In this document: one piece after another, positions 1 through 64,000 of the stretch | Position numbering within the stretch: position 1 is the stretch's first letter | How the letters are laid out: every line of letters begins with the position of its first letter | Made by a program: the position numbers and the translations under genes | DNA from: an uncultured Burkholderiales bacterium | Lineage (GTDB): Bacteria; Pseudomonadota; Gammaproteobacteria; Burkholderiales; Burkholderiaceae_C | Direction: 5' to 3' | Assembly: GCA_903830725.1 (NCBI GenBank) | Contig: CAIKVH010000070.1 | Location: 62,001-126,000 of the forward strand | Length of the DNA: 64,000 bases | Notes under the pieces: model-generated | The model's input: only the letters and a program-made list of their open reading frames with translations | Told to the model about the DNA's origin: nothing | The model's database searches: none

Positions 1-881
1 AGTGTTTTAACTGCATCATACGAATTAAGTGGGAGGTTGTAACCTCCAGGATCAAGAACTCCAGTTATTCCAAGACTGTTAAGCTCAGCAATGAAGTCTT
101 GTGTTCCCCGTAACCTTTGAGTACTGTTCGGCTCAGGCAGGAGATTGTAGACATCGCTAATCGAGCGACTACTCCCGTAAAGCCAGTCTGAATTTTTGGA
201 ATTCAAAATTGGATCTTCGGTTAATCGAGAAAGTAATTCGTGCGAATGAAGTTTATTTGAAAAATTTTTATCAGCCAGTACCTTGATAGCACTTGAGGAT
301 AAAAGAATGGAATCGTAAAAATGTTGAATATAAACGGGATGTCCTAAAGAAAAGCGGTCTAATTCAGCTTTGGTTGGACGTCTGTGCTCTGCGAACTGAT
401 TCTCTGTCCATCCTCCAGCGATAATAATCCATTGATTCTTGGAGGTTGTTGCTGCTTTCTTTTTAATCAACTCTAAGGCGCTTGAAAGACTTCTTACTCC
501 CGTCCAACTCACCTCTACCCCATAGGTAAGTCCGGCTCTAATCGCGTGAATATGGGAATCTATCAGTCCCGGAATTACCGTAGCTCCCTTCAGGTCAATT
601 ACTTCGCTTGTGGGGTCAGTATGGGATAGGATTTCATCATTCGTACCGACGGACTCAATTAAGCTATCTTTTATGAGTAAAGCTTTAGCGTAGTTGTTTT
701 CTGAGCGGTAAATTTTTCCATTGATAAGCGCTATTGTTATCGGTGTTTTGAGTTTGGTTATAGGTGCCTGAGCTACAGAAAAGTCTGCGCCGATTAAGAA
801 GGCTGACAGAATCAACCAATTTTTGACTTTTGTTGAATAAGTTTTATGGACTTTCAATGGTGTAATTGCATTTGGCTTCAA
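1..881 (-). CDS. Exported amidohydrolase, YtcJ-like (3' end truncated by window edge)
   Basis: My translation of the minus strand gives ...ITIALINGKIYRSENNYAKALLIKDSLIESVGTNDEI...VIDLKGATVIPGLIDSHIHAIRAG..., an amidohydrolase DSHxH metal motif after a signal-like N-terminus. TTG at 881 is the probable start. The ORF runs off the left edge, so it is absent from the track. Confidence 0.8.
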   Translation of the reverse strand, partial: MKPNAITPLKVHKTYSTKVKNWLILSAFLIGADFSVAQAPITKLKTPITIALINGKIYRSENNYAKALLIKDSLIESVGTNDEILSHTDPTSEVIDLKGATVIPGLIDSHIHAIRAGLTYGVEVSWTGVRSLSSALELIKKKAATTSKNQWIIIAGGWTENQFAEHRRPTKAELDRFSLGHPVYIQHFYDSILLSSSAIKVLADKNFSNKLHSHELLSRLTEDPILNSKNSDWLYGSSRSISDVYNLLPEPNSTQRLRGTQDFIAELNSLGITGVLDPGGYNLPLNSYDAVKT

Positions 882-893
882 TTCGAATTTCGA

Positions 894-1286
894 TCAATTC
901 ATTTTTTTCATAATGCAGTCGGTTTCAACATATCGATTTGATGTGTTTGTCCTGATAACTATTTTTACCTGGGAATAGCCTTCTTTTTGACACGATAGGG
1001 CGACGTCTTCAGGCTTGACGAGTTTTGAAATATGGCTTCGGTAAACCCCTAAAACATTTGTTTTGACCTCTATTTTTAATCCATTTTTAGATGTCAATAT
1101 TGCCTTTGCAGCTGAAATATTTAATCCTCGATCATCTCGAACAAAACCAAAGTAAGCAGGACCTGCATCCTCGGTGTCGTCAGCAAACTCATATTCTCCT
1201 CCACCTGCAAAGCAGGTGGAGGAAAAAAAGTAACTTGACGCTACAAGGGTGATAAAGGTCGAAAGATATTTAAAAGTTTTATGCAT
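894..1286 (-). CDS. Secreted protein of unknown function, possibly a carboxypeptidase-regulatory/transthyretin-like fold
   Basis: 130 aa ORF with a signal peptide (MHKTFKYLSTFITLVASSYFFSSTCFAGG); overlaps the upstream membrane ORF by 8 bp. Confidence 0.65.
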   Translation of the reverse strand: MHKTFKYLSTFITLVASSYFFSSTCFAGGGEYEFADDTEDAGPAYFGFVRDDRGLNISAAKAILTSKNGLKIEVKTNVLGVYRSHISKLVKPEDVALSCQKEGYSQVKIVIRTNTSNRYVETDCIMKKMN

Positions 1287-1662
1287 GAGTCCAATAGTAT
1301 TTCAATGAGTGGATTAAGACTGGGAGTAGTCCCCAAACTGCCGCCCAAGATAAATGCGATAGAAATGGAACTGATTTTTTTGAGGCTTCAAATGATGTTG
1401 TTAATAAAGCAACCGCAGAGGCAAAAAGGGCCGACGTCCCTATCCACCCGTACCAGTACATTGCAGGGCCTTGGGATTCTGTCATCTTTGCAAATCCAAA
1501 TGCGAATTCGTTAACCGCCGGATAGAACGTGAAGAGAGGTAATTTGTAAAGATCACAAACCACATAACTCACGCTCGCAACTATGCTGAAAACGAGGCAA
1601 AAGATAATTTTTTTGTTATCCGTGTTTTCGCTTTGAATCTCATCCGTACCGTGCTCTTTCAT
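1279..1662 (-). CDS. Multi-pass membrane protein, unknown function
   Basis: 127 aa hydrophobic ORF; overlaps both neighbours by a few bp (operonic). Confidence 0.7.
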   Translation of the reverse strand: MKEHGTDEIQSENTDNKKIIFCLVFSIVASVSYVVCDLYKLPLFTFYPAVNEFAFGFAKMTESQGPAMYWYGWIGTSALFASAVALLTTSFEASKKSVPFLSHLSWAAVWGLLPVLIHSLKYYWTHA

Positions 1663-2159
1663 GATCCAAATCCTCTAACGTTATTTACGATATGACCGAC
1701 TAAAAAAGAATACCAGCAAATGAATGTAAGTGTTAGGGTTAAGTATTTTTTTGCCTTACTAAATTCATTTTCTACATCAAATTTCCACAATGCGTAATAT
1801 CCTGGAAGTAGAAAAAAACCAATCGTGATGAGATGTTCTTTGAGTTCGAAAAATCCCTGGGTTAACCAGAAACCTTGTTGTTCCATGGGTATTCGAATGG
1901 CTATTCGGTATTTTGCGTAAATCCATCCTCCGAATAAAAAGGTGAGTATCCATAAAATACAAATGGCTTGAGTATAAATAGAGCTTTGAACGGAACCAAA
2001 TCGATCAATTATATTTTTGTTCGATGACTTTTGTTTCCTGAACAAGGAGTATGCTTGGTGACTCATTGCACCTAAAAGGGCAACAGATAAAAGCCCATGT
2101 ATTATGAGCAATATAGACCAAAAAATATCTGCAGGTATGAAACTATATAAAAATTCCAT
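1659..2159 (-). CDS. Multi-pass membrane protein, His-containing TM segments
   Basis: 166 aa ORF with about four hydrophobic helices; 4 bp overlap with the downstream ORF. Confidence 0.7.
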   Translation of the reverse strand: MEFLYSFIPADIFWSILLIIHGLLSVALLGAMSHQAYSLFRKQKSSNKNIIDRFGSVQSSIYTQAICILWILTFLFGGWIYAKYRIAIRIPMEQQGFWLTQGFFELKEHLITIGFFLLPGYYALWKFDVENEFSKAKKYLTLTLTFICWYSFLVGHIVNNVRGFGS

Positions 2160-2696
2160 TTGTGGTTCTAAGATGAGTTTATAGAATAGGGATTATCACT
2201 CCCGCTGTGGATCGTGATATTGTTCATGCCTTCATTGATAATTCCAAGGAGGCAAACCCCTAAATAACCCTAATTTCTGGAGTTAGGGATACAGGAAATT
2301 TCATAGATACCGTCAGCCAACGCTTAAATTCTTTACTTTTTATGGCAGAAATTGTAAACAACTTTGTTTATATTTTCAGGCTAAGAAGCCCTTAAAGCGA
2401 GAATCTCTCGATTTTTAAATGCTTGTCCCAAAATGCCAACATCATCCTAGAACCGAGAAAACCTACACAAATCTAGGCTTTGTGGGGCTAGCCGCTTGGG
2501 GGAGGGGGGCGGTTACCAAAATTGAGTCCCTTTACTACTCCAGGGGCACCCTCAAGTCGACTACGGCCATCAGTTTTAATTTTGTAGTGGTGTAAGTTTA
2601 CAGTGGCACTTAGCTAAGACAACTTGGATTGATACCCTGGAGTTTCTACAGAGAAAGGAGATGACAAAAAAATCCGTCACATGATAAAATTCATGT

Positions 2697-3122
2697 GTGA
2701 AAACTACAGTGCCCCATAAATTTATTTGCATCCAGGTTGCTTTGATGCTCAGCTTACTTCTAGCTCTGGGGCCATTTTTGCACGCTCATTTCGGTATCGC
2801 AACGGTTTCGGGCTTTCACATGGCAGGCTATAACTCAGTAACAGTTTCATCAGAGCCCGTCTTTGGTATGACGGGTATTAGTCAATTGGATGAGCAAGAG
2901 TCCGCCTCAGTTGGAGTTGAAACCGCATATTTGAAACAAATAGAACTTGATGTTCAACAACCGCCCGATGTTTTTTTTATTTTGACCGGTTTCGTTTTGG
3001 CTTTAGTGGATCTGAATATTTCGTCTTGCTTGCCCAGGCCTTATCCTCAAGTTCCCGGGCGTTCAAATTTTCTCGCTGGCTTTCCCCCCTTAACTCACGC
3101 ACCTCCCACCTTTAGCCTCTGA
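2697..3122 (+). CDS. Small exported/membrane protein preceding the RND operon, DUF2946-like organisation
   Basis: 141 aa; N-terminal hydrophobic segment, LHAHFG...GFHMA His-rich stretch and C-terminal ...THAPPTFSL. Co-directional, 60 bp upstream of the RND adaptor. Confidence 0.6.
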   Translation: MKTTVPHKFICIQVALMLSLLLALGPFLHAHFGIATVSGFHMAGYNSVTVSSEPVFGMTGISQLDEQESASVGVETAYLKQIELDVQQPPDVFFILTGFVLALVDLNISSCLPRPYPQVPGRSNFLAGFPPLTHAPPTFSL

Positions 3123-3181
3123 TTTATTACGGATGTGTACTTGTATACATCTTTGTCAGTTCCTGATGTTAGGAGTTTGCG

Positions 3182-4309
3182 ATGTTAATTTATTTAAATT
3201 TCTTTGTTAGTCGACTTTTACCGATTACTTTCTTGACCCTAGCACTGGGTACTCTGGTTCCAAAAGCGGCTATGGGCCAATCCGCAGTGGATGCGACGGT
3301 GTTGCTGCCCATGAACGCAAAACAGCAAGCAACTCTTGGCATTCAAATCGCCAACATACAGCCTTCCACAGGAGGTCAGTTGTTGGCGAGCGCAACCGTT
3401 GTCATACCTCCTGGCAAAGAGTTTACATTGTCTGCGCCCTATGCAGGGCAAATATCTCGGTTGTTGGTGGGGGTAGGGGATACGGTTAAAGCTGGTGCGG
3501 CCCTTGCACATTTTACCAGTCCGATGTTAGGGGACGCGCGTCGCTTGCTCAACGAGGCAGAGCTAGATTACAAAAATGCCAAAGCCGCTGCACAGCGTGA
3601 TCAAGCTATGTTTGATGAAGGCATTATCCCTGCGGTTCGTTTGCAATTGAGTCGCTCAAAGCAAGAAGCTGCTCAATCCCAAATGCAATCACGTGAGGCT
3701 GAACTTTTGAGCACTGGGATGCGTTTTGATGCCAACTTAGGCTACGCAACTGGGACAATCAAGGCGCCCTTATCAGGTACGGTGTCCGAGGCGTTCGTAG
3801 CGGTGGGACAGCGCGTTGAGGCGGGTGCTGTGTTGTTCAAGCTTGCCGATAGCTCTCAGTTACAGCTTGATTTGCAACTCTCGTCCGACAAAGCCTCGCA
3901 ATTGCAAGTTGGCGACGAAGTGAGTATTGGATCTCGCAGTGCCAGGGCTAAACTCATTGCTGTTAGTCGTTCTGTAGATGCAAGTCAAGCAGCGCGCGCG
4001 CGCGCAGTGGTAACAGACCGGGGTAGCTTGCAACCTGGTGAATTGGTATCGGTCACCCTCAATGCAAAAGGCAAGGTCGTTTCAAGCAGTCCTGGCAAGC
4101 AGTGGTTGGTTCCTGCCCGAGCAGTTACACAGTGGCGGGGTAAGCCCTGGATCTTTGTAGCGAATGACAAAGGCTTCCAAGCTCAAGCGGTCAATTTGAT
4201 TTCCACCACGGACGAGCTATCGCTTGTGGAGATGACGTTATCCGCTCCTAGCAAGGTTGCCATCACGGGTATCGCATCCCTGCGTGCATTGTTGCAAAAG
4301 GATGAGTGA
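3182..4309 (+). CDS. HlyD/CzcB-type RND periplasmic adaptor subunit
   Basis: Signal peptide, lipoyl-like APYAGQISRLLVGVGDTVKAGAALAHF and IKAPLSGTVSEAFVAVGQRVEAGAVLFKLAD; overlaps the czcA start. Confidence 0.88.
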   Translation: MLIYLNFFVSRLLPITFLTLALGTLVPKAAMGQSAVDATVLLPMNAKQQATLGIQIANIQPSTGGQLLASATVVIPPGKEFTLSAPYAGQISRLLVGVGDTVKAGAALAHFTSPMLGDARRLLNEAELDYKNAKAAAQRDQAMFDEGIIPAVRLQLSRSKQEAAQSQMQSREAELLSTGMRFDANLGYATGTIKAPLSGTVSEAFVAVGQRVEAGAVLFKLADSSQLQLDLQLSSDKASQLQVGDEVSIGSRSARAKLIAVSRSVDASQAARARAVVTDRGSLQPGELVSVTLNAKGKVVSSSPGKQWLVPARAVTQWRGKPWIFVANDKGFQAQAVNLISTTDELSLVEMTLSAPSKVAITGIASLRALLQKDE

Positions 4310-7300
4310 TGTTTGAATACCTTATCCGTCTGAGCCTGCGTTTTCGCAGCCTCACCCTAGCATTGGCCGTTTTGGTGTTTATAGCGGGCACCTATGCATG
4401 GATCAATTTACCTATTGATGCCTTTCCTGATATTTCGCCAACCCAGGCCAAGGTGATTCTTAAAATCCCTGGTATGACTCCCGAAGAGGTTGAGCAGCGA
4501 GTCGTCAAGCCCATAGAGCAAGAGTTGCTGAGTATCCCGTATAAACTTATTGTGCGTTCTGTCTCAAAGTACGGAATTGCCGATATCACCATCGATTTCA
4601 ATGAAGGTGTAGATCTGTACTGGGCCCGCCAACAAGTCTCCGAGCGATTGAGCTCAGTCATGCGTGATTTGCCGTCCAGCGTAAGCGGTGGATTAGCCCC
4701 GATCACCACGCCGCTGAGCGAGGTGTATATGTTTACGCTAGAGGGAGAGGGCTTTGGTCTAGACGAGAAACGTCGTGTGCTTGATTGGGTCATCCGTCCA
4801 GAGCTACGGACCATTGCCGGTGTGGCCGAGGTTAATTCACTCGGGGGCGATGTGCAAACCTTCGAGGTCATTCCAAATACGGCCAAGATGGCTGCTATGG
4901 GCTTGAGTATGAATGATTTGCGTCAAAGTTTGCTAGCAAACAACAGCAACGACGGGGCTGGTCGGTTGACTGCTGGCGAAGAGGCCTTGGTGGTGCGCGT
5001 GGAAGGCGCTGTTAAAACCCTGGATGATTTGCGTGCAGTGCGACTTGAAACCGCGCGCAAGGTTAAAGTGCAGCTAGACGATGTAGCCACCGTTACTCAT
5101 GGCTCACTCACCCGTTACGGAGCAGTCACTCATGATGGCCAAGGCGAGGCGGTTGAGGGGCTGGTGCTGGGTATGCGAGGCGCCAATGCGCGCCAGTTGG
5201 TGAACGCTGTCGATGCCAAATTGGTTGAGATGGCACCCCGGTTACCTAAAGGGATGACGGTAAAAACTTTTTACAACCGAGGTGATTTAGTCACGCGAGC
5301 TGCGGATACTGTGATTCACGCCTTGATTGAAGCGGCGGTGTTGGTTTGCATAACCTTGTATATTTTTTTAGGAGGCATGCGCGCGGCTGTTGTGGTCGCC
5401 GTAGCGCTGCCTTTGTCCGTGTTGAGCACTTTCATGTTGATGCGCGCCTTTGGGGTCACTGCTAATTTAATGAGCCTGGGGGGCTTGGCTATTGCGCTAG
5501 GTATGTTGGTGGACGCAGCTGTGGTGGTCGTTGAAAACATCGAAACTGCTTTTGCTTTACACCCCAAAGGCCACGCTTTATCAAAGACTGAAATTTTACT
5601 TTCCGCGGTACGTCAGGTTGTTAAGCCTGTAGCTTCGGGTGTTTTGATTATTTGCGTTGTGTTCCTGCCTTTGCTAAGTCTAGAGGGGTTAGAGGGTAAG
5701 TTGTTTGCTCCCGTGGCAGTGACCATCATCATGGCTTTGGCGTCTTCGCTCTTGCTCGCGTTCAGCGTCATCCCAGCCTTAGCATCTATAGTACTCAAGG
5801 AGGAAGGGGCACACGAGCCTGTGGTGATGCAAAAAATTCATGCTGCTTATTTGCGCTTACGTGAAAAGGTATGGGCTAAGCCGCAGTGGTTGTACGGCGT
5901 ATCACTTGCCTCGCTTGTCGTAGCTGCAGTGCTCTACAGTGTCATCGGTAAAACTTTCATGCCTACTTTGGATGAGGGTGATATTTTGGTGCAGTTGCAA
6001 AAGTTGCCTTCGATTTCTTTAGAGGCTGCTCTGGAGATAGATACGCGTGTACAGCAAGCCATTATGGAGGGCGTACCCGAGGTTAAATCCATTGTGGCTC
6101 GCGCTGGCTCTGATGAGTTGGGCTTAGACCCGATGGGTTTCAATGAGACGGACACATTCTTAGTCCTCAAGCCTAAGAGTGAATGGCGTGGCAGCAAAGA
6201 TGATATTGTGAATGCGTTGCGATCTGTGTTGGACGGATTTCCCGGTCTGGTCTATGGGTTCACCCAACCCATAGAAATGCGTGTATCCGAAATGCTCACT
6301 GGCACCAGAGGCGATGTGGCTATCAAGATCTTTGGCACCGACCTGGCTCGCTTAAACGATGCTGCGCACAAAATAGCCGATGCAGTGAGCACTATCCCGG
6401 GTGCCGCTGAAGTGATTGCTCCTAAGGCTGAGGGTTTGCAATACCTGTCCGTGCACTTAAACCGCACGACGATGGGTCAGGCGGGCTTTAATGTGGAGGC
6501 TTTGCAGCAGGCCTTGAAATATCAAATTGAGGGTGAGTCTTTGGGTTATGTATTGCGAGATGGGATACGTTTGCCACTCATACTTCGTGGTAATGAGGCT
6601 ACACGTCAAAGCCCAGAAGCCTTTAAAAACTTGCAACTCGTTGCCCCCGACGGTCGAGTGTGGTCTGCAAATGCACTAGCCGACATCCGCTTAGTGGATG
6701 GCCCTATTCGTGTGGACCATGAACAAAGTTCACGATTCACGAGCGTTCAGGTCTCAGTGGATGGACGCGATTTGACGGGCTTTGTTAGCGAAGCTCAAAA
6801 GGCGGTTGCAGCTTTGAAATTGCCCAATGATTTGAGAATTGTGTGGGGTGGTCAATTTGAAAATCAACAGCGAGCTGCAGCGCGTCTTGGCTTGGTTATT
6901 CCAGTAGCGTTAGCCTTGATCTTCACAATCTTGGTTTTTACTTTTGGGTCCGTTGTTCAAGCGGGCATCATCTTTTTGAACATCCCATTTGCAATGGTGG
7001 GGGGTGTCATGGCACTGGCACTCTCAGGAGAGTATTTGTCGGTTCCAGCTTCTGTGGGTTTCATTGCACTTTTGGGTATTGCTGTGCTCAATGGGGTGGT
7101 GATGGTCACACACTTTAACGAGCGTTTGCTGAACGGCGAGGCAATGAATGTTGTGGTGCGACTGGGTACTGAACGCCGGTTGCGTCCGGTTTTAATGACA
7201 GCGGTCATCACTGCCCTAGGTATGATTCCTTTGTTATTCGCAACCGGACCTGGGTCTGAAATTCAACGCCCTTTGGCTATTGTTGTGACGGGTGGATTGT

Positions 7301-7416
7301 TCAGCTCCACACTTTTGACGCTCATGCTCTTGCCCAAATTGTTTGAACGATTTGGTGGGCTACAGAGCGTCCCGTGGCATTTGCTGAAGCGTTTGCTACC
7401 TTGGAGAAAAGCATGA
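4306..7416 (+). CDS. czcA: Heavy-metal efflux RND transporter (CzcA/CusA family)
   Basis: 1036 aa; FPDISPTQAKVILKIPGMTPEEVEQRVVKPIEQEL, TM4 ALGMLVDAAVVVVENIET, and other HME-RND hallmarks. Confidence 0.95.
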   Translation: MMFEYLIRLSLRFRSLTLALAVLVFIAGTYAWINLPIDAFPDISPTQAKVILKIPGMTPEEVEQRVVKPIEQELLSIPYKLIVRSVSKYGIADITIDFNEGVDLYWARQQVSERLSSVMRDLPSSVSGGLAPITTPLSEVYMFTLEGEGFGLDEKRRVLDWVIRPELRTIAGVAEVNSLGGDVQTFEVIPNTAKMAAMGLSMNDLRQSLLANNSNDGAGRLTAGEEALVVRVEGAVKTLDDLRAVRLETARKVKVQLDDVATVTHGSLTRYGAVTHDGQGEAVEGLVLGMRGANARQLVNAVDAKLVEMAPRLPKGMTVKTFYNRGDLVTRAADTVIHALIEAAVLVCITLYIFLGGMRAAVVVAVALPLSVLSTFMLMRAFGVTANLMSLGGLAIALGMLVDAAVVVVENIETAFALHPKGHALSKTEILLSAVRQVVKPVASGVLIICVVFLPLLSLEGLEGKLFAPVAVTIIMALASSLLLAFSVIPALASIVLKEEGAHEPVVMQKIHAAYLRLREKVWAKPQWLYGVSLASLVVAAVLYSVIGKTFMPTLDEGDILVQLQKLPSISLEAALEIDTRVQQAIMEGVPEVKSIVARAGSDELGLDPMGFNETDTFLVLKPKSEWRGSKDDIVNALRSVLDGFPGLVYGFTQPIEMRVSEMLTGTRGDVAIKIFGTDLARLNDAAHKIADAVSTIPGAAEVIAPKAEGLQYLSVHLNRTTMGQAGFNVEALQQALKYQIEGESLGYVLRDGIRLPLILRGNEATRQSPEAFKNLQLVAPDGRVWSANALADIRLVDGPIRVDHEQSSRFTSVQVSVDGRDLTGFVSEAQKAVAALKLPNDLRIVWGGQFENQQRAAARLGLVIPVALALIFTILVFTFGSVVQAGIIFLNIPFAMVGGVMALALSGEYLSVPASVGFIALLGIAVLNGVVMVTHFNERLLNGEAMNVVVRLGTERRLRPVLMTAVITALGMIPLLFATGPGSEIQRPLAIVVTGGLFSSTLLTLMLLPKLFERFGGLQSVPWHLLKRLLPWRKA

Positions 7417-8747
7417 GCCGTTTAGTAAACTATCCTCACGTGGTCAATGCGTTGATTTTTGCCGTTGGGGTCGCGCAGGCTCAACAGGCTCAACAGGCTC
7501 AACAACAACAGCATGTGGCAACCACAACCTCCCTGACCACTACCACCGCTCAGATCATGCCTTATCTCCCCGGCGAAGTGGCAGTTAAGGAAGCTTTGCT
7601 TAGCAGCCCCCTGATGCAAGCCGCCCGATCTAAGAAAGAATCAGGCTCCGCGCGAGCTAAAGGAATTGATTCAGGTTCGGGCGAGTTCCTTTTGCGAAGT
7701 TCATCGCAAAGCCGGCGTGAAGTTGCTGCTGGTACGCAGATGCATGAATCGATGGTGAGTATTGAGCTTCCCGTGCGCTTTTGGGGTAAGCGTGGTATCG
7801 ATGCTGATCTTGCCAAACAAACACAAGCCTTTGCAGATATCGAATATGCTGACGCAATGCATGAAGGTGCACGCGAGTTGATGCGCTTGTGGTTTGCTTA
7901 TCTGCGTGCTTTAGCGGATAAAACAAATGCGCAAACCACGTTTGATTTAGCGGCCAAGATGCAACGCCTGACTCAGATCCAACTTAAGCAAGGCAACATA
8001 TCACAACTAGATGCTGAGTTGGCTAGTGCTGAGTTTGAGCGTATCACGGCCGCGCGCTTGGTGGCCGAGGCGCAGTTTGCCTCAACTTCATCTGCTTTCA
8101 CAAGTCGCTACAAAGGCATGGTCTTGCCCACGCTTATGCCTGCTTCTTTGCGCTTAGACTCGGCTCCGAGTTTGCCGGCATTAAATGAACCTTTGGATGC
8201 AATGCGCCAAGAGTTTCTGGAAAAAAACCACGAACTTAATATGATGCGTGTAGATGCACAACGCTTGCGTTTGACTGCAGATCGCGCCTCTCGTGACCGG
8301 CTACCCGATCCGACAATAGGGGTCTTTAGCGGGCGTGAGCGAGCAGGGACTGAAACCATTGCGGGTGTTATGTTGTCGATACCATTACCTGGTGCTTCAC
8401 GCTTTCATCATGCCAATGCGTTAGGGGCTGATGCTGAAACTGCGAGAGACAAGGTGCACTTGGCCGAGCAGCAGCTTGGGGCTATGTTCGAGAGCATGTG
8501 GATACAGTTTCAAAATAAACGTTTTGCGGCTGAGAATTTGAAATCTGCAGCGCTGCGCCAAGCATTGGTTGCGGAAAAATCAGTCAAGGCCTATACCCTA
8601 GGCGAGGGTACTTTATCGGATGTACTGCTGATTGCTCGTATGGCCAGTGACAACCTTAACGCGGCTGAACACATGCAGCTTGAGATGGTGGAGTTGCTAG
8701 CATTGATTCGTCTTGATCTGCATCAGATTTGGGATTTTGATGATTAA
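7413..8747 (+). CDS. TolC/CzcC-like outer membrane efflux protein
   Basis: ORF in track opens at 7374, but ATG 7413 overlaps the czcA stop (ATGA) and gives a signal-peptide N-terminus (MSRLVNYPHVVNALIFAVGVAQA). OMF-type coiled-coil sequence. Confidence 0.85.
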   Translation: MSRLVNYPHVVNALIFAVGVAQAQQAQQAQQQQHVATTTSLTTTTAQIMPYLPGEVAVKEALLSSPLMQAARSKKESGSARAKGIDSGSGEFLLRSSSQSRREVAAGTQMHESMVSIELPVRFWGKRGIDADLAKQTQAFADIEYADAMHEGARELMRLWFAYLRALADKTNAQTTFDLAAKMQRLTQIQLKQGNISQLDAELASAEFERITAARLVAEAQFASTSSAFTSRYKGMVLPTLMPASLRLDSAPSLPALNEPLDAMRQEFLEKNHELNMMRVDAQRLRLTADRASRDRLPDPTIGVFSGRERAGTETIAGVMLSIPLPGASRFHHANALGADAETARDKVHLAEQQLGAMFESMWIQFQNKRFAAENLKSAALRQALVAEKSVKAYTLGEGTLSDVLLIARMASDNLNAAEHMQLEMVELLALIRLDLHQIWDFDD

Positions 8748-8889
8748 ATGGTTCATCTAAAATGCGCACAATCCTCTTTTCCCTTTAAATAATTGCTTAA
8801 TGAGTTATTCTCTTAAACTCTTCTCAGCATAGATTCAATCACATAGCATTTTGCAAGCCAAAAAACTAGCCATCTAAGGATACAGAAGA

Positions 8890-9606
8890 ATGAATTTCAT
8901 CACCTCTCCCGAAGCTTGGATCGCCTTTGTTACCCTCACCGCACTGGAGCTGGTGCTTGGTATTGATAATATTATTTTCATTTCCATTCTTGTTGATAAA
9001 CTCCCTGCAGATAAGCGTGAAATAGCCAGACGAGTTGGTTTGTCGATGGCCCTGTTTCTGCGTATTGGGTTGCTTCTTGTTTTATCTTGGATCGTTGGAC
9101 TGGTAGAGCCAATGTTCAGTGCATTTGGACACGAGGTCTCTGGCAGAGATGCCATATTGCTTCTGGGGGGATTGTTCCTAATTTGGAAAAGTACAACCGA
9201 GATTCACCGAACTCTTGAGGCTGAGGAGGACTTAGATGCTAAAGTCTCAAAGGTCAACCTACTATCTGTGATTTTTCAAATCTTGTTGATAGATATAGTT
9301 TTTTCACTTGATTCCATTATTACAGCTGTTGGCATGGTCGATCAGATTGAAATTATGATCGCTGCTGTTACAAGCTCTGTTGGACTTATGATGTTGTTTG
9401 CGCGAGGAATTGGCGAATTCGTATCTAGGCACCCAACTATCAAAATGCTTGCCTTGAGCTTTTTGGTAGTAGTGGGCGTCGTTCTTATCGCAGAGGGCTT
9501 TGAGCACCACATTCCGAAAGGGTATATTTACTTTGGAATGGCTTTTTCTTTAGGCGTTGAAATGCTTAATATTCGAATGCGTAAAAATTCCTCCTCAAAA
9601 CACTGA
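8890..9606 (+). CDS. TerC family integral membrane protein
   Basis: 238 aa; ALELVLGIDNIIFISILVDKLP and LLIDIVFSLDSIITAVGM are TerC family signatures. Confidence 0.93.
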   Translation: MNFITSPEAWIAFVTLTALELVLGIDNIIFISILVDKLPADKREIARRVGLSMALFLRIGLLLVLSWIVGLVEPMFSAFGHEVSGRDAILLLGGLFLIWKSTTEIHRTLEAEEDLDAKVSKVNLLSVIFQILLIDIVFSLDSIITAVGMVDQIEIMIAAVTSSVGLMMLFARGIGEFVSRHPTIKMLALSFLVVVGVVLIAEGFEHHIPKGYIYFGMAFSLGVEMLNIRMRKNSSSKH

Positions 9607-9614
9607 GGGACTAA

Positions 9615-9666
9615 AAACTCAAATGTTCGAGAGATAACCCACTTTGAGTTTGGGTTTGGGTTTGGG
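9615..9666. repeat. Inverted repeat AAACTCAAA/TTTGAGTTT followed by (TTTGGG)3 between convergent genes
   Basis: AAACTCAAA at 9615-9623 pairs perfectly with TTTGAGTTT at 9643-9651, then TGGGTTTGGGTTTGGG. Confidence 0.7.
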
Positions 9667-9694
9667 ATTACAAATTTGCAGATTTTCTAAAGGC

Positions 9695-10345
9695 TCAAGG
9701 TGCTAATCTCTCACGAGTCCAACTTTGTGAGGCTTCGTCAGACCTGGTGTAGAGTAATCTGTCGTGCAAGCGGTTACGCCTACCTTGCCAAAACTCCCAC
9801 CTGTCAGGCCTAAGTAGATAGCCCCCCCAATGTGGTGGCCTAGGCGGGTTGAGTAAGAACTTTGCTCCGTACTTTGCGGCTTGAGTGACGAGATAAGTTC
9901 TTGACGAGATAACTTGGCTCTGTGGGCTTGCCCAGGCCCCAATTCGCGAGTCCAGGGGCCTACTGTTAAAGTAGGTGTCGCTCTCTGAGGGGCTTATTTT
10001 CTCAACCCGCCCTTCAATTCGCACTACACGTTCAAGCTCTACCCAGTGAAATTGAAGCGACGCGAATGGGTTGCCCGCGAGTTCTCGCCCCTTTCTACTT
10101 TCATAGTTGGTGTACCAAACGAGACCCTCTGGTCCCAAACCTTTAACGAGAACTATTCGGGTGCTGGGTCGCAGATCACTCCCGACCGTTGCAAGCGTCA
10201 TCGCATTCGGTTCAGGAATTTTCGATTCAATGGCTTCGTTCAGCCATGACTCGAATTGCAAATGTGGAAGTGAATTGGACGCTTTTTCGTCTAATTCTTT
10301 GAGCTCATAGCTCTTGCGCATATCGGCCAGTGATTGAATAGACAT
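9695..10345 (-). CDS. pdxH: Pyridoxamine 5'-phosphate oxidase
   Basis: 216 aa; N-terminal [30 protein letters not shown]-terminal [17 protein letters not shown]...W.RERLAP. Confidence 0.95.
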
Positions 10346-10416
10346 TTAGGTGTTTCAGAGTTGATTAGAATTAACGGTTAAATTAGACTTAAGAATTATT
10401 AACCCAAAATACGAAC

Positions 10417-11082
10417 ATGCAACAAAAATTACCCACGGTGATCCTTCTCTGTGCAGGTCGTAGCGAGAGGTACAGAGCTCACGGCGGTGCCGGTAACAAA
10501 CTTGAGGCAAGACTAGGTCCTTTGACCGTCAAGGAACATGCCTTGGCAAACTTAGAACGCAGTGGTCTCCCTTTTGTGATTGTAGAACCAAAGGATACGG
10601 CGCATTTAAGCGATCCAGGTATGGGGGCAAGTATTGCAGTTGGCGTGGCTCAGTCCATTCAAGCTGGCTTGAAAGATCCCAACCAGTTGCCCAGCGGATG
10701 GCTTATTTTGCCCGCTGATTTACCGCTCATCCAAGCCCAAACCCTGCGATTTCTTGCAGATGAGTTGATTGCGGCGGAACAAATAGCAATAGAACTAGGT
10801 CATGATCGCGCAAAAAATGCTCGCATCAGCATTGCGCCCGAGTACCTTGGGCAAAGAGGGCATCCCGTTGGTTTTTCTAATGCATTTTTGAAAGATCTTT
10901 TATCCCTCAAAGGCGATTCAGGCGCAAAAGAAATATTAAAGGCTTACCCCCCTCAATTAGTCGATGTTCAAGACAAGGGGTGTGTTTTTGATGTGGATAC
11001 GCCGGAGCTCTTGGCTGAGGCCAGCGCTTGGTGGGAAACCCATTTCAAACTGGATAGCCAGAACCCAACGAATGATGCCTAA
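10417..11082 (+). CDS. MobA/MocA-like nucleotidyltransferase (molybdenum-cofactor type)
   Basis: VILLCAGRSERYRAHGG..NK and LPADLPLI, typical of NTP_transf_3 proteins. Confidence 0.8.
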   Translation: MQQKLPTVILLCAGRSERYRAHGGAGNKLEARLGPLTVKEHALANLERSGLPFVIVEPKDTAHLSDPGMGASIAVGVAQSIQAGLKDPNQLPSGWLILPADLPLIQAQTLRFLADELIAAEQIAIELGHDRAKNARISIAPEYLGQRGHPVGFSNAFLKDLLSLKGDSGAKEILKAYPPQLVDVQDKGCVFDVDTPELLAEASAWWETHFKLDSQNPTNDA

Positions 11083-11149
11083 TTTAGATTATTTAGCGCA
11101 ATTGAAGGTATATTCAGGTCAAACATTCACACAAATACTTTAGGCTTCA

Positions 11150-12985
11150 ATGATCCATCCAGTTATTCAAAAAGTAACAGAGCGCATTAAATTAAAGAGT
11201 CAGCTCACTCGTCAAACATATCTCAGCAGGTTAGAGGCAATGGCTGCTCGTCAAAGGGGGAGTGACAGGTTGGGGTGCGCTAATGTAGCGCATGCAGTAG
11301 CCGCCATGGCAATGGATGACCGCTTTAAAATAGTAAGCGAGAGAGCGCCAAATATTGGCATCATCAATGCATACAACGATATGCTTTCTGCGCACGCACC
11401 CCTTCGCCACTTCCCCGATATCATTAAAGATGAGGCACGTTTGTGCGGCGCAACTGCGCAGGTTGCGGGAGGTGTGCCCGCAATGTGCGACGGTATCACC
11501 CAAGGCACACCGGCCATGGAGCTGAGTCTTTTTAGTCGCGATGTAATAGCGATGTCAACAGCAGTCTCCTTGAGTCACGATATGTTTGATGCTGCCTTAA
11601 TGCTTGGGGTGTGTGACAAAATAGTCCCTGGTTTACTCATAGGTGCTTTAAGTTTTGGGCATCTGCCGACAGTCTTCGTACCTGCGGGTCCAATGCTTAC
11701 CGGGCTATCTAACTCAGAGAAGTCAAAGGTCAGGCAAAAGGCTGCGCAAGGTCTTGTAAGCCGTGAGGAGCTACTAGCCTCAGAAAGTAAAGCGTATTCT
11801 GGTGAGGGGACTTGCACCTTTTACGGTACTGCAAATAGTAATCAAATGCTTTTAGAGGCTATGGGCTTACATGTACCGGGAACTGCCTTTGTGAATCCAA
11901 GCGAAGCCTCAGCGCGCGAGGCCTTAACCAGAGAAGCGGCTAGAACGGTTCTTGAAATAACTCATAAAAAGCGTTTTGTGCCTATTGGTAAATTGGTTGA
12001 TGAGCGTTGCATCGTAAATGCCGTTGTTGCACTCCTTGCAACAGGAGGGTCAACTAACCATTTGATTCACTGGGTGGCGGTTGCAAAAGCCGCAGGTATT
12101 TCTCTAGACTGGGATGATTTTGCTGAACTCTCCGGTGTCACACCGTTGATCGCAAGAGTTTATCCGAATGGGGAAGCAGATGTTAATCAGTTTCAAGCAT
12201 GCGGGGGGCCGGGGTACGTGATAGGGGAGTTGCTTCGGGCGGGTCTTATGCACTCTGATGTTCTCACGGTTAAAGACGGCGGGCTAGAGCCTTTCACAAA
12301 AGTCGTAAATTTCAGCAATCACAAACTGAGTTGGAACGCACCTTCTTTGAGTCAAGATTTATCAATCCTTCGCACTGTGAATGAACCGTTTAGTCAGACT
12401 GGAGGCCTTGTTCTCCTAAAAGGTAATTTAGGGCGAGGGGTAGTAAAGGCCTCGGCAGTTCCCGCAGAACTTCACAGTGTCAGGGGAAAAGCAAAAGTAT
12501 TTGACTCCCAAGACGACCTACAGCTCGCTTTTCAAAGTGGTGAATTAGAGAACTTTTGCAAAACAAATGGCGGCGTTATTTGCGTAGTTCGATGGCAAGG
12601 ACCCAGCGCCAACGGGATGCCGGAGTTGCATAAACTCACCCCGCCTCTTGCAGTGCTTATGGGCAAGGGCTATAAGGTTGCCTTAGTCACTGACGGGCGT
12701 ATGAGCGGTGCGTCTGGACAAGTGCCTGCTGCCATTCATCTAACCCCCGAAGCTGCACTGGGCGGGCCGTTAGCAAAAATTCAAGATGAGGACATGGTGG
12801 TGCTTGACTTAGAAAAAGGACTTCTAGAAGTCCTAGTCGAAAGAGGTGAGTGGGATGAACGAACACTCTCTGTCATGCCCACTCAATTGAGAGAGAACAA
12901 CAGCGAGGGATTAGGGCGAGAGTTGTTCGCAGGATTTAGAAGAAATGTCTCCTCTGCTGAGCAAGGTGCAGTCTCTTGGCAGTGA
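11150..12985 (+). CDS. edd: Phosphogluconate dehydratase (Entner-Doudoroff)
   Basis: 611 aa IlvD/Edd family: NIGIINAYNDMLSAHAPLRHFPD, MCDGITQGTPAMELSLFSRDVIAMSTA, TDGRMSGASG; adjacent to eda. Confidence 0.96.
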   Translation: MIHPVIQKVTERIKLKSQLTRQTYLSRLEAMAARQRGSDRLGCANVAHAVAAMAMDDRFKIVSERAPNIGIINAYNDMLSAHAPLRHFPDIIKDEARLCGATAQVAGGVPAMCDGITQGTPAMELSLFSRDVIAMSTAVSLSHDMFDAALMLGVCDKIVPGLLIGALSFGHLPTVFVPAGPMLTGLSNSEKSKVRQKAAQGLVSREELLASESKAYSGEGTCTFYGTANSNQMLLEAMGLHVPGTAFVNPSEASAREALTREAARTVLEITHKKRFVPIGKLVDERCIVNAVVALLATGGSTNHLIHWVAVAKAAGISLDWDDFAELSGVTPLIARVYPNGEADVNQFQACGGPGYVIGELLRAGLMHSDVLTVKDGGLEPFTKVVNFSNHKLSWNAPSLSQDLSILRTVNEPFSQTGGLVLLKGNLGRGVVKASAVPAELHSVRGKAKVFDSQDDLQLAFQSGELENFCKTNGGVICVVRWQGPSANGMPELHKLTPPLAVLMGKGYKVALVTDGRMSGASGQVPAAIHLTPEAALGGPLAKIQDEDMVVLDLEKGLLEVLVERGEWDERTLSVMPTQLRENNSEGLGRELFAGFRRNVSSAEQGAVSWQ

Positions 12986-13019
12986 AATAAATCTGGAACT
13001 AAAAGAATAATGTTCATTT

Positions 13020-13037
13020 GAAAATGAAAATGAAAAT
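13020..13037 (+). repeat. (GAAAAT)3 hexanucleotide repeat upstream of eda
   Basis: gaaaatgaaaatgaaaat read directly. Confidence 0.9.
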
Positions 13038-13049
13038 CAAAAGAAAAAC

Positions 13050-13715
13050 ATGACAAATAAAAACGATCCCACTTACCACCATTTCTCAGCTTTAGAGGTA
13101 ATGCAAGATGCCCCGGTCATTCCAGTCATTGTTGTTGATGACGTGGCTGACGCCGTCCCTATGGCTCAAGCACTTCTCAAAGGAGGCATCCGGATGCTTG
13201 AGGTTACGCTTAGAACGCCTAAAGCCTTAGATGTCATTAAAGCTATCTGTGACGAGGTTCCTGGGGTTGTGGTGGGTGCTGGAACGGTTCGCAGTGCAGA
13301 CCAAGCTACGGCGGCGGTGCGCGCTGGCGCCCGCTTTGCGGTCAGCCCAGGTTTTACAGTTGAGGTAGCGCGGGCTTGCAAAGACTTGGGTCTTGCCTTG
13401 CTACCGGGCGTAGCGACTGCTAGCGAGGTGATGATGGCAGAGCAGGAGGGATTTAGCGAGTTAAAGTTTTTTCCTGCTGTCCAGGCGGGCGGTGTAAAAA
13501 TGCTTCAAGCCTTAGCGGGTCCTTTTCCTCAGATCAAGTTTTGCCCGACCGGAGGCATTAATCTGGCAAATGCAAATGAGTTCTTGTCCCTGAACAACGT
13601 GGTCTGTGTTGGGGGTTCTTGGCTAGTTCCGCAAAAAGCACTTTCTGATAAGGACTGGATTCATATTACTGCGATGGCTCAAGAAGCTAAGAGCCTCAAG
13701 AGCATCAAGAGCTAA
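13050..13715 (+). CDS. eda: KDPG aldolase (2-dehydro-3-deoxy-phosphogluconate aldolase)
   Basis: MLEVTLRTPKALDVI, VVGAGTVRSADQA, VSPGFT, LKFFPA, KFCPTGGI. Confidence 0.95.
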   Translation: MTNKNDPTYHHFSALEVMQDAPVIPVIVVDDVADAVPMAQALLKGGIRMLEVTLRTPKALDVIKAICDEVPGVVVGAGTVRSADQATAAVRAGARFAVSPGFTVEVARACKDLGLALLPGVATASEVMMAEQEGFSELKFFPAVQAGGVKMLQALAGPFPQIKFCPTGGINLANANEFLSLNNVVCVGGSWLVPQKALSDKDWIHITAMAQEAKSLKSIKS

Positions 13716-13766
13716 AGCATCCACAGAAAGCGCTAGAGTTCCAAAGGCACTCAAGGCCTAGCGAGC

Positions 13767-14153
13767 TTAATCTGCGCGCTGAATCAGTTCGACTTTGTAG
13801 CCATCTGGATCGGTCACAAAGGCGATCAGCGTGTCCCCACCCTTGACAGGACCGGGTTCGCGTGTGATTTGGCCACCCTTAGCCCGAATTTTCTCGCAAG
13901 TTGCGTAGACATCACTGACTCCCAAAGCCAAGTGCCCAAAGGCAGTTCCCATTTCATAGCTTTCAACGCCGTAGTTGTAAGTCAACTCTATCTCGGCTTG
14001 GTGGGGATTGCTCTCGTAGCCAACAAATGCTAACGAATATTTCTGGTCTGGTCGATCGGTTGATCTGATCAACTGCATCCCCATGACCTGGGTGTAAAAA
14101 TCAATGGATCGCTGTAAGTTGCCTACGCGTAGCATTGTGTGAAGTAGTCTCAT
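13767..14153 (-). CDS. gloA: Lactoylglutathione lyase (glyoxalase I)
   Basis: Internal ATG 14153 gives [28 protein letters not shown], a classic GloA start; also GFGHLALGV-like and [12 protein letters not shown] motifs. The track ORF extends to 14228. Confidence 0.93.
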
Positions 14154-14322
14154 ATCTTGTATTTTGCTGGTTAAAGGAGGAATGGGTAAGGACTTTGACT
14201 TTAAGGAGAGTGGTAAATCAACCCACACGGGCAGTTTAGCCTATTTAAGTATTAAGCGCTCGATCCGATACTAATAACGTAGGGGTCGAAGAGAGCCTCA
14301 ACTTTCAAAAAAAGGTGGTGGT

Positions 14323-14439
14323 ATGGATGCAGAAATATTCTTAACGGTTGCTGTTGTGATTGTTGCACTACCTTTTGCATTACTAGGTGGTTTTGCGATG
14401 GTTGTTGCTTATGCGGCTTTAGATAAAGAAGATTCTTGA
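14323..14439 (+). CDS. Small single-TM membrane peptide, 38 aa
   Basis: Below track cutoff; ATG after aaaggtggtggt. My translation: MDAEIFLTVAVVIVALPFALLGGFAMVVAYAALDKEDS. Confidence 0.5.
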   Translation: MDAEIFLTVAVVIVALPFALLGGFAMVVAYAALDKEDS

Positions 14440-14545
14440 ATTGGCATATTGATTGCTATAAACCATCAAGAATTTTTGATGAGGGAGAGTTTGACACGTA
14501 TTTAAGGGGAACCGCAGCGAGGAATTAGTCTAAGGAGAGTGCATC

Positions 14546-15031
14546 ATGAGTACCGAATACGGATTTAAAGTGGATGGATGGGGATCGAGTTGGAATACCC
14601 CTGATCACATGGCAGAGGGTCGACGTATAGGGCGCTTTAACAAGCTAAAGGTGTTGTTAGATGCGCTTAAATCTGGTAATTTGCAGTCCTCTCAAACGGC
14701 ACTGGACGATCTATGGGCTTTTGATCCTAGCCTACGAAATGATCCGTATTTAATCAAAATTGGGCAAGCTATTACTAAGAGGATGTTATACCTTGCTCAA
14801 AAGACGGCGGCTGCTATGCAAAGTGATCCCAACCATTTCTCGTCCTCTGCGTTGGCAAAGAACTTTTTGAGCAGTGGTGCTAAAAGCGCCACAACTGCTT
14901 CAGGAGCAGGGCGTTCCCAGCAGGGTGTCTTAGTGCCGACTATTGCCACCGTATCTGCTGTCAATTCGGAAATGACTCCAAGGAAGGCGACCAGCGGCGA
15001 GTTCGGCCGCATTATCGATGTTACGGCTTAA
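14546..15031 (+). CDS. Hypothetical protein, 161 aa
   Basis: Clear ORF with RBS-like aaggaga before ATG (ctaaggagagtgcatcATG); no family recognised. Confidence 0.6.
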   Translation: MSTEYGFKVDGWGSSWNTPDHMAEGRRIGRFNKLKVLLDALKSGNLQSSQTALDDLWAFDPSLRNDPYLIKIGQAITKRMLYLAQKTAAAMQSDPNHFSSSALAKNFLSSGAKSATTASGAGRSQQGVLVPTIATVSAVNSEMTPRKATSGEFGRIIDVTA

Positions 15032-15338
15032 AAAATAGTAGTCCTGCTATAGCTATAGCTATTGCTTAGCGGTGAGAGTCTTTATAAATGCATATGCTTT
15101 TATTACCAAATTCGCTTGATTAATTGCCTATATTTCAATGGGTCACCGCCTCAGAAAAGTCTAGTGAGACGGTGACAAGCAAACTCCTGAGCTTGAACGG
15201 TGTTGCAAATGAAACCCCCCACCACTTTTGCGGCAATTTATGCCATATTTTGGTTAATTTACCCCCCCCCAATCGTTACAGTCTCTTCATATAAATTGGG
15301 TCATGTGCCTTGGGGGTTATTTTCTCTGTTTTGTTCTC

Positions 15339-15797
15339 TTAGAACTTTGTAGTACTTGCTTTTCTATTGGAATTAGGCATATCTAATGTACTAAAAAGTG
15401 TTATGGAATTATTCCAAACGTTAACCTCTTTGATAATTTGCTCTTGTAGGAGCTTGGAGGCTTTGTATGCGGTTAATTCATTGATCTTATTGAAGCCGTC
15501 CTCAAAATCAAACTCAAAACTACCTGGCTCAATAGTGATGTCTGTTTCGCTAAAGTTATCAAATTTGCTGTACTTAAATCTGATTTTAGGTGCGTTGGGG
15601 TCCTTAATGATTTCGGTGCTGAATGTGAGTTTCTTTGTGACGGAGTGGTTCTTGAGCAATTGCAGGAGCTGGGGTAAGTTTTTTTCAAATTTATTGAATT
15701 CAGCCTTTGATTTAACTCTGAGTTGATGCACTTTTTTGACCCCTTTAGACCTTGTCTTTTTGGGTTTGGAGAGTGCATCATTTGTATTCTGAGTCAT
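15339..15797 (-). CDS. Hypothetical protein, 152 aa, Lys-rich N-terminus
   Basis: Longest ORF of this gap; the opposite frame 15367..15726 is competing but less protein-like. Confidence 0.45.
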   Translation of the reverse strand: MTQNTNDALSKPKKTRSKGVKKVHQLRVKSKAEFNKFEKNLPQLLQLLKNHSVTKKLTFSTEIIKDPNAPKIRFKYSKFDNFSETDITIEPGSFEFDFEDGFNKINELTAYKASKLLQEQIIKEVNVWNNSITLFSTLDMPNSNRKASTTKF

Positions 15798-16247
15798 TGT
15801 GCAATTATATATATTTCATAATTGAATGGGGCTAGTTGTGCCACGTGAACGCAGGAGAAATGGGCACTTTTCTTCTGGTTTTTGATGTCTTCCGTTAGCA
15901 TGAGTCTTTAGGAGGTGCATTAACGTTCTTTCTGTAAACAAAAACTGATTTGAATACAAACTTAGCACATTCAATCCGTGTTGGGTACGTGTTTAAAATT
16001 ATTTAGTAAAAATTTTTTCAAATAAATATTCAAGTGCCCAATATTTGAGCAGCCCAGTGAAAGGCTCATGAATGCTCGATTTTCTAGTTTTACGAGGTAT
16101 CTTTTCCACTTAATTTGTGAATAACTTTTGATATCTTTTTTATTGAAAAAATATTTCTGCACTTGTGATTTTTGTTCAAATTGTGTTAACGAAGAGTTAA
16201 AGAATAAAAATTATGATCGAAATTCTTTCATTTTTGGTGGGTTACTT

Positions 16248-16703
16248 TTAAGCTTTCCTATTCTTTGCAGTCGATACAGCATTGACCGCAGCTCGCAGAG
16301 CTAATAAGTAACTATCCACACCAAATCCGCAAATCTGGCCCAAGGCGATGTCCGCGATAACTGAGTGATGTCTAAATTCTTCTCTTGCATGAATATTTGA
16401 CATATGGACCTCCACGATTGGACATTTAAGAATAGCTAGTGCATCGCGAATTCCGTAACTGTAATGAGTCCAGGCCCCTGCGTTAATCAATACCGCATCT
16501 GTTGCCTCTGCGTGCGCCCGGTGAATGCGTTCAACCATTTCGCCCTCAAAATTGGTCTGAAAACACTCTACCAGCGCGCCCAATTCGTTTCCTAGGGCAT
16601 TGACACCGGTGTTGATTTGATCCAGCGTGGCGGATCCGTAGTGGGCGGGATCGCGCTTTCCAAACATATTTAAGTTGATGCCATTTAGGACAAGAATTTT
16701 CAT
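16248..16703 (-). CDS. aroQ: Type II 3-dehydroquinate dehydratase
   Basis: ILVLNGINLNMFGKRDPAHYGSATLDQI, FQTNFEGEMVERIH, INAGAWTHYSYGIRDAL, EVHMSNIHAREEFRHHS. Confidence 0.96.
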   Translation of the reverse strand: MKILVLNGINLNMFGKRDPAHYGSATLDQINTGVNALGNELGALVECFQTNFEGEMVERIHRAHAEATDAVLINAGAWTHYSYGIRDALAILKCPIVEVHMSNIHAREEFRHHSVIADIALGQICGFGVDSYLLALRAAVNAVSTAKNRKA

Positions 16704-16961
16704 GATTGATTCTTTCGTATTAATTTTTTGAATTTGATTCTAAATAAATCTTAAAATATGCGCACCTGAGAGTCTAGATTCGGGTTGTACTTCTTGAATT
16801 ACAGACGAGAGACATTATTTGAAAAATACGGATTTTTGAAAAAAATTCGAAGAATTGCGTTTGAGTATTTGAACTTGATTCGAGCAATTGCACACGGTCT
16901 ACACCAGTATACAAACAAGCCCCTACAATACCACTGACAAACTAAAGATTTAGGTGTCCTC

Positions 16962-17429
16962 ATGAAAAAAATAATTGGATTACTGAGCTTTTTTGCTCTC
17001 ATGTTGCTCGTGGCTTGCGCCTCACAAACTATGACCGCGACAACCTACAACGACGCTGATGTTGGACAGGCACTAATCGTCAGAATGGGGCGAATTGAGA
17101 GCGCTAGGCCTATCAAAATCTCAGCACGCCCGAGTGGATTTGGATCTATGGCAGGTGCTGCTGCTGGGGGCGTTGTAGGCTCCGAAATCGGACGAGGCAA
17201 TGGATCCGTGCTCGGAAGTATCGCAGGTGCGGTGGTAGGAGGCGTAGGAGGAACCCTTTTGGAGAAGGACCTTAATACTGTTGACGGTCAGGAGTTGACT
17301 GTCAGGCTTGAGGACAACTCCTTAATCTCGGTGGCTCAGGAAATTAGCAAAGATACTGGACCTTTAAGTCCGGGAGAGACAGTTCGGGTTTTGAGTTCTT
17401 CAAGAGGAAAAACTAGGGTTACGCGCTAA
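16962..17429 (+). CDS. SlyB-like glycine-zipper outer-membrane lipoprotein
   Basis: Lipobox LLVACAS, glycine zipper SMAGAAAGGVVGSEIGRGNGSVLGSIAGAVVGGVGG. Confidence 0.85.
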   Translation: MKKIIGLLSFFALMLLVACASQTMTATTYNDADVGQALIVRMGRIESARPIKISARPSGFGSMAGAAAGGVVGSEIGRGNGSVLGSIAGAVVGGVGGTLLEKDLNTVDGQELTVRLEDNSLISVAQEISKDTGPLSPGETVRVLSSSRGKTRVTR

Positions 17430-17459
17430 GTTTTTATTCAACAGCCCGTCCACAAAACG

Positions 17460-18011
17460 CTAATCAATTACTGCCTGATGCAATTTAAACGCACCTTCAA
17501 CACGGTCGTTAAAGAAATAAGTTAATGTTTCTTTTACGGTTTTAAATGCGATGTCATCCCAAGGTATTTCATGCTCTGCAAACAGATGTGTCTCCAGGGT
17601 CTCAAAACCGGGGTTGAATGTGTCACTCAATAAACGAGCCTTATAGAAAATATGAACTTGTCCAACTCTGGGCACGCTCATAATTGCAAAAAGTTCTTCT
17701 AATTCAAATTGGGCCCCAGCCTCTTCCTCTGTTTCACGCGCTGCTCCCTCAGCCAAGCTCTCACCAATCTCAAGGAATCCAGCAGGTAAAGTCCATTTGC
17801 CAAATCGCGGCTCAATGTTTCGTTTACATAGGAGCACCTTACCTTCCCAAATAGGCAGCGTACCCACGACGTTCAATGGATTTTCATAATGTATGGTGTT
17901 GCAACTAGGGCATACAGCTCGAATTTTTGTATCGCCATCATCGGGAATACGGTTGATAACCGCAGTCCCGCAGTTTCTACAAAATTTAATGGGACTACGG
18001 TATGAACTCAT
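17460..18011 (-). CDS. NUDIX hydrolase with N-terminal zinc ribbon
   Basis: CxxC...CPSC ribbon and NUDIX box GFLEIGESLAEGAARETEEEAG. Confidence 0.92.
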   Translation of the reverse strand: MSSYRSPIKFCRNCGTAVINRIPDDGDTKIRAVCPSCNTIHYENPLNVVGTLPIWEGKVLLCKRNIEPRFGKWTLPAGFLEIGESLAEGAARETEEEAGAQFELEELFAIMSVPRVGQVHIFYKARLLSDTFNPGFETLETHLFAEHEIPWDDIAFKTVKETLTYFFNDRVEGAFKLHQAVID

Positions 18012-18703
18012 GAAACTTTAATCGTTAGATCAGGAAGACCAGTAACCTTCGCAACCATTACATTTCCACTAACGACTGCCCCCACACCTTCAGGTGTGCC
18101 CGTATAAATTAAATCGCCTGGCTGTAGCTCCCAAGCAGCTGAGAGATGTTCAATCACCTCGCCTATGTTCCAGATTAGCTTATCAATGGTGCTTGTTTGC
18201 CGAACCACCCCGTCTACTGATAGCTCAATATTGGCCTTTTCAATTCCACCAAGCTGCGCTGCAGGGGTGATAGGACCTATTGGGGCGCTGTGATCAAAGC
18301 CTTTACCTATGCACCATGGACGTCCCTGTTTTTTCATCTCACCTTGGAGGTCACGCCTTGTCATATCAAGACCAATGGCGTAGCCGTAAATGTGGCTGTG
18401 TGCATCATTTGCTTGAATATTTTTACCTCCCTTGCCGATTGCAACAACCAGTTCCACTTCATGGTGAAAGTTTTGGGTCAAGCTAGGGTAGGGAAGAGAG
18501 CCCATTTCACCCGCTTTCACAACAACGAGTGAGTCAGCCGGTTTTAAAAAGAAAAAAGGAGGCTCACGGCCAGTGAACCCCATCTCTTTGGCGTGTTCTT
18601 CATAATTTCTGCCCACACAGTAGACTCTGCGAGCAGGGTATTTCAGGTCGCTACCGGTAATTGGAACCGCAGCTACTTCTTGAGGAGGGAAGACATAACT
18701 CAT
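18008..18703 (-). CDS. Fumarylacetoacetate hydrolase (FAH) family protein
   Basis: VYCVGRNYEEHAKEMG, HHEVELVVAIGKGG, GDLIYTGTPEGVGAV; 4 bp overlap with the NUDIX gene. Confidence 0.9.
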   Translation of the reverse strand: MSYVFPPQEVAAVPITGSDLKYPARRVYCVGRNYEEHAKEMGFTGREPPFFFLKPADSLVVVKAGEMGSLPYPSLTQNFHHEVELVVAIGKGGKNIQANDAHSHIYGYAIGLDMTRRDLQGEMKKQGRPWCIGKGFDHSAPIGPITPAAQLGGIEKANIELSVDGVVRQTSTIDKLIWNIGEVIEHLSAAWELQPGDLIYTGTPEGVGAVVSGNVMVAKVTGLPDLTIKVS

Positions 18704-18844
18704 TGATTGATACTTCTTATATTTGGATTTAAAAAATAGACTCTATATCAAAGTCCATATGATAGAGTGTAGATGTTTTAAACAGTATTTGAAGAATTCG
18801 TTAGAAAGGGATACCGAAATTATGAGGCTAAGGATAAAAAAATA

Positions 18845-19675
18845 GTGCGGCAAATAAGACCTTTGGATCAGGCGCTTGATTGGCTAACTCCGTCTCACCC
18901 AAAATGGCCGTCAAAAGTGAAAACCCTTATGAGTACTCGCATCGGGGGGCACTCTATGGGAGCTTACGCCAGCCTTAACCTTGGCGATCACGTAGGAGAT
19001 GATTCAGTTTTGGTTCAAAAAAACCGCGAGCAATTGGAGCTATTGACTGGTAACAGGCCTGTTTACTTAAAACAAATCCATGGTTGCGAGGTTGTGTTTT
19101 TGAGCCCGACAACACCCAATGGAACGCAAGCGGATGTTTGTCTCACGACCCATAAAAATTTATCTTGCACGATCATGGTCGCTGATTGTTTGCCTATTTT
19201 GATGACCAATATGGAGGGGACAATTGTTGGAGCCGCTCATGCGGGATGGCGGGGTTTGGCGGGTATAGGGAGTCGGGATGGTCGCGGAGTTATCGAGAAT
19301 CTCATAACCTCTTTAATTGATCATCAAGCCCTGTCTCGGGCGCCGACCAGTGGGTGGTTGGCCTGGCTAGGTCCATGCATTGGGGCCAAGCATTTCGAAG
19401 TGGGAATTGAGGTGGTAGAAGCTTTTTCGGGTGATACACAGGCTGAGGACTTCTTCAATCCCCTATCCGCCGGCCCCAGTCCTCAGAAGTGGATGGCTGA
19501 CTTGGCAGGGCTTGCCAGACTTAGATTGCAAAGGCTTGGGGTAGAAACTATTCTAGGGAACTCTGGCGGCTTGGATAGTGATATGTGGTGTACGTACATT
19601 CAAAAAGATCTCTTTTTCTCACATAGGCGGGATAAAGTAAGTGGTCGAATGGCTGCAAGCATATGGATCACCTAA
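18845..19675 (+). CDS. pgeF: Peptidoglycan editing factor / polyphenol oxidase family (YfiH)
   Basis: LKQIHGCEV, VADCLPI, GAAHAGWRGLAGIG, LGPCIGAKHFEVG; GTG start. Confidence 0.9.
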   Translation: MRQIRPLDQALDWLTPSHPKWPSKVKTLMSTRIGGHSMGAYASLNLGDHVGDDSVLVQKNREQLELLTGNRPVYLKQIHGCEVVFLSPTTPNGTQADVCLTTHKNLSCTIMVADCLPILMTNMEGTIVGAAHAGWRGLAGIGSRDGRGVIENLITSLIDHQALSRAPTSGWLAWLGPCIGAKHFEVGIEVVEAFSGDTQAEDFFNPLSAGPSPQKWMADLAGLARLRLQRLGVETILGNSGGLDSDMWCTYIQKDLFFSHRRDKVSGRMAASIWIT

Positions 19676-19728
19676 ACGATGGCATCAGAGTTGATGGTTA
19701 GTACTAAGTAACTAAGTGACTTTGGACT

Positions 19729-19962
19729 TTAGTCAACTTTTGAATCGTGATTGTTTTTTTGATCGATATCAAGAGATTCCGCTTTTTCTCGGGATTTGCG
19801 CCTGGCTGGGGTCCCAAGGATATATCCTACGATGGTGATAGGTAAAATCCCATAGAGCGCAAGTGTGAAAAAGGCGCCCAACAAGGTACCGTCGCTACTC
19901 GTAGCCTCGGCAATTGCCATCATCAGCGCAACGTAAAACCAGCCTATTAGAACAAGATACAT
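19729..19962 (-). CDS. Small membrane protein, 77 aa
   Basis: Two hydrophobic segments, charged C-terminus. Confidence 0.55.
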   Translation of the reverse strand: MYLVLIGWFYVALMMAIAEATSSDGTLLGAFFTLALYGILPITIVGYILGTPARRKSREKAESLDIDQKNNHDSKVD

Positions 19963-20057
19963 GGGTAATAGTTTACCCGCAGAGTCACTTTTCTGAGTAA
20001 TTTAGGGTTAAAGACTGCGATACTGTAATTGATAGAAGATTTTTTCGGAGTTTTTAA

Positions 20058-21770
20058 ATGCCAAGAAGTTCCGCTCAAAAGCCAAAGAAAGCTTCAGCCG
20101 ATTCACTACCTTTGCCAGATCCTTCGCTGTTTGTTGAAGGTTGGAATAAGGCGCTTGAGAGTTTCAAGAAAATTGAGATCCCAGATGCGACCATTCCTCA
20201 AATAAGTTTTGATAACGAGAAGTTACTTGAAATTCAAAATAATTATTTGGAACAAGCTACGCACCTTTGGAATCAAGGGTTAGTTAGCGGGGCTGTGTTG
20301 GATGACAAGCGATTTAAGGGCCCAGCGTGGGAGCAAAACCCAGTTGCATCATTTTCTGCAGCGCTTTACTTACTCAATACAAATACGCTCATGGCGATGA
20401 CGGATGCGTTGCATGCTGATGCTAAAACACAGGCAAGGATTAAATATGCCGTGGAGCAGTTAGCCGCTGCAACTGCGCCAAGCAATTATTTAGCTCTGAA
20501 CGCTGAGGCCCAGCAAAAGATAATTGAAACCAAGGGCGAGAGTCTGACCAAGGGGATTCAAAACCTGCTTCATGATATGTCACAAGGACATGTCTCGATG
20601 ACGGATGAGAGTTTGTTTACGGTGGGTGAAAATGTTGCTACCACACAAGGCTCTGTTGTATTTGAAAATGAATATTTTCAACTCATTGAATACAAGCCCC
20701 TGACAGCGCAGGTTTACGAAGTCCCGTTGCTACTCATTCCGCCTTGCATCAACAAGTACTACATTCTGGATTTGCAACCCAAGAATTCTTTCGTGAAGTA
20801 TTGTTCTGATCAGGGTTTTAGAACCTTTATTGTGAGTTGGAGCAATCCACATGAGGATTTAGAACACGCAAAATGGGATGACTATGTAGAGAAGGGGGCA
20901 CTCAAGGCGATACAAGTGGTCAAGGAGATCGCTAATGTTGATCAAATCAATACACTCGGATTTTGCGTGGGCGGTACATTGCTTACCAGTGCTTTAGCTG
21001 TAGCTGAAGCCAAGAAAGATCACAGCGTAGCGAGTGCAACCTTACTAACAACTCTGGTTGACTTTACACATTCAGGTGTATTAGATGTCTTCATTGACGA
21101 GTCATTTGTTAAATACCGTGAATCCCAATTTTTAGATGGTGGACTCATGTCGGGTAGAGATATGGCTGCTACATTTAGCTTTTTGCGACCTAATGACTTG
21201 GTTTGGAATTATGTGGTGGGTAATTATTTAAAGGGCGAGACGCCGCCGCCTTTTGATTTGCTTTACTGGAACAGTGATGCAACCAATTTGCCGGGGCCTA
21301 TGTATGCTTGGTATTTGCGTAACACCTATTTAGAAAATAATTTGATCAAGCCAGGTAAAGCGAAAATTTGTGGCGTACCTATCGATTTAAACACCATTAA
21401 AGTTCCTGTTTATATCTACGGTTCAAGGGAAGACCATATTGTCCCCATTGATGCATCCTATGCCTCAACTCAAATCTTCAAGGGTAAGAAACGTTTTGTG
21501 ATGGGCGCATCTGGTCACATTGCTGGAGTTATCAACCCACCATCCTCGGGCAAGCGTAGCCACTGGATTGGTCCTGAAAACAAATTTCCTACGTCCGTAG
21601 ATGCCTGGATTAAAAGCTCAACCGAGCACCCTGGGAGTTGGTGGACTGATTGGGTAAAGTGGTTATCAAAACATTCTGGCAAAAAGATTTCTGCACCTAA
21701 GGTTGCTGGGCGGGGTAAATACAAAGTCATTGAGCCCGCACCAGGACGCTATGTAAAGGTTAAAGTTTAA
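20058..21770 (+). CDS. phaC: Class I poly(3-hydroxyalkanoate) polymerase
   Basis: 570 aa; lipase-like box GFCVGG, FIVSWSNPHE, YIYGSREDHIVP, SGHIAGVINPPSS; followed by phaA and phaB. Confidence 0.96.
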   Translation: MPRSSAQKPKKASADSLPLPDPSLFVEGWNKALESFKKIEIPDATIPQISFDNEKLLEIQNNYLEQATHLWNQGLVSGAVLDDKRFKGPAWEQNPVASFSAALYLLNTNTLMAMTDALHADAKTQARIKYAVEQLAAATAPSNYLALNAEAQQKIIETKGESLTKGIQNLLHDMSQGHVSMTDESLFTVGENVATTQGSVVFENEYFQLIEYKPLTAQVYEVPLLLIPPCINKYYILDLQPKNSFVKYCSDQGFRTFIVSWSNPHEDLEHAKWDDYVEKGALKAIQVVKEIANVDQINTLGFCVGGTLLTSALAVAEAKKDHSVASATLLTTLVDFTHSGVLDVFIDESFVKYRESQFLDGGLMSGRDMAATFSFLRPNDLVWNYVVGNYLKGETPPPFDLLYWNSDATNLPGPMYAWYLRNTYLENNLIKPGKAKICGVPIDLNTIKVPVYIYGSREDHIVPIDASYASTQIFKGKKRFVMGASGHIAGVINPPSSGKRSHWIGPENKFPTSVDAWIKSSTEHPGSWWTDWVKWLSKHSGKKISAPKVAGRGKYKVIEPAPGRYVKVKV

Positions 21771-21812
21771 AGTTTAATTTCTATCGTCGTTTAAATAATA
21801 TTGGAGTAATAA

Positions 21813-22991
21813 ATGGAAGATATTGTCATCGTATCAGCGGCTCGCACCGGAGTTGGTAAATTTGGAGGTTCTTTGGCTAAAGTGCCTGCGCCAGAGTTAG
21901 GATCTATCGTTATAAAGGAAGTTCTAGCTCGTGCCAAGGTTGATCCTAATTCTGTGGGCGAGGTTATTTTGGGCCAAGTGCTTGCGGCGGGGGCAGGTCA
22001 AAACCCAGCGCGCCAGGCGTTATTGAAAGCCGGTCTTTCACAGACGATACCCGGTTTGACAATCAATGCTGTATGTGGCTCTGGATTAAAGTCTGTCATG
22101 TTAGCTGCGCAGGCAATTGCCTTTGGGGACAGTGAGATCGTGATCGCTGGTGGACAAGAAAATATGAGCGCTTCACCGCACTTGCTTATGGGCTCCAGAG
22201 ATGGTCAGCGAATGGGCGACTGGAAAATGATTGACTCTATGATTGTTGATGGTTTGTGGGACGTATACAACCAGTACCATATGGGCATCACAGCTGAGAA
22301 CGTTGCAAAGGCCAACAAGATCACTCGCGAGATGCAAGACGCACTAGCTCTTGCTAGCCAACAAAAGGCTTCTGCTGCGCAGGATGCGGGTAAATTTAAA
22401 GACGAAATCGTCTCTGTATCTATCCCCCAACGTAAGGGGGATCCCCTCATCTTTAGTCAGGATGAATATATCAATAAGAAAACAAGTTCAGAAGCGCTTA
22501 GCGGTTTAAGACCTGCATTTGACAAGGCTGGCACAGTCACTGCTGGAAATGCATCGGGGATCAACGATGGGGCCGCTGCAGTGCTAGTGATGTCAGCCAA
22601 GAAGGCTGCGTCTTTAGGGCTTACGCCTTTGGCAAGAATTGCATCCTTTGCAACTACAGGCCTTGATCCCGCGTTAATGGGTCTTGGTCCCGTTTCAGCC
22701 TCGCGCAAAGCCCTGGAACGTGCGGGATGGAAGGCGAGTGATGTCGATCTGTTTGAGCTCAATGAGGCGTTCGCTGCTCAGGCCTGCGCAGTCAATCAAG
22801 AGCTCGGTATTGATCCTGCAAAAGTCAACGTGAACGGCGGGGCCATTGCAATTGGGCATCCCATTGGCGCGTCTGGTTGCCGTATTTTGGTAACGCTTTT
22901 ACATGAAATGCAAAGAACAAAGGCTAAAAAAGGTTTGGCAGCTCTTTGTATCGGTGGTGGTATGGGTGTGTCTCTGACATTAGAGCGTTAA
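21813..22991 (+). CDS. phaA: Acetyl-CoA acetyltransferase (beta-ketothiolase)
   Basis: NAVCGSGLKSVMLAAQAI, GGQENMSASPH, NVNGGAIAIGHPIGASGCRI, CIGGGMGVSL. Confidence 0.96.
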   Translation: MEDIVIVSAARTGVGKFGGSLAKVPAPELGSIVIKEVLARAKVDPNSVGEVILGQVLAAGAGQNPARQALLKAGLSQTIPGLTINAVCGSGLKSVMLAAQAIAFGDSEIVIAGGQENMSASPHLLMGSRDGQRMGDWKMIDSMIVDGLWDVYNQYHMGITAENVAKANKITREMQDALALASQQKASAAQDAGKFKDEIVSVSIPQRKGDPLIFSQDEYINKKTSSEALSGLRPAFDKAGTVTAGNASGINDGAAAVLVMSAKKAASLGLTPLARIASFATTGLDPALMGLGPVSASRKALERAGWKASDVDLFELNEAFAAQACAVNQELGIDPAKVNVNGGAIAIGHPIGASGCRILVTLLHEMQRTKAKKGLAALCIGGGMGVSLTLER

Positions 22992-23067
22992 GGCTTAATG
23001 CATTAACGCTGGGTTGTGTTGGGCATCATTTGATGATTCAAAATAGATAAATAAAAAGGAGACAACA

Positions 23068-23805
23068 ATGAGTAATAAAGTAGCTTATGTGACCGGTGGA
23101 ATGGGTGGTATTGGTACCGCTATTTGTCAACGCCTTCATAAATTAGGTTTCACTGTCATTGCAGGGTGCGGACCAACGCGTGACTTTACCAAATGGATTG
23201 ATGAGCAAAAAGCACTGGGGTACACGTTTTATACATCCGTTGGAAATGTAAGTTCCTGGGAATCTACAGTTGAGGCTTTCGCTAAGGCCAAGTCCGATCA
23301 CGGCCCGATAGATGTTCTGGTGAATAATGCCGGAATCACAAGGGACAGAATGTTTTTGAAGATGACGCGTGATGATTGGGATGCAGTGATTGATACCAAT
23401 TTAAACTCAATGTTCAACGTGACCAAACAAGTGGTGGGGGACATGGTTGAAAGGGGTTGGGGTAGGATCATCCAGATTAGCTCCGTGAACGGTGCCAAGG
23501 GACAGTCAGGTCAAACCAACTACTCTGCTGCCAAGGCGGGTATGCACGGGTTCAGTATGGCTTTGGCTCAGGAAATGGCCAACAAGGGCGTAACAGTGAA
23601 CACTGTTAGTCCCGGGTATATTGGTACCGACATGGTTAATGCCATTAAGCCAGAGATTTTGGAGAAAATCGTTAATACTATTCCAGTCAAGCGTCTTGGA
23701 TCTCCGCTAGAGATAGCCTCCATTGTTGGGTGGCTTGCTGGAGATGAGTCTGGATTTACAACGGGTGCTGAATTCGCTTGTAACGGCGGATTGCATATGG
23801 GCTAA
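23068..23805 (+). CDS. phaB: Acetoacetyl-CoA reductase
   Basis: SDR TGGMGGIG, NNAGITRD, YSAAKAGMHGF; third in phaCAB. Confidence 0.96.
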   Translation: MSNKVAYVTGGMGGIGTAICQRLHKLGFTVIAGCGPTRDFTKWIDEQKALGYTFYTSVGNVSSWESTVEAFAKAKSDHGPIDVLVNNAGITRDRMFLKMTRDDWDAVIDTNLNSMFNVTKQVVGDMVERGWGRIIQISSVNGAKGQSGQTNYSAAKAGMHGFSMALAQEMANKGVTVNTVSPGYIGTDMVNAIKPEILEKIVNTIPVKRLGSPLEIASIVGWLAGDESGFTTGAEFACNGGLHMG

Positions 23806-23814
23806 TGCCTATTG

Positions 23815-23840
23815 GAGTGAATGAACCCACTCACTCTTTG
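23815..23840 (+). terminator. Possible weak terminator after phaB
   Basis: GAGTGA(10 nt)TCACTC followed by TTTG. Confidence 0.35.
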
Positions 23841-23969
23841 TAGGTCTACCAAGACTAAGGTCTCAACCGAGTTGCTGCATCATTTGCATCATCTTAGTTG
23901 GGGCTTTATTTTTGGTGCTTCTACATTCTTGAGTATTCAGAGTTTTACGGCTGCGATAGAATCTTGGGT

Positions 23970-24374
23970 ATGAAATCTAAGCGCGGCTCCACTATGGTTC
24001 ATTGGATTGCGATCATCGCAGTCCTCATAAGTTCGCTTGCGCCGTCCATTTCTCTAGCTTTAACGCCGCAAAAATCTAATCTAAATATGATGGATTTTGT
24101 GTGTTCTGCCTCTGGCATGCAGATGATCGCCACAGCATCCGTGGACGACACCAAATCAAGTGCGGCAGATCAAAGCAAGAATCAGCAGATTTTGATAGAC
24201 GATCATTGTCCTTACTGCGCATTACAGGGCAACTATGTATTGCCCCTTAATAATGCGCTTGATTTTGAGTTTCCACAAAACTCAACTATTTATCCGTCTC
24301 TTTTCTATAAGTCCCCCAAGCCCCTATTTGCTTGGTTAACTTTGCCCTCTAGGGCTCCCCCCTCCATCTCCTAA
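23970..24374 (+). CDS. DUF2946-like exported protein
   Basis: ATG 23970 gives MKSKRGSTMVHWIAIIAVLISSLAPSISLALTP...DFVCSASGMQMI...DDHCPYCALQGNYVLP...LPSRAPPSIS; arrangement (FVCSASG, HCPYC, terminal RAPP) matches DUF2946. Confidence 0.75.
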   Translation: MKSKRGSTMVHWIAIIAVLISSLAPSISLALTPQKSNLNMMDFVCSASGMQMIATASVDDTKSSAADQSKNQQILIDDHCPYCALQGNYVLPLNNALDFEFPQNSTIYPSLFYKSPKPLFAWLTLPSRAPPSIS

Positions 24375-24388
24375 TCATAAATATCTTT

Positions 24389-24480
24389 CACGAAGTTATT
24401 TCGTGAGGTGGTGTGTTTTACGGAGCCATAAAGTTGGTAATGGGGATTTTCAATGAAAATTAATCATTCCTAAAACACAC
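24389..24480 (+). promoter_or_regulatory. Structured leader with nested inverted repeats upstream of the outer-membrane protein gene
   Basis: CACGAAGTTATTTCGTG hairpin; GTGTGTTTTA (24411-24420) versus TAAAACACAC (24471-24480) perfect 10 bp inverted repeat; near-palindrome ATTTTCAATGAAAAT inside. Confidence 0.55.
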
Positions 24481-24522
24481 AACTCTGTTTATAAAACTTG
24501 GGTGTTCGCTGGAGAATAAGTA

Positions 24523-25551
24523 ATGAAAATTAATAAAATATGTATTGTATTTGCTTTGGTATTGCCCATTGGGAGTGCTTTGGCTTGTGCCAGTTGCGGT
24601 TGTAGTTTGAATACCGATTTGTCAGCCCAGGGGATGGGCTCTAATCCCGGGTGGTCGTTTGACGCAAGATATGACTATTTGAATCAAAATCAGTTGCGTG
24701 CTGGTAAATCTGTGATTTCACCTGCAAATGCTTCAATCACTCAAAATGTGAAGGCAGGTGGGAATGCTGAGGTGGAGGGTTACACAAGAAATAGTTACCT
24801 AACCTCATCTGTGGACTATAACAATGGAGAAAGATGGGGTGCAACATTCATACTTCCCTTTATCCAGCGTGATCACATGACCTTTGGGGTTGATAGTTGG
24901 CCAAGTGGGACCGCCGGATATACGTCTCAGGCTAGTGGTTTTGGAGACATAAAAATCATTGGACGTTATTTCGGATTTTCTGAGCAAAAGAATTGGGGTT
25001 TGCAATTTGGTATCAAGCTACCTACGGGAAATAACGGACAAACCGCCCCAGCTGCGTCTGGGGGGGGTGTAACTGCGGTGGATCCTGGTTTGCAGTTGGG
25101 TACTGGCTCGACGGACTTGATTGTAGGTATTTATAAATTTGGCCACATTGCTGCAACAGACGACTGGGGTTATTTTGGTAATTTTCAGTTTCAAGCTGCA
25201 GTAGACTCCAAAAGCACACCTTCCAATATTGATGCATTACCAGGCTCATCGGGTTCATACAGACCGGGCAATAGCTTAAATATCAATGCGGGGGTGAACT
25301 ATCAAGGTTTTGAGAATTGGACTCCTACGCTGCAATTAAACTTGATAGACAAGAAAGCTGATAGTGGAGCGGCTGCGGATACTTGGGCAACAGGAGGCAC
25401 TTTGATTTATTTGGCGCCTGGTTTAATGTACTCAACGTCTGATTCCACAAAGTACTATACAAATGTTCAACTGCCCATGTATCAAAACTTAAATGGGATT
25501 CAACTTGTACCAAAATTTGTTGGATCCGTTGGAGTTAGATTAAACTTTTAA
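24523..25551 (+). CDS. Outer-membrane transporter-like beta-barrel with N-terminal CASCGC motif
   Basis: Signal peptide then CASCGCSLNTDLSAQG; long beta-rich sequence, C-terminal VGVRLNF (terminal Phe typical of OM barrels). Confidence 0.7.
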   Translation: MKINKICIVFALVLPIGSALACASCGCSLNTDLSAQGMGSNPGWSFDARYDYLNQNQLRAGKSVISPANASITQNVKAGGNAEVEGYTRNSYLTSSVDYNNGERWGATFILPFIQRDHMTFGVDSWPSGTAGYTSQASGFGDIKIIGRYFGFSEQKNWGLQFGIKLPTGNNGQTAPAASGGGVTAVDPGLQLGTGSTDLIVGIYKFGHIAATDDWGYFGNFQFQAAVDSKSTPSNIDALPGSSGSYRPGNSLNINAGVNYQGFENWTPTLQLNLIDKKADSGAAADTWATGGTLIYLAPGLMYSTSDSTKYYTNVQLPMYQNLNGIQLVPKFVGSVGVRLNF

Positions 25552-26049
25552 TTATTGATCAAGCAAAAGGGGAGTAATCGTTTCCTCAAGTAATTGGCTA
25601 TTCACCTTCGCATCTCCCTTAAGGCCATTCTTGCGAACGATTCCCCTTTTGTCAATAATAAAAGTACTAGGTAAGCGCCAGATGTAACCTAGCCCAGAGT
25701 AATGCATATCTGATTTGAGTGCAAATTGAAAAGAGTAGTTCTTCATGATTTTTTTTGCGTTCTCTAAGCCTGATGACTTATCTACATTGATAGCAAGAAC
25801 TTCGAGACCTTTAGATTTATTCTTTTGTAAGTAATCTTCAATTTGCGGCATTTCCTCCCGACAGGGCTCGCACCAACTTGCCCAAAAGTTGATGAGTACG
25901 ACCTTGCCTCTGTAAGCATTTAATGAGTAAACTTGACCATCTAACAATTTACCTTCAACGTTTGGGGCTATTTGGCCCACCTCCACATCTGCAAATGCAG
26001 ACTGATAGGAGAATAACGTTAATGACAAAATAATAATAAATATATGCAT
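25552..26049 (-). CDS. TlpA-like thioredoxin-fold protein (exported)
   Basis: VVLINFWASWCEPCREEMPQIEDYL with signal peptide; internal ATG 26049 (MHIFIIILSLTLFSYQSAFA) preferred over the 26070 track start. Confidence 0.9.
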   Translation of the reverse strand: MHIFIIILSLTLFSYQSAFADVEVGQIAPNVEGKLLDGQVYSLNAYRGKVVLINFWASWCEPCREEMPQIEDYLQKNKSKGLEVLAINVDKSSGLENAKKIMKNYSFQFALKSDMHYSGLGYIWRLPSTFIIDKRGIVRKNGLKGDAKVNSQLLEETITPLLLDQ

Positions 26050-26089
26050 CTCAGTAGTATAAAGGCTCAATTTAAAAGGCTAATGTTTT

Positions 26090-26551
26090 ATGCAAAATAG
26101 TGTGACAGCGCAGAGAATAGAAAACGGATGGGAGTGGTTTTTTAAGAGAAACTGCTCGATATCACCTTATCAATTAGCGGGTATTTTCATATTCTTAGGT
26201 ATCGTTTCACTCACCATCGGTACAACTTTTTATATGATGGGTGCCACATTGATATTGCCTTATTGTTTTGTCGAAATCTTTGTTCTAATGCTTGCGTTCT
26301 TTTATAACGCAAAGCATGCCAATGATTACGAGCAACTGGTCTTGCAGCCGAACGTCATAAAAATCATCCATAAAAAAGGCGAGCTTGTGAACTCTATTGA
26401 GTTAAACAGACCTTATGCTAGGGTTGAACTTATCTCTGAGAAACAAGATTTGATACTCATTAGCCACGGAGCTCAGCAAGTGCATTTTGGAAATCATATC
26501 CATCCCAATCTTAGAAGTCGTTTAAGCAGTGAAATTAAGCTTAAACTATAG
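26090..26551 (+). CDS. DUF2244 membrane protein
   Basis: NGWEWFFKRNCSISPYQLAGIFIFLGIVSLTIGTTF...G.W/L..PY typical DUF2244 layout. Confidence 0.75.
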   Translation: MQNSVTAQRIENGWEWFFKRNCSISPYQLAGIFIFLGIVSLTIGTTFYMMGATLILPYCFVEIFVLMLAFFYNAKHANDYEQLVLQPNVIKIIHKKGELVNSIELNRPYARVELISEKQDLILISHGAQQVHFGNHIHPNLRSRLSSEIKLKL

Positions 26552-26597
26552 CTAACTGTTTGATTCATTAAACTTTAAAATCACGAAGGAAATCAGA

Positions 26598-27065
26598 ATG
26601 TATTCATCTAAGTCAATTGCAGTATTCTTTGCTCTATTATTTTTAATTACAAATTCCTTTTCTCAGTCAGCAGATTTAGGGAAGATATCCATCACCGGTG
26701 CATTCGCACGAGAAACCGTCGCAGGTCAAAATGTTGGATCAGGGTTTTTAAAAATTAAAAATGCGGGGGCTGCAGATAAGTTTATTTCAGCAACAACTTC
26801 TGCGGGCACTGAGGTGCAACTCCATACGATGTCCATGGAGGGCAATGTTATGAAGATGAGTCAGATCCCCTTTATTGAAATTCCTGCCAACGGCTCTGCT
26901 GAACTCACGCCAGGTGGAATGCATTTGATGGTTATGGGACTAAAGAGCCCTTTGAAAGTGGGCGACAGTTTAAAGATAAAGCTGAAATTTTCTAACTCTG
27001 GTGAGGTAGAAGTTAATTTCCCCGTTCAGGCAATCTCTCCTCACGCGGGGCATATGAAAATGTAA
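26598..27065 (+). CDS. PCu(A)C periplasmic copper chaperone
   Basis: LHTMSMEGNVMKMSQ...LTPGGMHLMVMGLKSPLKVGD: H/M copper motif characteristic of the PCu(A)C family. Confidence 0.92.
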   Translation: MYSSKSIAVFFALLFLITNSFSQSADLGKISITGAFARETVAGQNVGSGFLKIKNAGAADKFISATTSAGTEVQLHTMSMEGNVMKMSQIPFIEIPANGSAELTPGGMHLMVMGLKSPLKVGDSLKIKLKFSNSGEVEVNFPVQAISPHAGHMKM

Positions 27066-27071
27066 TTCTAG

Positions 27072-27854
27072 CTATTTAGCTTTGATGAATCGGTTGCTCA
27101 GCTTACCAAGTCCCGTTATTTCGATCTCAACCAAGTCTGCGTGTTTGATGTTAGGAGAGGTTCCGTCAGTCCCCATCCACATGACATCTCCGGGGTAAAG
27201 AGTAGCGTAGCGAGATGTCCTGCTGATAAAGGTGGATATATCAAACAGCATTGCTTGGGTGTCAAACTCAATAGTCTGAATGCCGTTTACCGTGACGCGT
27301 GTTTTAGCGTCTTGAATTTTAAAATCTGTTTCAATCCAAGGACCCATGGGTTTAAAAGTATCGCTATTCTTTGAGCGAAAAAACGTTCTGTCCTCTTTTT
27401 GCCAATCACGCTCACTTATGTCGTTGCCAATGGTGTATCCAAAAACACAAGACAGTGCATCTTTCTCAGAAATATTTTTGACTTTCCTGCCTATAACAAC
27501 AACGACCTCGGCTTCATAGTGAATCTTTTCACCTGCATCGGCAGGAATAATGACATCCTCGCCGTGAGCAATTAAGGCATTAACGGCTCTGTATCCAATA
27601 TCGGCAGCGCCTGGAACAACTGGTTTTTCGCCCCTTGCCTGAGCAACCTCCATGATGTGTTTGACGTAGTTGAGTCCCGCCGCGTAAAACGTTGCAGGAA
27701 TGACAGGGACCTCAATTTTGACTTGATCTAATGCATGCTCTACTTTAAGTGGATACCACTCACCCCAGGGGACGCCTTCAATTGCATTTAGGACCTCACC
27801 ATTTAAATAACCTGTGAACGTTTTTCCTTGAACCGTGTATCGCAACCATTTCAT
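27072..27854 (-). CDS. FAH family hydrolase/isomerase
   Basis: ATG 27854 (MKWLRYTVQGKTFTGYLNGEV) overlaps the stop of the upstream LldD-like ORF; HYEAEVVVVIGRKVKNISEKDA, GNDISERDWQ. Confidence 0.9.
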   Translation of the reverse strand: MKWLRYTVQGKTFTGYLNGEVLNAIEGVPWGEWYPLKVEHALDQVKIEVPVIPATFYAAGLNYVKHIMEVAQARGEKPVVPGAADIGYRAVNALIAHGEDVIIPADAGEKIHYEAEVVVVIGRKVKNISEKDALSCVFGYTIGNDISERDWQKEDRTFFRSKNSDTFKPMGPWIETDFKIQDAKTRVTVNGIQTIEFDTQAMLFDISTFISRTSRYATLYPGDVMWMGTDGTSPNIKHADLVEIEITGLGKLSNRFIKAK

Positions 27855-29011
27855 TTTGAATGCTCGTGTTTTAAGATTAGATCTGCTGTAATTTGATTTA
27901 TTTCGGACGCCCCACATAACTGCATGGTGCGGATCAATTCTTCTTTGAGAATGTTGAGTGCATGAGATGCGCCATTTTCGCCTTGAACTACTGCTCCGAA
28001 CAGGGTAGCTCGACCGGTCATCACGCCATCAGCACCTAGTGCTATTGCCTTTAAGATGTCGCTGCCTCGTCGTATTCCCCCGTCAAGTAAAACAGGAACT
28101 TTACGGTCTACAGCTTTAACAATGTCAGGTAGTGCGCGGAGTGTTGAGATTGCTGTATCAAGTTGCCGTCCACCGTGGTTGGAGACAACAATAGCGTCGC
28201 ACCCCATCTCAACTAAGCGCAGTGCATCTTCAGGGTGCATTACGCCTTTAATGATTAGCTTTTTATGCCAATAGTCTCTAATACGCTTTAAATCATCCCA
28301 ATTAAATGAAGGGTCATAATTACGACCAACAGACGAGGCAAGGTTGTTGATGCCTCGCTTTTGTCCATCAAGCCCCAGCATATTTTCTAGGACGGGAATA
28401 CCGTTTGCAAGCATCTGACTTAGCCAAAGGGGATGAGACATGAAATCAAAAGCAACCCTGGGGTTGAGTTTGAAAGGGATAGCGAATTGGTTTTTATTAT
28501 CGCGTTCACGCTTTCCGCCTACGGGCAGGTCAACAGTGATCATCAGTCCCTCGTACTCTGCAGCGTGAGCACGGTCAATGAGAGAGTAAAAGAAATCTTT
28601 GTTTTTTAAAATGTATGCTTGAAACCAATGTCGACCTGGAGCCTGTCTTGCAATTTGCTCGATCGATGTGGTTGCAGAGCTGGATAAAGTGTAAATCAAA
28701 TCTCTATCAGCTGCCGCTCTAGCCAGCGCAATATCCGCTCCGTGTTTGCCAAATCCGAGTGCGCCGGTTGGAGCGATTGCAAGGGGCAAGCTACATCTAT
28801 GACCTAGGATATCTGCGCTTGTATCAATGGACTCAACACCCCTCAGGATCCGGGGCAACAGTAAAGTGTTATGAAAGCTCTGTCGATTTGCCTTTAAAGT
28901 GATTTCATCCTCAGCCCCTCCGTCAAAGAAATCAAAAATACAGCGGGGAAGTTTTTGTTTTGCTGCTAGACGTAGATCTTCTATGGATACGGCGTGTAAG
29001 GGGGAGCTCAT
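27851..29011 (-). CDS. FMN-dependent alpha-hydroxy acid dehydrogenase/oxidase (LldD-like, cytosolic)
   Basis: FDFFDGGAEDEITLKANR, LAIAPTG, VSNHGGRQLDTA, DGGIRRGSDILKA. Confidence 0.93.
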   Translation of the reverse strand: MSSPLHAVSIEDLRLAAKQKLPRCIFDFFDGGAEDEITLKANRQSFHNTLLLPRILRGVESIDTSADILGHRCSLPLAIAPTGALGFGKHGADIALARAAADRDLIYTLSSSATTSIEQIARQAPGRHWFQAYILKNKDFFYSLIDRAHAAEYEGLMITVDLPVGGKRERDNKNQFAIPFKLNPRVAFDFMSHPLWLSQMLANGIPVLENMLGLDGQKRGINNLASSVGRNYDPSFNWDDLKRIRDYWHKKLIIKGVMHPEDALRLVEMGCDAIVVSNHGGRQLDTAISTLRALPDIVKAVDRKVPVLLDGGIRRGSDILKAIALGADGVMTGRATLFGAVVQGENGASHALNILKEELIRTMQLCGASEINQITADLILKHEHSK

Positions 29012-29051
29012 GAGTGCCTAATCAATGGGGAAAGATGGGGAGGAAAGCAAG

Positions 29052-29104
29052 GAAAGAAAACTAAAGTAAAGAAAAGTAAAGAAAAGAAAAGAAAAGAAAA
29101 GAAA
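29052..29104. repeat. GAAAA-type pentanucleotide microsatellite
   Basis: (GAAAA)4 at 29081-29100 preceded by degenerate GAAAA/GTAAA/TAAAG copies; lies between the Bug stop and the LldD-like start. Confidence 0.85.
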
Positions 29105-30151
29105 TTAATTCAGATCGGCTTTTACCCCAGCAGATTTGATGACGTTTTCCCATCTCTCATAATCGCGCTTTAGAAAGGCTTGGAACTCTGCAGGTTTATC
29201 ACCCACCACGACTGCCCCCAGTTTCTCTAATTGCGCATGTACGTCTGGTTTTGCCAATGCTTTATTCATGGCGCTGTATAGCTTGTCAACAATGACTGTG
29301 GGTGTCTTTGCAGGCGCGAGCATGCCCACCCAAGGTGCAGTTTCTTCAAAACCAGGGAAACCAATTTCTGACATCGTTGGTTTATCTCCAAACTGGGGAA
29401 GACGTTTCGCCGTTCCAACAGCCAATATATTTACTCGCTTTGCAGCAACGTTATCAGCAATACCAATGATTGGATAAAACATAAAGTCAACCCGTCCTGC
29501 CATCACCTCTAAAAGTGCTGGCCCGTTTCCTTTGTAGGGAATATGCAGCATTTTTTGTTTAATCAGCGTGGCGAGTAACTCTGCCGATAAATGTCCAGAA
29601 CCACCACTCCCAGAAGATGCAAAGCTTACGGCCTCTGGCTTGGACTTAGCCTGGTTTAATAAGTCTTGGATGCTATGAAATGGGGAGTTGTAAGCAGTAA
29701 CGGCAACCAAGGGCAGGTTGGCTGCATTGGATATTGGCGCAAAATCTGTTTTGGGGTTGTAACCAGCGGCATCCCCAAGCAAAATGGGATTAACGTTCAT
29801 CCCGAGCGATGAGAAAAGTAGTGTGTAACCATCTGGTGGCGAATTCCTGACTTCGCGTGTTGCGATCATCGCGCTCGCCCCAGCCTTGTTCTCCACGACA
29901 ACCGGTTGCCCTAAGGTGTCGGACATATCCTTAGCAAGGACCCGGGCAATAACGTCAGTTGGCCCACCTGCAGCAAATCCCACGACTAATCTTATAGGGC
30001 GGTTAGGGTAGTTATCGTTTGCACTGGCGAGTTTGGGCAAATAAATTCCAGCGCATAGTGAGATAAAGATTAAAGAATTAAATGATCTTTTTAATTCTTT
30101 AATGCAGATTTCTTTAAAGAACTGTAGGTTAAGGTACGCCAGTGCAATCAT
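29105..30151 (-). CDS. Bug/TctC-family tripartite tricarboxylate transporter substrate-binding protein
   Basis: YPNRPIRLVVGFAAGGPTDVIARVLAKDMSDTLGQPVVVENKAGAS; likely ATG 30151 rather than track start 30253. Confidence 0.9.
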   Translation of the reverse strand: MIALAYLNLQFFKEICIKELKRSFNSLIFISLCAGIYLPKLASANDNYPNRPIRLVVGFAAGGPTDVIARVLAKDMSDTLGQPVVVENKAGASAMIATREVRNSPPDGYTLLFSSLGMNVNPILLGDAAGYNPKTDFAPISNAANLPLVAVTAYNSPFHSIQDLLNQAKSKPEAVSFASSGSGGSGHLSAELLATLIKQKMLHIPYKGNGPALLEVMAGRVDFMFYPIIGIADNVAAKRVNILAVGTAKRLPQFGDKPTMSEIGFPGFEETAPWVGMLAPAKTPTVIVDKLYSAMNKALAKPDVHAQLEKLGAVVVGDKPAEFQAFLKRDYERWENVIKSAGVKADLN

Positions 30152-30195
30152 GATGAGCTCAATAAGAATTGTTGAATAGATTTGACAAGTAACCC

Positions 30196-31089
30196 CTAGG
30201 CTTTCATAGCCAAGGTGCCGCGAGGGAAATAACGATCCGCCATGACTTGACAACGCATGATATGTCTGTGCTCATCGGCTTTATAGTCAGCGACAGCGTT
30301 ATGTAACGTGCTGATGTTGTCCCACATTAAAACATCCCCCACGCGCCACCTGTGTTCATACTGGAATTCTGGTCTGAGTTGGAGTTCAAATAGGGTCTGA
30401 AGGATACGTTCGCTCTCGGCTTCATCTAATTCGTTAATGCGGATTGCATAACCAGGGTTGGCATAAAGAACGGTATCGCCGGTAATGGGGTGCTTCAAGA
30501 AAATGGGGTGACTGACGGGAGGTTTTGCTGCGCGCTGTGAAGGTGTTAGTTCTGCTCTAAGGCTACCAGGGCGTTTCCTCATGTTGTCCCAGAATTTAGC
30601 AAAATCGTGAGTAACTGTCATGCCCTTCAATCGTTCCTTCAAATCAATCGGAATGGCAGCATAGGCTTTTCTGGTACTACAAAAAGCAGTGTTGCCTAGC
30701 GGTTTACCATCTCGGTATGGAATTTCGATTCCATACAAAACGTTAGAAAAAGCTATATCTTTGCTGTAGGACATATCGGTATGCCAGTCTTGTCCAGCAT
30801 CCTTAAAGCCAATAGGCTCACCCTTTTCGTCCACTTTGTTCGACAAAATCATCACCTCAGGGTGCAAGGTATCTTGGAACATGTTAGCGACATTAATTTC
30901 TAGTGTTCCAAATCGCTGCGAAAATTCTTTTAACTGGGTTGAGTTCAGCCGTTGAGCCGGGAAGCACAGAACACTGTGTGTACCAAGAGCTATTTCGAGT
31001 TGCGAATACTCATCCTCGTCTAAAGGTTTGGATAAATCTAAGTTGAGTACCTGAGCGCCTATTCCACCGCTGTTAATGTTAATGTTCAT
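30196..31089 (-). CDS. TauD/TfdA-family Fe(II)/2-oxoglutarate dioxygenase
   Basis: DAGQDWHTDMSYSKDIAF (HxD), RWRVGDVLMWDNISTLHNAVADY; start ATG 31089. Confidence 0.9.
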   Translation of the reverse strand: MNININSGGIGAQVLNLDLSKPLDEDEYSQLEIALGTHSVLCFPAQRLNSTQLKEFSQRFGTLEINVANMFQDTLHPEVMILSNKVDEKGEPIGFKDAGQDWHTDMSYSKDIAFSNVLYGIEIPYRDGKPLGNTAFCSTRKAYAAIPIDLKERLKGMTVTHDFAKFWDNMRKRPGSLRAELTPSQRAAKPPVSHPIFLKHPITGDTVLYANPGYAIRINELDEAESERILQTLFELQLRPEFQYEHRWRVGDVLMWDNISTLHNAVADYKADEHRHIMRCQVMADRYFPRGTLAMKA

Positions 31090-31099
31090 AACTAAACTC

Positions 31100-31705
31100 T
31101 TATGCAGGTAATGTCCATTCTTTAGCAACTGATGTACGTTTGCTGATGACTTCAAACCAACCCTTTAATTTGGGATGAGATTTACGCCATTCCAGGTGAT
31201 CAAAGCGAAGGTCCAAATAGGCAAGCGAGCAAGCTAGCGTGATTTGACCAATATGAAAGGAGTCGTTATGGACGCTAGATTCGAACTGTTTAAGAGCAGA
31301 ATGTATTTTTTCGATTTGACCATTGACCCAATCGTTCCAGCATAACTCTTTAGGACGCAAAAAGGTTTCATATCTTGTCAAAAGCGCTGCATCCAATAGC
31401 CCGTCCCCGAGAGCTTGCATTGTGATTGCCTCCCATCGAAGCGATTTATCCGTTGGGAATAGCTGTCCAGATCCGAGTTCATTGAGATACTCACAAATAA
31501 CCCGACTGTCATATAGGGCGACTCCCTCCTTGGTCAGAAGGGTCGGAACTTTACCCAAGGGATTTTTCTCTACTATTGTCTTATCCCTATCTACCGGACT
31601 CGCCTTTGCAGGCAAGAGTTCAATGTGCTCAGATAATCCAAGTTCGTGTGCACAAATCATAACTTTACGAACATAAGGGGAGGTCGGAGAGAAGAATAAT
31701 TTCAT
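31100..31705 (-). CDS. Glutathione S-transferase family protein
   Basis: MKLFFSPTSPYVRKVMICAHELGL, NPLGKVPTL, LYDSRVICEYL. Confidence 0.92.
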   Translation of the reverse strand: MKLFFSPTSPYVRKVMICAHELGLSEHIELLPAKASPVDRDKTIVEKNPLGKVPTLLTKEGVALYDSRVICEYLNELGSGQLFPTDKSLRWEAITMQALGDGLLDAALLTRYETFLRPKELCWNDWVNGQIEKIHSALKQFESSVHNDSFHIGQITLACSLAYLDLRFDHLEWRKSHPKLKGWFEVISKRTSVAKEWTLPA

Positions 31706-31903
31706 AGTAATTTTTTAAATTAATTTTTATTTTTTGGATTTAAGTAAGGTTTTAATTATCCTTCCTTTTGGAACATGTAATTTGACAAAATGCGGTCTCA
31801 AACCATGAAATCAGGGTATGTGCTAATGTCCCCTAGAACATCATAAAATATCTATACGACCTCATATTGAATACCTTTATTCTTAAATTTAATTACTTTT
31901 TAT

Positions 31904-33001
31904 ATGCGCACCATTTTTAAAAGACATCTCCAGCAATTTGCCTACTCATTGAGCGTGATTTTTACTCTCTCATTTCCCCCTTCTCTTTACGCTCAAAAAT
32001 ACTCTGAGCCAGTCAGGGGGGTATGGACTCTGAAGAACTTTAAATTTCATACTGGAGATGTCTTGCCAGAGCTAAAAATTGGGTACATCACAATTGGGGA
32101 CCCGAAGGGTATACCCGTTGTGCTTTTACACGGCACAACCTCTTCAAGTCAGTCGATATTGAGTCCAGATTTCGGAGGCGAACTCTTCGGCCCTGGCCAA
32201 CCTCTTGACGCGAGTAAATACTTCATCATCCTGCCTGATTCAATTGCTTCTGGACGCTCTAGTAAGCCCTCCGATGGACTTCGCATGAAGTTCCCTCGTT
32301 ATGACTATTTAGACGTAGTGCACGCTCACTATCAAATGATTCACGACGGTTTTGGAGTGCAGCACCTCAGGCTTGTAATGGGCAACTCGATGGGAGGGAT
32401 GCAAACATGGCTTTGGGGAACTGAGTATCCACAATATATGGACGTTTTGGTCCCCATGGCTTCTATGCCCATAGAAATATCAGGCCGCAATTGGATGCTT
32501 AGGAGACTTTTGAGCGATGCCATTAGAAATGATCCCGATTGGCACCAAGGGGAGTACACGCAACAGCCCCAGGGAGTCAGGCGCGCGTCCATTTTCTTTG
32601 CCGTAGCAAGCAACGGCGGCGCTCAGGCTATCCAAGCTAAGGCACCGACTCGCGAGAAAGGCGACGCGCTGTTGGAGAAGATGGCGCAAGATTGGAATGA
32701 AGGGGACGCTAACGACTTGCTCTACAAATGGGAGTCTTCTGAGGACTTTAATCCTTCAAAGGATTTAGAAAAAATTAAAGCAAAAGTGCTCGCTATCAAC
32801 TCCGCAGATGATGAACGAAATCCACCACAACTCGGTGTAATGGAGCGGGAGCTTAAAAGAATTCCAAATGCGCAGTATTACCTTATTCCTGCGAGCGAGA
32901 AAACAATCGGTCACAGTACGGTTGGCCTAGCCAGACTTTGGAAGTCAAAATTAGACGAAATTCTTACGACTACTCCTAAAACGGAAGTTCCCCAAAGGTG
33001 A
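31904..33001 (+). CDS. Exported MetX-like alpha/beta hydrolase
   Basis: Signal peptide then LKIGYITIGDPKG.PVVLLHGTTSSSQS, MGNSMGGMQTWLWG; homoserine acetyltransferase-like fold. Confidence 0.82.
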   Translation: MRTIFKRHLQQFAYSLSVIFTLSFPPSLYAQKYSEPVRGVWTLKNFKFHTGDVLPELKIGYITIGDPKGIPVVLLHGTTSSSQSILSPDFGGELFGPGQPLDASKYFIILPDSIASGRSSKPSDGLRMKFPRYDYLDVVHAHYQMIHDGFGVQHLRLVMGNSMGGMQTWLWGTEYPQYMDVLVPMASMPIEISGRNWMLRRLLSDAIRNDPDWHQGEYTQQPQGVRRASIFFAVASNGGAQAIQAKAPTREKGDALLEKMAQDWNEGDANDLLYKWESSEDFNPSKDLEKIKAKVLAINSADDERNPPQLGVMERELKRIPNAQYYLIPASEKTIGHSTVGLARLWKSKLDEILTTTPKTEVPQR

Positions 33002-34278
33002 TTGACTTTCAAATTGACGGACTACGACCGCTCATCGGTATGGGTTGCATTTTATTCGCCTCGTTTCTCGCGTCTGAGAATAAATCGGCTATTTCAGGTC
33101 GTAATTTATTGAAAGGCCTCTTGTTTCAATTTCTTCTGGCGCTTGTTTTACTGAAGGTTAGTTTATTTCAAAACATTTTTGTATTCTTGAATCAAGGCGT
33201 CTTAGCCGTCCAAGGCGCTACTCGAGCAGGGACTTCGCTTGTCTTTGGATATTTAGGGGGTGCTCCGACTCCCTTCGAGGTCACTGCCCCTGAGCATATG
33301 TTTATCCTCGGCATTCAAGCGCTACCCATGATATTGGTGTTCAGTGCACTGTCCGCTGTTCTGTATTATTGGCAGATTTTGCCAAAAATAGTGGGCCTAT
33401 TTGCGTGGATACTTGGACGCCTCTTTAAGATCGGTGGCGCTTGCAGTTTCGCAACTATTGCGACGGTTTTTGTCGGGATGGTGGAGGCCCCGCTGCTTAT
33501 CAACCCATACATAAGGAGCTTAACGCGTTCTGAGCTGCTAATTGTGATGAGCTCAGGAATGGCAACCCTATCAGGGACCGTTTTGGTTTTGTATGCCAGC
33601 TTTTTGCAAAATATTGTGCCTGCTGCGATAGGACATTTATTGGTAGGCTCCATCGTGAGTGCCCCGGTCTCTGTCATGTTGAGTCTAATGGTGGTTCCAC
33701 TGGTTCAAAATCCTCATGATTTAGACCCCAAATCAATTAAGTTGCAATTGCATTACAACGGTTTAATGGATGCCATCAGCTCCGGTACCCTTCAGGGCTT
33801 GAAGCTTTTATCCAATGTACTTGCCATGCTAATTGTTTTGATCGCTTTGGTTGCACTTGCCAATAGTTTTTTAACTTTGCTTCCCAACTGGAATGATGCT
33901 CCTATTTCTTTGCAGCGCATAGCAGGTATAGTCATGCAGCCCCTTGCTTGGAGCATAGGAATTGATTGGGTAGACACGCAAGCTGCGGGGCAGCTCTTAG
34001 GCACAAAACTAGTGCTCAACGAGTTCATAGCCTATCTTGACTTTAGTCGTCTTCCTCTGGATGCAATGAGCGATAAAAGCCGAGTGCTGATGACCTATCT
34101 TTTATGCGGTTTTGCAAATTTTGGAAGTCTAGGGATCGTGATTGCTGGGGTTGGTGCAATGGCCCCCTCTAGACGTGATGAAATTATCGAACTAGGGGGA
34201 CGGGCTTTGCTAGTAGGTACCTTGTCTACCTGCTTATCTTCTGCAGATGCTGCACTGATACTGTTTGGTTTTAATTAA
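32998..34278 (+). CDS. Concentrative nucleoside transporter (NupC/CNT)-like membrane protein
   Basis: FQFLLALVLLKV, GMVEAPLLINPYI, MATLSGTVLVLYASFL, AAGQLLGTKLVLNEFIAYLDF; GTG start overlapping the upstream stop. Confidence 0.85.
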   Translation: MIDFQIDGLRPLIGMGCILFASFLASENKSAISGRNLLKGLLFQFLLALVLLKVSLFQNIFVFLNQGVLAVQGATRAGTSLVFGYLGGAPTPFEVTAPEHMFILGIQALPMILVFSALSAVLYYWQILPKIVGLFAWILGRLFKIGGACSFATIATVFVGMVEAPLLINPYIRSLTRSELLIVMSSGMATLSGTVLVLYASFLQNIVPAAIGHLLVGSIVSAPVSVMLSLMVVPLVQNPHDLDPKSIKLQLHYNGLMDAISSGTLQGLKLLSNVLAMLIVLIALVALANSFLTLLPNWNDAPISLQRIAGIVMQPLAWSIGIDWVDTQAAGQLLGTKLVLNEFIAYLDFSRLPLDAMSDKSRVLMTYLLCGFANFGSLGIVIAGVGAMAPSRRDEIIELGGRALLVGTLSTCLSSADAALILFGFN

Positions 34279-34306
34279 TTCCCTCAGACTCCTGGGGACT
34301 GAAGGG

Positions 34307-35581
34307 TTAACCTTTGAATACCATCTCGGGGCGAATATCAGCAATGGACGCAGTGCCCATTTGTTTCATAGTCCCAGAGAGTTCCTCCTCCAGTAAAGCC
34401 AGGACTCGCTCAACCCCTGGTTGACCAAAAGCGCCTAGACCCCATAAGTAGGGACGGCCAACGCAGACAGCGTTAGCCCCAAGGGCAAGCGCCTTAAATA
34501 TGTCTGATCCCCTTCTAACTCCGCTGTCAAAGAGAATTGGAATTCTTTTTTTGATAGCTTTTGTTACCTCAGGCAAGCACTCAATTGCACCGCGTCCAGT
34601 ATCCTCGCTCCTACCTCCGTGGTTGGACACATGGACTCCGTCCACACCGTATTTGATACAAAGTAAAGCATCTTCCTCTGTAAGGACACCTTTAAGAATG
34701 ATTTTCATCTTTGTTGTGTCGCGCATGTGTTTTACAAACTCCCAGGTCATGTTTGCTGACTGTGAGCTCTTCACCCCACTCAGGTCGATGCCGTCGTAGT
34801 TAGGTCGTTCCTTCAGACTTCCGGGGCCATCGATATGGCAGGACGAACAGACCCTGGGATCCATACGTTTAAGCCTTTGGAAAGTCTCTTGGTTGCGACC
34901 GCCATTTCGGTCTATCGTGACTTCAAGCACCGGGCAACCCGCGCGTTCTACTCGTCGCACAACCTGCTTTGCTACATCTAGGCTAGAGGTTGCATAAAGT
35001 TGAAACCATGCCTCCCCGCCTCTTGCGGCTATAACGTCCTCGATGGTGGAGGCCCCTGCAGCTGACAGGATATTAAGGTGACCCCTTACTTTGGCAGCTC
35101 GGGCAACCGCTACTTCACCTTCGGGGTCATAAGCCTTATTGCCACCAGTAGGTGCTAGTATGATAGGCGTGCGCCATTTTGTGCCAAATAAGTTAATGGA
35201 CATATCGATGTTGGATACATCCCGCAACCGTCTAGGGCGAAGGGGAAATTTTTGAAATGAAGATCTGTTGGCTCTTAGGGTAACCTCATCATCTACGCCA
35301 GATGCCATGTAACCAAAATGGGCGTGAGGGACATTTTTAAAAGCCACCGGTTCAAAGTCAAATACATTCACTGCATCTTTAGGGTTTGTGATCAAGTCAT
35401 TGGGGAGTTCAGCAGGCCAGACGGCGGGGTCGGCGCGCTTTATAAAACTCTGTGCATTGGCATATCCAGCAGGAGTGAGGGAGAGAAGGGGGCTTGCACT
35501 TAGCCACTTGATGAAATGGCGTCGATCGTCATTCTTCGATGCATCTGGATCGGTATGTGAATTAGCGCTCATAAGTGACAT
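34307..35581 (-). CDS. FMN-dependent alpha-hydroxy acid oxidase with twin-arginine-like signal and CSSCH motif
   Basis: NDDRRHFIKWLSASPLLSLTPAGYANAQ; ILAPTGG, VSNHGGRSEDTG, DSGVRRGSDIFKALALGA; CSSCH encoded at 34835-34849. Confidence 0.9.
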   Translation of the reverse strand: MSLMSANSHTDPDASKNDDRRHFIKWLSASPLLSLTPAGYANAQSFIKRADPAVWPAELPNDLITNPKDAVNVFDFEPVAFKNVPHAHFGYMASGVDDEVTLRANRSSFQKFPLRPRRLRDVSNIDMSINLFGTKWRTPIILAPTGGNKAYDPEGEVAVARAAKVRGHLNILSAAGASTIEDVIAARGGEAWFQLYATSSLDVAKQVVRRVERAGCPVLEVTIDRNGGRNQETFQRLKRMDPRVCSSCHIDGPGSLKERPNYDGIDLSGVKSSQSANMTWEFVKHMRDTTKMKIILKGVLTEEDALLCIKYGVDGVHVSNHGGRSEDTGRGAIECLPEVTKAIKKRIPILFDSGVRRGSDIFKALALGANAVCVGRPYLWGLGAFGQPGVERVLALLEEELSGTMKQMGTASIADIRPEMVFKG

Positions 35582-35760
35582 CCTTCGGCTTGTGATTTAA
35601 AAGATAATGAAACAGTTCTTTAATGCTCAAAATAGATTGCAATGGTCCATAATAGTGTCCATTACAAAGGTAACAGATTTTGGAAATTCATCTATTATCG
35701 AAAACACCATATTTACACGGCACAAAGAGAATTTTTTTCGAATTTAATATTTTTTAGAAA

Positions 35761-37620
35761 TTGATTTTAGAAACTCACCTTAAGCTAGCTCTGGCACTTT
35801 ATGCCAGCTCAGATCTAGAGCAAAGTAAGAAAATTTTCACGGAAATCATTCTTATTGATCCCGAAAATTTAGATGCGCTAATCCATTTGGGTCGTATTGC
35901 AGCCAGAAACAAATCCCTACCTGAGGCATGCCATTGGCTAAGCCAAGCAGCGACCTTACCGGGTGTTGATGCGCAAGTGCATTTTGAACTTGGGTGCTTT
36001 CTTGAATTACAAGCTAAGACAAAGCAAGACTTAGAGTTAGCACTTCAGAGCTATAACTGTGCAACTGAGCTAGACATGAATCATCATGCAGCTTTCTTTA
36101 ATAAGGCTAATGTTCATAAACGTTTAGGTGAAATAGAAAAAGCTCTACATGCTTATAACGCTGCAATTTTGATTAATGCTTTTGATCCGTATTATTTAAA
36201 CAACCGAGGAGATTTATTGCTAAATTTGAGAAGTCTGCCGTTTGCACTTCAAGATTTTCAAAAAGCAATTGAATTGGAGCCCAGTATTTCCTACTTTCAC
36301 GATAACCGAGGAAATGCATTGAAGGAATTAAAGCAGTATGAAGATTCTGCTTTATCATTTAAAAGATCACTAGCTATAGATCCAGAAAATGCCTTCACTT
36401 ACAATAATTTTGGAAGTCTTTTTTTAGATCGTGAAATTTGGGATAAAGCGCTTGCTTGTTTTGAGATGGCGCTTCGGATTGATCCTGCATTTTTTTACGC
36501 ATACTACAACAAAGGACTTCTTTATCAAAAGTTTAACCTCTTAGATCAAGCACTAGTCAGTTACGAAAAAGCGTTACTCATCAATCCTTTTTCATTTGAC
36601 GTGAGTTGGAATATATCTATTATTCAACTCTTACAGGGGGATTTGAAAAGAGGCTTGATCGGGTATGAAGAGCGCATGCGCCTGCCTGAGAGCCGAGTGT
36701 ATTTGCCTAAAACAAGAAAAACTTATCTAAAACAAGGTTTGGAGTTCGAGCGGTTATTTGTTTGGAATGAACACGGGTTGGGCAACGAAATATTTTTTGC
36801 AAATTTCTTAAGACATCCTTCTCTGGCCTCTAAGAAAATCATCGCCAAATTTGATGTAAGACTACTTGGGTTGCTACGTCATTCATTTCAATCAAATACA
36901 AACATACGATTCATAACGGATACTGAGGAAATAAGTGAGGACCAGTATGATGCTCACATTGGAATGGCTAGTCTTCCCCGCTACCTTGGCGTTGAAGTGA
37001 ATCAAGCGCATGTCTGGGGGGCGCCATATCTCAGTTTGCCTGTGCAGTGGCACGAAGAGACAATAAAATTACGACTCGCGCAGGCTCAAGCACAGTCACA
37101 GTCACAGTCACAGGGTTCCATCGCCGAAGTTAAGAAGTTAGTGGTGGGTATTTCATGGAAAAGCGTTAATCAAAAGACGGGAGCTAGACGCTCAATTGCA
37201 CTGGAGCAGTTACTAACGGTTTTTAATGATCTGCCCATTCAGTTGATAAATTTGCAATACGGGGACGTAAGTCAAGAGATCCAAGAAGCTGTTGCTAACC
37301 AAATATCCAAGCCACAACCACACATCCTGCAATTTGAAGAGATCGATAACTTTTCAGATATAAGTGGTCTTGCCGAACTTGTTAAAAGCTGTGATTTAGT
37401 AATTAGTGTTGATAATTCGACTCTTCATCTTGCAAGTGCCTTTGGCAAGCCAACTCTGGCTCTCATATCTTTCGTGCCCGACTGGCGTTGGTTTTTGGAG
37501 CGTATTGATAGTCCTTGGTACAGGAACACCAAACTTTATCGCCAATTGAAATCGGGAAGTTGGTCGAAACCGTTAGAATTACTCAGAGCCGACTTGGAGC
37601 GCGTTGTTTCAACCCTTTGA
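35761..37620 (+). CDS. Tetratricopeptide-repeat protein with glycosyltransferase-like C-terminal region
   Basis: Multiple TPRs (e.g. YYLNNRGDLLLNLRSLPFALQDFQKAIELEP); C-terminal LVGISWKS..., LVISVDNSTLHLASAFGKPTLAL (heptosyltransferase-like). TTG start assumed. Confidence 0.82.
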   Translation: MILETHLKLALALYASSDLEQSKKIFTEIILIDPENLDALIHLGRIAARNKSLPEACHWLSQAATLPGVDAQVHFELGCFLELQAKTKQDLELALQSYNCATELDMNHHAAFFNKANVHKRLGEIEKALHAYNAAILINAFDPYYLNNRGDLLLNLRSLPFALQDFQKAIELEPSISYFHDNRGNALKELKQYEDSALSFKRSLAIDPENAFTYNNFGSLFLDREIWDKALACFEMALRIDPAFFYAYYNKGLLYQKFNLLDQALVSYEKALLINPFSFDVSWNISIIQLLQGDLKRGLIGYEERMRLPESRVYLPKTRKTYLKQGLEFERLFVWNEHGLGNEIFFANFLRHPSLASKKIIAKFDVRLLGLLRHSFQSNTNIRFITDTEEISEDQYDAHIGMASLPRYLGVEVNQAHVWGAPYLSLPVQWHEETIKLRLAQAQAQSQSQSQGSIAEVKKLVVGISWKSVNQKTGARRSIALEQLLTVFNDLPIQLINLQYGDVSQEIQEAVANQISKPQPHILQFEEIDNFSDISGLAELVKSCDLVISVDNSTLHLASAFGKPTLALISFVPDWRWFLERIDSPWYRNTKLYRQLKSGSWSKPLELLRADLERVVSTL

Positions 37621-37697
37621 GGGGCATTGGTTGTTTTAGAATAACCAGTGAAGCCTTTCAATGAACAAGTTTAGTTTTTATGAATTGAGTTTGAAAT

Positions 37698-38324
37698 ATG
37701 ACAATACAGTTATTTGCATTTGACACCCCAAACGGACGAAAAATCTCTATTGCGCTGGAGGAGATGGGTCTAGATTACACTGCGCATATTGTTGATATTA
37801 CAAAAGACGATCAATTCAAACCTGATTTTTTAGCCATCAGCCCCAACAACAAAATTCCCGCCATCATTGATTCTGAGGGGCCAGAGGGGAAACCCGTCTC
37901 CGTATTTGAGTCTGGGGCAATTTTGATTTACCTGGCCGAGAAAACGGGTAAGTTTATGCCCGCTATGTCAAACCAACGCGTAGCCGTTCTCGAATGGCTG
38001 ATGTTTCAAATGGGAGGTTTTGGTCCAGCACCCGGGCAAGTTCATCATTTTATTGGTTTAGAGAACAAGGAGGATCAACGCTACGGATTAAACCGATTTA
38101 TGACAGAGACGAAGCGTTTATACAAAGTCATGAATCAAAGACTTGCGGATCGGGCTTATTTTGCAGATGAATTATCGATCGCTGACTTTGCAATACTAGG
38201 TTGGGTTTGGAGGCACCCCAGGCACCAAATCGATTTAGACGATTATCCTAATGTGAAGCGTTGGTACGAAATGATGATGGCACGCCCTGGGGTTGAGCGA
38301 GGTTTTGCTGTTAAATTGCGTTAA
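37698..38324 (+). CDS. Glutathione S-transferase (YfcG/YghU-like)
   Basis: TPNGRKISIALEEMGLDYTAHIVDITKDDQFKPDFLAISPNNKIPAIID. Confidence 0.93.
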   Translation: MTIQLFAFDTPNGRKISIALEEMGLDYTAHIVDITKDDQFKPDFLAISPNNKIPAIIDSEGPEGKPVSVFESGAILIYLAEKTGKFMPAMSNQRVAVLEWLMFQMGGFGPAPGQVHHFIGLENKEDQRYGLNRFMTETKRLYKVMNQRLADRAYFADELSIADFAILGWVWRHPRHQIDLDDYPNVKRWYEMMMARPGVERGFAVKLR

Positions 38325-38355
38325 TGAATGTGGACTTTGCGTTCACAGCTAAGTT

Positions 38356-38850
38356 TTAGTTACGTATGCATCTGCCCTCAGCGATCGTGAAATATTTTTC
38401 CCGCTGAGTCTCAATAGTTGAAGTTCTAGTCATTGCTCCAGTATTTAAATCTATTTCTAAATTTGCGGTTCTGATTTCTCTGTGAGTTTCTCCTCCTCCT
38501 AGATTTCTAATGAACTGTGCGTACATAGTAGATGATAGATTTTCATCCGTAATTGCTACGGAAGTTCTTAATAGATTGTTATTTAAATTAGAGTAATTAG
38601 AGGTTTGACCATCTATTGTGTCTTGTATTACCTCTTTTGAAACTGTTTTCCCATTAACGGTTGTTTTAATGACTTGCGGCTTGTTTTTTTCATATTCAAG
38701 AATTTCAGTGTAAGAATCATTTCCAGCAAATTTCACTTTGTTACGGTAGGACTCATAGTGACTAACACATTTGAGTGACTCTGCGATTGTATTGGGTAGC
38801 CAGCAAAAGCAAATTCCTAGTATTAGCCAAATTTTATAATTTGCGATCAA
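38356..38850 (-). CDS. Secreted protein of unknown function
   Basis: 164 aa with N-terminal signal-like hydrophobic segment. Confidence 0.5.
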   Translation of the reverse strand: MIANYKIWLILGICFCWLPNTIAESLKCVSHYESYRNKVKFAGNDSYTEILEYEKNKPQVIKTTVNGKTVSKEVIQDTIDGQTSNYSNLNNNLLRTSVAITDENLSSTMYAQFIRNLGGGETHREIRTANLEIDLNTGAMTRTSTIETQREKYFTIAEGRCIRN

Positions 38851-38902
38851 TGCTGTTTCCCTTTTCTTGTTTACTCATTTTCGAAATTTAAGGCCAAACT
38901 AT

Positions 38903-39967
38903 TTAATCTGAAGAAATGTTAGCCTGTTTAATTAAGGATTGATATCTTGCAAGTTGGGCTTTTAGCATAATAGCCAACTCTCCCGAATTAACCCCACGAG
39001 GTGTTAAACCTTGAGCAATCAGTTGGTCGATCACCGCTTTATCTTTTAATGCTTTATTTATTTCGTTGTCTAGAATTTTTATAGCATTTTTGGGCATGCC
39101 GCTTGGTGCCATTAAGGCGAACCAAGAGTTGAACTCAAAACCGCTTAGTCCTGATTCTGAAACAGTAGGGATATCTGCAAACTGGGGCAGACGGGTTGGA
39201 GTTGAGACAGCGATGATGCGCAATTTTCCGGCCTTGGCAAGCGCTGTGACTGTTGCCAGTCCTATGAAAGCTGCATCCACTTCAGAGGCCGCAACTGCAA
39301 CTGCTGCCTGTGTGGCGCCTTTATAGGGGACATGCATCATGGATATTTTTGCTTGGTTGGCAAAAAGCTCCATAGATATATGTTGTGGACTACCGTTTCC
39401 CCCCGAAGAAAATGTTAAGGGTGTAGCGTTGCGCTTAGCCTTAGCAATTAAATCAGCAGCATTTTTAATGCTTGATTCAAATGGAACAACCAAACCCCAT
39501 TCGACAGTTGCAACTAAAGAGACGGGATCAAAGTCTCGCAGAATATCCCAAGGCATTTTGGACTGTAAGTTAGGGAGAACAGTCATGATGCTGTCGTTAA
39601 ATCCTCCCAATGTATATCCATCGGGAGCTGATTTGGCTACGTGATCCGCGCCAATCAATCCAGCTGCGCCGGGTTGGTTGTCAATTGCAATCCCCATCCC
39701 TAGGCTCGTGGAAACTTTTTGCATAACGATTCGGGCAGCACTATCAACTGCGCTCCCAGCGGCAAGCGGTATGATGAGTTTGATTGGCTTATTGGGATAG
39801 TCTTTGGTTGAAATATCTTTTAGGGAAACATCTTTTGTTGAAACATCCTTGGCTGGCAAGTCTTTGAGATTGGAATCACTGGCCCCAATGGCATTTAGGC
39901 TCAAGCCTGTTACCGCGGCGCCAAGGGATCCTTGGATTAAGTTTCTTCTAGTGATTTTGTTTAGCAT
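38903..39967 (-). CDS. Bug/TctC-family substrate-binding protein with Tat-like signal
   Basis: MLNKITRRNLIQGSLGAAVTGLSLNAIGA... then YPNKPIKLIIPLAAGSAVDSAARIVMQKV. Confidence 0.92.
   Translation of the reverse strand: MLNKITRRNLIQGSLGAAVTGLSLNAIGASDSNLKDLPAKDVSTKDVSLKDISTKDYPNKPIKLIIPLAAGSAVDSAARIVMQKVSTSLGMGIAIDNQPGAAGLIGADHVAKSAPDGYTLGGFNDSIMTVLPNLQSKMPWDILRDFDPVSLVATVEWGLVVPFESSIKNAADLIAKAKRNATPLTFSSGGNGSPQHISMELFANQAKISMMHVPYKGATQAAVAVAASEVDAAFIGLATVTALAKAGKLRIIAVSTPTRLPQFADIPTVSESGLSGFEFNSWFALMAPSGMPKNAIKILDNEINKALKDKAVIDQLIAQGLTPRGVNSGELAIMLKAQLARYQSLIKQANISSD
39800..39862 (-). repeat. 15-bp imperfect tandem repeat encoding (KD[VI]S[TL])3
   Basis: Minus strand AAGGATGTTTCAACA AAAGATGTTTCCCTA AAAGATATTTCAACC AAAGAC. 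Confidence 0.85.
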
Positions 39968-40023
39968 AAACTTTGGAACCTGTATGAAATGATAAATCTA
40001 TTACTTAATGAGTTGAAATTAAA

Positions 40024-41076
40024 TCAAAATAATTTTGCGATCCCAAGTTTTTCAGAAACGGTTTCTAACTGTTTTTCAAGACCATCACTAATTGGAATAC
40101 CGTTATTTGCATAGTCAACGCACTTTAATGCACTTTGCTCGCCCGGTAACCAGATGCGCTCAACGCCTGGCATCTTTTTACTGGCTTTTAATTCTCCAAT
40201 TAACTGGTCCACTCGTACTTTGAATGCTTGGGGGTCTCCAAATGCAGCTGGATCGATAATGGCGATCGCTTGGCCTGTATTTGTGACGCTTGCATCATCA
40301 TGATTGAAATCTATTACAGCGCGTCCCATTGCCGCGTTGTTAAGTGTTCCAGCTAAAATTCCGACGATCAGGGACAGACCGTAGCCTTTGTAACCACCTA
40401 TGGGAAGTAGGAATCCCTCCTCACTGCGTTTGGGATCTAGCAGTGGCTGTCCGTTAAAGTCGATCATCCATCCTTCAGGCATCATCTCACCCTTTTGGGC
40501 CTTAGCTTTTACTTTTCCGTAGGCTGCCACTGTGGTTGCCATATCCAGAACAATCGGCGTTTCTTTATGCGTCGGAACCGCTACAGAAATGGGGTTTGTA
40601 GATAAGAGCATATCTAGTCCGCCCCAAGCGGGTAAGTGATTAGCATTGCCGACGGCAAAATACAAGCCAACCATATCGTGTTCCAATGCCATGCGGCTAT
40701 AAAGTGATGCTGGGCCCGCATGGTTACTTAAGCGGGAACCAACCCAAGCCATTCCAGATTGTTTGGCTTTCTTGATTGCGAGTTCGGTTGCGTACTTCAT
40801 AACGACGTGTCCCATGCCGTTATCACCATTCACTAAAGCAGTCGCAGCCCGCTCAGACTCGATTGTGATGCTAGGTTGGGTATTTACGCCACCTGCCAAA
40901 ATGCGTCTTGTGTACTGGGGTAAACGAATTACACCGTGACCATCAGAGCCTTGAAGATCAGCACTGGCCATATATTCGGCAACAGTTGCAGCGTGATCCT
41001 GGGGGAGTTTGAGTGCCAACATAGCAGACTGAATGTAGCTTTTTAAATGGGAATAAGAAACGCGTTTACTTGACAT
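40024..41076 (-). CDS. Malate/L-lactate/ureidoglycolate dehydrogenase family (Ldh2)
   Basis: ADLQGSDGHGVIRLPQYTRRILAGGVN, SNHAGPASLYSRMAL, GGYKGYGLSLIVGIL. Confidence 0.92.
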   Translation of the reverse strand: MSSKRVSYSHLKSYIQSAMLALKLPQDHAATVAEYMASADLQGSDGHGVIRLPQYTRRILAGGVNTQPSITIESERAATALVNGDNGMGHVVMKYATELAIKKAKQSGMAWVGSRLSNHAGPASLYSRMALEHDMVGLYFAVGNANHLPAWGGLDMLLSTNPISVAVPTHKETPIVLDMATTVAAYGKVKAKAQKGEMMPEGWMIDFNGQPLLDPKRSEEGFLLPIGGYKGYGLSLIVGILAGTLNNAAMGRAVIDFNHDDASVTNTGQAIAIIDPAAFGDPQAFKVRVDQLIGELKASKKMPGVERIWLPGEQSALKCVDYANNGIPISDGLEKQLETVSEKLGIAKLF

Positions 41077-41121
41077 TGTGTTTTTTAGTTTAAGCAGAGA
41101 TTAGTAAATGGGGTTTAGTCT

Positions 41122-41868
41122 TTAAACTAACTGTTGAGGAGTTTCTTGGCGCTCTTGCAAAGCGGCTTTGAGCGCAGTCACTGCGCAATCTGGACTAGAG
41201 AGAACAGGTGTTTTAAGAGGTAATATTGCTTTACTCACCGTAGGCTTTGCGGCTGCCATAGAGAACTGAGCTAACAAAATCACATCGCAATGGGGGAGTG
41301 ATGCAGCACCTTGAGCAATCAAGTCGTGGTGCACCTGTGGGTTGCCATTGGCTAGTTCCAGCATCGCATTGGGTACGAAAACCGTAAAAAGCTCAATTGC
41401 GATGTGTTGACTCATTGCCAAATCCTTTAATTCCGCTGACATTGAATCAATAGAGGGATTAAAAGTCGCGATTAGACCAATTTTGAGTGGATTTATTTTT
41501 GTAGCTAAATTTAATGCCTCTTGAAACATTGCCTCGTTAGGTTTCAGTGTAGGGACGCCGCTGACGTGTGCAACGGCTTCAATTGCAGTTCCAAATGCGG
41601 AGCATGTAAACAGTATTGCCTCACATCCGGCGCGAAGTGAGTATTGAGATAAGTCCATAAAGCGCTGGATCATGTCGTTACTCAGAAGACCTTCTTTAGC
41701 TAAATCTTGCGAGAGCGTATCGTCTAGGATATTTTGGCAATGTGCCTGCGGCCATAGCCTTTTAAACGCATCATTGATAGGAGATACAGCCAAGGGAGTT
41801 GCGTGGATAAGAGCAATACGAGGTGATGTCATTGAGATGTACGGATTTGAATTTGTGGTGTGCGCCAT
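41122..41868 (-). CDS. Asp/Glu/hydantoin racemase-fold protein
   Basis: ALIHATPLAVSPINDAF, LFTCSAFGTAIEAVA, IGLIATFNPSIDSM; second catalytic Cys position appears to read LLAQFSM. Confidence 0.75.
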   Translation of the reverse strand: MAHTTNSNPYISMTSPRIALIHATPLAVSPINDAFKRLWPQAHCQNILDDTLSQDLAKEGLLSNDMIQRFMDLSQYSLRAGCEAILFTCSAFGTAIEAVAHVSGVPTLKPNEAMFQEALNLATKINPLKIGLIATFNPSIDSMSAELKDLAMSQHIAIELFTVFVPNAMLELANGNPQVHHDLIAQGAASLPHCDVILLAQFSMAAAKPTVSKAILPLKTPVLSSPDCAVTALKAALQERQETPQQLV

Positions 41869-41957
41869 TTAAGTAAGGCGTAGTTTTACCTATTTAGAGT
41901 GACCTAAGCTGATGACTAATTGAAAAAGTGTCTACGGGAGCCAGATACTAACTTTGA

Positions 41958-42176
41958 TTAGATCTCACCCAAAATCTTAGGCACATTTTCCAATGGGTCT
42001 TTGGGCTTAATGATACTAATCAAAATGACGCCAGCGATCATACAAAGCCCACTAGCAACGATTCTCAAAATACTATCTGCTTTGATACTGGGAAACCGGG
42101 AATAGGTTTCCCAGAAGCCATAAAACATGTTTAAGGCTCCAAAAATCGTAAAAAAATAACCGAATGCTTTGATCAC
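41958..42176 (-). CDS. Small membrane protein, 72 aa
   Basis: Two TM-like segments. Confidence 0.5.
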   Translation of the reverse strand: MIKAFGYFFTIFGALNMFYGFWETYSRFPSIKADSILRIVASGLCMIAGVILISIIKPKDPLENVPKILGEI

Positions 42177-42300
42177 TAAAGGGGTCCCTCAATTGAGTCT
42201 TATTTTAGGGGAAGGATTGGTAAAGTTCAAGATCGAAAATACGGGGAATTCCTAGTTTTAAACCCTTCATTTGGCATGCGTCTATTGGCTTGTGGTCAGA

Positions 42301-42693
42301 TTAGGATTGATTTTTGAGATATTCCTTGTAGTCCCCCGAGTCGATTCTGGATAACCCCTGGACAGGATGGTTGTAAGTATAGGTGAGCACGGAAAATTCC
42401 TCATCATTTGGTTTTAATACTGTGACTTCTTGTCTTAAATAGTCCGATGATGTGGGCGAGTGCGGATCGTAGCCCTCGACTGCGTCAAGGCGCGTGAGTA
42501 TGAGATCGTCTACGGCAAATAATTCACCTGTCACCCAGTTTGCATTAGGATCAATAATAAGACCCGGGTAATAGTCTATATCGTAGAGCTGGCCTTTTAG
42601 TCGTGCTTCACACAAATACGAAGCGTCACCCATGTGGTGATGTAGTCGAAGTCCCCGGCGAAGCGTGCCATAAACAAATAAAATGCTTTGCAT
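42301..42693 (-). CDS. Gamma-glutamylcyclotransferase-like (AIG2/YtfP) protein
   Basis: LFVYGTLRRGLRLHHHM, VTGELFAVDD..L..LDAVEGYDP. Confidence 0.88.
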   Translation of the reverse strand: MQSILFVYGTLRRGLRLHHHMGDASYLCEARLKGQLYDIDYYPGLIIDPNANWVTGELFAVDDLILTRLDAVEGYDPHSPTSSDYLRQEVTVLKPNDEEFSVLTYTYNHPVQGLSRIDSGDYKEYLKNQS

Positions 42694-42851
42694 AGTTTCT
42701 AGATTAATTCATTTATCTGAATTTTTTATTAACTAAGAAGTTATGTCCTCATTTTCCTGAAAAAAATCACCTAATTAATCTGACATGATAGATTAGAATT
42801 TGATAATAATTGAATATCGAATTAATGTCACATTTTTAAGGAGTAAAAGCT

Positions 42852-43325
42852 ATGGGACTTAGATTTATGGAGCACCTCCTAATCCTGACGCATGATCCCG
42901 ATGCAACTCGCGACTGGTTTTGTGATAATCTTGGATTTAAAAGCGGACCCCATCCAGAGTTTGGATTTCCGGTGCACTGGTTGTATATAGGTGACCAAGA
43001 TGTGTTGCATATTGGGAAAGCCAATTTCTCTGACCACCAAAATACTTACCTTAAAACCCCTAGTGACAAGAGCGAGAGCGAGGGCGTTACTAGTCAAGGA
43101 TCTGGGCGCATTGACCATGTTTGCTTTAACTGCGACGGATTGCTTGAGTTTGTAGATCGCTTAACTCAAAGAGGGATCGAGTTTAGTGAGCGCAAGGCTC
43201 ATAATTCAAATTTATTTCAACTTTTTATGCGTGAGCCTATTAACGGCATTAAAGTTGAGCTTAATTTCTCTGCTGAGGAAGCTATCGCTGCAGGCAGGAT
43301 GCCAGCATACACGGACAAGGGTTAA
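42852..43325 (+). CDS. VOC/glyoxalase family protein
   Basis: HLLILTHDPDATRDWFCDNLGFK, RIDHVCFNC, GIKVELNF. Confidence 0.88.
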   Translation: MGLRFMEHLLILTHDPDATRDWFCDNLGFKSGPHPEFGFPVHWLYIGDQDVLHIGKANFSDHQNTYLKTPSDKSESEGVTSQGSGRIDHVCFNCDGLLEFVDRLTQRGIEFSERKAHNSNLFQLFMREPINGIKVELNFSAEEAIAAGRMPAYTDKG

Positions 43326-43419
43326 GATTAATCATATTCCTAGGTGAAACTTTTTGTTAAACTAGACTTGTTATAAAAAGTTTATCAACTATCCGTCATT
43401 TTTACTGAATACTTCCATC

Positions 43420-44304
43420 ATGACTAATCTACTTAGTGACAGAGCTCCCTATTCTGCAATCGTTGACCGTCCTCATTTTAAATTGCCCTCTGATGCGCGT
43501 TTATTGGTCTGGGTTATTGTGAATGTTGAGCACTGGAGCATTGAGCGCGCCATGCCTAGAACTGTATTAAGTCCACCCATGGGGCAACCCCTTCAACCCG
43601 ACTTGCCCAATTGGGCATGGCACGAGTACGGTATGCGCTCTGGATTTTGGAGGATATTTGACGCACTCAATCAACGCTCCATTGTTCCGACTATGGCAAC
43701 AAATGGGATCGTCTGTGAGTCTTATCCTAGAGTTGTTGAGGCTGCGCTTACCAAGCAATGGGAAATCATGGGACACGGGTTTGTGCAAGGACCGATGCAT
43801 AAAGTGCCTAATCAATCAGAGGCAATACAAAAAACCATGGAAACCATTAAATCCTTTTGTGGCAAGGCGCCAGTAGGTTGGGAGAGTCCTGGGTTAACGG
43901 AGGATGACAACACTTTGGACTGCCTCTCTGCCTCAGGAATCGAATACGTTGCTGATTGGGTTTTAGACGACCAACCGGTTTGGATCAACGCCCAACCCAA
44001 ACCCGTACTGTCTGTCCCTTATACGGTTGAGTTGAATGATATTCCTATGATGCTTTTGCAAAATAATCGTTCTGAGGAAATGCTTCTGAGGGGAATTGAT
44101 CAATTTGAACGTTTGTATGTTGAGGGAGCTACGATCCCCAGAGTCATGGCCATTAGTATTCATCCCTATGTGACCGGTGTTGCACATAGAATTGGTTATT
44201 TTGAAAAACTTCTTGACCATATCCAGTCCCGCCCGGGTGTGCTTATTCAAACGGGTGAGCAGATCTCTAATCTTTACAGATCACAGTTTGCCCCGCCAAT
44301 TTGA
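43420..44304 (+). CDS. Polysaccharide deacetylase family protein (PuuE-like)
   Basis: VNVEHWSIERAMPR, WHEYGMRSGFWRIFDAL, WEIMGHGFVQG, GWESPGLTEDDNT, ISIHPYVTGVAHRI. Confidence 0.83.
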   Translation: MTNLLSDRAPYSAIVDRPHFKLPSDARLLVWVIVNVEHWSIERAMPRTVLSPPMGQPLQPDLPNWAWHEYGMRSGFWRIFDALNQRSIVPTMATNGIVCESYPRVVEAALTKQWEIMGHGFVQGPMHKVPNQSEAIQKTMETIKSFCGKAPVGWESPGLTEDDNTLDCLSASGIEYVADWVLDDQPVWINAQPKPVLSVPYTVELNDIPMMLLQNNRSEEMLLRGIDQFERLYVEGATIPRVMAISIHPYVTGVAHRIGYFEKLLDHIQSRPGVLIQTGEQISNLYRSQFAPPI

Positions 44305-44329
44305 ATTACCGCGTGCGGTGTGCACGAGC

Positions 44330-45196
44330 TTATTTTGTAATTGCCCCGCCAAAAAGGCCAGTGGGTCGAATAAGCAAGATGAGCAGCATTACAGCAAACG
44401 GGGCCATGATAGCAAGTGGGGCATAAATCAACGAACCGAGCGATACTACTTGGCCGACTAACAAAGAGGAATAAAGAGTTCCCTTTATGCTACCGAGTCC
44501 TCCAATAATGACCACCATAAATACAAAGGCCAAGATCTCAAGCCCCATGTAGGGTTCAACCATGATGAGCGGGGCATATATGCCACCAGCTAGGGCAGAT
44601 AAAGCGCCAGCAATTACGAATGTAATTGTAAACAGTTGGGATGCATTAATTCCTAATCCTTCAACGTGCTCGGTATCTTCTAAGCTAGCGCGGATTGCCT
44701 TACCTATTATTGTTTTGTGTAAGAAAAGCCAGATACCGAGATACACACCTGCGGCAATGAGAATGACCAGGAGTCTATAAAGGGGGATCTCCGTTCCCAT
44801 TAAATTGAACTGCTCGCCTAGGGGCATTTGGACGGGGCGAGGGACAAGTCCCCAAAAGCTCTTGATCAGTCCAATTCCTGCGAGCAAGATGCCAAATGAG
44901 GTGATCATACTAAAAGTTATTTCTCGCTCATAAATTTTCCGAAAAATAAGTCTCTCTACGAGCCAAGCAAAGAGCGCTCCTACTAATGTACCTACCAAAA
45001 TACCAATCCAAAGATTTTGAGTGAGCAGGCTCACCGTGTATGCAAAGTAAGCTCCCAGGGAGTAATAAAGAAACTGATCTAAACTTATGACTCGCATGAT
45101 TCCAAAACAAAGCGAGAGTCCTACGGAGATGAGAAAGTAAATGCTAGACAGACTGACCCCGAAGACGATTCCAGAAATTAAGAGTTGTAGAGTCAT
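44330..45196 (-). CDS. livH: Branched-chain amino acid ABC permease (LivH-like)
   Basis: 288 aa LivH-type permease; part of a five-gene Liv operon. Confidence 0.92.
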   Translation of the reverse strand: MTLQLLISGIVFGVSLSSIYFLISVGLSLCFGIMRVISLDQFLYYSLGAYFAYTVSLLTQNLWIGILVGTLVGALFAWLVERLIFRKIYEREITFSMITSFGILLAGIGLIKSFWGLVPRPVQMPLGEQFNLMGTEIPLYRLLVILIAAGVYLGIWLFLHKTIIGKAIRASLEDTEHVEGLGINASQLFTITFVIAGALSALAGGIYAPLIMVEPYMGLEILAFVFMVVIIGGLGSIKGTLYSSLLVGQVVSLGSLIYAPLAIMAPFAVMLLILLIRPTGLFGGAITK

Positions 45197-45239
45197 ATTT
45201 ATTTACTGAGACAATGGACTGAATTGGTATTCTTGATAT

Positions 45240-46250
45240 TCAACGATTTTCGATCGATTTGGAGAAACTGAAAACTTTTTTGAGTCTAATTGCTAAAGCT
45301 TGACCCCAGGCTTCAAATGTTCCGTACAAACCAACTGAGTTGGTCATCATGACAAGCACAAGGATGAGGCCCACGAGCAACTCCCAGTTACCAATAAATT
45401 TGCTTGCAACATCTCTCAGACCTGTATAGGCTATGGTTCCCACCAAGGGACCCCAAATTGAGCCAACACCACCCAGAATGGTCACTACGACAGGATCTGC
45501 AGCGCGAGCAGCACTGGTCATCTCTGGACTGACAAACCCAGAGTAAATTGCATAAAGCGTGCCCGCTAGCGCTGTAGTTGTATTTGCTATAACAAATGCA
45601 AGCAATCTGATTTTGAAGTTGTCATAGCCAATAAATTGAAGTTTGGTCTCATTAATCTTTGTAGCTAAACAACAGGCTCCGAAAAGTGTATCGTCAATAT
45701 ATTTGTAAAGCCCCCAAACCAAGATACCAAGAACTAAGGTGAAGTTAAAAAATTCAGCGGGGCGAGTGAGATTAAAAACGGGTGTGACATCAATATTTGT
45801 TAAAAACCAAAGCCCGTTGTCTCCTTTGGTGATATTTGCAAGAACTTTTTGTAAGATAAAGAAAATGATCACAGCTAAGGCTAAGTTAACCAAAGCAAAA
45901 TAATCGCTTCGAAGTCTTACAAAAAGTAATCCAATGATTCCTGAGAATATAAGTCCCGCTAAAACTCCGATCAAAATACCGACATAGGGATTCGTACCGA
46001 AATAAGATAAATAGAATGCCGTACCGTAAGCGCCAATGGCAAGATATGCAGGCTGACCAAAAGATATAAAACCCACTCTGCCTAACAAAAAGCTACATCC
46101 AATCGTATAGATTGAGAATATCAAAATCTCGTTCATAAAAGGAAGAGGGGTGAACCGCGAAGCGACCCAAAGCCCCCCAAAAACAATTAATATAGTTCGC
46201 CACCAACGAAGAGAATGCATCATCATTTTTAAATCAGAGATAATTTTCAC
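45240..46250 (-). CDS. livM: Branched-chain amino acid ABC permease (LivM-like)
   Basis: GRVGFISFGQPAYLAIGAYGTA, ILGGVGSIWGPLVGT. Confidence 0.92.
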   Translation of the reverse strand: MKIISDLKMMMHSLRWWRTILIVFGGLWVASRFTPLPFMNEILIFSIYTIGCSFLLGRVGFISFGQPAYLAIGAYGTAFYLSYFGTNPYVGILIGVLAGLIFSGIIGLLFVRLRSDYFALVNLALAVIIFFILQKVLANITKGDNGLWFLTNIDVTPVFNLTRPAEFFNFTLVLGILVWGLYKYIDDTLFGACCLATKINETKLQFIGYDNFKIRLLAFVIANTTTALAGTLYAIYSGFVSPEMTSAARAADPVVVTILGGVGSIWGPLVGTIAYTGLRDVASKFIGNWELLVGLILVLVMMTNSVGLYGTFEAWGQALAIRLKKVFSFSKSIENR

Positions 46251-46926
46251 ATTGAGCGGTAGTTAACTTGTCGCCGCTTAGCTCCGCAACCAGTCGTCCC
46301 TCCTTGATCGCATAGACTCTATCCGCTATTGAGCACACAAGGGGAAGGTTTTGCTCGACAATCAAGACTGAGGCACTTTTGCTCAGTTCGGTGAAGACAT
46401 GCTTGAGGTGTTGAACGATCATGGGTGAGAGGCCCTCAGTTGGTTCATCAATCAAAATGACCTGAGGGCTTCCAAGGATGGCTCTGCCAATCATCAGCAT
46501 TTGCCGCTCTCCACCACTTAAATGGCCGGCCTGTCGATCCATGAGTATTTTTAGTTTTGGGAAAAAGTTAATGACCTTGTCCCAATCGTAATCTCCGCTT
46601 GCGTAGCTGCCCAACTCTAAATTTTCACGAACGGTTAGTTCTGAAAAAACACGTTTATCTTGGGGGACATATTTAACGCCCATGCGTGCTATGGCATAGG
46701 GCTTTTGACCCGTTAAGGATTGGCCAAGCCCAACAACTGATCCGCTATCGACTTTTAGAAATCCGACAATACTTTTTAGAAGCGTTGATTTACCGGCCCC
46801 GTTTCGCCCCACACAAGCAACGATCTCCTTCGAGTGCAGCTTCATATTAATATCAAAAAGCACATGAGCCTGAGCACGGGAGACATTTAAATTCGTAACT
46901 TCAAGAGTTGTCTGAGAATCTGTCAT
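46234..46926 (-). CDS. livF: Branched-chain amino acid ABC ATPase (LivF-like)
   Basis: GRNGAGKSTLLKSI, LSGGERQMLMIGRAILGSPQVILIDEPTEGLSP. Confidence 0.94.
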   Translation of the reverse strand: MTDSQTTLEVTNLNVSRAQAHVLFDINMKLHSKEIVACVGRNGAGKSTLLKSIVGFLKVDSGSVVGLGQSLTGQKPYAIARMGVKYVPQDKRVFSELTVRENLELGSYASGDYDWDKVINFFPKLKILMDRQAGHLSGGERQMLMIGRAILGSPQVILIDEPTEGLSPMIVQHLKHVFTELSKSASVLIVEQNLPLVCSIADRVYAIKEGRLVAELSGDKLTTAQCENYL

Positions 46927-47046
46927 GGAGTTTGAGTCTTTGAACTTGAAGGGCGATTAATTAGGGTGGGTTAATGTGTTGGAGATTATTGATAACACTT
47001 GAGGTAATTGGACTGTGTGAGAGATTGCTTATGGGTAGTGAGTTCG

Positions 47047-47835
47047 CTAAACCGCAGCGTTTTCACTGATTGAGTCATCGATTTGCCAATAACTTCTCCT
47101 CACCTCAGGGTGTTGCATGCACTCCTCATAGCCTCCTTCCGCAATGATGCGACCCTCATGCATGACCACTAGCCGCTGAGCAAAGTCTTGGATATGAGAG
47201 ATTTTGTGTTCGACTATCAAAATTGTTTGCTTTCCAAATTGTTTGCGGAGTACATTCAGGACCCCCTTGATCTCTGTTTCAGCGAGGCCAGCCAATGGCT
47301 CATCGAGCAGCAAGACGAGGGGGTTTGCAGTTATGGCCATTGCAATTTCAAGTCTTCTTTTCTCGCCAAGACTTAAGCTCTGAACATTTCGATTTTGGAT
47401 CTCCGTTAGATCAAATGTTTCAAGCGCTTCCATAACGGCTGGCGTATTGCGAAGACTTCGTGTTTTTGTGGTGAAGAGCGACCACAAAGAGCCAGTATGA
47501 ACAGATCTGTAATAAGCCAACACCAGGTTATCAATGACGGTTAACGTATCAAAGGTCGAGGTTAGTTGGAAGGAGCGGGTAATACCCTTTGCAACCCGCT
47601 CAGCCGGTGTATGGTTAGTTATATCTTTGTCTTTGAAGTGGATTGACCCTTCTGAGGGCGCAAATAAACCAGTTAGAAGATTAAAGAAAGTGGTTTTACC
47701 GGCTCCGTTAGAACCCAATATTGCAACGACCTCATGCTCTTTTAAAGCGAAGTTGACTTGATCAACAGCCGTCATAGCGCCAAAGCGTTTGGTAACACCT
47801 TTGGCTTCTAATATAGTTGAGGTAGTGCTTTTCAC
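47047..47835 (-). CDS. livG: Branched-chain amino acid ABC ATPase (LivG-like)
   Basis: GSNGAGKTTFFNLLTGLFAPSEG, LSLGEKRRLEIAMAITANPLVLLLDEPLAGL. Confidence 0.94.
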   Translation of the reverse strand: MKSTTSTILEAKGVTKRFGAMTAVDQVNFALKEHEVVAILGSNGAGKTTFFNLLTGLFAPSEGSIHFKDKDITNHTPAERVAKGITRSFQLTSTFDTLTVIDNLVLAYYRSVHTGSLWSLFTTKTRSLRNTPAVMEALETFDLTEIQNRNVQSLSLGEKRRLEIAMAITANPLVLLLDEPLAGLAETEIKGVLNVLRKQFGKQTILIVEHKISHIQDFAQRLVVMHEGRIIAEGGYEECMQHPEVRRSYWQIDDSISENAAV

Positions 47836-47867
47836 GGATTTTATAAAGAATACTCAGATTATTATTT

Positions 47868-49100
47868 CTAATACCCTAGTGATTTGAGATTAGGCATCAC
47901 TTCTTCGCCTCCCAAGCCGTTTATAACGTTGAAGAGGTCCCACTCATTTTTGCGGTCTTTAGCGCCTTTGCCTTTAACTAGGAAGGCTGCATATTTGTAC
48001 TCTGCGGCATGGTCTTCACGCCAATGCGCAGGTCCTTTTAACGTGTTGAATTTTCCGTCCTGAGCGCGCATGACAGCGGCAACCTTTAGTGGGTCAAATG
48101 ATTTAGCCTCCTCAAACCCCCTTAGCATTTCTGAATAGCCAATATACGCAACGGCTGCGTACGCGTCTGGTGGATGGCCGTATTTGGCTCTGTATTTGTC
48201 AGCAAAATCTTTAGATGATTTGGCGACATCTTTATCAGCAAAATTGGATAAGTCGTAATAATAGTAATGCATTGCATATACATTTTCTAGTGCCTCAGGG
48301 GGAAGACCCTTTGCAACGACATTCGTAATGAATGCGTTAAATACAGTGGTTTCTTTGTTGAGGCCCATTTGTTGGACTTGTTTTAGTAGGGCAACCGCGT
48401 CTGCTGCAAATTGTGCAGCGATGAAAACATCAGGTTTTGCTGCGCGAACTTTTTGAAGTACGGTTGTAAAGTCTGCGGTTCCAAGCGAGACCTCATCGTA
48501 TCCAACGATTTCTGCACCGTACTGTTTGGCTGCGGCGTAAACACCGTCTCTTATATCCCAGCCAAAACTATCAGCCCTCGCAAGGAAGAAAATCTTTTTC
48601 TTACCCAATGTTTTTACAGCCGAGTAACCTGCCATCCAACCCACTGTCCAAGGACTATAAGCTGTCGCAAATGTTGTGTCCGAGAGTTTGCCTTTTTGAA
48701 ATGCCTCTTTGGACATAACGCAAACCGGGTAGTAGGGTAGGGGATCCTTCCCGACAAGCGCGTTTATGGCGTAAGCCAAAGGTGCAAAGGTTTGCCCGCC
48801 AAGTCCTTTAACTCCTTCGTCTCTCATGTAGCGGTAGCGGCGAACTCCCACATCTTGCTTAGCTTCGTCGTCTTCTACGATCCCTTCAACCTCTACTTTG
48901 CCGCCAGGCATGTTGAGGCCGCCTCGTTTATTGACATCATCAATAGCGAGTAAAGCCCCTTCTTTTTGCGTCTCAGCTACAGCGGCAAACGTGCCCGTCA
49001 GGGGTAGCAAGATACCGACTTTTATTTTGTCTGCCGCTTGGGCCGTGATGCTTAAAGCGCAAGTGGCTATTAAGAGGGATGTGATGAGCACTTTTTTCAT
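47868..49100 (-). CDS. Branched-chain amino acid ABC substrate-binding protein (LivJ/K-like)
   Basis: Start ATG 49100 (MKKVLITSLLIATCALSITAQAADKIKVGILLPLTGTFA); Peripla_BP_6-type. Confidence 0.93.
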   Translation of the reverse strand: MKKVLITSLLIATCALSITAQAADKIKVGILLPLTGTFAAVAETQKEGALLAIDDVNKRGGLNMPGGKVEVEGIVEDDEAKQDVGVRRYRYMRDEGVKGLGGQTFAPLAYAINALVGKDPLPYYPVCVMSKEAFQKGKLSDTTFATAYSPWTVGWMAGYSAVKTLGKKKIFFLARADSFGWDIRDGVYAAAKQYGAEIVGYDEVSLGTADFTTVLQKVRAAKPDVFIAAQFAADAVALLKQVQQMGLNKETTVFNAFITNVVAKGLPPEALENVYAMHYYYYDLSNFADKDVAKSSKDFADKYRAKYGHPPDAYAAVAYIGYSEMLRGFEEAKSFDPLKVAAVMRAQDGKFNTLKGPAHWREDHAAEYKYAAFLVKGKGAKDRKNEWDLFNVINGLGGEEVMPNLKSLGY

Positions 49101-49259
49101 TGCGTTAACTCCAAAGTAGTGAAGGGGCAAGTAACATTGTGGGACACTGCACATTTAAAAGCATTGACTTCAAAATCCAAGGCAAATTGCTGCAATTCCA
49201 TCAATTTAATTTTGGATCATAAATGAGTATAGGTAACTTGCGTCTACGTATATTCCTTA

Positions 49260-49318
49260 GGGGGTGTGTAACTAGCCCCCGGTTTCAAGGGCGCTAATTA
49301 AAGCGAAGAATTAGCCCC
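49260..49318 (-). terminator. Two tandem hairpins at the 3' end of the lactonase gene
   Basis: GCTAATT/AATTAGC (49293-49299/49309-49315) and GGGGG/CCCCC (49260-49264/49276-49280). No strong U tract. Confidence 0.4.
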
Positions 49319-50090
49319 TTAAAAAATTTACTACGGTTTCGTTATATACCTTTACTTGTTCCAAGTTAGAGAGATGGGCAGCGTCCTTAATTACGGTCAG
49401 CTTGGAGCCGTTCCAGTTTTTGTGAATAGCCTCAGAAGCTGCAATTGGGGTTGCAAAGTCTTGATCTCCCACCATGATAAGAGCCGGATGATGCAGTTTC
49501 GTGATTCCCTCTAAATTGTCAATTAAGCCAATTGCAGCGCAGCATGCAGCGTAACCTTCTACAGGGGTGGCTGCGATGAGCGCGCCAATCTCTTTTAAGA
49601 CTTGTGGGTGAGACTGGTGAAAAGGCTGGGTAAACCATCTGCCAAGGGTGGGTTCAACCAGGGCAGCCATTCCCTTGCTTCGCGCTAGGACTGCTCTTTC
49701 CTCCCACATGGCTACCCCGTTTGGAGGAGCTTTCCCGGTGCTATCAGCAATAATCACTTTATCCAAGCACTCTGGGTGACGGATTGCGAGAACCTGTCCA
49801 ATCATGCCGCCCATAGAGAGACCCATCCAATGGGTTTTTTCGATTTTTAGGTGCGCCAGCAATCCGTGGGCATCGTCAGCGAGTTGTTCCAATGTATAAG
49901 GGCCCGGCGTAGCTTGCGTTTTTCCATGCCCTCTTGTGTCATAACACAGGACCGTGAAATGGGCTTTAAGTACTTCGATTTGAGGTTTCCACATTTCGCT
50001 AGAGCAAGCAAGTGAGTGAGATAACGTTATCCAAGGTCCGCTACCAGTGATTTCGTAATGGGTGTCAAGTCCGTTAATAGTTGCTTGCAT
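49311..50090 (-). CDS. pcaD: 3-oxoadipate enol-lactonase-like alpha/beta hydrolase
   Basis: HSLACSSEMWKPQ, YDTRGHGKT, HWMGLSMGGMIGQ. Confidence 0.85.
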   Translation of the reverse strand: MQATINGLDTHYEITGSGPWITLSHSLACSSEMWKPQIEVLKAHFTVLCYDTRGHGKTQATPGPYTLEQLADDAHGLLAHLKIEKTHWMGLSMGGMIGQVLAIRHPECLDKVIIADSTGKAPPNGVAMWEERAVLARSKGMAALVEPTLGRWFTQPFHQSHPQVLKEIGALIAATPVEGYAACCAAIGLIDNLEGITKLHHPALIMVGDQDFATPIAASEAIHKNWNGSKLTVIKDAAHLSNLEQVKVYNETVVNFLRG

Positions 50091-50514
50091 GAGTTACTCC
50101 AAATAATAAATAATGAAAAATGATTTAATTGCGCAAATGAAATAGAGGAGCAACTTTCCCCAACCTGTTTAGATGTTTTGAAAAGTCAAGATAGTTATCT
50201 TAGACATCCTCCTCTCCCTTAACGGGGCGAAAGATATCAATATTTAGGCTTAATGGGCGTGTCGAGCCGTTTCTACTTAAGGGAATTTGGATCGAGTTTG
50301 TTGTCCAGTAAGCATGCAGCTCAGGTGGATTATTTGAGGTGATCGATTGATCTAAAACAATTGGTATTTCCCCTATATTTAGCATGAGCGTATTGGAGTT
50401 TTGTGAGGCCGTATGCTAGATATCAATAGTCTCTGATGAATGTATTTGTTATTTTAGAAGTCGATTTGGACTATTTATGTGTAGACTTGCAGCAAACTAA
50501 ATTATGGAGATCAA

Positions 50515-51537
50515 ATGAACACCAAATCAAATCCAAAACCCAAATCACCTAAACTTAACAAAGTAAAGGCGACAAATACAAAGCCTTCAAAAAGCGAGGC
50601 TAACTTTACCCGTCTAGGCGTAATTGGGTTGGGTATTATGGGCTCTGCAATGGGTACAAATTTGATTAAGGCGGGCTTTGAGGTTTGCGGTTTTGATCCC
50701 AGTGAGCAGGCATTAAAGGCTTTTAAAAAGGTTGGCGGCCAAACTCGCTCCGATACTCAAAGCGTAGCCAAAGACGCGCAAGTACTTATCACCTCATTAC
50801 CTAGTGCTGCTGCTTTGTTGGCAACCGCACACGCCCTATCTGCGAAGGCTAATAAAGGACTTATTGTTATAGAGACCAGTACTCTTGACGTCGAAGACAA
50901 ACGCAAAGCCAGGGATATTATGCAGGCTGCCGGTGTGACTTTATTGGACTGTCCTTTATCTGGAACAGGTGCTCAAGCCGCTAGAAAAGATCTGACAGTT
51001 TATGCAAGCGGTCCATCAAAAGTGGTTGACAGTTTGTCCTCAGTGTTCGAGGGATTCTCTAAAGCGCATTTTAATTTGGGGGAATTTGGCAACGGAATGA
51101 ACATGAAGTTAATGGCCAATTTGCTAGTGGCTATTCATAACGTTTCGACTGCTGAGGCCCTACTTTTAGGCGAGAGATTTGGAATCCCAGTTTCGACTGC
51201 TGTTAAAGTTTTGAGTGATGGCGCTGGGGGATCACGCATGCTTCAAATTCGGGGACCATTGATGGAGCGCGAGGGATGGGCCAAGGAGATTACGATGAAA
51301 GTCGAGGTCTGGCAAAAGGATATGAAACTGATTTCCGAGGCCTTAAATAGAGAGCGGGTTGCCGCTCCTATATTTAACGCAACCATTGCGGTTTATAACG
51401 GGGCAATGGGGATGGGGCATGAGAAAAATGATACTGCGGCTGTCTTTGATGTATTGCAAAAGATGTCCTCAAAAAATACAACCAAGAGCCCCAAAGTAAC
51501 AGGTAATGGCAAAAGCAAAGTAAAAAATAAAAAATAA
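50515..51537 (+). CDS. 3-hydroxyisobutyrate dehydrogenase family oxidoreductase with Lys-rich termini
   Basis: LGVIGLGIMGSAMGTNLIKAGFEV, LLDCPLSGTGAQA, GNGMNMKLMANLLVAI. Confidence 0.9.
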   Translation: MNTKSNPKPKSPKLNKVKATNTKPSKSEANFTRLGVIGLGIMGSAMGTNLIKAGFEVCGFDPSEQALKAFKKVGGQTRSDTQSVAKDAQVLITSLPSAAALLATAHALSAKANKGLIVIETSTLDVEDKRKARDIMQAAGVTLLDCPLSGTGAQAARKDLTVYASGPSKVVDSLSSVFEGFSKAHFNLGEFGNGMNMKLMANLLVAIHNVSTAEALLLGERFGIPVSTAVKVLSDGAGGSRMLQIRGPLMEREGWAKEITMKVEVWQKDMKLISEALNRERVAAPIFNATIAVYNGAMGMGHEKNDTAAVFDVLQKMSSKNTTKSPKVTGNGKSKVKNKK

Positions 51538-51567
51538 GCTCCCTTAAACAGCTTAATCACCCCCGTT

Positions 51568-52089
51568 CTAGCTCTTGGAGTGAAAGAGTTTGTACATTTC
51601 CATTTTTTCTAAAAATAGACCAATGTTGAAATCTTCGTGTTCAATCTTTTTAATAACGATTTCTGAATCAATTGACTCTAATTCCAATTGAAGTTTCAAG
51701 TCAATAATAAATGTGTTGGACGAAAAGAGATTGATGTTAGGTCTTAGACCTAATGTCCATGATTGGCTGTACGGCGCTTTGCATTGCCGATTTACAGTAA
51801 TGAGGATTTCACCTTGATCTGAGCATTCCAGTAAATTTTGTATTTCAGCAATTGTTAATACGCCCTTTACGATTGGATCAATTTTGTGCTGATCCACTAA
51901 TGTAAATGTTTCGACAATTGTCCAACTATTGGATTCAAACTCAGCCGCTTTGGCAGGGGTATCGAAATGCCTTTCTTTGATAATATTTTCAATATGAGTT
52001 GCTATTTGCTTTGAGTGGGGCTTGATCCCGCAGCGTTTAAGTGTTAAAGCTACTAAATATTCTAGGTAAACGCTGTGCAAATCGGTCAA
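51568..52089 (-). CDS. Hypothetical protein, 173 aa
   Basis: Complete ORF, no family recognised. Confidence 0.5.
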   Translation of the reverse strand: MTDLHSVYLEYLVALTLKRCGIKPHSKQIATHIENIIKERHFDTPAKAAEFESNSWTIVETFTLVDQHKIDPIVKGVLTIAEIQNLLECSDQGEILITVNRQCKAPYSQSWTLGLRPNINLFSSNTFIIDLKLQLELESIDSEIVIKKIEHEDFNIGLFLEKMEMYKLFHSKS

Positions 52090-52181
52090 GTTAACTTACT
52101 CCTTGTTTTAATTGGGCCATATGAGTGTAGGAAAGGATAGTCTACATAGCTACTGTAGCCTAAACTCATGCGGTTAAAATT

Positions 52182-53261
52182 GTGGCTATGACTTTTAGTT
52201 CTCATCTCTCCCCGAATTGTCTCTTATCCGTCGCGCCGATGATGGACTGGACTGATCGGCATTGCCGTTATTTTCATCGTTTGCTCAGTGCAAAGGCTTT
52301 GCTTTACACAGAAATGATAACGACCGGAGCTCTAATATTTGGCGACTCAGACTATCAACTCAAGTTCAATACTCAGGAGCACCCAGTTGCTTTGCAACTG
52401 GGGGGGAGCGATCCGAAAGATTTGGCACGCTGCGCGCAACTAGCTCATCAGCATAAATACGATGAGGTAAACCTAAATTGTGGCTGTCCATCCGAACGCG
52501 TGCAGCGTGGGGCTTTTGGCGCATGCTTAATGAACGAATCTAAATTAGTCGCTGATTGCGTTAAATCAATGAGTGAAGCTAGTCCACTGCCCGTAACTGT
52601 GAAGCACAGAATTGGACTGGGTCGGGGTGAGAGTTTTGAATTCGTTCGCGACTTTGTTGGAGAGGTCAGTAATGCAGGTTGCAAAACGTTTATTGTGCAC
52701 GCCAGAAATGCCTGGCTAGAGGGCTTGTCTCCTAAAGAAAACCGAGAAATTCCCCCTCTAAAACCGGATTGGGCGTACCGGCTAAAAAAGGATTTTCCAG
52801 ACCTTGAAATTGTTTATAACGGGGGTGTTAAGACATTGACCGATGTTCATGAACATTTGCAGCATCTAGACGGCGTTATGGTCGGACGTGAGGCTTATCA
52901 CAATCCATGGATCTTGACGGGTTGGGACGCTGTCTTTGATGAACAAATTTCAGAGCGCTCGTTAACCAATAACACGCCGAGTTCTTCAGATGCTGAGTCC
53001 AGTTTAACCCGTGAAGCGGTTGAAGCTCAGATGGTCGTTTATATGGAGCGAGAGCAAAGGGAGAATAATGTGCACTGGGCCAGCGTCGCCAGGCATATGC
53101 TTGGGCTCTACCACGCTCAGCCTGGTGGCAAAAGATGGCGACGGGTGTGGAGCGATCACAAACTCAAAAATCGCACCCCTCAAGAGGTTAGTGCTCTAGC
53201 TCAACGGGCGTTAATCAATGAGCGAGTAAAACTAGACCAGGCTAATCAAGCAGTGGTTTAG
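52182..53261 (+). CDS. dusA: tRNA-dihydrouridine synthase A
   Basis: [74 protein letters not shown]. Confidence 0.96.
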
Positions 53262-54073
53262 TCAGCTTTTTCTGGCTCTGCGATTCCACCTACGACGTGA
53301 CTAAATCCTCCGTCTACATATACAATTTCAGCACTAACACCTGCTGCTAAATTGCTCATTAAAAAGGCGGCAACGTTGCCTACGTCCTCAATGGAGACGT
53401 TTCGACGTATTGGGCTAGCTTCAGCTACTACAGACAAAATCTTTCCAAATCCTTTTATTCCGCTAGCGGCGAGAGTTTTGATTGGACCAGCGCTGATGCC
53501 GTTTACTCGAAGGTGTTGTCCTTTGCTGCCGAGGGATTCTGCTAAGTAACGAACTGAGGCTTCAAGCGATGCCTTAGCAAGTCCCATGGTGTTGTAGTTG
53601 GGTACAGTTTTTACGGCGCCTAAGTAGGTCAGGGTCAAAAGCGCTGACCGCTCGTTAAGCATTGGAAGCGCAACTTTTGCCATTGCAGGGAAACTGTAGG
53701 CGCTGATGTCGTGTGCAATTTTAAAGCCTTCACGACTCAAGCCGTCCAGAAAATCGCCCGCAATTGCTTCTCTAGGTGCGTATCCAATGCTGTGCACAAA
53801 CCCGTCAAATTTAGGCCAATGCACACTTAAGTCTTTGAACATGTTCTCAATCTGCTCATCGCTGCTAACATCACAGTCAAAAATGAGCTTGGAATTAAAG
53901 TCATTAGCAAATTCAGTGATACGGTCTTTAAAGCGCTCACCCACATAGCTAAATGCCAATTCAGCGCCTTGTTCATGACAAGCTTTGGCGATGCCGTAAG
54001 CGATTGAGCGGTTGGACAATACGCCGGTTATGAGTAACTTTTTACCGCTTAGGAAACCTGTGTGAGCAGACAT
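53258..54073 (-). CDS. fabI: Enoyl-[acyl-carrier-protein] reductase (NADH)
   Basis: [57 protein letters not shown]; start ATG 54073 preferred. Confidence 0.95.
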
Positions 54074-54227
54074 GAATAAAACTCCCATAATTCAAATTGA
54101 TGTAGATTTTCGCATGGAATCAGTTTGGGCAGGCTCATCTTCTCCCGCTCGATATTTTTGATGCAAAGAATAACCACACAAAAACCCTCTCAGAATTACG
54201 ATTTAGTAACATTTTTGAGCAAAAATC

Positions 54228-56081
54228 TTGCAAAATGCGGGAATGCGCTTTGTATTTTTTATTTGCTCTGTTTTGTGTAGCCTTTTATTTGCGGGTTCCC
54301 CTTGCCTTGCAGCCCATGCTTATGCCCAGTTTGGTGATATCAAGTATCCAAAAGGCTTTGATCACTTCGATTATGTAAACCCCCAAGCTCCAAAGGGCGG
54401 GGAGATCGCGCTTGTTTCCCCGTCGAGTTCGTCGAGTTTTGATAAATACAACCCCTTCACTTTAAAGGGGACTGCTCCTCCAGGGTTGAGTGGTTTGATA
54501 TTTGAAACTCTGCTAATCGCTAATTTTGAGGAGCCCACGACTGCTTATGGTCTATTGGCTGAGGATGTAATTGTTTCTGCGGACAAACTCTCCGCCACTT
54601 TTACCCTAAACCCCTTAGCACGATTTCACGATGGTGCACCTGTTTTGGCAGTAGATGTTAAGTACGCTTTTAACAAATTAATTAGTAACGAGGCCGCGCC
54701 TCAGTTTAGATCGATCTTCACAGATGTAAAAAGTGCCACAGTGATTTCTGAGCGGGTCGTGCGCTTTGATTTTAAGCGCGTGAACGCCGAACTCCCCCTT
54801 ATTGTGGGCAACCTCCCCGTATTCAGTCGTGCCTGGGGCGAAGGTAAAGCTCTGGATAAAATCATCACCGATATGCCCATTGGCTCAGGTCCATACAAAA
54901 TCGGTAAAGTCGATTTTGGTCGCGATATTCAATACGTTAGGGATCCTAATTATTGGGGTAAGGACCTGGGGGTTAGGAGGGGTACATTTAATTTTGACCG
55001 AGTACTGTTTAAACTTTACAAGGACAACACTGCGCAACTAGAGGCATTTAAAGCTGGAGAATTTGACTACATACAGTGTTTTATTTCTAGAGAATGGGCG
55101 CGGGCCTACAAAGGGAAAGCCTTTGATGATGGGCGGCTAATAAAACGTGAGCTAAAACACGGTAATGCAGGAGACTTTCAAGGTTTTATATTTAATACCC
55201 GACTCGATAAATTTAAAGACCCAAGGGTCAGAAGAGCCATAGGCCTGGCTCTTGATTACGAGTGGATGAATCGACAGATTTTTTACAACTCCTACACGCG
55301 TGTTAGGGGTTACTTTGTGGGCAGCGATTTTGAGGCTGTCGGATTGCCGGGGGCAGATGAACTTAAATATTTAGAGCCTATTAAAGGTAAGTTACCCCCT
55401 CAATTATTCACCCAGCCCGCGCCTGTTCCCCCCATCACACAGTTAGAACCCTCAACTGGGGAGACACTTCGAGATCACCTTCGACTAGCCAAGTCGCTTC
55501 TTGAGGCATCTGGGTGGAACTATTCGAACGGGGCTCTTAGGAACGCCAAGGGGGAAGCTTTTAAAATTGAATTTATAGATAACTCTGGTGGTATGGGTCG
55601 AGTCGTAACACCGTTTGCCAAAAACCTTGACAAACTTGGTATCGATGTCAAATACAGGATTGTTGACTCCGCGGTACTCCAAAAAAGGATGGATGTTTTT
55701 GATTTTGAAGTGATCAGCATGCGCAACATTGGGAGCGAGGCTCCGGGAACTGAGCTGCTTGAGCGATTCGGCTCAAAGGCGGCAGACACGGAGGGTTCCT
55801 CTAATTTCATAGGGCTAAAGGATCCCGCTGTTGATGCCTTGTTGGAGAGCGTTGTTACCTCGCAAACCAAGGCGCAACTCAAAGGCTCTCTCAAGGCTTT
55901 AGACCGAGTTCTAAGGCACGGCTACTACTCTGTGCCTCATTGGTACGGTAGCGTGCACCGAGTAGCTTGGCGCAATGGTCGATTTGAGATGCCAACAATG
56001 ACCCCCCGCTATTACCAACCGGAGTCTTGGATCTTATCAAGTTGGTGGGCCAGTGCAGCTAATTTGCGAGGGGAGCACTAA
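54228..56081 (+). CDS. yejA: Peptide/oligopeptide ABC substrate-binding protein (YejA-like)
   Basis: SBP family 5; YAQFGDIKYPKGFDHFDYVNPQAPKGGE, typical YejA start; followed by yejB/E/F. Exact start uncertain (ATG 54243 also possible). Confidence 0.9.
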   Translation: MQNAGMRFVFFICSVLCSLLFAGSPCLAAHAYAQFGDIKYPKGFDHFDYVNPQAPKGGEIALVSPSSSSSFDKYNPFTLKGTAPPGLSGLIFETLLIANFEEPTTAYGLLAEDVIVSADKLSATFTLNPLARFHDGAPVLAVDVKYAFNKLISNEAAPQFRSIFTDVKSATVISERVVRFDFKRVNAELPLIVGNLPVFSRAWGEGKALDKIITDMPIGSGPYKIGKVDFGRDIQYVRDPNYWGKDLGVRRGTFNFDRVLFKLYKDNTAQLEAFKAGEFDYIQCFISREWARAYKGKAFDDGRLIKRELKHGNAGDFQGFIFNTRLDKFKDPRVRRAIGLALDYEWMNRQIFYNSYTRVRGYFVGSDFEAVGLPGADELKYLEPIKGKLPPQLFTQPAPVPPITQLEPSTGETLRDHLRLAKSLLEASGWNYSNGALRNAKGEAFKIEFIDNSGGMGRVVTPFAKNLDKLGIDVKYRIVDSAVLQKRMDVFDFEVISMRNIGSEAPGTELLERFGSKAADTEGSSNFIGLKDPAVDALLESVVTSQTKAQLKGSLKALDRVLRHGYYSVPHWYGSVHRVAWRNGRFEMPTMTPRYYQPESWILSSWWASAANLRGEH

Positions 56082-56083
56082 AG

Positions 56084-57118
56084 TTGATTAGTTACATTAC
56101 CAAACGCCTGCTGTTAATGATTCCGACTCTTTTTGGTATTTTGCTTTTGACCTTTGTCGTCATTCAATTTGTACCAGGTGGCCCCGTGGAGCAAATGGTT
56201 GCGCAGTTGCAGGGACGGGATTCAGGGGGCGAGGGCGCGCACGTCAGTGGCGCAGGCTACAGAGGTCGTCAAGGCGTCGACGCACAGCGCATAGAAGAGA
56301 TTAAACAACTATACGGATTTGATAAACCGGCATCAGAGAGGTTTTTGATGATGCTTGGGCAGTTCGCAAGCTTTGACTTAGGAAAGAGTTTTTATTATCC
56401 AAAAGATGTCTGGGCCCTGGTAAAAGATAAATTGCCGGTATCGGTAAGTTTGGGTTTATGGACTTTTTTCCTGAGCTACTTGGTATCAGTACCCCTAGGT
56501 ATTGCAAAAGCAGTTCGCGCCGGAACCCCTTTTGATGCTTGGACTAGCATTCTTGTATTGATAGGCTATGCGATTCCCGGATTTGTTTTAGGGGTGGCTT
56601 TATTGGTTGTGTTTGGGGGTCAGTTGCAGTGGTTCCCTTTAAGGGGGCTCATATCATCGAACTGGTCAGAATTAAGCTTGATGTCTAAGATTACGGATTA
56701 TTTATGGCACATCACACTGCCAATCACAGCAAGTGTCCTAGGAGCATTTGCCGTGACCACGATGCTGACTAAAAATGCCTTCATGGAGGAGATTGGTAAA
56801 CAGTATGTGCTGACAGCAAGAGCTAAAGGTCTGAGCGAAGGACGTGTACTCTGGAGGCATGTATTTAGAAATGCACTCATTCCTTTGGTGACTGGATTTC
56901 CCAGTGCTTTTATTGGTGCCTTTTTTACGGGCTCCTTGCTAATTGAAACCCTCTTTTCATTGGACGGTCTGGGGCTTCTTAGTTATGAAAGTGTGATGAG
57001 AAGGGATTACCCAGTGGTTCTTGGAACCCTCTATCTATTTACGCTGATAGGGCTGGTCACCAAGTTAATAAGCGATTTATGTTACTTGTGGGTTGATCCA
57101 CGGGTAAAGTTCGATTAG
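56084..57118 (+). CDS. yejB: ABC permease YejB
   Basis: ITKRLLLMIPTLFGILLLTFVVIQFVPGGPVEQMVAQLQG. Confidence 0.93.
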   Translation: MISYITKRLLLMIPTLFGILLLTFVVIQFVPGGPVEQMVAQLQGRDSGGEGAHVSGAGYRGRQGVDAQRIEEIKQLYGFDKPASERFLMMLGQFASFDLGKSFYYPKDVWALVKDKLPVSVSLGLWTFFLSYLVSVPLGIAKAVRAGTPFDAWTSILVLIGYAIPGFVLGVALLVVFGGQLQWFPLRGLISSNWSELSLMSKITDYLWHITLPITASVLGAFAVTTMLTKNAFMEEIGKQYVLTARAKGLSEGRVLWRHVFRNALIPLVTGFPSAFIGAFFTGSLLIETLFSLDGLGLLSYESVMRRDYPVVLGTLYLFTLIGLVTKLISDLCYLWVDPRVKFD

Positions 57119-57127
57119 AGAATCGTA

Positions 57128-58189
57128 ATGAGTACTCAGTCCATCAACCCCCCCCCTCGCTCACCGTCCAAGAGAGCTTGGATGCGGTTCAAACAAAAAA
57201 GACGTGGTTACTGGAGTCTTATCATTTTGAGTCTCCTCTTTGCTTTCAGTCTCATGGCTGAAGTTATTTGTAACGACAAACCACTTGTAGTCAAGTACAA
57301 AGAGCATTGGTACTTCCCCATTGTTTCTAACCCTGCAGAAACTGTTTACGGGGGTGACTTTGACGCACCCACAGATTATTTTGACCCCTTTATTCGTCAA
57401 CAGTTGAGCAAAGAGGGAAACTTTGCGGTTTTTCCGTTAAACCCTTACCACTACACCACCTTAAATTATTTTGCGAGTGCCCCAAACCCAGCTCCCCCGT
57501 CCTTTGAGAATTGGCTAGGAACGGATGACCGAGGCAGAGATCTGATTGCGCGTTTACTTTACGGCTTCAGGGTATCCATCTTATTTGCCTTGGCTTTGAC
57601 GGTATCTGGTACTTTGCTCGGGATTGCAACGGGCGCTGTGCAAGGTTTTTTTGCAGGCAAAGTGGATATAACTGTGCAACGATTTATTGAAATATGGAGC
57701 TCTATGCCAGAGCTTTATCTTTTAATTATTTTCTCTGCAGTGTTTGAACCGAGTGTTTCAATTTTGCTGATCCTCTTAAGCTTATTTGGTTGGATGGGCT
57801 TATCTGACTATGTAAGGGCGGAGTTTTTGAGAAATCGTCAACTCGATTATGTTCGTGCAGCAAGGGCTCTGGGTTTATCGAACTGGCAAATTATTTGGAA
57901 ACACGTACTGCCCAACAGCATGACGCCCGTTGTTACTTTTTTACCTTTCAGGATGAGTGCTGCCATCTTGTCATTGACGAGTTTGGATTTTCTCGGGCTC
58001 GGCGTACCCCCGGGCACGCCGAGCCTTGGCGAGCTTTTGTCCCAGGGTAAAAATAATATAGATGCGTGGTGGATTTCCTTATCAACTTTTGCGGTGTTAG
58101 TGATCACTTTGTTGTTGCTGACTTTTATGGGAGATGCACTGCGGGACGCGCTAGATCCGAGGCACCTAGGCGAGCAAGAATCAAAATGA
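57128..58189 (+). CDS. yejE: ABC permease YejE
   Basis: NWLGTDDRGRDLIARLLYGFRVSILFAL, DFLGLGVPPGTPSLGELL. Confidence 0.93.
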   Translation: MSTQSINPPPRSPSKRAWMRFKQKRRGYWSLIILSLLFAFSLMAEVICNDKPLVVKYKEHWYFPIVSNPAETVYGGDFDAPTDYFDPFIRQQLSKEGNFAVFPLNPYHYTTLNYFASAPNPAPPSFENWLGTDDRGRDLIARLLYGFRVSILFALALTVSGTLLGIATGAVQGFFAGKVDITVQRFIEIWSSMPELYLLIIFSAVFEPSVSILLILLSLFGWMGLSDYVRAEFLRNRQLDYVRAARALGLSNWQIIWKHVLPNSMTPVVTFLPFRMSAAILSLTSLDFLGLGVPPGTPSLGELLSQGKNNIDAWWISLSTFAVLVITLLLLTFMGDALRDALDPRHLGEQESK

Positions 58190-59823
58190 CGACCCCAAAT
58201 AGCATCACACACTCATCTGAGTCGCTTTTGAAGGCAAGCGATTTGAGGATTTCCTTTAACGGTCGTTATGTAGTGAAAGGCGTTAATCTTGAAATCGAAA
58301 AAGGCTCGCGGGTAGCCCTAGTAGGCGAGTCTGGTTCTGGCAAAACCCTGACTGCTTTGAGTATTTTGGGCTTGGCAAGAGGTGCAACGGTTACGGGGCA
58401 ATGTTATTTTGAGGGAAGAGATTTACTCGCACTTAGTGAACCTGAGCTCAGAGGAATTAGGGGCAGTGAGATCTCGATGATTTTTCAAGAGCCTATGACT
58501 GCGCTCAATCCGCTCTTCACTGTTGGAGATCAAATTGCAGAAGTCTTGCAACTCAAAATGGCAATGTTACCTAGGGATGCATGGCAAAAGGCAGTTGAGT
58601 TGATGGATGAAACGGGTATCGCACAGGCCAGTGTCAAAGCGCGCTCTTTCCCGCATCAGTTATCGGGTGGGCAGCGTCAACGGGTGATGATTGCAATGGC
58701 CCTTGCATGTCGACCTAAACTTTTGTTGGCAGATGAGCCCACAACCGCTTTGGATGCATCTCTAAGGCTTCAAATACTCGAACTCTTAGACCGCTTTCAA
58801 AGCGAGTTCGGGATGGCGATCCTCCTAATTACACATGATCTGAACTTGGTAAAGTCATTTGCGAGTAAGGTGTTGGTGATGGAACAAGGCCTAGTCGTTG
58901 AGGAGGGTGATGTAGAACAGGTTATGCGCTCACCTAAGCATGTCTATACAAAAAGACTAGTGAATAGCGTTCCTTTGCGGGACGTGGTGGATACGGCTGA
59001 GGAATTTGAGGGGAGTCTCATCGCCAATGGGGAAGAGTATGTCATGCAGGCCAAAGCCCTATCTGTGCACTACCCAGTTCCAATTGAGGGATTTAAGGGT
59101 TGGTTTAACCAAGGACGTTTCACTGCAGTTAAGGGAGTGAGCTTTGGGCTACGACCCTCGCAAACCCTAGGTGTCGTTGGTGAATCGGGCTCGGGTAAGT
59201 CGACATTGGCATTGGCATGTCTGGGTTTGCAAAGTAGCGATGGTGAGCTCAAGGTGATGGGTCAGTTTTGGAGCCGTGGGCAAAACATGCGCTCACTCAG
59301 GGCAAAAGTACAAGTCGTATTTCAAGACCCGTTCTCATCGCTATCTCCGCGAATGAATGTGATTGAACTGGTCGGCGAAGGGTTGGATGTTCATGCGCCG
59401 CAGCTGAGTATTGAAGAGCGCAGGCGCAGAGTCCTGAGCGCACTCTCAGATGTAGGGCTGACTCAGACCGAGTTTGCCAACATTTTGGAGCGCTATCCCC
59501 ATGAGTTTTCTGGCGGACAGCGTCAAAGACTCGCCATTGCGAGAGCCCTGATCTTAGAGCCAAGGGTTCTGGTTCTAGATGAGCCCACCAGCGCATTAGA
59601 CGTTACCAGTCAAAAGCAGGTGGTTCAACTGTTGCAGGGCCTACAGCGCACAAAAGGGCTAAGCTATTTGTTAATTACTCACGATATGGCGGTGATCAAA
59701 GCCATGGCGCACCATGTTTTGGTCATGAAGGACGGGGTCGTAGTCGAGGAGGGACTGGTAGAAAAGGTCCTAAGCGATCCTCAAGATCCCTATACCCAAC
59801 TGCTGGTTAAGGCCTCTTCTTAG
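58186..59823 (+). CDS. yejF: ABC ATPase, duplicated nucleotide-binding domains (YejF)
   Basis: Two Walker A motifs (GESGSGKTLTAL and GESGSGKSTLAL) and two signature motifs; ATG 58186 overlaps the yejE stop (track start 58066 is too early). Confidence 0.94.
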   Translation: MTTPNSITHSSESLLKASDLRISFNGRYVVKGVNLEIEKGSRVALVGESGSGKTLTALSILGLARGATVTGQCYFEGRDLLALSEPELRGIRGSEISMIFQEPMTALNPLFTVGDQIAEVLQLKMAMLPRDAWQKAVELMDETGIAQASVKARSFPHQLSGGQRQRVMIAMALACRPKLLLADEPTTALDASLRLQILELLDRFQSEFGMAILLITHDLNLVKSFASKVLVMEQGLVVEEGDVEQVMRSPKHVYTKRLVNSVPLRDVVDTAEEFEGSLIANGEEYVMQAKALSVHYPVPIEGFKGWFNQGRFTAVKGVSFGLRPSQTLGVVGESGSGKSTLALACLGLQSSDGELKVMGQFWSRGQNMRSLRAKVQVVFQDPFSSLSPRMNVIELVGEGLDVHAPQLSIEERRRRVLSALSDVGLTQTEFANILERYPHEFSGGQRQRLAIARALILEPRVLVLDEPTSALDVTSQKQVVQLLQGLQRTKGLSYLLITHDMAVIKAMAHHVLVMKDGVVVEEGLVEKVLSDPQDPYTQLLVKASS

Positions 59824-59913
59824 TTATTTTGCATTGCCCCCTTGCATACTAAAGTGTGCCCCTCTTGTTGTACTAAGATTACAAGGGGGTGGATTCTAGG
59901 GGTAAATAGCAGT

Positions 59914-59919
59914 TACAAT
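59914..59919 (+). promoter_or_regulatory. Candidate -10 element (TACAAT) upstream of the rimP leader
   Basis: gtTACAATacgcg; no convincing -35 seen. Confidence 0.35.
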
Positions 59920-59930
59920 ACGCGTTTGAC

Positions 59931-59971
59931 GACCAACCGGGCGGAATCCAAACCGCCCGTTTTTTTTGGTC
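59931..59971 (+). terminator. Intrinsic terminator-like hairpin in rimP leader (possible attenuator)
   Basis: CGGGCGG (59938-59944) / CCGCCCG (59953-59959) then T8; flanked by GACCAA/TTGGTC. Confidence 0.7.
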
Positions 59972-59980
59972 AAACGGGAA

Positions 59981-60544
59981 TTGACTTTGGCGTTACAAGA
60001 AACTGTTGAACAAATTGTATCTGGGCTTGGCTACGACACAGTAGAGATTGATCGCTCTGCTGGGGGGCTTTTGCGGATAACGATCGATTTGCCTTGGAAA
60101 GCGGACCAAAAGGTTCAGTTCATTCAAGTTGAGGATTGTGAGAAAGTTACTCGCCAACTGCAGTTTGCGCTTGAGGTAGAGGGAATTGAGTATAAAAGAC
60201 TTGAGGTTTCCTCACCTGGCATTGACCGTTTAATAAGAAGTCAGTCAGAGTTTGAGAGATTTGAGGGCGAAATCGTGGATTTAACCTTTAAAGTTCCGTT
60301 CGGTGCGGGCGCCGGCGGTCTGGTCTCTGCAAATAGGAAAAAATTTCGAGGCACGCTTGAAAAGAGCGATGACTCAACGGGGTGGCAGATTTCCTGGGTG
60401 GATGAGCCTAAGGTAAAGCCGGGACAGAAGGTCTCAAAATCAAAGGCGCCACCGCCTACGCAAGTTTTAAAGTTTACGTGGGACGAACTTAGAGAAGTTC
60501 GTCTTGCGCCGATTGTTGATTTCAAAGGCCGAAAGGCCTCTTAA
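59981..60544 (+). CDS. rimP: Ribosome maturation factor RimP
   Basis: ETVEQIVSGLGYDTVEIDRS, EVSSPGIDRLI; upstream of nusA and infB. Start uncertain: TTG 59981 chosen because track start 59966 lies in the hairpin T-tract. Confidence 0.88.
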   Translation: MTLALQETVEQIVSGLGYDTVEIDRSAGGLLRITIDLPWKADQKVQFIQVEDCEKVTRQLQFALEVEGIEYKRLEVSSPGIDRLIRSQSEFERFEGEIVDLTFKVPFGAGAGGLVSANRKKFRGTLEKSDDSTGWQISWVDEPKVKPGQKVSKSKAPPPTQVLKFTWDELREVRLAPIVDFKGRKAS

Positions 60545-60567
60545 TTTTGTGAATTGGAGTGTTTGAG

Positions 60568-62052
60568 ATGAACCGCGAAATGCTCATGTTGGTTGACGCA
60601 ATATCACGCGAGAAAAATGTCGAGCGCGATGTTGTCTTTGCTGCTGTAGAGTCTGCACTGGCTCAAGCAACGAAGAAACTCTTTGCTGGAGATGTCGATA
60701 TTCGGGTCGCGATTGATCGTGATACTGGTAGCTATGAGACTTTTAGGCGTTGGTTGGTTGTCCCTGACTCAGCAGGGTTGCAAAACCCGGATGCAGAAGA
60801 GTTGCTGATGGATGCTTTGGAGCGCATTTCCGACGTTGAAGAGGGTGAATACATTGAAGAAGGTGTTGAATCTTTGCCCATCGGACGTATCGGGGCAATG
60901 GCGGCAAAGCAGGTTATTTTGCAAAAAATACGCGACGCTGAGCGGGAAATGTTACTCAGCGATTTCTTGTCTAGAGGCGAGAAAATATTTGTGGGTACTG
61001 TCAAGCGCTTGGACAAAGGGGATGTGATTGTCGAGAGTGGACGAGTAGAGGGTAGGCTCAGACGTTCTGAGATGATTCCTAAGGAGAACCTTCGCAACGG
61101 TGACCGTGTCCGCGCCATGATCATGGAAGTTGATACAACACTAAGAGGCGCTCCGATCATTTTGTCTCGCTCTGCGCCCGAGTTCATGATTGAACTGTTC
61201 AGGCAAGAGGTTCCAGAAATTGAGCAAGGCCTTTTAGAGATCAAATCATGCGCGCGAGATTCTGGCTCCAGAGCTAAGATTGCTGTGCTCTCTAACGACA
61301 AGCGGGTGGATCCAATTGGTACCTGTGTGGGCGTGCGAGGAACCCGTGTTAACTCCGTTACCAATGAGTTAGCCGGTGAGCGCGTAGATATTGTTTTGTG
61401 GAGCGATGATCCTGCTCAATTTGTTATCGGAGCATTGGCCCCCGCAAACGTTCAGTCAATTGTTGTCGACGAAGAAAAGCATGCAATGGACGTGGTTGTA
61501 GATGAAGAAAATCTTGCTATAGCAATTGGTCGAGGCGGACAAAATGTCCGATTAGCCTCTGAATTGACGGGTTGGAAAATCAACATCATGGATGCCAACG
61601 AATCCGCAGTTAAGCAGGCAACAGAAACTGATTCTCTGCGTACGCTCTTTATTGAGGGCTTGGACGTTGACGTAGAGGTTGCAGACATCCTAATTAGCGA
61701 AGGCTTTACTAGCTTGGAAGAGGTAGCTTATGTACCTTTGCAAGAGATGTTAGAGATTGAGAGCTTTGATGAGGATACAGTAAATGAGCTCAGAGCGCGT
61801 GCAAAGGATGCGCTCTTGACCATGGAGATTGCGCAGGAAGAAAGTGTCGAGGAGGTTTCCCAAGATTTACGTGACTTGGACGTTTTGACACCAGAACTCA
61901 TTGCCAAACTTGCAGAGAACGGGGTTAATACCCGTGATGCCCTTGCCGATCTAGCGGTCGATGAGCTTGTAGAAATTACCCACCAATCCCCAGAAGAGGC
62001 CACGGCCCTGATTCTTAAGGCACGCGAACATTGGTTTGCGGGTCAAGAGTAA
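60568..62052 (+). CDS. nusA: Transcription termination/antitermination factor NusA
   Basis: [74 protein letters not shown] 60568. Confidence 0.97.
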
Positions 62053-62076
62053 CGGTCATGAAGAGGACACCCAAAT

Positions 62077-64000
62077 ATGACCAGTACAACAGTTGCCGAG
62101 TTTGCAAAGGAACTCAAAAAACCTATCGATACATTGCTTGAACAGCTCAAGTCTGCCGGCGTCGCTAAAGCAGACCCCGCGGACGACTTAACAGAGTCTG
62201 ACAAACAAAAGTTATTGATTTTTCTAAAAGCCAGTCACGGCACAACCGACGCCGCCCCTGCGGAGCGTAAGAAAATTACGCTTGTTAAAAAATCAACCAG
62301 TGAAATCAAACAGGCTGATGCGACTGGGAAGGCGCGCACCATTCAGGTCGAAGTCCGTAAGAAAAGAACATTTGTTAAGCGCGATGATGAAGCTCAAGAG
62401 GACTCGCCAGAGCTCAAGAGTACTGCTCAACTAGATCCTGCAACACAAGCCTCAATTCTTGATCAAGCCGAATTGGCTAGACGCGAGGAAGAAGCAAGAA
62501 GACAGGCTGAGTTGATCAGGCGCCAAGAAGAGGAGCTTGCTGAGAAGCGACGAATTCGTCAAGCTCAAGAGGCCAAAGAGCAAGAGCAGCAAGAGGCTTC
62601 TTTACGAGCCAAAACCGTTCAAGCCGGGGCGGATGATGCGGCTCAATTGGACGCGCAACAAGCCATAGATGCTGAAAAAGCGTTGGTGGAACAAAAAGCT
62701 GCTGAGGCCAAGGCCTTGGCTTTAGAGGATGAGACTCGTGCCAAAGAGTTAGAGGGTCGACGCAATACTGCTCTTGCTGAAGCTGAAGCGATTCGTGCGA
62801 TGATGAATGCGCCGGCACCTAAGAAACCAGTCATTGTTAAAAAGACAGTTGCTGAAGTTAAAGCCAAGGAAGAGGGTAGTTCTAAAAAGGGAACTATTCA
62901 TAAACCTGCTACTGGGTCCGCTACGCCTGCAAGTGCTAAGCCTGCGCCGGCCAAGGAAGGCCAAAAAGAAATCAAGAGCGCTAAACTCTCGTCCAGTTGG
63001 GCAGATGAGCAAGCTGCTAAAAAGCGTGAAATCAAGACACGTGGCGACACCAGCGGTGGCGTGGGTCGCAATGCCTGGCGCTCTGGTCCTCGTGGACGTA
63101 AAGACCGCGACCGAGAGGACGCGCATGCGCAACCCCAGGTCGTTGAGCAACGCATTATCGAGGTCCACGTACCCGAGACGATTACAGTTGCCGAGTTGGC
63201 CCATAAGATGGCCGTTAAAGCCTCTGAGGTTATCAAGCAGCTTATGAAGTTGGGCCAGATGGTCACCATCAACCAGCCGTTAGACCAAGACACTGCCATG
63301 ATCGTGGTTGAGGAGATGGGGCATAAAGCTATCATTGCCGCGTTGGACGATCCCGAGGCATTCACCGAGGAAGAGGCATCAGCTCACCATGGTGAGTCAT
63401 TGGCCCGAGCGCCCGTAGTGACTGTGATGGGACACGTTGATCACGGTAAGACATCATTACTTGATTACATTCGTCGTGCTAAGGTCGCCGCCGGTGAGGC
63501 CGGTGGTATTACCCAACATATCGGTGCCTATCACGTTGACACGCCGCGTGGTATGGTAACTTTCTTGGATACCCCGGGCCACGAAGCTTTTACGGCGATG
63601 CGCGCGCGCGGTGCTCAAGCTACTGATATCGTGATCCTGGTTGTAGCAGCTGACGACGGCGTGATGCCGCAAACCAAAGAGGCCATCAAGCATGCAAAAG
63701 CTGCAGGTGTGCCCATTGTTGTTGCTATCAATAAGATCGATAAACCCGATGCTAATCCTGACCGCGTAAAGAGCGAATTGGTGGCGGAGGAAGTCGTGCC
63801 TGAGGATTTTGGAGGGGACTCTCCATTTGTTCCTGTCTCGGCAAAAACGGGTCAAGGTATCGAAGAGTTGTTGGATCAAGTATTGTTGCAAGCCGAGGTC
63901 CTTGAGCTCAAAGCGCCTACTGATGCGATGGCAAAAGGTTTGGTGATTGAGGCAAGTCTAGACAAAGGGCGTGGACCCGTTGCGACGATTTTGGTGCAAT
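62077..64000 (+). CDS. infB: Translation initiation factor IF-2 (3' end truncated by window edge)
   Basis: ATG 62077 ([29 protein letters not shown]); G1 motif [13 protein letters not shown]3 [20 protein letters not shown]. Runs off the right edge. Confidence 0.97.

Follow-up and report, generated by a model that had tools for sequence, protein, structure and literature searches.

A probable periplasmic, cytochrome c-reducing 2-hydroxyacid dehydrogenase with a predicted heme c site on its active-site lid loop

The window, by which we mean the whole 64-kb stretch of DNA analysed, encodes a member of the FMN_dh family (P0001) that is probably a periplasmic 2-hydroxyacid dehydrogenase that reduces cytochrome c and carries a c-type heme on its lid loop. 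The preliminary description of the gene had proposed an exported flavo-heme enzyme, and this proposal is supported, by inference, by the invariance of a CXXCH motif and of a twin arginine among orthologues, by a single origin of the motif, by a clade-specific histidine (His88), by cytochrome c genes near some copies, and by genes for TatC and CcmE in every carrier genome tested.

Results

P0001 is an FMN_dh enzyme outside the named equivalogs

The features of the window that bear on this enzyme are as follows.

34307–35581, minus strand: Tat-signal FMN-dependent 2-hydroxyacid dehydrogenase with CXXCH (P0001, 424 aa), assigned from the open reading frame, the Pfam FMN_dh match and the barrel of the model
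35453–35581, minus strand: predicted Tat signal peptide (residues 1–43) with an RRHFIK core and a predicted ANA/Q cleavage site, from sequence and from RR in 21/21 orthologues
35519–35524, minus strand: twin-arginine codons (residues 20–21), invariant in 21/21
35318–35320, minus strand: His88, candidate second heme ligand, kept throughout the CXXCH clade and missing from every other aligned family member
34745–34909, minus strand: loop 4 (beta4–alpha4 active-site lid, residues 225–279), which bears the clade-specific motif, from the secondary structure of the model
34835–34849, minus strand: CSSCH (residues 245–249), putative heme c attachment site, with CXXCH in 21/21 orthologues and in 0 of the other relatives checked
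27851–29011, minus strand: signal-less LldD-type paralogue without CXXCH (P0002), FMN_dh E 3.6e-132

Both the DNA and its translation bear out the earlier account of an open reading frame at 34307–35581 with a Tat-type signal and a CSSCH sequence; the frame begins with ATG and runs for 424 codons with no internal stop. Pfam FMN_dh matches residues 81–421 (E 5.4e-111). When P0001 is scored against the curated NCBIfam models that represent L-lactate oxidase, LldD, and PRK11197, the three scores are 190 bits (cut-off 550), 228 bits (cut-off 645.5), and 218 bits (cut-off 376), so that it is not called as an equivalog by any of them; scores this far under the cut-offs place P0001 in the FMN_dh superfamily and outside those named equivalogs. 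Pfam searches found neither a cytochrome b5 domain nor a cytochrome c domain in P0001, including the sequence around CXXCH. The AlphaFold model is a barrel that is mostly confident (pLDDT mostly 80–97 outside loops), and Foldseek searches with this model return glycolate oxidases as the top matches (TM 0.84–0.88, normalised to the target).

The catalytic residues Tyr196, Asp224, Lys297, His321, and Arg324 are identical in all 14 clade members compared, and Tyr91, the counterpart of the active-site residue Tyr143 of flavocytochrome b2, is kept in 13 of the 14. At the position of the family's mobile second active-site arginine (Arg164 in glycolate oxidase and Arg289 in flavocytochrome b2), as counted from the catalytic Asp, most clade members have Gln or Thr, and Arg229 lies two residues earlier. 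The barrel that had been called canonical is therefore so with respect to the five catalytic residues and not with respect to the mobile arginine. At 34889–34909 of the window (residues 225–231; DRNGGRNQ) the second active-site arginine appears to have been shifted or replaced, and at locus L046 an arginine is present at the usual position and Arg229 is absent. Because the catalytic residues are kept and the mobile arginine appears altered, we expect P0001 to oxidise 2-hydroxyacids and its lid region to be somewhat changed.

P0001 carries a predicted Tat signal

What had been described as a twin-arginine-like signal turns out to be a textbook Tat motif. The N-terminus has DDRRHFIK at residues 18–25, a hydrophobic stretch from Trp26, and ANAQ at residues 41–44, and so presents the RR-x-F/L sequence, the hydrophobic stretch, and the AxA end of Tat substrates (as RRHFIK and ANA/Q); in the alignment of the CXXCH clade the twin arginine is retained by every one of the 21 orthologues. 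These sequence features suggest that P0001 is exported via Tat. Genes for TatC and CcmE were found in the genome from which the window comes and in all 11 of the other carrier genomes tested, although this is a necessary but weak test because both proteins are widespread in Proteobacteria. The System II heme maturation protein ResB was sought in the window's own genome and not found there, and the System I protein CcmE was found.

The CXXCH motif lies in loop 4 and is conserved across two bacterial classes

In the model, a strand at residues 218–222 (beta 4) and a helix at residues 280–289 (alpha 4) flank the CXXCH motif, and the variable loop region to which CSSCH had been assigned is thus, by the topology of the model, loop 4, the mobile lid of the barrel. 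Residues 226–261 have pLDDT values below 50, and the placement of the motif relative to FMN is accordingly known by topology only. In the FMN_dh family, loop 4 is a flexible element with a part in catalysis (PMC10153336). Among open reading frames of at least 120 aa in the window, none besides P0001 contains CXXCH.

The preliminary description had made its reading depend on whether CXXCH is conserved in orthologues, and alignment revealed that the motif is kept in 21 of 21 distinct orthologues from two bacterial classes (one Burkholderiales genus together with several Alphaproteobacteria families), the lowest pairwise identity being 44%. All of the orthologues from the same genus (67–88% identity) have the motif, and a profile search of Proteobacteria extended the set to several Alphaproteobacteria families with orthologues at 43–48% identity; one of these orthologues also occurs in a named record, Methylobacterium bullatum NZ_LR743510. 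Each of the 21 combines CXXCH with an export signal, the latter being predicted. A chance CXXCH is ruled out by this retention. The XX pair varies within the clade (SS, SA, VS, ST, TD, SD, SG, NL, KD, KG, KM, and AG), and such free variation at both X positions is what heme c sites allow.

The CXXCH clade is rare, being represented, at a strict cut-off, in 6 of 399 genomes sampled across the phylum and, within a single alphaproteobacterial order, in 12 of 348 genomes. A scan of the 399 genomes with a degenerate DNA motif pattern returned the window's own copy and three matches outside the family; the pattern is too strict for Alphaproteobacteria, most of which read D-T-R and not D-P-R.

A second histidine is specific to the CXXCH clade

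The residues that never vary in the clade and are rarely or never seen outside it include Ala87-His88-x-Gly90, Asp241, Cys245, Cys248, and His249. Among Cys, His, and Met residues, invariance across the clade is confined to His88, Cys245, Cys248, His249, the catalytic His321, and Met405, which leaves His88 and Met405 as the only spare invariant His or Met residues that could act as a second axial ligand of a heme. His88 is positioned three residues N-terminal of the active-site Tyr91, and this position together with its invariance makes it the natural candidate; His88 is possibly the distal heme ligand.

The same invariant residues lend themselves to two readings that involve no heme. Those specific to the clade are precisely two Cys and two His, the catalytic His not among them, which would form a Cys2His2 set, and the motif has no cytochrome c domain around it, so that Cys245, Cys248, His249, and His88 might bind a metal such as zinc and thereby pin the lid loop onto the N-terminal helix of a Tat-exported hydroxyacid oxidase or dehydrogenase. 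We regard such a metal site as unlikely, as adjacent Cys and His ligands on one metal are uncommon, as a C-X-X-C-H spacing that is kept exactly while the X residues vary freely is the signature of heme c, and as the predicted destination of the enzyme is the compartment in which Ccm acts, all carriers tested having CcmE. The cysteines of exported CXXC pairs often form disulfides, and topology puts this pair in the lid that covers the flavin; Cys245 and Cys248 might then form a periplasmic disulfide that is structural, or that relays electrons from FMN in the manner of Erv/ALR-type thiol oxidases with His249 aiding the chemistry. That the pair forms such a disulfide in place of a heme site seems to us decidedly unlikely, since His249 is as invariant as both cysteines and a second histidine appears together with the motif, and a disulfide needs neither.

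The motif appears to have arisen once, in a lineage with Tat-type signals

In a maximum-likelihood tree of 27 sequences, one branch separates all of the CXXCH members from the rest (support 100/98). The closest relatives outside the clade, at loci L042 and L047 (39–44% identity), have Tat-like signals and lack CXXCH, and the motif was found in none of the remaining relatives outside the clade that were checked. The tree and the signals indicate that CXXCH arose once, inside a lineage that already had a Tat signal. Because the L042 and L047 proteins have RR signals, export probably preceded the gain of CXXCH. These two Tat-signal FMN_dh proteins without CXXCH (L042:5791–6993 and L047:1489–2694) constitute the sister group of the clade, and their existence means that predicted-exported FMN_dh members are a broader set than the CXXCH clade.

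Cytochrome c genes lie near the CXXCH gene in three lineages

In Methylobacterium (L038/L027) the gene next to the CXXCH gene encodes a cytochrome c (Pfam Cytochrom_C E 1.9e-10); a cytochrome c gene also lies close to the enzyme gene in L037 and a few genes off in L045, making three lineages with such a gene nearby. Also near the L045 enzyme, at L045:1–2219, a small gene resembling cytochrome c comes after one for a partial 629-aa protein that bears CXXCH. No cytochrome c gene adjoins P0001 in the window, and the same is true of most other copies. This absence is in keeping with the possibility that P0001 is a periplasmic oxygen-using 2-hydroxyacid oxidase, or a dehydrogenase that delivers electrons to quinone or to a separate cytochrome c, in which CXXCH serves packing or docking and holds no cofactor. 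Among flavin amine oxidoreductases, the Tat enzymes tested that have no CytC gene beside them are mostly periplasmic oxidases (PMC12224317), and a contribution of loop 4 to catalysis within the FMN_dh family would agree with a role of this kind (PMC10153336). Nonetheless we find a motif without a cofactor quite unlikely, as packing leaves the fixed Cys, Cys, and His across two classes unexplained in a loop in which only 11 of 52 columns of the clade alignment are invariant.

The signal-less paralogue to which the preliminary description had pointed at 27851–29011 is indeed an FMN_dh protein and is about 36% identical to P0001. It belongs to a stretch of the window (27072–41076) that is conserved in the genus and that comprises genes for an FAA hydrolase, the LldD paralogue, a TctC receptor, a TauD dioxygenase, a GST, an alpha/beta hydrolase, a nucleoside transporter, P0001, a TPR protein, a second GST, a second TctC receptor, and an Ldh_2 dehydrogenase. 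This stretch looks like an organic-acid catabolic island, and the neighbourhood fits organic-acid catabolism while naming no substrate beyond some 2-hydroxyacid. The TPR gene (35761–37620), whose product has a weak C-terminal match to glycosyltransferase family 9, is divergent from the enzyme gene and is kept beside it in the genus. At L043:4484–5710 and L044:4051–5286 an LldD-family gene that encodes no signal is arranged head to head with the CXXCH gene; this layout differs from that of the window, and the pairing with a paralogue recurs.

Discussion

We favour, with moderate confidence, a flavo-heme enzyme as the best explanation of these sequence data, one that would be exported by Tat, would receive heme c from Ccm on its loop, and would provide a path from FMN to cytochrome c. 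In the mechanism we propose, the enzyme would fold around FMN in the cytoplasm and be carried out by Tat as a folded flavoprotein, whereupon Ccm would attach a single c-type heme at Cys245 and Cys248 on the flexible loop 4, with His249 as the proximal ligand and His88 possibly as the distal one. The heme on the lid would then take electrons singly from reduced FMN and deliver them to a soluble cytochrome c in the periplasm, and not to oxygen or quinone. Tat exports folded proteins and Ccm normally acts on unfolded apocytochromes; attachment would therefore have to occur on the flexible loop after export. We give an even chance to the full form of this idea, namely that the lid has been turned into a one-heme cytochrome by CXXCH and His88, with no cytochrome fold and with heme added after folded export, so as to wire FMN to periplasmic cytochrome c. 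Counting against the heme reading are that a protein folded before Tat export is an unusual client for Ccm, that the motif lies outside any cytochrome c fold, and that most copies, including that of the window, have no adjoining cytochrome c gene.

The heme-bearing precedent within the FMN_dh family is flavocytochrome b2 (PMC8491902); the passages of this survey that we consulted mention heme domains of the cytochrome b5 type and variants with a long loop 4, and do not mention c-type heme. In the literature searched, which had the scope of one library, no LldD/FMN_dh family member with a c-type heme is described. Flavocytochrome b2 (L-lactate:cytochrome c oxidoreductase, EC 1.1.2.3) resembles P0001 in its FMN_dh barrel and catalytic residues, in a site outside the cytosol or matrix, and in the order FMN to heme to cytochrome c that we propose for P0001, but holds a non-covalent heme b in a separate cytochrome b5 domain at its N-terminus, whereas P0001 lacks that domain and has a putative heme c on loop 4. 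Glycolate oxidase, L-lactate oxidase, and LldD share the barrel fold, about 30–40% identity, and the catalytic residues with P0001, and lack both the Tat signal and the CXXCH that P0001 has. (S)-mandelate dehydrogenase and lactate monooxygenase with long loop 4 are alike in that a functional addition to loop 4 alters the enzyme (membrane docking or product handling), although there the loop forms either a membrane segment or a folded lid of some length and in P0001 it bears CXXCH. Outside the family, Tat flavoenzymes that reduce periplasmic CytC, including predicted Tat flavoenzyme–CytC fusions, are known in an unrelated FAD superfamily (PMC12224317). The flavin amine dehydrogenases NicA2/Pnao-CycN of that superfamily share with P0001 a Tat signal and a cytochrome c acceptor (proposed in the case of P0001), and differ in that their heme resides in a full cytochrome c domain or a separate protein.

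If our reading is correct, P0001 and its relatives would be a natural test case of Ccm heme attachment to a protein that Tat exports in folded form, and would offer a compact direct-electron-transfer hydroxyacid dehydrogenase useful for electrodes and biosensors. Proteins annotated as alpha-hydroxy acid oxidases that have both a Tat signal and CXXCH would then probably not be oxygen-using oxidases, and the FMN_dh family would have reached cytochrome c a second time, by way of a heme site on the lid loop and not by fusion to cytochrome b5.
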